Origin: Dromaius novaehollandiae | Taxonomy: Eukaryota; Chordata; Aves; Casuariiformes; Dromaiidae | Assembly (NCBI RefSeq): GCF_036370855.1 | Contig: NC_088102.1 | Location: forward strand, 36,679,835-36,743,834 | Length of the DNA stretch: 64,000 nt | Reading direction: 5' to 3' | Part shown: piece by piece, positions 1 to 64,000 of the stretch | Layout of the letters: every line of letters begins with the position of its first letter | Numbering within the stretch: position 1 is the stretch's first letter | Program-made: the position numbers and the translations under genes | The notes under the pieces: model-generated | The model's input: the letters and a program-made list of their open reading frames with translations, nothing else | The model's database searches: none | What the model was told of the DNA's origin: nothing

Positions 1-629
1 TGTTGCATACAACTGAAATTACTGGCCAATGCCCTAGGCTGAAGTACTAATCCAGTTGCATTTTTCTCTCAGAAAAGAGGAATGCTAAAATTTATCTGAA
101 TACAGTGACAAAAATAATGGATATTCTACAGTTTTTGAAATCCATCAGCAACCACGGGAGCACTAACACAGATAAACCACTGGCTGGGCCCAATTTAAGC
201 CATGGTATCATAAGAGAAGTCAAAGTGAATTTAATCAACTAGATGCTGAGAATGGGGTAGCAGCTGGTCTGTCTACATTAGGAGTCCCAATGCTGCCAAC
301 ATCAATCAGTATTAGCCTGTGATTGTAATCTTTTTTGCCAATTCAGGGACAATCATGATCTGTATGTTACAATAATGATACAGGAAGCAAGATAATTTGA
401 ACGTGGTACTGTCAAAGCATTTATTCCCAAATCAGAAAATAGCATTATAAATGGATCTTTTTAAAAGCATGGTGCTGATCCCATACCCTGGTGGGGTGAA
501 TACAACATTTTAACACCTCCACAGCAAACTGCAGGTGTAATTGCAGTACGGTTGGCTTGTTTATGTTACTTTTAATCTGTTTAATCGGTCGAAGCACAGG
601 CTTCCACCGGGACTAACGGTGAACACATG
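1..629. other. Non-coding; AVEN intron 1 on the minus strand
   Basis: This is AT-rich DNA with no recognisable coding exon or repeat. It should be AVEN intron 1, given that the AVEN donor faces left at 1093. Confidence 0.5.
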
Positions 630-973
630 CTCCAGTGAACGGCGAGCACCTGTCCTGTCAGCTAGGCGACGTCGCCCCGTCCTCACTGCCACAGCCACAG
701 CCCGGGGCGAGGCGCCCGCTCCTGCCAAATTAGGAGCGACTGTGTCAAAAGCATTCACTAGTTCTTCGTCTCTCTCTGCAAAGCGGACATGCTCCTGACT
801 TGCATTCTTCAGCACAGCATTAGAAAGGGCGCTGCGCTCCCCGGGGCCGCCCGCCAGCCCCTCCCGCGCCGCCCGCCGCCGGGAGCGGGCGCCGGCTCCG
901 GCCACCAGCGGGGCCCGCAGCGCCCGGGGAAGCGCAGGAGAGAGGGAAGAGGCGGGGAACAGCGCGGAGCCGA

Positions 974-991
974 GGGGAGGGGAGGGGAGGG
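974..991 (+). repeat. G-run array (potential G-quadruplex)
   Basis: Three GGGGA units followed by GGG on the plus strand fit the four-run G-quadruplex pattern. The site lies about 100 bases inside AVEN intron 1 within the CpG island. Whether it folds or matters is unknown. Confidence 0.5.
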
Positions 992-1093
992 TCGTCCCGC
1001 CCGACCCCGCGAGGCCCGGCCCCCGAGCCAGCGGCTGCCGCGGCGCCCAGCGCCACCGCCCCGCGGAGGCCGGGCTCTCCTACTCCTCCTTAC

Positions 1094-1348
1094 CCGCCGG
1101 TGGTGGGGGGCGGCGGGGAGCGGCGCTGCCCCGCGGCCCCGCGGCTCTCGCCTCCCCCGGCCCCCGCCTCCTCGGTGCCCGGGAGCGCCGCCTCTTCCCC
1201 GGCCCCCGCCTCCTCGGCCGTGGCCGTGGCCGTCCCCGCCGCTTCCTCCGGCCGCCGCCTCGGCCGCCCTCTCGGCGCCGCCGGGCCGCCTGCGGCCGTG
1301 CCGCCCGCCTTCCCGGCGGGGCCGGCTGCCGCCCCGCTCCGGCTGCAT
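1094..1348 (-). CDS. AVEN: AVEN first coding exon (RG-rich N terminus)
   Basis: The minus-strand frame starts with ATG at 1348-1346 and runs 85 codons to a consensus splice donor (CGG|GTAAGG; GT at 1093-1092), ending in phase 0. The peptide begins MQPERGGSRPRREGG and is rich in Arg and Gly (residues about 45-73 are RGGGG/RGRGG-like, then RREPRGRG). Human AVEN, from memory, begins MQAERGARGGRGRR and has the same RG-rich region followed by RREPGG. AVEN is an anti-apoptotic partner of Apaf-1 and BCL-xL and an ATM activator; its N-terminal RGG region binds G-quadruplex RNA and is arginine-methylated. The remaining exons, including the acidic segment after the RG box, must lie left of the window. 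An open frame continues upstream of this ATG, but only sequence from this Met resembles AVEN. This is an N-terminal fragment, not a complete gene. Confidence 0.82.
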
Positions 1349-1699
1349 GGCCGTGCCGCGCCGCGCCGCCTGTGGCCGCGCCGGTCCCCGCCTACTGCCG
1401 GAAAGAGGCCGGGCGCCGCGCGGCAGCCAGGGAAATGGCCGCGGCCCCAGCAGCTCCCCCTGCCCGCCCCGCGCAGCCGCCGCGCCCGGGCAGCCCCGGG
1501 CCGACGTCTCGGCAGCCGCCGCAGCTCCCCGCGCCCTGTCCCGGCGGCGCCCCCAGCTCCTTGGAGCCCGCGTTCCCTCAGCAAAGCACTGCGGGCAGGG
1601 GCCGGGAAATAAGCAGTTTTCCGCACAAATGTGAAAAAAAAGGCGCATGTATTTCAGGTTTAACATCTGTAATCTCCGTTAAAGCCACGTAGAGGTAGC

Positions 1700-3708
1700 T
1701 TTCCGTCGCAAACGAGGAAAGCAGCAGAGTCCCAGCTGACACCTCGCTGCACAAAAGCTCGTACCACTTAGCGCCCATTAGGCGATTCTGCACCCTCTCG
1801 CAGAGCACCTTGTTCTGAGGACACACATGAGGGACACGGAAACAGCTTTGGCGTATGAGTGCGTTAGAGCCTGGCCGGTTTTCTTGCTGTGCTTGGATTA
1901 AAACAGCCCCCACGTTGCGCCCAGCAAAGCAAAGCTTATCGGTTCCCTCACCACCAGGTTTGCCAGATCCGTTTTCCCCATGCAGTCTGCAGTCTGACAA
2001 TACCACACTAAAATACCGGTCTATTTTTGAAGGGTTTTTTAAACCCAGTAATCCTTACAGCAAAGTGCTACCAAAACTCCCATACCAGGGAATTACGCAT
2101 TCTGGCATCTCTGTACTACGCCGTGGTTCTCTAAGGGGCTCTTTAATCCTGGGGCATAACGCGGAGCAAATCTGTAAAATTAGCTTGACTCCAGTGCCCC
2201 GCACAAGCAAATAAATCAAGAAACAGGGAGCACTAGCCAGCATGTTGCAAAGACATCTAAGTGATTGCTTGTGAAGCCAAAACAGGTCTGGCAGGCTCAG
2301 TGCTGAGCTAGAGCTAATAAACCCTACTGAACCCAAGCTGTGCCTGCATCTGTGGCATAATTAATCTGTGACATGAACAATCTGCCTGTAGATAACTGAG
2401 AGCTGACTATATGTATAAGTTGAACAATTCACATTATTAGTACTTACAGATATTTTGAAAAAATAGCCCTAATATTTGGCAACAAATAGCAAATATCATT
2501 ACAATTCACAAATGTGAAGTTCATGCATCAATAATTATGAGTTAGACTGCAAAGTCATAGTGTACATGAGCATTTTGATTTTATAATTTAATTCTGATCT
2601 CCCTATTATAAGCATGCTTGTGAAAGACAATTAGCATTAATCATGTTACCATAGCACACAGAAGTCTCACTCACAGGCACCATTGACTTGAGTGATACAC
2701 AAGTAGAGAACAAAAGGTAGTACCTTCCACAAAGTGCTAACACAGAAGTATGAGACAAAAGATGATGAGAATGGTCAACATGCCAAGAAGGGATCTTCGC
2801 ATACTAGCAGCTTAGCTACTGTCGATTTTCATAGTCATTATAGTAAAAGTCCACTAGGGAGGGCTTTGCATGATAATGAGAGCGCTTTACATGATGATAA
2901 TGGCTTAATTTTTGTCGTTGATTATAGGGTGCTCTTATCAAGCATGAAGGACAACATGAGAAAGCAAAATGTATTTGAAAAATTAGTAGGTGAACAACAA
3001 AGGTTTGTATTACTTGCATTCTGCTGCAGTAAGAGTGGCACACAGAATGAAAATAAGTAGGCAGGAATAAACTATGAAAAGCCTTCAAAGAGAACAGAAG
3101 TAACTAAGTTTTCATGTAATATAAGAAATCCACCATTAATAGATAAGCTATTGCTAGCTCCCCCAAATGTATTGTTTTTGATTGCCTTCGTGAGGACTGA
3201 TTCTCACCAAATGCCTCTGACTTTTGTTTAGAAATTATTTACACTGCCTATACCATATTATCTGTGTTCCCTCTGCCTGTATCAGTTCAAACTAAGTATA
3301 ATTATGTCAGGACAGCAATTTCTGCTTCTATTGCTCTGAAGTTTGCAATCCATATGGGTAGCTTCAGTAGTCCTTCCCCTTAAATCCTAGGCCAAGCATT
3401 TTAGGGAGGGTAAAAGACCTAAGAGGGACAAATATTTACTACATATGGGGAAAAAAAAAGCATTACAGGACATACTGTCTGGGCAATTTTTACTCTCCCC
3501 TCTTCTGAGAAATGTGTTATCATCTGGTTAAAAAAAGGCAAAAAGTGCAATCAATCTCCTATAGCTATCCTAACTGGCTGCTCAGCCCCAAGAGTTAGGG
3601 AAAAGTAGATGGCAGCTGGTGTCTTTTTAAGACCATCTCTAGCATTATCTGAAATCTTGTAACTTACAAAAAAGCCATGAGCATTGGCAGTATTTCAGAT
3701 ATGTCAAC
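1700..3708. other. Non-coding interval between AVEN and CHRM5
   Basis: No conserved coding exon was recognised on either strand. The short open frames here have no protein-like composition that I recognise. The interval could hold an untranslated CHRM5 exon, which cannot be told from sequence alone. Confidence 0.4.
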
Positions 3709-4200
3709 TGTCAGGGTCCCCTTTCTAGGAGTTCAGTTGCTCAGTTAAAGAGTTCAGCTGCCTGAGTCCAAGGTCAGCTCCTTTGCTGATAAGAGCTGTT
3801 GTGAAGAAAGCTAGAAGCAAGGGCCTGACCCTCCTTTCGCTTGGAAACTGCTTTTAAGCTGAGGCTGTACTGCTGGCCCCAGCCTGTACAACATGACAAC
3901 TATGCCTGCACCTGGTCTCAGACCTCTGTCATTCTGATCCTGACCTGCTAGCTCAGCTTCCCAGCTTGACCTCAAATCCGCATCATCACTATGGACTTGC
4001 TGGATGATTGCTGGACAGTGTCTTTGGACCTGGTCCTGACCTGGACTTGCTGCTCTACATCCTGGCTACTTGTTGGTGAAGTCACTGATTTTACCTCCCT
4101 TGTTGTAACACTCCATTCCCAACTCACCTTCCTTTGCAGAGCAGCTGGCCCTCGCTGCTCCCTGACATTATCACGCTAAACCTATTACCATGCTGCCACA
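3709..4200 (+). mobile_element. LTR-like repeat, probable solo LTR
   Basis: This segment of about 490 bases is noticeably richer in C and T words (CCTGACC, GGACC, CTGGACTTGCTG) than its AT-rich surroundings. It begins TGTCAGGGTCCCC and can be ended at CCACA, giving the TG...CA termini of an LTR. The pyrimidine-rich, CTGAC-repeating composition resembles Ty3-type or retroviral LTRs seen in sauropsid genomes. No clear target-site duplication is visible and there is no internal region. It looks like an old, isolated copy. Class and exact ends are uncertain. Confidence 0.35.
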
Positions 4201-4224
4201 CTTAAAAATATAATCACCCCAGGC

Positions 4225-4236
4225 TGCGCATGCGCA
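4225..4236. promoter_or_regulatory. NRF1-type palindrome
   Basis: TGCGCATGCGCA is a full palindromic match to the NRF1 consensus, alone in AT-rich DNA 25 bases past the LTR-like repeat and about 2.3 kb upstream of the CHRM5 ATG. The motif match is exact; any function is inferred. Confidence 0.4.
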
Positions 4237-4649
4237 AAACAACCATGCTGACTGTACATAGAAAAATAAACATAAGCCATATGAGGTAGCAGATACACAC
4301 GGATTTATCTCACACAGCTCGGCTACACATCTCAATCACACAACTGCTCTACACAGATTTATTTCACATTAAACAAAGCATCTACACTGAATTCCTTTAC
4401 ACCTTTAGGTTCTGTAAAGGCTTCCATAGCCTGTGTACCCAGCCACCAGAGAACATCTTTGACTCAGGGGAAATCTTTGCAGCATACAGAACTAAAACGA
4501 AAATTCTTCCCCCACATGGGTCTCATAAAGCCTGGTGTGGCACTTAGCTATTAGTTGGCTGCTGGCTCTTGAGGCTATAGAGAGCCAAGAGTACAGATGG
4601 TCTACATGCATATATTATGATTATCACTAGCATACAAGGCCTACACATG

Positions 4650-5600
4650 AACTAGAATCCCATTGAGCTAGGCACTGTATAAACAGAATACAGATGTACA
4701 AGCAACTAAATATAAGATAAGACATGACAGATGGGCACACACAGATGGAAGAGGACCATTTTAGTTAGTATGACAGATAGCGATCTCTGTACACCAGGAA
4801 GCTTACCATTATCAAGTTTCATCACAAGAGATAATCTTAGCGAGGATTTGAAGGAAAAAATGATATGTGGATATTTAGAAGGCAGCGGATGACAACAGTG
4901 AAGGGGACAATGAAAATGAGATGCTTTCCTTAAAATTTAACAAGTGGCTGTAAGATATTGATATATTCATCTGATGAGAGACAGGAGCCAACTACTTGGT
5001 ACAAAAGATAGATGACAACACATGGGAAAGGCATAGGCTGTAAAAGCTTTGCAGTTAATACAATACACTTGTCAAGACCAAATAAAATAATGTTCTGAGA
5101 GTTAGGATGAAAGATGAAAACACAAAGTTGTGAGCGTGGACAGGAAGGACAATATAACAGACATTTTATGCAGAGAGAATCTTCAAGACTTAGAGCTGGA
5201 CTTTTATATGTCATCTACCTGATATTTTTAGCTGAACTCATTTTAATGTCTGCTTTGAAAAAAAGGGAATGTCTTACCTGTTTTATACTGGCTAGATGCT
5301 CAATAAGAAAACTGGTAATAATTTATATTTTGTTTATGTCTTAAAAACTGCTATTTGTCCAATTATTCCAAAATTATACTGTCTAGCAAGATCAAATACC
5401 AAGCAAGCGATTAGCATCTTCTGATGTGATGAAATGACTCAAAAACCAGCAGAGATCTGTGAAAGAACCTAATTCAGGTATGTACTCGCTGGAGCACGAA
5501 AACCGCAGTGAAGAAATACACCATATTAGAGAATTAGAATGTGGGAAGGGATGGACGTCAGAGAGATGAAACCTGAGATGTATGTATAAACAGAGAGGCA
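4650..5600 (+). repeat. Degraded interspersed repeat, unclassified
   Basis: Words along this stretch (AGCTAGGCACTGTATAAACA near 4668, GATTTGAAGGA near 4844, AAATTTAACAAGTGG near 4933, ATGGACGTCAGAGAGATG near 5551) follow, in the same order, a repeat I remember from turtle and crocodilian genomes. The match is from memory and the copy is diverged. The ends are approximate. I cannot name the family; a DNA-type or unclassified element is possible. Confidence 0.3.
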
Positions 5601-5609
5601 GTGGTGCCA

Positions 5610-6420
5610 TTTCCAGCTTCCACTGCTTACATGATCTACAGTAATAAAATGTTATATGTAATGCTAACTCAAACAAAGGTTTGTCACTGTGGCCACCCAT
5701 TGATGGCTCCTCTTCAATTTACTCCTTTCTTCAATTTACTCCTATCTGTCTTCACCCTTATCATTAAGTCACCCAGTCTACACATATTACAGTTACATGC
5801 CTCACTCAATCAGTCTCCTCAGTCCCCAAACCTCCCAATATAGAAAACTCTTTTTCTGCCTTATTTTTCCAAAAACATCTTTGTGGCCTCCCCTACTTCC
5901 TTAAGTCAAAGGTTCCACCTCAGTTTCCCCAAGCACTTAATTCTGTTTCCTGCTGCCACCATGCCAGGGTTGTTCCTATCTCCCCAAGCATCCTCAATTT
6001 GCTATGATTTCCTCTTACTCTTTTTCTGCTGTTGGTTTCCAGAACAGTGACTTCTTCCCCAAAATTTCCAAAAAAATGTTGACATGTTTTCTGCACAGTA
6101 CAGTAAGAAACAACACTGCGATTCACCGACTCATCGCACTGCAAAGCTTTAAATGTCTGTGTATAAGAATATGTAGAGGCTCTCCTAAGGTATTCAAAAT
6201 ATAAGAGCTGACATGACTGAATGTCTTATTAGTAGTAGTTGTTTTGATTGCACTAGAAATGTCATAAAGTATCAGAGTACATTGTCCTAGAATGTACATC
6301 TATGTGTTTTAGTTCTGCTCACAATGGTAGAAACAAAAACCAAAATGCAAAAAGAGAACACAAATAATTTGATAGATTGTTTTTAAGTGTTTGATGATAA
6401 CTCTAATCAAAGTCTGTGCT
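5610..6420. other. Non-coding, upstream of CHRM5
   Basis: AT-rich sequence without recognisable exons. It would be CHRM5 intron if the acceptor at 6469-6470 is used. Confidence 0.4.
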
Positions 6421-6439
6421 ATTTAATGAGCTGCTTTCT

Positions 6440-6470
6440 TCTTCTCTTTTTGTTCCTTTGATCTTTACAG
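6440..6470 (+). other. CHRM5: Splice acceptor of the CHRM5 coding exon
   Basis: A long pyrimidine tract (TTCTTCTCTTTTTGTTCC) is followed by TTTACAG, ending at 6470. It lies 83 bases upstream of the CHRM5 ATG. Muscarinic receptor genes typically have untranslated 5' exons spliced just upstream of a single coding exon, and this fits. Confidence 0.65.
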
Positions 6471-6553
6471 CTGTCTCTGAAAGAATATTTTCAAGTACAG
6501 AAAGCAATATGCAGCAGTGCTAACATCCAGATGACAATAAACCAAGAACAAGA

Positions 6554-8146
6554 ATGGAAGTAAATTTATTCAGCAATTCAACTGTTGTAAACAGTTCATC
6601 CATCAACCATAAGCAGTTAGAAGGGCATAGCCTCTGGGAAGTCATTACTATTGCCACTGTAACTGCAGTTGTAAGCTTAATAACCATAGTGGGGAATATT
6701 CTTGTAATGATATCATTCAAAGTTAACAGTCAGCTCAAAACTGTTAATAACTATTACTTGCTCAGCCTTGCCTGTGCAGATCTTATCATTGGAATATTTT
6801 CTATGAACCTTTACACATCTTATATACTCATAGGCCATTGGTCTCTTGGAAGTCTAGCATGTGACCTGTGGCTAGCACTGGATTATGTAGCGAGCAATGC
6901 CTCAGTAATGAACCTCCTAGTCATCAGTTTTGACAGATACTTTTCCATCACAAGGCCTTTAACTTACAGGGCTAAACGCACACCCAAAAGAGCTGGTATC
7001 ATGATTGGTTTAGCTTGGTTAATTTCATTCATTTTGTGGGCACCTGTAATCTTGTGCTGGCAGTATTTTGTGGGTGAACGAACTGTACCACCTGAAGAAT
7101 GCCAGATACAGTTTTTATATGAACCCATTATCACCTTTGGTACTGCAATTGCTGCTTTCTATATCCCAGTGTCAGTGATGACTATTTTATATTGCCGCAT
7201 CTATAAAGAGACTGAGAAACGTACTAAGGACCTTGCTGAACTTCAAGGTTCTGAGTCTGTGGCAGAGTTCGAGATGATAAAGCCTCAGAAAGCTCTCCTG
7301 AAGTCTTGCTTCAGTTGTAAGCAACAAAACTTAGTCAAAAGAGAGAGATGTCAGGCTTCATGGTCTTCATCTAGTAGAAGTACATCTGCTACGGTGAAGG
7401 CATCTCAGGCAGTGAGTACTTGTAATGACTGGTCTAAAGCTGACCAGTTAACCACCTGCAGCAGCTATGCATCTTCAGAAGAAGAGGATAAACTTGCCAC
7501 TGATTCAGTTTTCCAAGTAACTTACAAAAGTCCAGATAAAGGTAAAGTAGAAGAGTTTATTGAAAGGGAGAGTAAGGATGTTGTTGTCAAAGACCAACCT
7601 GAAGAAAATGATTTTGAGACCCAGAAATACTTTCTATCACCTGGCAAAGGCCATGTACAAAAAAGTAAAAAATGTGTGGCCTATAAATTCCGCTTGGTGG
7701 TTAAGGCTGATGGCACCCAGGAAGCCAACAATGGCTGCCGTAAAGTAAAAATAACTCCTTGTGCTGCTGCTCTATCAAAGGATCCTTCCATTAAAAGCAT
7801 GGATCCAAATATAAGTAACCAAATCACCAAAAGGAAAAGGATGGTTCTTATAAAGGAACGCAAAGCAGCACAGACTTTAAGTGCCATTCTTTTGGCTTTT
7901 ATCATTACATGGACTCCCTACAATATAATGGTTTTGATCTCCACATTCTGCTCTGACTGCATCCCCCTAACACTGTGGCACCTTGGATATTGGCTATGCT
8001 ATGTGAACAGCACTGTTAACCCCATTTGTTATGCACTTTGTAACAAAACTTTCAGGAAGACTTTTAAGATGCTGCTTTTCTGCCAGTGGAAGAAGAAAAA
8101 AGTGGAAGAGAAGCTATACTGGCAGGGCAATAACAGATTGCCATAA
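6554..8146 (+). CDS. CHRM5: Muscarinic acetylcholine receptor M5
   Basis: A complete 530-residue class A GPCR on one exon (human M5 has 532). It couples mainly through Gq/11 to phospholipase C at the plasma membrane. The N terminus has Asn-linked sequons (NST at 8, NSS at 13). Seven membrane segments lie at about 29-52, 66-88, 104-126, 147-168, 190-213, 440-463 and 473-494. Key residues are present: Asp110 in TM3 (acetylcholine amine binding), Cys103 with Cys183 (extracellular disulfide), DRY at 127-129, TWTPYN at 452-457 in TM6 and NPICY at 489-493 in TM7. The third intracellular loop (about 215-440) is long and Ser/Lys-rich, as in the M1/M3/M5 group. [16 protein letters not shown] before TM6 is typical of the family. 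The start is the first ATG after a splice acceptor. There is no frameshift or truncation. Confidence 0.97.
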
Positions 8147-8439
8147 TTGCTCATATATAAATGACAAGGGCAAAAAAAAAAAACCAACAGGTGTTGACAT
8201 AGCTGGGTAAATTGACTGTAATTCTGTCATTTTCAAGTTGTTGCTTCATATGTCTAGCAGTTAAAAAAATGTCAGCCAAAAAGTAAAATTGTGCATGAAA
8301 ATAGCATGCTTGGAATGAAGAAGTCAGTGGCTGCTGTGAACAGCTGAGAGTGTTTGTGATTATGCAGTACATCTGCATTAAACTTATTATGTTTGGGGTC
8401 TTCTGTCCTTTCTTTCAGACTGAGAAAGAGTAGAGTAAT
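8147..8439 (+). other. CHRM5: Presumed CHRM5 3' UTR
   Basis: AT-rich sequence downstream of the TAA. ATTAAA occurs at 8378-8383 and AATAAA at 8661-8666; either could be a polyadenylation signal. The true 3' end cannot be chosen from sequence. Confidence 0.35.
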
Positions 8440-8625
8440 TTATAGACTACTAGAAATTAGACCTGGATTATACCTATCAGGTCATCCTGTCTATCCTCCT
8501 GTAGTGCAGAACTGTTTCTTCCTGTAGTTCCTTTCTTCCTTTCTAGTGTTTTGTCTATTCTAGTTTTCAATGTACCAAGCAATGGAGCTTCCACTACTTT
8601 CCTTCTGAGACTTTTTCTTCTCCTG
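8440..8625 (-). mobile_element. CR1 LINE 3' end fragment
   Basis: Read on the plus strand, this follows the antisense of a CR1 3' tail. CTACTAGAAATTAGACCTGG is followed by GGTCATCCTGTCTATCC, then TAGTGTTTTGTCTATTCTAG, AATGTACCAAGCAATGGAGC and TTCCACTACTTTCC. These correspond to the standard CR1 words for a degraded copy. The element therefore lies on the minus strand with its 3' end at the left. It is short, 5' truncated and old. Confidence 0.65.
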
Positions 8626-8666
8626 TTGGAATGGAAGAAGGACTATTTAAAGGGGGAAATAATAAA

Positions 8667-11600
8667 TGGTTGGGGAGATTCTTAGTACTCCAAATGGACA
8701 AATATATTTTGGGAGAATGTAATGCTGACAAATTTCCACTTTGACTTTTGGAAGAGAGTAAAGGCTCATGGGGAGGAAATAGGTAAGTATATTAGAAGCC
8801 CAGTCACAATCTCAGTGCCGTTGTGTAAGTCAGCTTCATCAGTAAACAAGAGTAATACTTAGCAGATAACTCTGAATTTGTATTTCTCCATTTCCCAAGG
8901 CCTCTGAAGGAAATTTTTAAAATTTATGTGATAGTGACAATAGTACAAATCAGAATTGACTGTACAACATAACGGATATAGTCTATCTACTGTAGAACAT
9001 AGGAGGACATAGGGAAAGTCTTTTTTCAACCTCCTTTGTTAGCCTCTCCCTTGCCCCCAAAGTTTCCATTAGTTTAATGATATGCAGAACACAAGAAAAA
9101 TATATATTGATGTCCTGCACATTCACCTGTATGTTATGAAATTACTAAAAGCATTGATAAAATTGATATCTCTGAAAGATGAAAGATTTTTAAAATAATT
9201 TTTGAGTATTTATATAAAACTATTAATGACACTTTGCACTTTCATAGCACTTTTTATCTTTACATAGCTTTACAAATAGTAACTAACTTTGGCGTTTGGA
9301 AACATAAGTTCTCCCCAGTCAATGTATTCTGGTCCAGCAGAACCATACAGGACTGGGGAGTGGAAAAATCCCCCTTACGGCTTTGGATTCTGGGATCAGC
9401 ATGTACTGGCCTAGTTACAGTGAGCTGAGAATCTCTCCACTAGCTGAGGTTTGCTGGGGCTTTGGATGCGTGGTAAAGTCACTTCTGTGACAGGGTGAAC
9501 TGTATGTGCCTATCTGATAACTGTGTCAGATTGACAGGAGCCCTGCAACATTGACTGAATAAGTGTATCTGTGGGGCTGCTTTTAGCACAAAGCTACAGA
9601 AATGGAAATGATGATCTGGCTCATTGTGGTGGAAACAAACATGAAGCATCACAAAAAGCCATAAGAAAGCAAAGTTAATGGCAACAGAAGTCATAAGGAA
9701 TGAAGTCTGAAGGTAAACATATGTTAATGAATAAATGAGAAAGAACTCCAGATAATGCACTGAGTCCACGTCACAAAGTTCAAATTCAGCTCTAGCCTTT
9801 CTATCAAAATTCAGGGTGAAATGCTCTGGAATACTAGTTTGGACGAAGCTCCATATTATATCTACTATACATATTAGTGTGACATTACAGTGGTGATGTG
9901 ACGCAGTTGCACATTTCAGAGATCGTGTTAGTCATTCTGAACATACCATTGCTTTCAATGGAATCGTTCATATAATTTATTAAATTGTCATACCATGAAA
10001 ATGTTTTTCTACAGATATATAATTCCTCCAGGTCAATAACCACAGTACGAGTAATTAATATTTTTTATCCCTAGTCTCCAGAGGGGAAAACTGTGTCAGT
10101 GAAAGATTAGCAATGTAGTAATGTAAAAATATGTTCTCTAATTTCATATGACTGATTTTGAAACACACCATACTGTGCCTGTTATTTTTGGTGCATTAGC
10201 ATATTGATTATTAAAGGAAAGTATGGGTTTTTATAAAGACCCTTTCATCAATTTTCTTCTGTCACTATCCAGAATTTTCCTGTGTACAGTAGCTATGTAC
10301 AAGTTGGTTATTATAGTGGGTTCATTTTATATTACATTGGATCAGACATTCAGTAAACAGTGTGTTTGATTCTTAGCAAATTAATGTGTCCCTCTGTGGC
10401 ACAAGCTGTAGCTAAAGGCAAAATTTATGAAGTAGTAACAGTTCCTGCTAGCTGTGGTGTTGTTGCAAAAGTAAAGCATTGGCTTCTACTTCTGAAATTA
10501 AATGGGATATTTTTTGTCAGTTTTGGTTTCTGTTGAACTAGAATGTTCTGTAAATGTTTATGGACTCTGCTCAGTAAATGTATTAGATTATACAGTGATG
10601 GATGCAACAATGTTGGTTCAATGTAATTGTGAAACGTGTTCAAATTATGCTGCTAGCACTTTATAATGTGAGACATTACATTACCAAACTTAGGTGCATT
10701 GTAAATATCTAGAATTATATAAAAATATGCTGTTGCTTTATTGTTATGTAGGATGTTTACTCAAAAATAATTGAAACAACAAAAAAAGAAAAACACGATC
10801 CTCAACAGAATATCAGACAGTACTTAATTATATCTTGTTTTCAGCTTCTATAAAGCTTCCTTTAAAACATATTGTGGGACTTTTGTAGTGTCAAACATTC
10901 TTGTTATCTATATTTTTGTCCTTTTAATGAACCTTTTACTCATCTTTTCATTTTGGTTAAGGTCACGATCATGGATTTGTGCAAAGATCTTTTCTGTAAA
11001 ATTGCATTTTATTTTTATATATGTATATATTTATATGTATGTAGGTATGTATATGTATGTATAAATCCCTAACTGAGCTTTTCAGGGACATAACACACTT
11101 TAATATTTTAGAATATTGAATTCTTCCCCAAAGGAAACTGATGTATCATTTTTGTCTCTCCCTTTTCATATGTCCCAGCCTCCCCATATATCCCAGATCC
11201 CCATAAAGTATCAAAGAATACATTTTCTGTAAATATAATTTCTGTTTGTACATAAATATTTGGAAGGATTCCCATGATTTCTAAAATGACACAGAACATT
11301 TGGTCAAAATTGGGCACTTTTTGTGACTATTCAGCACAGAATGGAGAGCCTTGTGAAGGATGGACAGTCAAGACAGAATGCAAATGCAGGGTTTTCCTTT
11401 ACAGAAAAATTCTTTTGAATTAAATAAGGATGAAATCAAAAGGGTTACAGAGAAAATGCTACAAGAACCTATAAAATATGATAGCACATATTTTGGCATT
11501 AACTTAATTACACAATTTAACTGGTAATTACGCTTATCCTATTGAACTCTGCATGTCAATTGATAACTGCTATTAACTATTGAAAGATATTTCTGTATCT

Positions 11601-14600
11601 CATCTCTGTTGTATCCAAAGTGAGACCTGCACTGGAATATTATGGACTTTAGGAGCATTTGATTCTAGATCCAGATATAGTGATGTACTTCAAGGCAAAA
11701 TCCTTAATTGTTCTTCCTTACCACCCCTTAGACATTGTTCCAGTTTTAGAGCTGAGCCTCATGAAAAGTCCCCATCTCTGCTTTAATTAGTCTGATCATA
11801 TATCACTCACATAGAGCTTTTCTCAGAAATCTGTGGCATTGCCTCCTAGACACATTTAATACATGACCTGAAGAGGTCAAACTAATTTAACTAACAAATC
11901 TTAATACAAATGTACCTAAGGATAATCACACACCTGAAGAAATAAAAATGTCACTGGAATGTGGTAAGTATCCTGAATTTGATGAACGAGAAGTCATTAC
12001 AACAATTAAAGAATCCCGTATCAATCTGGAGAATGCTGTTTTCTCTTAGAAAACAATTATTACAAAACTGCATGCACAATTTGAAACTCAGAATTGAGTA
12101 TCTGTGGACTTTTTCAGATTCTGGATTTTGAATAGCATTTTGTAAGACGTTTTCTTAATTATAATAGGAAACACAGTTTCCAAATAACCCCTTCATACTC
12201 TTGGATTTCCAAAATCTTCATACTGAGTGAGAATTTTCGGACACTTTTGTTATAAAGCTACTCTGTAATCGTTAGGAGATGTACACACTTCTACCTTCTC
12301 TGGATTATTTGCTTTAGGGAAACAAGCAAACAAACACAATGATGTAACTTTCCTCAGGAATTAATTTTCTTTACTTTCTATAGAGATAGAAGTAACCTGA
12401 AGGAACCGCATGGACACAATGAGAACCAAGTAACAGTTTCCTCAGTTATACGTTACAATCAAGCTGGAGTTATCCTTCGCTGTGATTTGTGCGTCTAGGG
12501 GTCTCTCTTGAAAAGGACCCTGCCAAAAAGCTTCGTACTTACATGCCTTTTTGATATTATAAAAGAATGCTGCTTTTTTTTTAAAACACATTCATTACTG
12601 TTATGAGCTAGAGAACTTTACAGATCAGAACTTCCCTCTGAATAAACTCAAAAGCATCGTAACAACAGCTGGGAAAAATTGCTGCTTCCCAGTGTGACTC
12701 CGAAGACAGCTTCCCCACAGTGTTTGCGGGTACGAATTCAAAGGGGTCCATCATATTCTGAAATGTTTGTGAGGCCTCTGTCTTAAAATGCGCTTCCAAA
12801 CCTGAGCTCCAAAAATGGATACTACTTCTTTTCTGTTAAATACCTTGGCATTCCTTCTGCCAAATCAAACAGAGGCCATTTATTTCTTATGTGGTCATTC
12901 CAAATCTCCAGTCTGGATTTTGTACCCACTAAGAAGTTTTTTTCCACATACAGTAGACAGCTGGGTGTCATAAAACCTTAAATTTGGACATTCAAATAAA
13001 TTTCTCATTTATGATTCATATTAACAGTTATGCAATATCTATAGATAGTAATAAAAAAATGGTAGTATTGTGTTCTAAAAGAATAATCTACAGCTCTTAG
13101 TAGTTTCAAAAAGGGATGATTTTGTGAATTATTTCCATCTTGGTAAATGTATTTCTTGAGGTTTAATAGCACTGTTGGGCTACGTATCAGATTATGAACT
13201 TCAGTTCTCATTACATGTAAAACCACTGTCTTTTACTCATCTGTTATGTAAATAGCTATTAAATGCCATTAATTTCTTGATGTATCTGCTGTTAGATCAA
13301 CCAAGTCAATTTTTCTCAAACAACTAGCCATTTTAGATCCTTTAAAAGTTTTTTTTCTAAATAACTACTTCTCCAAATCCTGGTTGCTGATGGCTCCTGT
13401 TTCACTAGACCCCTATAGTTTGGAGATTTTTACTGAATTCTTGGATTACAGTGCCAATACACCAGCTGGAATATCTTTTACTACTTACATGAGAGACTCC
13501 TTACATGTCTGCATCTAGACATAGTGGAGTTCAGATAGCTGTTTTTACTGCATGTCACACATAAGGCCTACTTACATGTGCAATCCATCAGGAAGAAGAG
13601 TGGGGAGAGGTGAGTTCAGGGCTTGTATCACTGCCATGATAGAGCATACCCAGCTGCAGAGCATGGCTGGAATCAGCTCTGTACCCTACCACTCCACCTG
13701 CATCCTGATGTCTTCTGAAACAAAGAAGATATGAGAATGACTATAGGACTCTGTTTTGTTAATTAAAGTAGAATTAATGAGCCCAGAGGGTTAATGTTAT
13801 TAATTTATCAATGCACAGTATTAGTAGTTGACAATGGATTGGGTCTAAAAACACTTTGTCCTACTTACACCTATGGTTAACATAAAAAAAGTCATGTGGA
13901 AGTCTGGAAATTTATTGTTTAGGTTACACATTGGGAAAGATAATCAGAAACAAAAACAAACACTTTCTCATGTAAAAGTTGAATGACTACAAAAGATAAA
14001 TAATAATAAATAAGTATTTTTGCTAGAAAGAGGCTACCAGGCTCTTTTTTTGTCAGTTGATACTTTTTAGGGAAGAATTTATCCTTTGGCTAAGTTCTGA
14101 GTTGATTATTGTGATATTGTATGTGAGAATGTGTGTGAGAATCTTTCCTGCAGTTGAGAAGAGAGTACAGGGAGAAATAAAAAGTAGTGAAGGTTTGAAA
14201 AAATCTGTCACCTCAACCTGTTATTGTTAGGGAACTGTCTGTTTAAGGGGTGCAGTGCCACATGCTTCCTATTTAGGAGTGCTCTGAACTGGGAGTCAAC
14301 TGTACAGCTATTGCTGTAGACTTTGTCATGCTTCTTCATTTTGGAAAGATATTTGACCAAATAATTTTTTTGCATTAGTTCCTCTTGGGAGGACCCACCT
14401 CCTTCCTTCAAGTCAGTTCAGTAGGCAGTAGAATCAGGAAAGGGCAAGAAGGAGGTAGGACCGGGGGAACTAGGACTAGGGAAAAGCAGAAAGGAATAGA
14501 CAGAGTAATACCTCCCATTATCAGGCTGTGATTTTGCTGGTTCAGTAGTGATGGCCACCTGCCCTCAGCACTGTTCTAGTTATCCAATGATAATTATCCT

Positions 14601-16489
14601 CTTCTTAAAACACAATACATTTTATTTTCTGTAAATAATTGTCATGGAAATTATGAGATTCCATTTTTAAATTAAAAAGCAGAAGTTTGCTGGTCTCTGT
14701 TGGTTGAGTTTCTTTAACTGAAATATTTAAGATAACATGCAAGATATTCTAATTATTATCCTGATGTTTTGTTTAATGCATTAATGAAAACTGTTCAGTT
14801 GCCATCCAGCTATTCTAATGATAAAGAATAGAAATGTGGGAAATAGCCCTGACCATCTATACAAGAAAACATGATCTTTCAAGGTCATCAAAACTGAAAC
14901 CCTTTTTTATTTATGCTTCTAAAACAGATGAATTTGATCATGAAATTTAAAGGTAGGAGATTCCCCCTATATTTTAGAATCAAAAAAAGGTGCTGTTTAA
15001 ATAATGTCAAGGGTTGAATGCCAAAACAATTGAAGCTAGTATGTGAAACAAAGTCAACACTCTCTTCCTATATCACAGTGGTATAAAGACAAGAGAAAGC
15101 TGAAGCACATCATGGAACAGGGAGAAGCAACAGTTGAAACATGGTAAATAGAATGGAGTAATGTTCATAAAAAATGTAGCAATACATAAAAAATTACAAA
15201 ACCAACTTGATTTTTTTTAAATGTGTTCACTGAATTTCTTCTTGGGGAAAAATTTGAGAGGAGTTGGAAGTGTTGGATATAATAGCTTCTAATAGGAAGG
15301 CTGATCAAACCATTAGCTCTGGTTGCTCTAGTAAGTAGGAAGAAAAGAAAAGCCCATGCTGAATATTTTGTTGTATCATTAAAAAATGCAGGTAAATGGA
15401 GAAGTCAATGAGGGGGAAAAGAAGCCATGTGAGACAAGGCTAATTGCAATTTCGAGTATTAAAACAGCTTTCCCTAAAAGTAAAAAAAAGAAAGGCCTGA
15501 TGCTGCTCTGTGGTACACAATACTCTCTGACATGCATTTTATAGACTAAGTACTTGACTGTAGATTTCCTTCCAGTGTGGCATGTGACAATATGCAATTA
15601 TAATGCAACTGTGAACATTCATACTGGAATATAATCTTCAGAAATGCATGTGTATACTTGTACATCTGCTACAGGACATCATACCCTGGATTTCATACCT
15701 AACCCCTCTAATAGCTAAAATACTATAAAATTGATTCTTTAAATCTTTTAGTATTGGCCTCAGTTTCTGACAGGGAGTTCCACTCCCATTTTTGTGGTTG
15801 ATAGATGTCTGTCATGTCCTAGGTCCAATCCTGGACGATATGCTATCATAAAGCCCTTGCAGAGAGAGGACTAACTTTTCAATCATGATTGTTTAGTGTG
15901 ATTATTTGTACTTCAATCATTTTACAAAGAATCCATGATTCACATAGAAAATCTGTGAACTGGTGAATCTGCTTCTTCCCCTTCTCTTCCAGACAGTTAA
16001 AATTAATGACATGATAAAAAAACTACATCTTTGTTTTAGAACAGGAGATTACAGTAATGCATCACATTTTTCCCTTTCTAGCCCTAGAAAATGATAAATG
16101 AAATGGCCAATATTCATATTTGTAAGTACTTTTTACTCTCTATTTAGCACGAGAAGAGCCCAAAGTAGGAATGAAGCAAAACTCCATTCTTCCCAAGACT
16201 CTAAACTTTGGGACGAATTCAGAATCTCAGATTCAGATTCAAAATTAATCACCTGACTGATTTTTTCAGGATAGAAGCCAAAACCTTGCACCTCTAGCTT
16301 TGGAGTAGTTTAAATCTAATCCAGTATGTGTAATTTCATCTAGAATAAATGGTCACAGAATATGTTGATGCTTCAAGCTAGCTGAAGAATGGAAGCCCAA
16401 AGATTATGCTTAACAGAGAAGGAAAACTTTTGCAAAGATATTCTAGAAATTTCATTTACTATGTTCCCTTCAAAATACACATGGTTTAT
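8667..16489. other. Gene-poor interval, CHRM5 to fibrinogen-domain gene
   Basis: No coding exon recognised on either strand. The DNA is AT-rich and all open frames are short. A pale TATA/TATG-rich stretch lies near 11,010-11,060. The left end of this interval may be CHRM5 3' UTR and the right end the 3' UTR of the minus-strand fibrinogen-domain gene. Confidence 0.45.
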
Positions 16490-17190
16490 CTACAGTTCAT
16501 CTTTCTGACATGGACGAGACTTGGTTGTATACGACAGGCCACTGTCAATGGGTTTGATCATCATCCATGCAAACTTGCACATACGTATCTTGTTGCAGTC
16601 CTTCTGCCAGTATATCACATTCCTGTGGTTCAGATTTGCGCCAGCGCATGCATCATACCACCAGCCTCCCCCTGGAATGCCATTGAATTCTAATTTAGCG
16701 CAGTTCTGAAAGTAATTATCGTTGTCTCTGTCCTTGGTGGTGAACTTCTGGTTATCATGGAGATAAGCTTCTGTGTCCAGGGTCAGAGCATCAGTGGCAT
16801 TGCCTTTGTATAGACCAACCCTTATTCGGTATTGAGACTCTTCATCTTCAATAAGGAATGGTTCGTACTGTCCCCATTTGATTTTAGCATTTAGGTCAAC
16901 AAGCTTGACTCCAAGTATATACTGCGTGGAGCTGCTAGTTAATTGATGCATATATTCATTTCCTAACCAGTAGTTGTGTTGAACAGAACCAAATCCATAC
17001 TTGTAATCCTGCCAGGTCCTGTCGAAGTCGACAGTACTATTGGCTGTAATGTGCTGGATCACTGTCCAGCCACCATCCTGCATATTACAATAGACAACAA
17101 TTGGATCTTCCTTTGGTTGGATGATGTGAAGACCATCTTTGGAATTTCCTGGGGAGCGCTGAAAAATCTCAAAACAATCCCTTGGATAGT
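16490..17190 (-). CDS. FReD exon of the fibrinogen-like gene
   Basis: The acceptor on the minus strand is a T-rich tract then CCTACTCAG, with AG at 17192-17191. The exon opens with two bases completing a codon, then encodes 232 residues and a TAG at 16492-16490. The whole fibrinogen C domain is in one exon. Cysteines at PRDC and VVYC, and later at NC, DAC, DC and MC, fit the paired cysteines of FReDs. The KDEL codons are AAA GAT GAA CTG, immediately before the stop. Confidence 0.9.
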
Positions 17191-17995
17191 CTGAGTAGGA
17201 AAAAAAAATAGTAAGTTTTAAAGTAAGTTTCTGTTCATATAGTAAGTTTTAGATATTGGACTCTGTCCTCTACAGTGAGTGAAAGATTGCTTTGATCTGA
17301 CTGGAAACTGTGGCTCAGACTGACTTCAGTCCAACAGGTGGGACATCTACTCAGTCAAAGAGGGAGATTTCAGGGCAAAATATACAGGAAATATTCAGAA
17401 ATTCAAAAATGGGTTGTAATCTAGCTGTAAAACAGAAGCGTGGTTTTGCACTGATGATGGAAAAGTGACTGAAAAGGCAAAAGAGAACTTCATATTAAAA
17501 TAACAATTTTAATGTATTTTATAGGGTCAAAACATAGTGGATACAGTTTGACAGCTTGTCTCTGCCAGGGCCCAGAGCAGCTTAGAGAAAAAGCATAATA
17601 AACAGGGAATGTACAGACTGTTTCTTCTTCTCCTATGTTTTCCCAGTTTCCAGTGGGCAGCAAGTTAGCCATTCCCTGTGCCATGTGTTGGACCACTGTA
17701 TTTAGTAAGTGGAGATAGTCTTATCCTCAAGAAATAGACCTAATTCCTCTTTAATCAATTTATACTTCAGGCACCTGCAACATCCTTGCATTAAATTCCA
17801 GCAAGTATGCCATGTGTGCAATGATAAAAGGAAAATATTAGAGCACAATTCTTGCTAGTACAAAAGTAAAAAAAAAAAAAAATCTGAGGATTCTTTTAGG
17901 AACACTTCTTGTCACTCACACACTCCAGGCCAAATGTTATCACTCGTTTGCAGGTGCTGGATGGAACTACAGTGCTGCATAGCTGCAGTGAACAG
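16490..17995 (-). CDS. Fibrinogen-domain protein, FGL1-like, C-terminal KDEL (5' incomplete)
   Basis: Two minus-strand exons (17995-17920 and 17190-16490) join in frame across a 729-base intron to give the last 258 residues. A linker with SSIQHLQTSDNIWPGV leads into a fibrinogen-related domain that begins YYPRDCFEIF. Domain landmarks are CNMQDGGWTVIQ, the DRDND calcium-site motif, and GGGWWYDACAGANLN. Two sequons (NST and NAT) suggest glycosylation. The protein ends RPCQKDEL followed by TAG, so it carries a canonical ER-retrieval tail. The closest relatives I recognise are FGL1 and the sauropsid/fish proteins called fibrinogen-like protein 1-like; orthology is inferred from memory. FReD proteins are normally secreted lectin-like or coagulation proteins. 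The signal peptide exon must lie further right and was not found. The frame is fully open. Confidence 0.75.
17920..17995 (-). CDS. Candidate upstream exon of the fibrinogen-like gene
   Basis: A 76-base exon is predicted from a strong acceptor (CCTGTTGTTGCTATTCGTTTAG, AG at 17997-17996) and a strong donor (T|GTGAGT, GT at 17919-17918). It is phase 0 at its start and leaves one base, which with the next exon's AC gives TAC. The peptide is LFTAAMQHCSSIQHLQTSD then NIWPGV, flowing into YYPRDC. The frame match, both splice sites and the short distance support it. It has no signal peptide of its own, so at least one more 5' exon is needed. Confidence 0.6.
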
Positions 17996-18000
17996 CTAAA

Positions 18001-18985
18001 CGAATAGCAACAACAGGAAAACAGGTGGAAGTGCTCTTCCATTTTATTGCTTATCCTTTATCTCAGGGGTGATAAAAGTGGCATGTAAGGCTTGGGATGG
18101 ACCTCTGCATTGGACTGAAATGTGTATTGTGCTGTGTTTTTAACTGTACGTTGCTTATAAGTATACTTTTTGCTATAATTAGAGTAGTATCAAGGAGCTC
18201 TGAGACTAAGGCACAACGTTCTGCTTTTACAAATTAACTGTGAGATTTCTAAAAGTCAGAATATAATTCATATAAATAAATATATGTATGTATGAATTCA
18301 TGTATCAATAATTCTTTTTGTAGAGAAGGATATTATTCAGTATTACTCCATTACTCGGAAACATGCTCATGAATTGAAATTACTCACTTCATGCAGCTGA
18401 AAGGCATGTCATTGTGTCATTATGCTATGGGATGTTTGTAATTTATATTTAATAAGCACTTGACAATTTGACTATCTCTATAAGAAAAATTCCTACAGAC
18501 CACCAAAGATGTAAAATGATAGTTTTTTCACACATGTGAAAACCTACGTTCTGCCCTGACAATAACTGATAGGAATTTGGATATTTTATTTAGAAATTAA
18601 TCAATTTTATTAAACAAATTGTTCTTCTGGGAAACTGAGATAATTCAGGAAAAGCATGGCAAGATGTACTCATATTTAAACAAAGAAAATGTTGAAAACC
18701 AATTAGGAAAAACATTTTCAAAGCTGAAGTTTTAAAATAAAAGCTAATTAAGAAGTCTTCTCTTTGCCAAAAACATTGACCTGACAGGCCCTGCTGATCC
18801 TTTTACTGAACACATTTTATTTCCCTGAACACAGTCTGAAAAGAGTCAATCTCATTGTATGGTCTTGTGACCAACAGATCAGAGGTACACTGAAGAGTTT
18901 GTTTAGAGGGAAGAAAGCCCCCAACTTTCTGGAAAGAAATAGAGAGCACAGGATATGAGAGATCATTTTATCTACTACTGGTCCT
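18001..18985. other. Non-coding, upstream of the fibrinogen-like exons
   Basis: This was searched on the minus strand for a signal-peptide exon ending in phase 0, and none was convincing. The DNA is AT-rich with no recognised repeat. Confidence 0.4.
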
Positions 18986-18989
18986 GTAG

Positions 18990-19925
18990 GCAATTATGTC
19001 ATGCGGTCTTCTTCACAGATTTATTAAGTTTCATCTCTTCCAACTGTAAAGCATTGTAGACCTCACTAACCATTGCTAGTCTGATGGTTAGAAACATTCT
19101 TCTGATTCCCAGTCTAATTTTATCAATGGCCACTTTACATCTGTATTTTTCTTGTGTCATGTTATCCTTTAGTGAAATAGTGCTTCTTCCCTGGTAATAA
19201 GCCTTGATGTACAGACAGGACAATTATATTCTTAATCGGTCTTTGTTTTGTTAGGATAAATTATGTTAGGATAAACAAGTTCTTTGATTATCTAGTGTAA
19301 GAGAGGTCTTCTGTTCCTTAATTGTCTTATTTTTTTCTGCACCCCTTCCTCTGCAAATTCATCTCCTAGAATATGGGTAAAATTTGCACAATGTTCCAGA
19401 TAGACTTGTGTAGTGCAACTGATTCTTCACAAGTCCTATTAGAAACATCTCTGTTGATACACTCTAGGGTTGCATTTGTATCTCATAGCTCCCTTTAATC
19501 TAGACTTTCTTCTTCTGATCTTTGCAACTAAGTCCTCTCTCTGCAGTAAAACCTAACATTTTATTTTTCATCCCACCTCCATTACTCAAGAACGAATGTT
19601 TTTTTCTGTATAATATTACGACTCTTTCTTAGCATTTCTCTACTCTATGTTATCATTAAATTTTATCAGTACATTCCTGTTTTTGCTTCAGTATACTTAA
19701 TAAGAATACTGAAAATATCACTTGTAAGCAAACACTTCCAGTCTCCTTTCAGCTTTACAGTTCACCTTTCCACCCAAGCCGTTGTCATTTTCTTTTCAGC
19801 CCCTACTGAAATTATAGTGAAACCCTATCTTCTCTGATTTAACTAACAGTATCCTATGAAGTGTTGTATCACAGGCTTTGTAGAAGTCCAGATGGATTAA
19901 ATTTGTTAAATACTATTATTCATAA
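18990..19925 (-). mobile_element. CR1 LINE fragment, antisense
   Basis: The plus strand follows the antisense of a sauropsid CR1 in order. It reads TCTGATGGTTAGAAACATTC, CAATGGCCACTTTACATCTG, CTTCCCTGGTAATAAGCC and TTTGTTTTGTTAGGATAAA, then TTTTCTGCACCCCTTCC, ATGTTCCAGATAGACTTG, CTAGGGTTGCATTTG, and finally TAGAAGTCCAGATGGATTAAA at the right. The copy is heavily diverged and broken, so the element is inactive. It inserted on the minus strand. Confidence 0.7.
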
Positions 19926-19929
19926 TATC

Positions 19930-22900
19930 AGTATTGTGTTAAATATAACCTTTATATTTTATATTTAGAAGTTTAGTGGTATGTCTGAGGCACTCAGGCC
20001 AAATTTACAGGAGTATATAGGCTTTGCAAAGTCCTACTTTTGGGCCTTCCATTGCTTAATAGAATCCACAACCATAAATAAAATACTTTGAGTCTCAATG
20101 CTACCTGTGTGAAATTATGAAATATCTTGACAGGGCGCAAATGTGTGCACGATTCTGTAACTCAGTAGTTAGAACATTCTCCGCGTAGATATAGTCTCAC
20201 TCCAGACCTGATCCCATGATTTTACAGAATGTGTTATATAAGTATAGAGTGCTGCTCAAGCCAGTAATAGATACAGTGACACTCATATTTGCCTTTCTTC
20301 TGTCTCAGTGAATATTCATTCAAAATAGAACAATAATAGATGAATCTTGAGAAAATCATTTAGGCTGGGGGCTACAGGATTTACTTGGAAAGTAAATTTT
20401 ATAGACCCCCAAGTGCCATCAGTCAGAGGAGGAAAATGAATCAACCTCGCTACTCTTTTTGTCTGCATTTTATGTGGGATCTACTCTGGTAAATGTATTC
20501 TTAGAAAACCTACCAAGTTAGACCTTGCAAGCTAGATAGGCAGAGGAATGTCTCCGTTATAGCTAAACATGAGATTTAGGTGCTGATGTGTCAGGAACAG
20601 TCAAGAAATGGTGTTAAGAAGTCTTCAAATGCCAAAAAATACTTTTTGACAGAAGTTTTGAATGGTTTATGTCTCTTGAATTAGGTGGCAGCTGAGCAAA
20701 GGCTTTAAAGATCTGTATTTTGGACTTAAGAGCCGGTCATGTTTGTATTTCAAAGTATTTTTGTAGAGCTAACTTTCAGATGACTTGCCTGAAAATGTTA
20801 GAGCAAAGCAACAAAGTGAAACACAGCTTGCATCCAAATCACTCGCTCTCTTCATGAGTACCTTTGTCATTGACATTAGCCAATCTCTCATAGCCTCTTT
20901 GGGGGAGAAGGTGAGCATTAGCCAAGACCACTGCTTCTTTGGTGCTCACTGACACAGTACAATGAGAGAGCACCAGCACAATAAATCCCGCTGAACTCTT
21001 CAACAGCATCTTCCTTGTGTGTCAGTCTTTCTGCAGCAATAAACTTCAGAGCTGTAATGCTGGAATTGAAAATTGAAAGATTTATGACTTATAGAATGAA
21101 AGTCCTGAAGGACAAAGAGAAACAACTGCTTTTGACACAGCAACCCTCTACCAAAATTGCCTTCCCCTGCCTCTCAGAAACACCTGCTTTTCCTAATATA
21201 TCACACTGCATTTCTGATAGGTTGCTCTGGTGACACAGAGCATGGCATTGTGCCACTTGCAATGTATCTTATCTTTGTTACTTTGTGCCATGCTGGTCAA
21301 TGAATCATAACATAATTTCATGTGTGATAAACAGTAATAGAAAATAATGTAATGACAAAACTTAAAAGCACATCTTATATTTACCATATTTGAAGTCTGC
21401 TTATTCCTTGAGTCCAAACTGTAGTGAAATAGAGACACCAATGGACGAACTGGCACAAACATGCCTCTCTGGCTGTCTGTAGTTCAAACAGTACTCAACA
21501 ACATGGCTTTCTGAGTACTAGGTATATTTCCATGCACTGAATAACTCACTTCAGCACATCTGGACTATGGTTTGTATGAATTTTCTTCTGTAGTTTTAAA
21601 TAATAGGTCAATGTTTGAAGCCAGGAAAAGAAAAACAGTTCAATAAACAAAATAAAAAAATTTTTCTTCAGTCTCATCAAAACGCACAGGGATTCAATAT
21701 ATATAATCAAAAGAATTTTGAGCCCCATTCTGTCCTCCTTTTTGGGTTACATGGCTAATAACCCTTCATCCAACACAGCAAGAAGTCTTAGGCTATTACT
21801 AGATTAAATCTTGGGGTCATCACTTTAGGCAAATTCTCAATTGACTGAAGAAGAATTTTTATATCAATGGCAGCTTTGACTGAATCAGCACAACAAACGT
21901 TTCCCACACTCTCAAGGGATATATTTACTTAGACAGAAACTACTCAAACTCTTTTTCTTCACCCTCCTTTTTTGTTCTTGTTTTTAATGAGTGAGCTAAT
22001 GCAGTGGCTCTGACGAAGGCAGAAAATAGATCAAGCAAGCAGTTCTTTGGTCAGAGCTCATTCCCTGCCAGCGTCAGCCCAGAGTCTCCATAGGCCAGTA
22101 CCAATCTCCACAGTGGTTTACCTTGCAACAGAGCCACATTCCTTATAAATCTCAGGACTTAGTAGCAGATTCAGTTTTCCAAAGTGAAAAATTATTAAGC
22201 ATATTTTTATTAAAATGTCCAATATAAATCCTGGCAGTAAAATTCAGATCTGAGAATTAATTTTTATTCCAAACATATAAAAACAAAACATAGACTTTTC
22301 TACTCTGTTTAAAGCTGTTCCTTCATAATTCTGATTAACATACAATTTGCTAATATATCCAAAGCTGGTCATTTGATATTGATGTCTTAATGAACTGGAA
22401 AATCACCCTTCCTAAAATTCAGTACAGGGTTTCCCTTAAAACACCGAAATTCTGCTGTGCTTGCATACCCCACTGTCATGCATCCCTTTCCCTGAGAGCT
22501 GCTATTTTGTTATTATTATTGTTATTATTAAAAAGGATTTAAAATAAAAACCTAAGCCACAAGCATCACTAAACTTCAGGGAAATCTGTACTTGGATCTA
22601 TGAGCTTCTTTTTAGCTCTTTTCTTCTTTCTGCATTTTTGAGTGAATCAGTCTTTTTTCTCCCCTCATATTTACAGTAAACACTGAAATTATTTAAAGAT
22701 CCATGTAATTCTAGAAGCAAACTCCATATTATAAATTATTAAGAAAGCAACTGAGGAAAACAGCAGTAGGCAGGCACCTTACCTCTCCTTTCAAGTGGAG
22801 CTTGGCAAAGAAACACACGCACACAAATGAATGAGCTCATTCTCTAGGGTTGTACTTTGCCTGCTACTGAAGTCCAGGTGAATAAATCAGCTTCAACACA

Positions 22901-25330
22901 CTACCTGAAACGTAGAAGGGCAGCGAACGTGCATCTTCGTTATTTCACACTGTGTGCTTAGACTGATGGACTTTGCTCTGACATGTTATACTTGCAAGAA
23001 AGCATATGTGAACTTCAAAAGTACAAAGTTCTTACATAAGGATTAAAATAACATCATAACTAAATTAAATTTCCCTGATTAACAGATAGACACAGTGATG
23101 GAGAACCATGAAGAAGTTTTAGTTCAGAAAACTACTTACATTATTTTTTATAGGCAGATGCTCAAATTTACTATGTCATTTAATATAGGTGAGCTAACTA
23201 GATGTATGTTATATTGCTAGTCACATTTAAAATTACATAAACACACTTGATTTTTAAGTATTAGGAACAAACCAACCCTAAACTATGTTGTTACTTCTTG
23301 CTTTAATGTGAATGGACTTGAAGCAGTGCCTCAGAACTATGAAAAGAAAAATGCTGAACGGACTGGCCACTAGCTTTCTATCTCAGTTTATTTGAATTAA
23401 CAAGAGAGATATTCATTCAGGTAAAATCTGTAATGAATGGGAAGAATTAAGTGTTGGTATATATCCTTGTACCTGAAAGTTGTATTCTCCATCCAGATGT
23501 CTTTCAGATGATGTCTAATATAGCATTTACCTTTTCTTGAGGTGACACAACACTTAATTACTTTGTACTTCTTGATCCTGCCTGCACACAGTTTGGCTAC
23601 ATCCCACCTCTGAAAAAGGCCACAATTAAAGTCCTATGCAAGCTCTACTTGAAGATTTGTATTATCCAGAATCTCTGGTTTTCAATAATTCATCCTCAGT
23701 GAAAGAGCAACTCAGGTGTGCGGATTTATATTTCATATGCAATTAAAGAAGTAAACATAGTTTAGGGAAGATTTGCTTCTAATATTTAAAACTCAATGAC
23801 ATTTCATTTTTTTCAGCATAAGCAACACTTTAGTGAGACTGGCCACAGGGAGTCAGAAAAGTATCTTTTCTCTGACACTGGTCAGTATCAGAGTTCCAGG
23901 GAAGAGTGTAAGAACAGGGCGACATATTCTCTCAGCCTTTAGTATTTTGCAGTTGAGAGAATTTCCAAAATCTGTATGTTTAACACAGCTAACTTCTGAT
24001 TAGTACTAAGCTTTCTAATCCTGGGCTAGAATATGAAAATATTGTGCTGAAGCTTATTAAATAATAAAAGTGCGCTGAATAGATTCAGATCCTGCTGAAA
24101 CAGTACTCCAAGAAAGGGCAAGAGATGGTACCTTCCCACTCTGTTCATTTCAGACATCCTCTCAAAACCACCATTGACTGTAGTGGTGTTTATTGATAGG
24201 CATTATGTCACTCAAATATAAATTGAGGTGCATCTCAGTTTTGTGCTTTTGATTCCTACATCTTCCATCACTGTGTATCTCCCCCCCATCTTTCCATTTT
24301 TCTTTGCTTTCCTGCTGTTTGCTTTGCTTTGTTGATTTCCGCAGTTTTATTTGAGCTGGCACAGCAGAAGTGGGAAGCTTCTGATTAGATGAAAGAAGAA
24401 AGGGCAACAGCAGTCACTCACTCATGCTCAGAAAGACAGTTATTTCTGTAGACAAAAACTTTGAAAAACAACTAAAATCATTACATATTTCTCTCTGCTC
24501 TTGATCTAGTATTTCAAGAACAATTTCCCTGCTCTGAAAACTACAATGGGTGATTTATGGCTTAATATTGTTGTCCAGAGACATGTAAAAATGCTAATTT
24601 TCATGCAAAGATCCTTTAAGCATATCAAGAAGCTCAAGACAATAGACATACTGTTCTAACAATGCAAATCAGATATATAAAAAGGGTCTCACTGAGTATC
24701 TCTTACGCAAAATGTTTCATAGGTGCAAAACACAAGTGACTACTTTGAAGAAAAAAAGAAAAACAGGCCACAGAAATACTTCTGCAGTGACTTGGAATTG
24801 CTTTGCAACCTTGGCTAAATGTACTTTTGTATTTTTATATAGGAACAGTAACAAAAAAAGAAAAGTTTCTTCATAACAATTTTCACTTGTCCTTGAGCTT
24901 CTGGCCTGGCAATCATGCAAAGACTGTGTTTTATCTGACAAAACAGAAAGCAGTTATAAACTGCTGAAACGCACTGTGTATGAATGATTTTTAATGCAGG
25001 TTCTAAATCTCTTTATAGACATTTGCTGTTTGTGAGATAAACCATTATTCATGAAATGAACCTAGATATCTATTTTTCACTGAATGTAAAACAAAACAAG
25101 CTTTACTCTTAGAAACATTCAACTTCTCAAATGTTAAGAAACATTTCTTAAGGTTTCTTTATGACGATATTCCAAAATCTGAAGTAAAAACTAAAAACAT
25201 ATATTGTTTATGCCTACCTGTTCAACCCTGGACTAAATTCTTAAGGAGCAGAAACTTACATCAAGTTAAAAAGGCTCACTTTCAACAAAAACACAGAAAT
25301 AGGACCTAACTTGAAGAGTATCATCCAAAT
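19930..25330. other. Gene-poor interval
   Basis: No gene recognised. Low-complexity stretches include a TTATTATTATTGTTATTATTA tract near 22,508 and a short C run near 24,280. Minus-strand frames with N-terminal hydrophobic stretches (for example near 21,728) lack a matching splice donor. The 5' exon of the fibrinogen-like gene may lie here unseen. Confidence 0.45.
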
Positions 25331-26604
25331 CCATCATCACAGAAGACAATGGAAAATAACCATTTGGTTAAAAATCATCTGACAGATAAGCCTAGCGTTA
25401 ATGAAAACTGTCAAGTTACTCAGCTTTTGGAAAAGAATAGGATAGGACACAGGTCTTTCAGATTACTTTCTTATTCTAAAGGTGGCAAAGATATGATTGT
25501 TGCAAGCAAGAACTGTTGGAGAATATTTGTGTGGAATGCAATTTAGGTAACACCCATCCTAACATGGTGGAATTCATAATTCTGAGGAAAGGCAAAGAGT
25601 GTGCAGCTGAATAAGGACAACATATTTCAAAAAAAACCCAGACCACAATGCTTAGGAAACCATTTGCTATTCTCTCTTAGTAAAACACTCTGAGAGAGAA
25701 AGGCTTTAAGGGGGCTGGCAGTTAATGAAAGATACTGTAAAGAAGGTGAAATGACAAACTATTCCGCATGAAAAAGGACAGGAACCACAGTAAAAGCTCA
25801 GAAGGTCTGGCTCAAGAGTTCTTAAATAATTTGAAAATCAGAATAGAGTTGTGCAAGCAAGTGGAATAGAAAGACAAATTCCTAAGGGTGAGTATATAGG
25901 AATGCCACAAGCAGACATGGATAAAATTAGAGATAAAGATGAAAAGAGCTACAACTAGCAAGGGCCATAAAAAAACAGATGGAAATATTCTGTAAATGCA
26001 TTGGAAATAAAAAGAAGTCAAAATCAAAAATCCATTATTAATAAGGGACAAGTGCAAATGGCACAGATTCAATGCCTCTTTTGTTGCAAATTTCACAAAT
26101 AGTGACCAGATGCTTACTAAAATTAATTTTAATGATGGAATGGGAATGGAGGCCAGACTAGGTGAAAAACAGCTTAAAGATACTGAATAAGTTGGGTGTT
26201 TTCAAGTTGGCAAGGCCTAATAATATTCCTCAAGTACTATTAGAACTAGAAGTGCTCTCTGAACCTTAACAACTACTTTCAGGAGCTCATGGAGGTCCCA
26301 AGAGGACTTCAGTGGGGCAAACTAGGAACCTATTTTATAAAAAGGGGGGAAACTAAGAAGATCTAAAGATCAGTGAGCTACATTTCAATACTCATAAAAA
26401 TAAGAAAACAACTAAAAAGACTAGGGGATGATAAAGTGATGAAAAGCATTGAGCATGGACTTGTCAAGAAAGAAATCATATGAAATGACTCAAATTTTTG
26501 TTTGATGGGGTAACTATCCTGTTGGACAAGGGATGAGTATCAAGTACGATGTAGTTAGACATTAATAAGGCTTTTAACACAGAAGAAAAATTCCTTTTGC
26601 TCTG

Positions 26605-26730
26605 GAACTTTTAAGGTTAGACAAACATTTGACAAGGATGATCTAGATAAACTCCTGTCCAAGAGCAGGTATGGACAGACTAGATGATGCAGTGAAAACT
26701 CTTCTAGTCCCCAGTGATTCCTATGAACTT
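26605..26730 (+). mobile_element. CR1 3' tail nested in a larger CR1
   Basis: TTTTAAGGTTAGACAAACAT, TTGACAAGGATGATCTAGAT, then GACTAGATGATG and CAGTGATTCCTATGAA is the end of a CR1. It occurs here in the middle of another CR1's ORF2, before the reverse transcriptase text resumes near 26,820. It is 5' truncated and in the same orientation as its host. Confidence 0.55.
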
Positions 26731-27476
26731 ACATCTTTTGCTACACCAGGGACAGAATTCGTCTCTAGTAATGAACAAGTTATTCATGAACAAGCTAGTT
26801 AACAAGTGTAGTGACTAAGGGGGTGACACTGGGGCCCATACTGTTCAATATCTTCATAAATGCGGTAGATGATGTGATGGGGCACAGCCTAAGCAAATCT
26901 GTGAATGATACTAAATTTAGTGGGAGAAGATGGAGAGGGGTAGCTGACATAGCAAATTGTAGAATTTCAATCCACAGGAACCTTGAGAAAGTTGAGACTT
27001 GGCCATCAGAAACTTCATGAAGTCCAAAGTTCCATATCTGGAGTGATGTAAGCCCAAGGACAGCAACAAGCTGATAAATGGCTGTCTGAATAGTAACACT
27101 GCTGGGAAGACCTGGGATTTGCACACAATGCCAAGGTGACTGTGAACTAACAGTGTGTTCTCATTATGAATATGGCACATGATGTACCAGGTGACAGTAG
27201 CAGAAGAATGGCCAGCTGATTGAGGGAAGTTATTATCTCTCCCTGGAATAGCAAAGCCACACTTGGAATACTGTCTCCAGTTTTGGGCCCTCCAGTTCAA
27301 GAGGAATATTGGGAAATTGGAGAGGAACCAGTGGAAGGAACCAAGATTGTCCAGGGGCAACAGCATATAACCTATGAGGATGCTAAGAAATGACCTAGTA
27401 GTAGGCTGCAGCTACTTGAAGGGGAGTTGCAAAGATGGCAAAGGCAAACTCTTCTTGGTAGTGGTGACGATATGAC

Positions 27477-28581
27477 TGTTAGATATTGCTGAATCCAGTA
27501 GCCTGATGCATTAGAGGCTGCTATGGCTTCGTGTTCCCAGGTCCAGGCAGAGGCGAGGCTGAACACATATTCACTGTAGGCACATATATACACGATACAT
27601 ATACACACATGCAGACAGCCACACAGACCAACATAAGCAGAATACAGTGATTTTACCAGCACCCTTGTAAATACACACAGGGTTCACACAAACATGAACA
27701 GCATGGACAGCCTGATCCTGTTCCTCCTCTCCAGCTCATCAGGATTGAAGCTTGCTGGTGATAGCTATACAAACATATACTTACATACATACACACACAC
27801 AATTACGAATCACTCCAGTATCTGGCCTTAAACCCTCAGTCTATCCCATAGCCAGCTCCAGATCCCCTGGTCTCCTAGCTGCTAGCACCTGGATGTGAGT
27901 CCTGGAGTTTGCAGTACCCCTCCAGTTGCTAGTACTCACACCTCTTACAATAACTGGAACCAGCTCACCAGCTGGTCCAATCTAAAGTTTGCTAGTGTTC
28001 ACACATATACTCACTTAGAAGAAAGATGGCAACCACACACAAAATAGTTAGAAGTAGGTTTTAGTGAGAATTTAAGACAGAGTGCTTCAATCAAGTACCG
28101 GGCTCAAACCAGTGTACTGACCAACCACCTGTTTACAGCTCAACCCTATATCCCCTTTTCACTCTATTTTCCCATGCTTTTTACTCCCTGCTACACCTTG
28201 ATCCCTCCCTTTCCCTGCCTTTGGTCCTTCCTCTAAAGATCCCATAGTAAGTTTCACACATTCCCATTGTCCCCTTAAAAACATCCCACAATAATCTTTA
28301 CACAATTCCAAAATGTTCCTTCCCATGCACCCCATAGTGAGTCCTGTACCCCTGTAGGCAATACTTCAGTCCAGCAAGGAGTTCTTGGGAGTCTCTTTGG
28401 TTGATGCATCTTAGTGGGTTTCACACCAGGGACAATGGTGTAATCATTCCCCTTTGATAGCCTTAGGAGCAGCCAATTCTGTGTATTCTGATTTGCACTG
28501 ATTAGGTTACTTAGGGTTCTTCTGCCTGTCACTGTTCATCTGATCCTCACCAGGCCTTTGTGTTTACTGTGATTAATCACA
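27477..28581 (-). mobile_element. LTR-like insert inside the CR1
   Basis: About 1.1 kb of sequence unrelated to CR1 splits the CR1 text between GTGGTGACGATATGAC and TAACCTAATGATAACATGG. The insert begins TGTTAGATATTG and ends GATTAATCACA, so it has TG...CA termini on either strand. Read on the minus strand it starts TGTGATTAATCACAG. Size and termini suggest a solo retroviral LTR; a short imperfect direct repeat (ATGAC/ATAAC) may flank it. It contains a CA/TA-rich tract at about 27,570-27,815. It is younger than the CR1 it interrupts. Class is uncertain. Confidence 0.4.
27570..27815. repeat. CA/TA-rich low-complexity tract
   Basis: Scattered ACACATATATACAC, ACATATACACACATGCAG and TTACATACATACACACACAC runs form imperfect microsatellite sequence within the LTR-like insert. 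Confidence 0.6.
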
Positions 28582-28869
28582 TAACCTAATGATAACATGG
28601 TGCAATGGCCACAAACTGTGACTTGGGAGGTTCAAATTGGACATTAGGGAAAGCTTGAGAGCAGTGCAGCACTGGAATAGGTTTCCCAGAGGGACTGTAG
28701 AAGCCTCCATGCTTGGAGGTTTTTAAAAAGGCTTAGACAGAGGCTTAGACAAAGTCATAACCGATCAGTTGGTGACAATCCTGCTCAGAGTGAGGTTGAA
28801 TTAGAGACCTCCAAAAGTCCCTTGCAATCATCATTTCCATGATTCCATAATCAACTGTCTGCACTTCAG

Positions 28870-29590
28870 ATATAACAAATCTTAAAGTATCTAGAATTTC
28901 AGGTTTGATCTAGATTTGGCATACTGCAAAATATGATTCAGACTCAGAGTCCTACTTCAAACTCCACAGATCTGTGTATCGGTCAGCTTTTGTTTGGGCT
29001 TGTTTCTACTACAAAAAGACATTTAGCAAACTGAGTAAGATAAAAATCCTTTCCATGTCAATGCACTGGTTTTACCTCCAGTATCTAGAGAAACTGATCA
29101 AGAACAAATAGCAAAAGCAATTAGTTATTTGGCAAATATCACCACAAATATTTTATTCAACTAACAATTTCAGCGGAATTGCTAAAGAGCCCCAAATTTT
29201 TAGCAAACGACTTGCTAATCTTTAATTTGATTTGAATCAATTAACTGTAATGTTTAGCTTAAACACTGTAGCCTAGACTTGCAATACAGGAGTCTAAAAA
29301 TGATTTTATCATCTGGGACAAGTAGCAGCTGGGAGCACTGTCATGGCAACAATCTCAGTTTCAAAGCAAAATTCTGTAATTTCTATTGCTCTCTAGCAAC
29401 CTCACAACTGAAGTATCATTGCTAAGAAAACCATGAAAAAGCAAGAGCTTTTCATACAGAGAAATGTACCATCATAAGAAATGCTTGGAAAGATCATTAA
29501 AAGACTGTTTTAGGATGTAAGGCAAGCTTTAAATAAACAAATGAAATTCTCAGTTTGATGATGAACCCCAGAAAAAGAGAGTATGTCTGT
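28870..29590. other. Non-coding interval
   Basis: AT-rich sequence right of the CR1 tail; no exon or repeat recognised. Confidence 0.45.
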
Positions 29591-29672
29591 ATATTATATA
29601 TCTATATACACACTGTATGCTATATACACACACACACGTAGGGGTGTGGGTGTGTGTGTGCATGTGTGTTGA
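29591..29672. repeat. TA and CA/TG microsatellite
   Basis: TATATTATATATCTATATAC is followed by ACACACACACAC and then GTGTGGGTGTGTGTGTGC. It is a compound dinucleotide repeat that changes strand bias halfway. Confidence 0.85.
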
Positions 29673-31619
29673 GCTTGGTTTCCTGTCATGCTGAAGTGTG
29701 TCTGTGCAGGTGATGGTGGAATCACTCTCTCCTGGAACTGATGATAATCACAAAACTCACTGTCTCCCACTCCAATCTCGTGATTTAGTTTCTTGACCCT
29801 GTAGTTTAATGATAATGGACTGCAATGTGAATAACACACAGGAATGCACAGGGTGGGAGTGGAAGAGCACATACTAAAAAGAGAGACTTCACTGCCCCCA
29901 ATTCCCCCCAGGAGATAGGTTGAGAGAACTATCATGTCACAAGTACTAGTCAGATTGCTCAATGACTACTGAAAGATATTGAGGAACTGTGCTGCTAATG
30001 TGCTCTAAGAACCTATATAGAATAAATAACCTCTAATACCAAACACACTGATCCTGAAAATTAACCTGTATATTTTAGAAATTCAAGGAAATGTATGCCC
30101 AGATCTCAGAGCTATGGTTTAAGCTCTCATTTATTTATCCTCACTTCAGTTTGGTTAGCTTAGTGACTTGGTCAGAGCAGTCCTTTCCCGACTACCATAT
30201 TTTAAGCATTTCCTAGTTATGGCACACCTGTGTCACAGATGACAGTTACTCAGAGCAGACAATCTGAAAGTGCTGCAGCTATACAAGGCCATACACACAT
30301 GAATGAGTAGTACATTTCTACAGTGTAGGTTAGGAGTTTCTCATGATGTAATAGCTGCAACCCTCAAGCCGATAGTCATAATTCAACAGCTAAGACCAAT
30401 ACAGCTTTTATTGGCTGTAGAAAGAAAATAAACCCCCCTTTCAAAAGTAACATTGCATAGCAGAGTAAGATCCTCAGATGGGCTTATATATTTTTCCCAC
30501 ATACATTTATATACCCTGGCTGCACTGGTAATTTTGGTCTATGGTTTGTTCATAACAGAGCTAACTGAAGCAAGTAAGTTCTGCTAAAAAAGTCTTAGTT
30601 TATCCCTTAGGATGAAAACAAGTACTCATAAGAATGAAGAAAATCAAGCAGTTACTCTACAAATTTATAAGAACAAAACTATAGGAAAAACAGCACAGTC
30701 CATTTCATGCTCTGGAATTCCGTTGATAAACTGTTTTAATATTCTCAGTAAAACATCCTATCATTGCAGAAATATTTGTTTATTCAGATCCCTAACTTGA
30801 AACATGAAAGAATTATTAGGCAGTAAAAGTGTGCAAATGCAAAGTATATTTAAAGTATTAAAAATACCTGAATAAAAAGTAGGCAATGTAAGCACCATTT
30901 AAAGAAAAAAAAACCCAGTGCTTAAATCAAGCCAGAATTTAGTCTCTAAAACAAAACCGTTTCCTATAAGGAGCACATTTGCGAAAGCAGAAGTTTATCT
31001 GTTTTTTAAAAAAAAGGCTGACAAAGTACAAACAACATACAAAAGGTTAAAAAAGGCTAGCAAAGTCCTGCAAAGCTATAAGGGCACTTAATGAGTTCCA
31101 AAGGGTAGATTCAGTCCATCGTACAGAAAAAAGAAAGAAAAGTGCATAAACAGCTATAATGTATGGAGGACAGCGTGTAGATTTTTTGTAATACAGATTT
31201 AAGATTGAAAGAGGCAGAATTCTTTAGTTGTCTTTCTTTCCTGTGTGATGCTAATAAAGGTGGGCTGAAAGCAGCAGATGAATTTCAGTGTTAGGTACAT
31301 GGGCCTTAAGTTGACATTTTTCGTAAGTAGCTATCCAGGCCCTCTGGACATTTTCTTCAATTCTTTTCAAAGGAGAAAGTATAACCAATGTATTTTGTTA
31401 AACTGTCATATTTCCAGTGAATTGTGGCTATTTCTGTACAATCTTTCTGATAACTCTCCTCACAGTACACTTAAATGGTTTGAAAAAAAATCTATGATAA
31501 AATCAGCCTCAAACACATTACGAAGAAAGCACTGTAATCTGATCAGATTTTTGCAGGACAAATGACCTCTCCACCATTAATTAGCAGGCTGCCTGGTGAT
31601 AAAAATAATTGGTTGTTAC
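29673..31619. other. Non-coding interval
   Basis: No gene recognised on either strand. Confidence 0.45.
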
Positions 31620-31758
31620 CATTGAAACACTTGAAACCATAAGTGATGTATATAATTATTTCTGCCACCACCAGCTGAACAGAATTTGCTAAAGCAATTC
31701 CAACAAGCCCCTTGTAATCTTTGTAAGAATGAAGGGCAAATACAAGTGAAAAAACTCC
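31620..31758 (-). CDS. Unassigned exon candidate with a membrane segment
   Basis: On the minus strand a pyrimidine-containing acceptor (TTTTCTTGCATGGTATTTGCACAG, AG at 31760-31759) opens a 139-base frame. It closes at a possible donor (AATG|GTAACA, GT at 31619-31618). The 46 residues read GVFSLVFALHSYKDYKGLVG then IALANSVQLVVAEIIIYITY and GFKCFN. They include one clear hydrophobic helix of about 20 residues with small residues spaced inside it. I do not recognise the family. AT-rich non-coding DNA can produce such frames by chance, so this is only a candidate. No neighbouring exons were identified. Confidence 0.25.
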
Positions 31759-31829
31759 CTGTGCAAATACCATGCAAGAAAATAAAAGTGAGGGCGTATC
31801 AACATTGCAATTCAAATGCAAAAACCATC

Positions 31830-34800
31830 ACAGGATTATAAGAGGGCATTTCTCAAAGAGTCCATACTAACTGTCTATAGATTCTTCTCTTGGGGACTTT
31901 TACGAAGCTACAGGTAGGAATATTATTTTCATGAAAGGAACATCTGGATCCTTTAATCCCATACCTGGTAAGAATACTATCATTCAGTTTTCTGTGTTTT
32001 CTGAACACTTTTGGTAGCTATGATGATTGATGCTGCACTTATTCTGCTATAAGCCTTTCAGCAACTGCTCCTCCTCTCATCTGAGTTCCTCCTCTTTTTA
32101 AGAGATGGTATTTACCACTGCAAGAATACAATCCCACTAGGAGGCTTAATCCTGATCTCCAACTTCTTTAGATATTCCTTCCCCTCAAGGTGTTTCACTA
32201 CTATCTTAAAAAAATTAGGTCCTGTATTAATACAGCTCATACATTTGCCACCCACCAAGCTGAAATAATTTTAGGATTGTTTAGAAAACATTTTAGGACT
32301 GTTGAGAAAACGAATTGGTAGGAAAAGAAACACTCCTCCCTGCTCCCAAAAAATTAGTAGTGATCTTCACATAAGGCTCCCCAGTCTAATTCTATTCTAA
32401 TGCCAGGAATGGGAAATATTTTTCTGAGTATTTAACAGGATTCTCTTTGCATCTGCACAGTAAACAGTGGTCCTCTGTCCTGCAGATGAACCTATGAGCA
32501 TGGGTGTCTTATTCTCCCATCCCAAACTCACAAGGAAATGCTACTCCTGTGTGTAGCAAAGAGCAAAAACGTCCTTAAAAGAATCCAGACAGTTTCTGAG
32601 GAGAACATTCTAATATTTTCAACTGAAAATATTCCTTTAAAGTCTTGCTTTTTCTGCCTGGTTTCAAATGAGTTTCGTTACCTTTTATATTACTTTTTGA
32701 TGTTTGTATTCATAGATCGCACCATTCACACAGTTCAAAGTCCTGTTTTATTCAAAAAATGCCATGAAAGGTTTTCTTTCTGTTGCATATTCACTATCAT
32801 TTGCCCTTGGCTCAATGACAGTCTTTAATTTTTATTCCTGTCAGCCATGCAGAACCAAACACCTAATAAAAATGAGCTCAACTGTAACTTGTTTTTGTGC
32901 ATCATCAATAAAATAGCTAACTAGCTAAGTTCCAGTTGCACAGAAAATTATATTGTCATTACATCCTCATGATCTTATTGGAAACAAAGAACTGCATAAG
33001 GGTTACTGCCAGCGTAGTTTGAAGGAATAACATTATAGTTTTAGGAGAAGGCAGTTTTTTTCCTGAAAAATCCTAAGTATTTATGATGACAGAGGACTTC
33101 TAATCCTTTATGGATTTTGGAACAACAGAAATTGGGAAAAACCCAACAACCCCTATTTACTTGTGACCTCAACAAATCTGCACTAGCTGAACCTGAAAAT
33201 AGAGTAAAACTAGATACTATTTCTAAAGACAATTCTGTGAATAAAACTTCCCAGAATGTTGTATTATTTTTATGATCAGAATCATCAGATTTTATACACA
33301 GTAACAAGCTCAAAATACTCATTAAGATCTAAGGACCTGTCTTTACAGACTCTGGAATAATTAAAGCAGTAAGAATTTTGAAATTTTATTTTTTTCACAA
33401 TTGATACTGCTTGCTTTTTGGCACTTAAAGCATGCTAATGTGTTTTGTATTTGATTAGTCCATTTGCAGACTGTCACACAGAATGAAGCTTGCACTAATA
33501 GTGATGGGAAGATGGACTGCAAATACAGCGACAGACTATGCTATTTAGGGAAGAGCTAAACAGCCACCCAATTTTTGCTAAGTGATCTGAGGAAACAGAC
33601 TGATGAGTTCTGTCTCTTGAATGGTATAGCAATCTTATCCTTAACCAAGCTACAAGGCGTTATGGGGTCACTGCCATCTCTTCATTCACTTGAGTAGAGA
33701 AGTCCGTACAAATACAGAAGTCTGTACTCACCTAAAAGCAGGGACTACAGTTCTGACATATGGCCATAAGCAAGTCATGAAGTGGCCAAACTTCCTCCTT
33801 TGCACTGTTCCCATCACTTGTCTGTATATGCTTGCACTATGGATAAAGTTATAAATTATTTCTGTAAATCTTAACATATGAGTCAAATCTGCCAACAGTA
33901 ACCCCTTAAATTTCTCCAGTCTTTCTCATGTCCTTATGTTATCCTAGGGGCATTTCTCCAAATTTTTCCGCTTCCAACACTCTATGACTTCAAGTATTTT
34001 ATAAATGAAACACTACTAGAGAATTTTCCTGGACACAGGAATCTGCTCATTCATAGTATTAGGTTTGTGAAATAGTATCTGACATACTTTTGGAATATGT
34101 CAAATAGCACCCCTCTCCCTCCACCCCCAGCAGTTCCTCTATATGCGTGGGAAGTTATTATGGGCTGGAACACATTCCTAGGAAGCAGTCTGCATGCTCT
34201 GTTTTGAAGACTAGAGCATGCAGAGGGTTTGTTCCACGTTAGTTGACCTCAGTGACAGAATTACCTGTAGAGTAACTAGCCTATGGAGATACAGACCACA
34301 TTTAAAAATATCAAGTGTGATCTTTTCAATGTCCTACTGCCTCTTCATGCACAAGAATTTCTTGTCTTCCCCAAAATGTGCATATGTATTTTTTTCATCT
34401 TTCAGCATACTTTCTACAGTAAATCTCTTTTTCCGCTGATTGAAATTCAAAGTATAAAGTTCTTTATATATTCCTTAGCTGTCAACTGTACATACAACCG
34501 CTTCTAAATTTGTATTCTCCTTCAGTTCTTTAGTCAACAGAATAGTCATAATAAATGTCCTTGGTAGGCCATCCTAACACATTAGAATGAAAAACAGGCA
34601 CTACCACTGAGGATTTATTATTATTTATATTTCACACTGGTTATTTTCCTAACAGAAGAAAGTTTCAGATGAAACAAAATACCATGGGAATACAAATTTA
34701 CGATCTACAAACTATTGACAGCAGCAAGATTAAGGTCAGATATGATGTCTTAAATATTCAAAAGCGAAATCCTTTTAGTACCTTAAAATACTGCTATTGT

Positions 34801-35222
34801 TGTTATCCTGTAAAAATAGTGAACTCCAGGCCTTCTATCAAACTGTAAACCAAACCTTGCTCTCTTTCAGTTTGCGTGCAATTTAAATCTCCTCCCTTAT
34901 TACAGATTAGGTTGAATCAGAATAAACACCTTCCAAACTTTTCTGACTTGAACCCAGAAGACTTCCTTGAAAAACATTTGCTGCCGAATCACAAGCTCTG
35001 AAATTATGGCATTAAATTTTGTCAGATCAGAACCTGATTTGGTTTGAAGCTCTAAGTGAAAGTATAGTTACTTTAGCAAATATATTTAAACTGAAATTAT
35101 TAACTAACTTTCTGAAAAAGTAAGATTTTACCATCTTAGATCTATTTTGTAAATTATCTTTACATGCTCTTAGGAGTGGATGGGTGCATATTTTATGATT
35201 TAGTCATTACATAGGATTTGTT
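31830..35222. other. Non-coding interval
   Basis: No exon or classifiable repeat recognised. Confidence 0.45.
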
Positions 35223-35243
35223 AAAAAAAAAAAAAAAAAAAAA
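35223..35243 (+). repeat. A(21) homopolymer
   Basis: An uninterrupted run of 21 A on the plus strand. It has no recognisable retrotransposon body on its left. Confidence 0.9.
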
Positions 35244-38200
35244 GGAACATCGGCTTCAAATCTAGTCAATTAAAAAAATGAAAAATAATTTCATCATTGC
35301 AAGTAGCCCTGACTCTATCAGCATATTTATGTGGTTTTACAACCACGCTTACTCATTTTTGAAGTATTTTTCTCTCCTCCATTACTGTAAGAAAGCAAGC
35401 AAACAACTAAAACAATCCATTATACAAAAGAAAGAGAAACCAACTATAAAATGCTCTGTAAAATAAAAAAAATCAAACCCATCAAAACAACCCAACAGCC
35501 CTCTGCTAATTTTCACAGTTAGAATAATTGCAGGTATTACTTCGTTAACAATTTTCAGACAGGACTGTAATTTACATTGACAGATTTCCAAAAACAAAGG
35601 ACAGTAATCACACATTAAAACAGTGTGAAAAAGCCAAAGTCCCTAAAGATGGACAGCATTCTGGCTCCTGTATTTTCACTAGTTTTTCTCCCTACAGTTT
35701 TGCTGGAGGCTGCTTCCTCATTAAAAATAGTTTGAATTTAAGCATTGCATTTTTATAGTTCTAAAACTTATTTCCAAGAGCTCTCTATTACACCAGGGTA
35801 TACCATTAAGGAAACCCTTTACCTTCCTGTTTGCCTTCCAATCAATATAGGAGCCACTGAACATCATCTGAGACAACCACAGATTTTATCAGCTGCTGAC
35901 CACATGCAATCTTTATGCAATTATACAGCTATTAACACCCAGCTGGAGACATTTATATGGATCTTAGTGATTTGGTACACTTTCCACTAAACTGGCAAAG
36001 AATATATATTTAAATTGCCTAGATGCTTTGGAAATCTTGACCTGGGGTTACTCAATGGGTTGATTTAATAAATATGTATAAATATCTACATATAAATGTC
36101 TAATAAAGATGCTCTTTAACAAAATTACTTATTGAATTTTCTTCAGTAAGCCCATATCTGTACTATTTGAGTACCTGATATTCATAATTAAATTCGTCTT
36201 TACAATACTTGAGACAAGCTACTCATACTTCATCCACATGAAATTGAAACAGAAATTTTAAATGATTTACTCAAAGTCTGGCAGTTGCATCATGACCCAA
36301 AACACTTCATTCTGGAGTGTATGTCCTCTTCATACATACAAATTTTAACCACAAACTGGCCTTTCTCTTTGAAACAACAGAGTCAATTTTAACAGATACA
36401 CACACCCATTTACAGAACTATTATCATCCCCATTTCATAAAATACATAAAGAGCACCAACAAATATTTTCATTGTTTAAAACAGTGATGTTAAATATCTA
36501 TACAACAGTATTAAACTTCTTCCTTACATTTAAAGAATGGAAATATCATGGATGAAGTCCTTGATAAAATTATTTCAAACTGTTCAAAACACCTCTGATA
36601 GTGAGTGTCCAGGCCATCTTATATAAATAAGTGACACCTGAAACAGGCTTCTGCATAATGTAAGCCTCCTTTCTCTTCTACACAGCCTGTCAGAAACTCT
36701 TTCAGAGTCGCCCACTCATTCAGAACATGGCTAAATAAGCTTTTAGGCTACGATTCCTCAAGAGGCAGCAAGCTGATTTAATGACTGACTCACTCACTGC
36801 CATAAACACAGGAGGGTGCCTGCTTCTGAATTCATGCCTCTGGTGTCTACCTTTTGCTGGCTCTGGCACTTGTTTGATCCTTCTGTGAGCTCATTTAACT
36901 CACTGAAACATAACAAAACTCCAGCAAAAAGATGGAAAATTTTCTCTTGATAAGTCAACACATGGCAAAGTCTGACAAGTGCCAGAGCTGGCATGCAGGA
37001 GGCAGCAGGATTATTCAGTCCAAGTTGGGGGAGCAAGCCTTCCTCCTTTTGGCAATAAGGAAACCAGCCTGTCTATGTGCGAAATCACAATGTAAGAACG
37101 ATCTACTTTTCAAGCAGTTTCTGTACACCTTTAACTTCTATTTTGAGGGATCAGCTGCTTCAACTTATCTTCTGTCGTATGTCATCCCAAGTAACCTGAC
37201 TAAAGGTAGCTACGGTTTCCAGGATACCAGAGTGAGAAGTCACTGCTGACACAGCAGAAAGACTACTAAAAATCAGTAAATAAGGACAAGAAATAAAAAC
37301 CAAAATATAGCAAATATGTTCACTTTCCAAAGAAAAAAAAAGAAAAAGAAAAAAAGACAACCTTGTATTATACTACTAATAGTTACAATAGGAAAGCTTT
37401 ACAGGCAGATGCACAACATCTATCAAATAAACTCTGCTAAGCAGCTTTTAGGATAGTCCAAGGCAATATGCTACAGTAGCCTGAACTGTAAATGACCAAG
37501 GCACTCTGGCTAAAATCTCTTCTCTTACTTCACACACAGATTCCAGCTCTGAATTAGAAAAAGTTGGTACCAATGTAACTTGCACTAGGTTCAGCAGCAG
37601 GGCAGTGTGGCTTCTATATACCACTTTATCACAGAGGAGCCTCAAAAGGAGAGGAAGAATGTATAAGATTGAGGAAAAAATGCTAGGTAACAGGATTTTA
37701 AGTTGTTCAAATAACAGATTTTTGGAGGTGGGTGGAGTTTTCTTTGGGAGCAAGGGGGAGTGGTATACTGCATCTGATTCTGATATGCAAAGAAATTGAC
37801 TGAATGCTAGTATATCAGCCACAGAAAAAAAAAAAAGTGTTGAATATTCCATATGCTCCTTCCAAAGTTTTATTAGGATCTGTACAATTCCTGCCGATTT
37901 TTTTTTACTCTAACTTTTAACAAGAAAATTTCACTTTTCCATCATCTGAATTCTCCATTCTCCCTTAAAGACGATCAAGACCTCAACCAGACAGTGAAAG
38001 AAGGCAGACGTATTGCTGTTCTGAACTTCATGACAAGGAAAAATTCGTCAATATGATTAATTATTGAACAAAGTGTGATTAAAATAAGAAGCTAATACAA
38101 CTTAATTGTCATATCACTCACCGTTAAAGAAAAGTAACTCATGGCTTTTACTTCCTAGGACAAAGCACAATAACAAAGCTATCTGCTCTATCTTCAGAGA

Positions 38201-39910
38201 ACTGCTCCCTCTTTTTCCTATGAATTCTTCAGTAAGGTTCTGTTAAAAGAGGTGGTTTGCAGTATGAAATCCCAACTTTTTACATAGGCAGTACAACTTT
38301 GGTTAAACACTCATTTCGGAATATACTTCTAGCAAGAATATTTGAATATCCTCCTGTCTCTATACGTTTTATTTAAAATACAAAGCAAAACAAAACCCCC
38401 CCAACAACTTAAAGTTTACTTTGAAAAGACTGAAACCTCTGTTTGCCCAAAAGACAGTGTTGGTTTAATGCTCATCCAATATCTTAAATGTTAACTTCAT
38501 TATATGAACAATTCTTTCGCAGGTTTTTATGTTTCAGAGTATGTTCCAAGGCTGTAACTAGGAAGACTATAAATTGTCTAAGAATATGTAAGTGTTCAAA
38601 AACCTCAGAACAAACATGTGCATCAAAGCTGATTTTGCTTGAGGTATGTTTTAAATCAATGTTATATACCTTTTTTGGAATCAGAGAACATTACCGTATT
38701 GCTTGGATACTGTTACCTAAGAAGTGAGCAATCATAAAAATGGAAAAGGACAGCATGAATACAATTACAAATGTCTGTTTTGGAATGAAATAATTCTTTA
38801 TGCTAAAATTGATTTACAGACAGCCGCTAATGGGGTTTGGCAGGTACTGCTGTCATTTTAATTTACAAACATTCTTCTAGTAGAAAATAATCAATTTTTC
38901 AACTCCCTCTGAATTTGCTACTGAGTAGCTTGAAAGATACACACAGGCATGGTCAAAAAAAGAACAAAGTCTTGTCAGTGACTTAGCATATGTAGAGTTT
39001 ACCATTACATTCTTTGTAATATAATTTTAAAAGCTGAATGGGATTTACCCTGCTATACACTCAGTTTTTTCTCTTTCATTTTTTAAACTTTTGTGTCCTG
39101 TATTTGGCCTTAAATCACAGCACTGATAAGATAAATGAACAGCACAAAAAAGCCAGTATGAACCAAAAGTGCTGAAGAAATGATACATGCGATTTAGAAT
39201 GGTAAGATTTAAGCTAAACATTCATCATGTTATTTAGATACTTTGGATCCGTATTAAATTTGACAGAGCTTAAAAAAACATTCTGAAGAAGGATGGTTTC
39301 CTTCTTAGCCCTAAAAATTTTTGGCAAAAACTACATCAGAATACTATTGGGCAGTAAAATGGAGTGGAAAGTTCTTGAACTAAAGTGTATAGGCAGCAAA
39401 CAATACAAAATAAAATGATCCCATATAGAGCACACATGACGAGCTGATACAGCAAATTCCTTTCTCAGTAAACCCATGACTCAATTTTGAAAGAATCTGT
39501 TCATTTCAGAACTCAGGGAGAAGATATAAAAAATATTAAAGCCATCTTTAGAAGCAAACTCCATTCCCACTATCTTTGAAAGAATTTCTTTATATATTGT
39601 CTCACCATTAAGACATTCATTACTGTTTAGCACATCATATAGTTTATATCATTCTCTACAGAGCAATATAGTTAATTCAGTATATCAGTGACTTTACACA
39701 GATACAGTATTGAAGCCATATCTTCTTTTGCTTACTGTCAAGTACAAAACTGCTTAAATAGACTAAAAAAGCTACACACAAGAGTTGTAGCATTCCATTT
39801 TCATGCCTGATTAAAGTTTACAGTAGTGGCTTTTTGATCTTTAAAGACAAATAAACATGATGCCACATAACAAACACTTGTGCAAACTCAGGCCTAGGAG
39901 GAAGACAAAA
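35244..39910. other. Non-coding; right part is EMC7 3' UTR or flank
   Basis: No coding exon recognised. EMC7 is transcribed leftward and its stop is at 39,913-39,911, so the right end must include its 3' UTR. A minus-strand AATAAA lies at 38,373-38,368 and an ATTAAA at 38,862-38,857; either could end the transcript. Confidence 0.4.
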
Positions 39911-49502
<9,592 letters not shown>

Positions 49503-49559
49503 CACGCCGCCGCCTGCGTTCTCCTCGGGGGCGGGGCCGGTAGGCCGGGGCCGCCCCTC

Positions 49560-49571
49560 CGCGCATGCGCT
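49560..49571. promoter_or_regulatory. NRF1-like site 1 of EMC7 promoter
   Basis: GCGCATGCGC, a palindromic NRF1 core, about 60 bases upstream of the EMC7 ATG. Confidence 0.55.
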
Positions 49572-49631
49572 GAACGCGGCACGCTGTGATCGGGGGGGTA
49601 GCCCTCGTGGAGAGCCGGGTGGTGAATTTGC

Positions 49632-49643
49632 TGCGCGTGCGCA
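49632..49643. promoter_or_regulatory. NRF1-like site 2 of EMC7 promoter
   Basis: TGCGCGTGCGCA matches the NRF1 consensus YGCGCRYGCGCR. It lies about 130 bases upstream of the EMC7 ATG. Confidence 0.55.
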
Positions 49644-49673
49644 ACAGGCGGGCCGACAGGGCCTTGCCCGTTT

Positions 49674-49685
49674 TGCGCACGCGTC
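49674..49685. promoter_or_regulatory. NRF1-like site 3 of EMC7 promoter
   Basis: TGCGCACGCGTC is a near-match to the NRF1 consensus (one half-site imperfect). It is the third such motif within 125 bases. Confidence 0.4.
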
Positions 49686-49709
49686 CTTGCGAGAGTGACG
49701 CTACTGCAG

Positions 49710-49719
49710 GTCATGTGAC
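49710..49719. promoter_or_regulatory. E-box (USF/TFE-type)
   Basis: GTCATGTGAC is a near-palindromic E-box. It resembles the GTCACGTGAC element bound by USF and MiT/TFE factors but has a CATGTG core. Confidence 0.35.
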
Positions 49720-49830
49720 GGACACTGGCCGATAGGAGCGAGCGAAGTTTTCGTGCACGACGGGTACCGAGGCGGAACTGCACTGGTGAGGCACCGAGGG
49801 GTCCTAGCGCCGGGCGGGGGAGGTGAGCAG

Positions 49831-52800
49831 CCGCCCCCCCGCAGCAGCTCCGGGAGGCGCTGTGGGCTGCCCGTGGGCCTCGGGCTTGGCTGGAAAGCAG
49901 AGTCTAATAAAAGATAGTCCACGCCTTCCTCCCCCCGCACTTTGTCAGCCTACTCTGAAACTGGGAAGCAACTTTTTCCTTGTTTTCAGGCGCAGTGAAC
50001 TCTGTTGTTCAATGCAAGCAGATATCTGGGGTTTTCTGTTATTCAGGGTGATGCAAGTAGATCCCGCTCAGCCACGGCAGGTTTTGTTAGCCGAAGCAGC
50101 CCCGCATGTCTGTGGCTCTACCTGCTTCTGAGCTCAGGCTTTACAGCACCAGACCGAAGCAGCTGCAGGACCTGCCCTGGCCTTGCCACAGCGTGATTCA
50201 CGTCCCAGTGAAAGAGACTGCAACACAGGCATGCTCCTGAGCTCAGACCATCTGCAGGGCTGCCGGGGCATCTTTTCATCGTTGTTATTTCCAGAGGTGA
50301 TGCAGACACACCAGAGCTGGCTCTTCATGGAGACCCTTCAAATCTTGTAGCTGGTGGTCTTTGACCCTAAAAGCAGCGTAGTCACTAGAAAAAGCCTCAC
50401 GGAGCTATCTTTGATCCTGTGGAACACATAATTTGCAACTTAGATCGTCTGTCCACTATTGTTCAACAGTTCACTCATTCCAAGTTGAGAAATGGTGTTG
50501 AAATGGCAGGAAAGGGTACTTTGTTCTTCCAATCTATGAGTAAACACAAAGGATAATGTAATTTGCTACAGAAAATTTGGAAGGACACAGATGTGAAACT
50601 AAAGAACATAAGTGCATAACAAATAATATAAATAAGTAAATGTGTCTTCTTTGGTAACAGAAGGATCTATTTAGAATTAAGATGATGTAAATTAAATTTG
50701 AATAGTTACCACTTGAAAAAGAATCAAGCTTTTTCTAGAAAAATTTACAAAAAAGCTTACAGAAACAATAGATTAAAAATGTTCATTTTAATCAAGGCCT
50801 TGAGCATCTTCATTTATATCAATGCACTTTGTTTCTGATGCAAAACTGGAACTTGTTGACAGGGAACTAGAACTTGTTTTGCAGGGAAACCTAGTCTGGA
50901 TGTAGCAAGCACTTTCATGAACATGTAGGAGGTTCCCTGTGAACAAAGTGATAATCTTCTCGGAAAATCTAAAGGTTATAAGAGTTCCTTTGGGACAACT
51001 TCATCAACCTGAAAGTGCAGTCAGGAATGATCTCTGTGTTTTATAGCTGTCTCTTCACTGATGGCTTCACTCCCCTGAGTAGCAGATATGCAGAAACTGA
51101 CAATAAGCTTCTGAAAAGTTCTAGCCTGCACACAAGCGTATTCTTAGTTTTGTCTGGCTGAGTTACTTCAAGCAGCTGTCGCTAATTCTATAGAACTGTC
51201 AACTAGATGGATGAGACCTGACGGTCCCTAATGGGTTGAACAAAGAACAGGTCTAGACTAATGTAATGTCATCATACTTAAAACACTGAAATCCGTATCT
51301 CCAGATTCTTGTCACTTTTGGTATCGTATACAAATTGAAGAGCAGAGGAGAGACAGTAAATCGTGCTGAGCTATCTGAATGCAGCATCAAAATCCATTAG
51401 CACCATAGCTGTTTACAAAGAATCATCTGTTCTGGGACCCTGGTGAAAAGCCTTAAATACTGAGAGTTTTCTCTCCTCTGTGAGGAAAAGGATTTTACAG
51501 AAATTTAGTAGTTAGAGCTTATTTTTGTGCTGAATGCTTTTCACAGCCTGAATTCTAGCAAAAGTTTTGCTAGTATATTTTTAGCAAAAAATAATTTTTT
51601 TTGCTCATAGTTTGCCATTAGTGAAGCATTTTTATAAACTTTAATTTGCCTTTGAACATTTTAGTGCAATTGCTCTGAACACTCTCTTTCTATAAAGCTG
51701 ATACCACTTTGGCTGGTATTTAAATACCAGCTTTTGTTTGGAAATATGAACATTAACCTGACATTGGTATTGGTTTACTTTAATACACTGAACTAGAAAC
51801 AACAGCAGCCGAAAATCTGGTTCATGTGTAATTCAACCAACCATATACGGGACTGTTGACTTCCAGTAGACAAAGAGGGAGCAGCTTTGGCCATATGACT
51901 ATAATCTTACTGTATTCTTTGAGCCAGTCCCCTAACTGCCACATAGATAATCAGGCAATACCTAGTATGCCAAATAAGCAATGCTGGTTCACAAATGTTC
52001 TGTGAAACCAAAGACATAGGCCTGACTGATGTAAAGATCAAATAAGAATTATACATGCATCAGAGTCTCTGTACGTCCCAGAAATATTGTCAGAACAAGC
52101 TACAAAACTGAGCGAGTCAAAGTAAATGTGACAGTCATTCTCGGTAGTTGTATTTATATTGTAAGTTGCTTAAATTGTGTTAGAGATTTGAGCCTCTGTA
52201 AAATATTAACCGTTCAAATGTATTTTGAGTCCCTGCCATCTTACACTTTCTCAAAATTTCTAGAAGTAGCAGATACATGTGTGTACGCACATCTATACTT
52301 TTGTTTTACAAAATCTCTCGAGTGGAAACAAGAACAGACAGCAGGATACAATAATATTGTTAGGTCTCTAGCATCTAGTTTCCTTCCTTTTTAGATAGGA
52401 TTGATAACTGATGTGTGCTTAGGCAATTATTCAAGTTTCTGCCCATTGAGAAAGATACTATCAGGTAATTTGGATCCTTTGAAAATCTAGCTTCTGTGTC
52501 AGTTGTGTGTTGGAGGTGTTAAAGACTGTATCAGGAAAGCTGTACAGAGAGTTCTCGCAACCCGGAAACCTTTTATCAGCTGCAATTCAGGCTGCTTCCT
52601 TGGGAAATGATTTCTAGTCAGTGTATACAACCAGAATTAACAACAATGGTGTAGCTATTACCCTTGTTGTTGCTTTTTAAAAATCTATTGTAAAGTGGAA
52701 TCATTTCGCCATCTACTGGCAATTTACAGTGCTACAATAGAAACATTTACTTGATGCGAACTTTGTTAAAAACAAAACAGTACAAGTTAGTATCAGAGTC

Positions 52801-53444
52801 TGGACTCAGTGACAGTGTTTGTACTGCCACAAATATCAGATTCCATGAGATCTTTCTACTTCTGACTTGGGGCCGAAAGGTGCACACACGATGTCTTGGC
52901 CTGCTTCAAAAGGATTGCCTCCATGCCCTCCACTCCATATCTGAAAGACTTGCATGTAAGGACAGAAAAGCTCCTAATGCCTGTAAACTCAACATCTATC
53001 TGAATAATCTGCATTCTTGATGCATCCAACTGCAAGTTCTAGAGTCAGCATGTACACCTAATGAATTTGCTGTCTGGAAGAGCCAATCTTCATCCATCTC
53101 ATGTTTGCTTTCACCTCAAGTTGACTGAGACAAACTTGACTGGACATCGTTGAGATTCATATGCCTTCCCCAATGGTTTGCTGTGTGTTAAAGAACCTCA
53201 AACTAAGTCATGAAATATGTTTCTTGTACTCTGACATGCTGCATTACCAATTCCCACACTATACAACTTAGCAAAGGAGTCTCCCCTGCCCTGAAGTACT
53301 TTACAGAGCTGACAGGCACAGGGAGAACAGTCCAGTGTTCCAGACTCAGGATTGTCCTACCTTCTTTTCCTAATAGAGATCATTCTTGATGTGTTTCTTT
53401 CAGGTTTACCTCGCCTCCTTTTTCCACCTCCAAATTCAGGATTT
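49831..53444. other. Non-coding interval right of EMC7
   Basis: GC content falls quickly to AT-rich background after about 50,350. No exon recognised on either strand. A possible plus-strand donor (GGAG|GTGAGC) lies at the island edge, 49,822. Confidence 0.45.
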
Positions 53445-53458
53445 GGGGGGGGGGGGGG
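53445..53458 (+). repeat. G(14) homopolymer
   Basis: A run of 14 G followed by AGGGG. Confidence 0.85.
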
Positions 53459-56400
53459 AGGGGAATTAATTGTTTATACCTTTCTGGTAACATATACCTG
53501 CAAACATAAATGGGTAATACTGTAGTATGCTCTTTATCTTAATAAGTATGATTAGCAAATGCTGAAATTGAGATTGCTAGATAATATATGGTTTTGTCTG
53601 GTTGTGACTGACTGAACTGTACTTTACTGAACTCAGATTTTCATTTTTGGAAAAGGAAATTTAATCATTAGTTTAAGTACAAGGAAAAGGCTTTGGGCAG
53701 TTTTTTCTATAGGAAAAGAAGTCCACCTTTCCTGCTCCAGAAGGTTCCAGGCCTCCTTTTGCAAAAAGAACAGCAAATATGGGTGTAAGATGACTGTGAC
53801 CTGGAAGTTGTCCTTACAGTATTTTGAGGCCTTCACTTGTGGTTTACCACAGAAGTTGACCCTATGTCTCTATTAAGCAGTAATTGTGCATAACCCAAGC
53901 ATGCAACATTTAAGAACTACATCATACATTAAGCTGACTACAGAACAAGCAGTGCCTCACAGAATGGTGCTACATGCGTACTTGGATTTCTGTGTTGTTG
54001 CTCATAGGGTCACCACCTATAATCATTTACGTAATGTTAGTGTGATACATCACCATGACATTTGGTGTTCCAAAAATATAAACAGTTAAATATCCTTATT
54101 TCTTGGTATGCACTCTTAAATTGTGTTGTTTTTTACCATCTGAATTCTACTTACATAATGCCGCAAGGTGGCCTCAACACAATACTGCATTATCAGATCC
54201 TTTAAAGAATCATATATGAAAGTATTTTTTGCATTACTGCAGTATTGGTAATAGAATACTACAGAATGTCATTCTTGCTTTGTATTCCAAGCTGAAGAAG
54301 TTTCTCATGCTCTGTAGAATTTCTTCACATCACATAGATGACACAATCTTTATGCTGTCAGCGCAGCATAAAGAAGCTGTGTTAGTTTTGCTAGGGTATC
54401 CTACCGAAAGAGTATCATATTCAGTAACTGACTAAATGGTTATAATTAGAGCAGATCTGCTCGTACTTTGCTCTGCAGAGGTTCTGGGAAATCTTGTGTC
54501 CAGCTATTGGGCTGTGGTAACTCAGACAGCCTTAAGCTGAAATTATGCTACTGTTGCCTCTATGCCAAAAAAGAAAGGGCAAAAGAGCCTCCTTCTGTCT
54601 GGAAGTTTAGCAGTGCATTTCTGGCCTACCATGAAATTTTGTTATTTTCAAGGGTCTGATTGACCAAAGGCTAAAGATTATGATTTGCACCATTTCTAAG
54701 CCCACCCTTCCTTCATTTATTTTTATACAATTTGTAGTGAGAGTTAAAATTATATAATTGTAATTGGATCAGTATTTTCCAGAGAAGAAACATTCTCTTT
54801 GCTGTATTAAATATGTTGTCACGATAACTATTACAGTATCTACTATTAGCAAATCTGGATTCAGACTAACTCTATGAAAGAAGTACAACCAGCACATTTA
54901 TATTATTTGACAGAGCAAAAGAAACAAAGCTTGGACTTTAGCTCATTTTTCAGCAAAAATTATGCAAAACTACAGTGACTCTATTCACTTGGCCATTTCC
55001 TGATCTCAGAAATGATTCTGCAGTGCTTTGTTTTTTTCTTCAAGGCAAATCTATGATTCTGAAGCATTAGCTACTCCTGCTGCTTGTCATCCTCAGCAGT
55101 AGCTGTAGAGGCATATTATAAGCATTTTTGTTACATTCTGGCTGTTCTCAAGAAGCTGAGAACTATGGTTCTCCTTGGCTTTCAAGTACCTCCGTAAGTC
55201 CCTTCCTCGCCCAGGACAGCTCGTTGGTATGTACAAGCTCACCCACGGTGGCACAGCTGACACCTGCTGAAATTTACCAGCTCTTCCTTCTTTAAAATCC
55301 AGCACTTAGGGTAAGAATAACTGCTGATAGCTTACTTGTTTATATTGTCACATTTCAGCATCTTGGCCTATGATTCTTTTGTAACTATTAATAACTAATT
55401 ATTGGGATAAGCAACTTTTGTTCTATCCTTAAATTTTTGCCTTGTTTATCTGAAGGAAATAACTGGGAGGTGCGTTACAATACTGTAGGCTAAATAAGGC
55501 TCCTTTTCAAGTTTAAGATGCACTGCTATTTGTAGGGACTTATATGCTGAATCAGACTGTGCAAGTGAACACTTCCCTTGAGGAGCCCAAGTTCATACAT
55601 CAAAGAACTGAATGAACCACTTCAGTGAATTGCAGGCATTATTTATCATTAATCAATGGCAAACAAGCTGATTTTCTATGTGTTATTACATTGCTATTCA
55701 ATGTGTTAAACAACAGCTTCATTAAAACAATATGATTAACAGTTTTGCAATCAGTAGTATTTCCTGTTTAATTCAAATCTATGCCAACTGTAAATGTAAA
55801 TAAGAGTCTTTCTGGGACTTCAGTGATTCTTTTATAAGATTTTATTTGAATAGTTCAGCTTTAAACAGAATTTGCCATTTTTTCAGATGGGCACTGCAAG
55901 TTAAATATTTTCTAGAATCATAATACAAGGTTTATCATACAAAATCCTTCCAGTTGCAGTACAAAGGCTTGTACTTGCTATAAATTTCATGTTTATGGGT
56001 GCCTAAGTTTTTTCCCCTCTTAATTCTTTGAACTATGCAGGGTTGGTTTTTTTATATAAGTTTGTTAAATGTTGGGGAAAATAGCTGCTTAAGTCACTTT
56101 CAAGTGCCTCTTCTCATCCCCTTCTAGCTACTTGCTCTCATTATTTGTAAATATATGTGAAAGCAGGCTCTTACAGGAAACTAATGTCTGGTGAAATCCA
56201 AAGCCCACTGAAAGCAGTAACTTTGCCATGGATGGGGGAGTCATAAATTTACTTATATTTTGTTTTTACAAATTTTGTTTTAGGCAAATCTAACAGCAAT
56301 GAACCACTGAAAAATTGTTGCAAGATTTAATTTATTTTGAAGGATTTAATTTATGAGCTTTCACTTTCTCCTGCAGACCTCAAATATTAAGGAAAGCATC

Positions 56401-59400
56401 CAAAGTGGTATTCACTCCAAATGATAAAGATCACTTTTTGCAAGGGTAAAGAAGTGGTGTTAGATATTGACATGTCAAAATAAGCAGCACTGGAAGGGAG
56501 AATTAAATTCTAATCATTTGTCAGGGCTACTTTGTACTCATGCAAGAGTTACAGGGGAGCGGAGAAATAACGTGCATAAGCTCCTAACAGAAATGTACAT
56601 CAGCAGACTGAAGGGCCACATAATACCTTTTAGGAAAAAAAAGAATCAAACCGAACCACCCACCAACCTGCTCATCATCCCTGAAACTCTTTGGACAATG
56701 CTTGGATTACAAACCAGTAAGTCAGGGTAAATAATAGCAAGAGATATGTTTATAATTCATGAGGTAAATACATTAACTGAAAACATGTCTTTGCACAATT
56801 TGGTAACAGAAACAGTCTCTCTCTAGCCAATTCAAATTTAAGGGTATCAACTAAATAGTAAATAAACTGTATTTATCAATTCTTATTTCTGTATATCAAG
56901 TCTTTATAAACATGTAAAATATGCTACTAGACCCAAAATGGAGAATGATGGAAAAGACAGGTTCTAGCAACTTGTAGTTTGAATATGTAACTGTTCACAG
57001 CAGGGGTCCTTGTATCACAAGTACTTGAGTTGCTTGTTTTCCCACTAGTATTTGTAGAGCACCTTTGTGCTTGCCCTCAAAAGCCCTAACTGGGCAGCAG
57101 TTGAAAGCAGAGCATGCTATCCAAAATCCCAGCTCCTGAAAGTCTTGGAGAGGAAAGGAAAGAGACAATTTGGAGTCAAGTGTATGAATAGACTATCTGT
57201 CTTAAAGAACTAGTTACTGGTAGATAACCAATAGTCAAAGAAAAAAGAAAGGTTACGTCCTTTCCACATAATCAGGACCTGAATGTGGGTCTCAACATTA
57301 TTTCAGGAAATGGAAAACTTCAAGATGATATTATTATACATGGCATCCCTTCCTCCATGCAATAGCATGGTGCCTGATGAAAAAGCTCCAGCTCAGGTGG
57401 ACCACGAGCAAGTCCCATTGCAGGTTTTCACACAGCCACTTACATGGCTGGACATTCTTCATGACAGGCCTGGGCAAAGGGTAAGATTCTCCTGTCATCC
57501 AAGCATGCACTAGCATCTCAGCCTGAGAGGCATATTTAGGGAAGAAAAACGGTTACTTCTGTAACTGAATGGTGGACACATCTTTAGATATGAATTTGGA
57601 ACATCATCTAAAGGGAAGTTCTCTTGGGAAGGAATCCTATTGAGGGGTCATCAAAAGGGCCTCCTACTCTCCTAGTAGAGATGGCAGCATGCTTGAAACT
57701 TAAATGAAGCAGCAAATGCAGTAGTAGTGCTACAGCTGTTTTACGTATGTCAGAACTCTGGAATGATTGATTGTTATTGATGCTATGAAGAAAAAAAAAA
57801 ATACATGTGTGCCAGCAGCTGAGGTTGGGGCCAGGGTCAAATATTCCCAAAGCAGTAATTATAACTTGCATTCCTTCTACCTCCCCACTATAGGCAGAAG
57901 CAAAAACCAGAACTTGCTGGAACCATCTGACCCAAGTTATTTGTTCTCTCTCCCACTCAAGTCTCTCATTGTTGAGATGATAAAATTAAGTTTTGCCTAT
58001 ACTGCTGTAAAACCACCACCACAAGTGATACTTTCATAGAAAAGTGCAATAGGAAATAATGCTCCTAAACACATGGTAAGATAGTCTTTCAGACCATTAA
58101 AATCAGTTCAAGTTCTGAATGTGGTTTCTGACCAAAAGGCAACTTCAAGTAAATTCCTGATAAATCTGACGCTTATGGTGAACACCAAGAAACAGCTTGG
58201 GCAGCACTAAGAGAACCTGACCTGTAACATATGAAAATAGCCTAAGGTAATGGTAATCAAGTACTACAAAGGAACCACAGACTGATCCATTTTACCAGAA
58301 AAAATGTTAATAAGGATATAATGAACTGTGGATGAACAGATTTCTAAATATGGGAGCCTATTAAGATTGTGGTTAAGATTTAGTAAGCTTATGGAAGAAC
58401 AGAGAAGATTCTGCAGTTTCTTTCACATAAGCAGAAGAATCCTTGATATCAGAACTGTTTCATCCAAACTAGGCTGAGTAAAACACCAGAGGTTCCCTTC
58501 TCATTTCCAGAGTTTACAGAAGACTTAAATAAGAAAGTATGTATCAGAAAGGCTGTCCAAAGGATAAGGAATATGTACACCATGCAAAGCCCATACACAG
58601 AAATGCAGAAGTACTCCCTGTTAATCTCCAGGGTACAGGCTGATGCTAGCAAGCTGCCATTTCTGAAAGACAGCTCCAAGGGCGTTTCCCTATTTACAGG
58701 GCTTCAAAATGAGGTGGCTGAGATCATCGACCAAATATTCAGACAATCCAGAAAGTAGACTGCTAACATACAGTGCACTAATCCTAAATATCTGTAACTT
58801 AAGAATGCCTCAGAATGTGCACTGTCTCATGTCCTCTTTTTCTGTGGGGAGGGGGGGGAAAAAGTGGCAGTGTTTATTGTCACCTGACCACAGAACTACT
58901 TGATGCTGGAGACAAGCATTCTAGATATATGAATGTCCGAGTTCCAAAAACAAGATCTCTTTACAGAAAACCAATAGCACTAGACCACTAGGTTACTTTA
59001 ACAGGCTTTTCTATTCAGCTGGGAAGCAATATGAGTTATGATACAGAAAGAAACTCTTTGCAGATGTTAAGGGAAACCTGCCACCAAAAGAAGCATAAAT
59101 GCACTGCAGAAGGAAGTGTAAAAGATATACTTCAGCACAGTAATGAGTCCATACACATGCTTGCAAAGCATAGCATAAGCAAGACTACTAAACATGTCCT
59201 CACTATGCCCAGCTCTGATCATTTTCTGTAGGATCAGAAAACAAGCCTAAAAGACATAAGCCTGCAAAAGTGAGAATTTGAGTAGACACCAGTGAATTTA
59301 GTTATCTATGCTAGAGGGGAGCAAGAAGGGGAAAGGAAAAAAAAACAGAACAAAAAACACCACACACTTCCAAGCAGCACTTTTCCCTAACTAGTTACCA

Positions 59401-61033
59401 GCCTGCCAGTTGCAGAAGTCCACAATTGTGGGCATTTTTTAAATTAATGCTTGCTGTACAATGTTTAGGTTAAAAAGATAATCACTTGATAACTAAATTA
59501 GCCATTTAGTACATTAACACCAGGAAGCAGAATGCAGATCTGCATTAATGTGAGGTAAACATAGTGGTAGCATCCATAGCTGCCATGTGTTACTCATCTG
59601 AAGTATAGGCCTCCACATCCTCACTTTGATGGCACTAGGCTGATGATTTGTTTGTACTGAGGAGCTGGAAGTCTTGAGACATAAGACATCACTTGGGAAA
59701 CCAGGAGCACCAGATCTGAAGGCATTTTATTCTCACTTGGGTAAATGACAAGGTGGAGGTGGAGTCTGGAACTTAGCCAAGCAGATGTGCTCCAGCTTGT
59801 CAGAGGGGTAGAAAAACCTGTGACTGGGAGGAAACCAGACTGCTCTGTCAGCATTAAGTCTCTAATCTTCCTTTCTGCTTGAACTGCCTCACTGTTGTGG
59901 AATCAGGCACACAGGACTGGAAGGACTTCCTGCATCAGACCTGATTCTTCAACTATCACCAACCACGCTTCTTGGATGGATGGATGGAATTTTTGCACCT
60001 TATTTGAACAGTCACAGGCTTTTTGAAGTGATTGTCCTCTTTCGAAACAATCTTCTCTAAAAGTGGTTTCATTCTTACAGAAAATATTTTGAAAACAGGA
60101 AGGTCATGCCTGTTTAAAATAAGAAAGCCAGTTATCACAAAACACAAAAAGATTGGCTATTTTTCCAAATTTGGAATATTTATTGTACTATTGTACTTTC
60201 AATCCATGAAAGATCTGAAACGAGTGAAAGTGGCAACAGTAAGAGCCAAATATAATTCAGACTTTTTGAAAATGAAGCTAAGTAGATTAAGTACAACTGG
60301 AAAAGAATCAACTTAAATTACAGGAGATAAAGTGACTTGCAAACAGTTTCAAATATGGCGCTAGGGCATATACTTATTCCAACACTTACACCTACAACAG
60401 AAGTCTTGGAATTTAATATCATCTTGATATTTAGATTTTAGTTGTTTCACAATACATATACTGCTCACTTAGTAAAATCCACTAGTTTTATTTCTTTCAA
60501 ACCTATGCAAGTAGAGAACAGCTTGCTTCCCAAATTCACAGAACACATTATTAATCACAGAAATGTAGTATTATTTTAAAGCAAGTCACAAGCATATTTG
60601 CAAAAGCATTTTTATCACTATGTGTGTTTTTGGGGCTATCACTTTCCCCAAATAATTTAAGTGGCTTTAGTATTAAGGGCTAAGAAAACAAAATTGTTAG
60701 ACAATGTGAACATGGCATCCTTGTATTTCAAGGCAGCAAAGTACAGCTGTTTAAAAAGAAGAGCAATAGTCAGTTGTTCATCTGCTCTACAGTGCTCCAA
60801 GCAACTGAATTGAAGCAGTGACCTGTGTGAATCAGAAACTACATGTACCACATTTAACTTGAAAGCAGTGGATCTCATTTTGTAGTTGCAGATCATATTG
60901 TTATATTCTGCATAAAGAGATATACTACAAAACCACCACTAGTATGGGCACAAAAGTATTCTACATCTGCAATGTTTCAAGTCAGTGTAATTACTTCTAC
61001 TGTATTTAGTACAGCAACACTGCTCTACTCCTG
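53459..61033. other. Non-coding interval, unresolved
   Basis: No gene recognised. The stretch from about 57,240 to 60,000 has a different texture. It holds several open frames of 60-90 codons on both strands, and words such as AAAAACGGTTACTTCTGTAA near 57,547 resemble ends of repeats known from turtles. I could not assign a family. KATNBL1, the next gene in the human order, was looked for on the minus strand without success. Confidence 0.35.
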
Positions 61034-61050
61034 CCCCCCCCCCCCCCCCC
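61034..61050 (+). repeat. C(17) homopolymer
   Basis: An uninterrupted C run. Another of about 12 C lies at 61,645-61,656. Confidence 0.85.
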
Positions 61051-64000
61051 AGCAAACTGGTATCACAGACTAGCACAGTACTTTTTATTTTATTTTTTTT
61101 TAAATACTGCAGCTGTGTTTAGAGTTTATTCTTTCATCCAAGTTCAAACTTGTTACAAACAGGCTTGTGGCCACGAATGCCCACTTCAATTAGTAGATAA
61201 ACAAAATTGTGTTAAAATATTAAAGGAAATTTTTTCCAATTGCCTCCAAATCAATTGTCCTGTGTCAAGCAGTCCTGTGTTTTGTCTACAGTTTTACTCT
61301 TTCCCTGCTTTTATAGCAATAAAAATCCATACTATATGTAGACTACAAGAGGAATAAAAACCATCATTAAGTGCTGAAGAATGAATACATGGAAGAAAAA
61401 ACAAACACTTGCCTTTAGTCTCATTCTATTTGAAGAACTAACTACAAAACTAACATTCAAATGAATGTTAAGTAAATTGTTTAAGAGGTATAAACATACA
61501 CACTAGCAACACAAGCATGCCCAATCTATTCCCTTAGTAAATCATTAGCTATAGTCTAGAATTATTACTGTGCAGGAAGGTAGACTGAAGACAAATTAAA
61601 CTCTGTGCTGTCTCGCACATAAGGATATTAAAAACCTCCTTCAACCCCCCCCCCCCAAATGTAGCTTCAGTTCAGAGTTCCTCAAACAAGAGCCAATTGC
61701 TTTCATAAACTAAAGAATTTGCATTGTACAGTTAGAGTAACTTCACACTGGTAGTGTAATTTGCAGCTAACTATCAACTGCTCAACTTCAGTTTTTGTAC
61801 ACAGTCACTATTTCCCTTTGTACCAGAAAACTGGGCACAAAATATAGCTGTTAATCTTCACAATAAGACAGACATCCAGTTTTCTATTATATTGGAAGAT
61901 CTGAGATTAATTAGGGAAAGCAACTGTGAACTTTGAAATGAAACTCGGGAGTATGTGTGTTTACTACATACAAAATGCCTACCCCTTCAACCCCCGCCCC
62001 CAACACAACACTGTTAGCATCAATCTTCAAAACTCTTATCACTCTTGAACATAATACTTTTAAAGACCAGTAACTGCAACTTGCCCACTTCAGACTGCCA
62101 GAAAAAGAAAATACAGGTTTACTTTAGGATACTGAGATAAAGCAACAGGGCCGATGTCACTAAGTTCTACGGCAAATATTCTTCTTGTCCTTTCCTGTTC
62201 TCCCATCACTCCTGCTCCCCAGTTGGTAATACTGCAGTCTCTAACAAACAGTAGAGGAACCTACATGAAGGGAGAGATCAATTTAATTGTGACTTACTCC
62301 TGAAGATAAGCTCCTGGAGGGCTGATGCTAGTTTATGTCAGTAACAATTTGTACAAGCTATTAAGTAGCCTGGAACTGTAGTACCTACCTGTGATATACT
62401 GCTCCACTGTACAGCTAATAAGTATTCTTTACTAAGAAAGAGGCCCTAAACTCCTTCTAAATAGTTATATGTAATCATTAGGGCATGCTAGCTTCTTTGT
62501 ACCCAGCTAATTAACGGGGTAGTCTTTTAGTCTCCACTTTTCAACAAGGTATCAGCAATACCTAATCAATAATTCTTACAGCAACAGTTTATTGATTCTT
62601 TCAGCGCTGCAGAAAGAGGCAGCTTGCCAGGGGGCTTCTTTAACTTCAGTTTAGGGGATGCGCAAATCCTAGTTTGCGCTTCAGGTAAGAACTTTTCTAG
62701 CAAAATAGCCTCAAGTGCTCTCAGGGAACACTGAAGTGAAAGACATTCTAAGACTTGATATTGTTCTTCAAACATGAATTTCCTATCATGTAGCATGAAG
62801 AACAGCTCTGCATAGGTGTCCATCCTCAAGTACATACATGCTTCTGCATCACAAGAACATGCATTTAAAATTCATTTTCTCATTAGTAATTTGCATATGA
62901 AAGAAGGGTTTGAAGAAGGCCTGACTTAATCAAGTAGTAAAGGACACCATCTTCCCAAGAACCCTTCAAGAACTTTGAAGTGCATCACTATCTCCTGCTC
63001 TGCTGGCAACACAAATAGAACAACTCTACCCCAATATTTTGGTACATCCTAGGAAAAGCATTTTTGAGAAATGATCACTGCAGACAGTAACAAAGATTAG
63101 CATTTACATACAAATTGTTCATGAACTTAAAAATGATTTCAATTCAATGGGACAAATACATGTAATTCAGACTTATATAGCTTTTCTTACTCATATCACC
63201 TTTGAGCAGACATCATACATAATACATTCTATTTCAGCAAAATTGATTCCTAGCCATTTATGAGAAATAGCATGAGCTGAGCCTGAATTTCAACCTGAAT
63301 AGTTTAAGAGTTCTTTAAAATCATGATAAAAAAAATTACTTGATAGTGTTCAGAATTCTGCTCATGAGTGTCAGAATCTTGTTCTTAGTCTAGTAGCTGC
63401 CTTAAAACAGTAAAAAAGTAATTTAAAATAAGGCACAGACACTAACAAAAGTTTTTCACAATGTATTCTTATTGATGCTGTTGAAATACAACTTTCTGCA
63501 ATAAAAATTATGCATAATTTTATTAGATATTTATCAATAGAAATCCTCGAGTCAACCTTACCTTGCTGCTAGTACAAAAGTGCCATCCTCAGTTCTAATT
63601 TGGAGATAAACTCATGGCCACATGCAGAATTCATTGTAAGCCTATGAGTTTTTTCTATAGTCAAGCTGGGTTCTGGAATACTAGAAAATTTCATTTTAAT
63701 CAGTCAATTACAATGATTACTTCTTGTATTATCCAAATATATGGCCATGAATTTCTTCATTTTGTCTATAAAAACCAAGAAAAATTAAGATCTGTGAGTT
63801 TCCATCAGCTTTACAGTATATACCTTGAGGGTAATCTAAGAGCTCTAACAATTGCTAGCCAAATTGTGAAGCCAGCCTTTACATTTTTTATATTTAAATG
63901 CACCAGAGAATAGTAAAGTAAGATAAGAACATCTTTATACCATAGTTCCTTTAAATCTTCACTTGACAACAATGACATTGTAAAGCAAAAAGTTCCATCT
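61051..64000. other. Right-edge interval, no gene confirmed
   Basis: Mostly AT-rich with C-runs. An unassigned minus-strand frame is open from about 62,870 to 62,566. If the human gene order holds, this could be the 3' UTR of a leftward KATNBL1 whose coding exons lie off the right edge, but nothing in the sequence proves that. Confidence 0.35.

Follow-up and report, generated by a model that had tools for sequence, protein, structure and literature searches.

A predicted short-lobe fibrinogen-related protein with a KDEL ending between CHRM5 and EMC7

Proteins with a fibrinogen-related domain (FReD) are known from blood, the matrix and immune recognition. A predicted gene for such a protein, located in the window (the whole stretch of 64,000 nucleotides that was analysed; G000:C5:36679835-36743834 in its own genome), closes with the four residues KDEL. 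This raises the question of whether the ending acts as a retrieval signal for the endoplasmic reticulum (ER) or is an accident. If the former is true, the domain would have been moved inside the cell. To our knowledge, the ER lumen is not a location of the FReD family, and we know of no FReD in the KDEL-tailed ER luminal proteins such as BiP, PDI and calreticulin. Moreover, the gene and its kin would then represent a clean natural experiment, with seven paralogues that carry the same type of domain, one of them tagged and six untagged. If the tail is incidental, the locus is a caution against inferring function from a four-residue ending.

The predicted gene consists of two exons on the minus strand, encodes a product of 282 amino acids and sits between CHRM5 and EMC7 (Table 1). 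The first exon is predicted to encode a hydrophobic N-terminus (MLLKSSAGFIVLVLSHCTVSVSTKEAVVL...), which was assessed as a signal peptide by hydropathy and by eye, and it joins the second exon in phase 1 via GT...AG sites. The second exon remains open over 233 codons from acceptor to stop without a break. Past residue 30, no stretch of 19 residues exceeds a hydropathy of 0.53, and the domain exon contains two N-glycosylation sequons. The window has no N bases. A tblastn search at E < 1 detected no second FReD copy in it beyond the two exons of the gene itself, and no RNA families were found in the window at gathering thresholds. A retrocopy was rejected because an intron lies upstream of the domain exon and the kin on C19 have the same layout. 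For chicken, one report places AVEN, CHRM5, EMC7, KATNBL1 and RYR3 in a single GGA5 interval (PMC8469556), so that the genome is probably that of a bird.

Table 1. Positions of the predicted gene, its C-terminal features and the flanking genes in the window (the tblastn query for four EMC7 exons was an unsourced EMC7 sequence)
Feature	Position	Strand	Basis
Exon 1: ATG, signal-peptide-like segment MLLKSSAGFIVLVLSHCTVSVS..., 49 codons and 1 base, donor AAG/GTACTC	20862..21009	-	predicted
Intron, GT...CTACTCAG, phase 1	17191..20861	-	predicted
Exon 2: entire FReD, C-terminal tail and TAG stop	16490..17190	-	PF00147; tblastn on window
KDEL retrieval-type signal, AAA GAT GAA CTG and stop TAG	16490..16504	-	direct reading
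C-terminal extension SGLSYTTKSRPCQKDEL and stop, beyond the last core strand	16490..16543	-	absent from six C19 paralogues
CHRM5 (muscarinic receptor M5), single open frame	6524..8146	+	phmmer best match human M5 chain 9ejz_R, E 2.5e-190
EMC7, five exon matches	39986..49460	-	exon 1 phmmer E 1.5e-22; four others tblastn

The domain itself is readily recognised. Exon 2 matches the Pfam family Fibrinogen_C (PF00147) with an E value of 4.6e-47 and 161.1 bits, the gathering cut-off being 22, and the alignment covers positions 2-204 of the 221 profile positions. In a single-sequence search, the closest solved relatives were angiopoietin-1 (E 1.4e-35), followed by angiopoietin-2, FGL1 and ficolins. 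However, the sequence-only reading had called the FReD complete, and this was not borne out. Although the Pfam match reaches position 204, the window gene lacks a full-length C-terminal lobe, which is short and diverged, as judged by two comparisons. Counted by hand, the stretch that begins at the NLN motif and closes with the last strand (MMIKP/MMIRP) is 29 residues long, as opposed to 40 in an angiopoietin-type exon of the same genome (L025). When a profile of the seven-member family described below was used, the alignments of 51 of the 60 solved chains listed ended at or before position 184 of 209, and the nine that extended beyond it belong to angiopoietin-2 and fibrinogen beta. The acetyl-ligand pocket of ficolin-type FReDs sits in the C-terminal lobe. 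Since this lobe is shortened, ficolin-like acetyl-ligand binding by the window protein is doubtful, and no support was found for the earlier suggestion of a lectin- or chaperone-like protein. The aspartates D154, D156 and D158 of the DRDND loop, which we take to be the calcium loop of fibrinogen gamma, are invariant in all seven members of the family.

The ending of the protein can be read directly. On the minus strand, positions 16513-16490 spell CCA TGT CAG AAA GAT GAA CTG TAG, which is translated to P-C-Q-K-D-E-L-stop. The frame thus closes with ...SRPC-QKDEL-TAG at 16490, as had been claimed for the QKDEL ending, and an exact KDEL immediately precedes the in-frame stop. The further claim that KDEL follows right after the domain has to be amended: the tail is an extension of 17 residues past the last core strand (SGLSYTTKSRPCQKDEL, following MMIKPID) rather than the point where the domain itself naturally stops. 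A PF00147 search of the genome (1.47 Gb, 271 contigs) gave 84 exon-level matches, and the C-termini that were read cover part of the genes behind them. None of the 26 other FReD C-termini ends in [KRHQ][DE]EL. These comprise 18 terminal exons, the six genes on C19 and two further genes, L001 and L002, which we label FGL2-like and FGA-like, respectively. The 18 exons were retained as plausible FReD terminal exons from 20 fetched 3' regions; L032, which runs off without a stop, and L033, which reads into an apparent intron, were set aside. Among the 26, L021 may be a pseudogene, as its match opens with an in-frame stop. As far as FReD ends were read in this genome, the tail is therefore peculiar to the window gene.

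The nearest kin were sought among the PF00147 matches, so that kin scoring poorly on Pfam could be nearer, and those found are six C19 genes with the FReD in a single exon (13.27-13.29 and 13.52-13.54 Mb; L009 twice, L010, L011, L012 and L013). Their identity to the window gene is 37-43% by tblastn and 39-46% in the alignment. All seven genes have in common the shortened C-terminal lobe, two extra cysteines and a KP motif, and the residues C199, C205, K206, K213 and P214 (window exon numbering), which follow the NLN motif, are invariant in each of them. Phase 1 acceptors were read from the sequence contexts of the six C19 genes. A simple scan revealed a signal-peptide-like phase-1 exon for the two genes of the KPTDVC type but for none of the remaining four. 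With its phase-1 intron, its FReD in one exon and the C...CK...KP signature, the window gene fits this short-lobe single-exon family. In a tree of nine rows the seven were grouped against L001 and L002 with support of 97/95, which is weak evidence for one group because of a long-branch warning and midpoint rooting. While the C19 genes resemble the window gene in having the whole FReD in one exon and in the shared signature, all six lack the extension and KDEL. They end in KPAPYC (two), KPASYC (one), KPAPYH (one) or KPTDVC (two), and the last cysteine is the C-terminus in five of the six.

The C19 genes are themselves of some interest. They are arranged in two blocks that lie about 250 kb apart (G000:C19:13268000-13287999 and 13516000-13545999; L009-L013), with three short-lobe FReD genes in each. 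Either block contains two genes with a KPA.Y[CH] end and one with KPTDVC, and their strands are mirrored (+,-,+ versus -,+,-), which suggests an inverted duplication. One of the genes, L013:2061-2684 on the minus strand, ends in PYH where its sisters have PYC and has lost the terminal cysteine of the family.

Several known proteins were compared with the window protein. FGL1 resembles it in being a FReD protein by sequence (structure 7tz2, phmmer E 7.8e-33), but differs in that the family profile aligns with FGL1 chains no further than position 180 of 209. An FGL1 orthologue was rejected on account of the short lobe and of the locus between CHRM5 and EMC7, the FGL1 locus presumably lying elsewhere. 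Angiopoietins, ficolins, tenascins and FIBCD1 share the FReD core, and angiopoietin-1 is the best PDB match of the window protein, but in these proteins the C-terminal lobe is full-length and the FReD is joined to other domains, and we know of no retrieval signal in any of them. BiP, PDI and calreticulin have in common with the window protein the exact C-terminal KDEL, which here goes together with a signal-peptide-like start; by ancestry they are chaperones and foldases. Searches for close relatives yielded one pattern match in viral contigs and eleven in GTDB genomes, none of them a relative, and no match in phages.

Names similar to FGL1 also occur in the literature. Identity with the chicken FGL1L of GWAS papers was rejected because this gene (LOC428073) is located on GGA1 beside THSD1 and VPS36, according to two reports (PMC4948856, PMC10976558). 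A study of green turtle plasma lists two 'fibrinogen-like protein 1-like' proteins (PMC8084024), the turtle accessions being XP_027683601.1 and XP_007065523.1, and a further one is reported from trout liver (PMC6167799). The name spans several genes, and none of these proteins can be assigned to the gene between CHRM5 and EMC7. If a turtle plasma protein were an orthologue of the window gene, the latter would be at least partly secreted. One study names a KDEL receptor and a ficolin as separate genes (PMC2584114). No KDEL-tailed FReD protein was described in the open-access titles and abstract openings searched, in which the broadest topics were covered in part and subscription papers were few.

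We consider the best reading to be a gene-specific retrieval signal on a small soluble short-lobe FReD protein, which KDEL receptors would return from the Golgi, and we place this reading just on the probable side. The signal peptide, if used as such, would direct the protein into the ER, where it would fold with the formation of disulfides. Provided that the tail is exposed, KDEL receptors would then recover the protein from the Golgi via the KDEL-ended extension. At steady state, the protein would thus be found in the early secretory pathway and would be largely kept in the ER, from which it might be released upon saturation of the receptors or a fall of ER calcium. The tail-less C19 paralogues would be secreted. 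The earlier prediction of residence in the ER lumen agrees with the signal-peptide-like exon 1, the lack of a later hydrophobic segment, the two sequons and the exact KDEL, the retrieval step being the conditional part of it. The open domain frame also favours this reading, as does the low score of the best donor-like site in the tail (3.7 bits), albeit beside only 4.2 bits for the exon 1 donor. Counted against retrieval is the observation that the close kin read are all without the tail, which must therefore be young or have been lost elsewhere. Also unfavourable is Cys277, the bonding of which, if it occurs, might make the C-terminal residues less accessible. More tentatively, and as an idea that is possible if somewhat short of probable, a FReD protein may have been brought into the ER lumen through the gain of KDEL after duplication, with the calcium-loop aspartates kept. 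Such a protein may act on other FReD proteins that are secreted, or ER stress may lead to its release.

The main rival to retrieval is an accident specific to the lineage, in which the extension drifted and came to spell KDEL by chance, so that the product would be an ordinary secreted or weakly retrieved FReD protein. In the six C19 paralogues the frame closes on or next to the last cysteine, and there is thus no sign of an ancestral signal. Moreover, the segment between the KP motif and the last cysteine is about 10 residues longer in the window gene than in these paralogues and looks loosely constrained. Based on the composition of the family, the chance of an exact KDEL end is 7.6e-6 per protein and that of a [KRHQ][DE]EL end 3.5e-5. 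Chance would be expected to supply 0.0002 exact KDEL ends among 27 proteins and 0.15 among 20,000. For a secretome assumed to comprise 2,500 proteins, the expectation is 0.02 exact ends and 0.09 variant ends. Since many windows were scanned, these expectations lend the accident some weight. However, chance would rarely produce an exact KDEL, at about 8e-6 per protein, on a protein that also begins with a signal-peptide-like segment. Furthermore, an accidental signal would still be expected to work. In mammalian cells, fusions ending in KDEL, RDEL or HDEL were retrieved despite very varied upstream sequences, and the free carboxylate and the residue at position -4 were decisive, position -5 being modulating but not essential (PMC8248988). 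Retrieval is therefore to be expected of any intact luminal protein that has a free KDEL, no matter whether its tail was selected or arose by accident. Taken together, we regard an incidental tail as a serious candidate that nonetheless falls well short of being probable.

It is unlikely, by comparison, that the signal is regulated by masking. In such a case, a disulfide of Cys277 or the formation of oligomers would hide the tail until assembly or until ER calcium drops, and the protein would be stored and later released. The domain exon contains seven cysteines, an odd number, of which four presumably sit at the usual FReD pair positions. The last one, Cys277 of 282, is the sixth residue from the C-terminus. 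The invariant aspartates of the DRDND loop would also fit a response to calcium, the role of this loop being our assumption. On the other side, the last cysteine is dispensable in the family, as L013 ends in PYH and not in PYC. The AlphaFold2 model of exon 2 alone, calculated from the single sequence, had a mean pLDDT of 32.9; it was useless for this point and was not used. That the expressed gene differs from the predicted one, by another exon 1, by an alternative last exon that removes the tail or by decay of the gene, would agree with the middling exon 1 donor (4.2 bits with an ad hoc matrix) beside somewhat better donor-like sites within exon 2 (up to 5.5 bits) and with the nearest AATAAA about 1.6 kb below the stop, an AGTAAA variant being present 30 bases below it, but it is highly improbable given the unbroken frame, the retained conserved cysteines and family signature, the long pyrimidine tract preceding the exon 2 acceptor and a phase that matches the paralogues.

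Two further observations concern the surroundings of the gene and other FReD loci. The GC-rich stretch at 561-1692 of the window contains long open frames on both strands and is probably a promoter island; from the synteny it is possibly that of AVEN. A Pfam search at E 0.1 with the frames 762-1631, 809-1675 and 824-1609 yielded no match. Elsewhere in the genome, further FReD exon matches are grouped at G000:C20:4691493-4695605, C8:9143232-9172300 and C20:1284266-1307660, and some of them contain internal stops.
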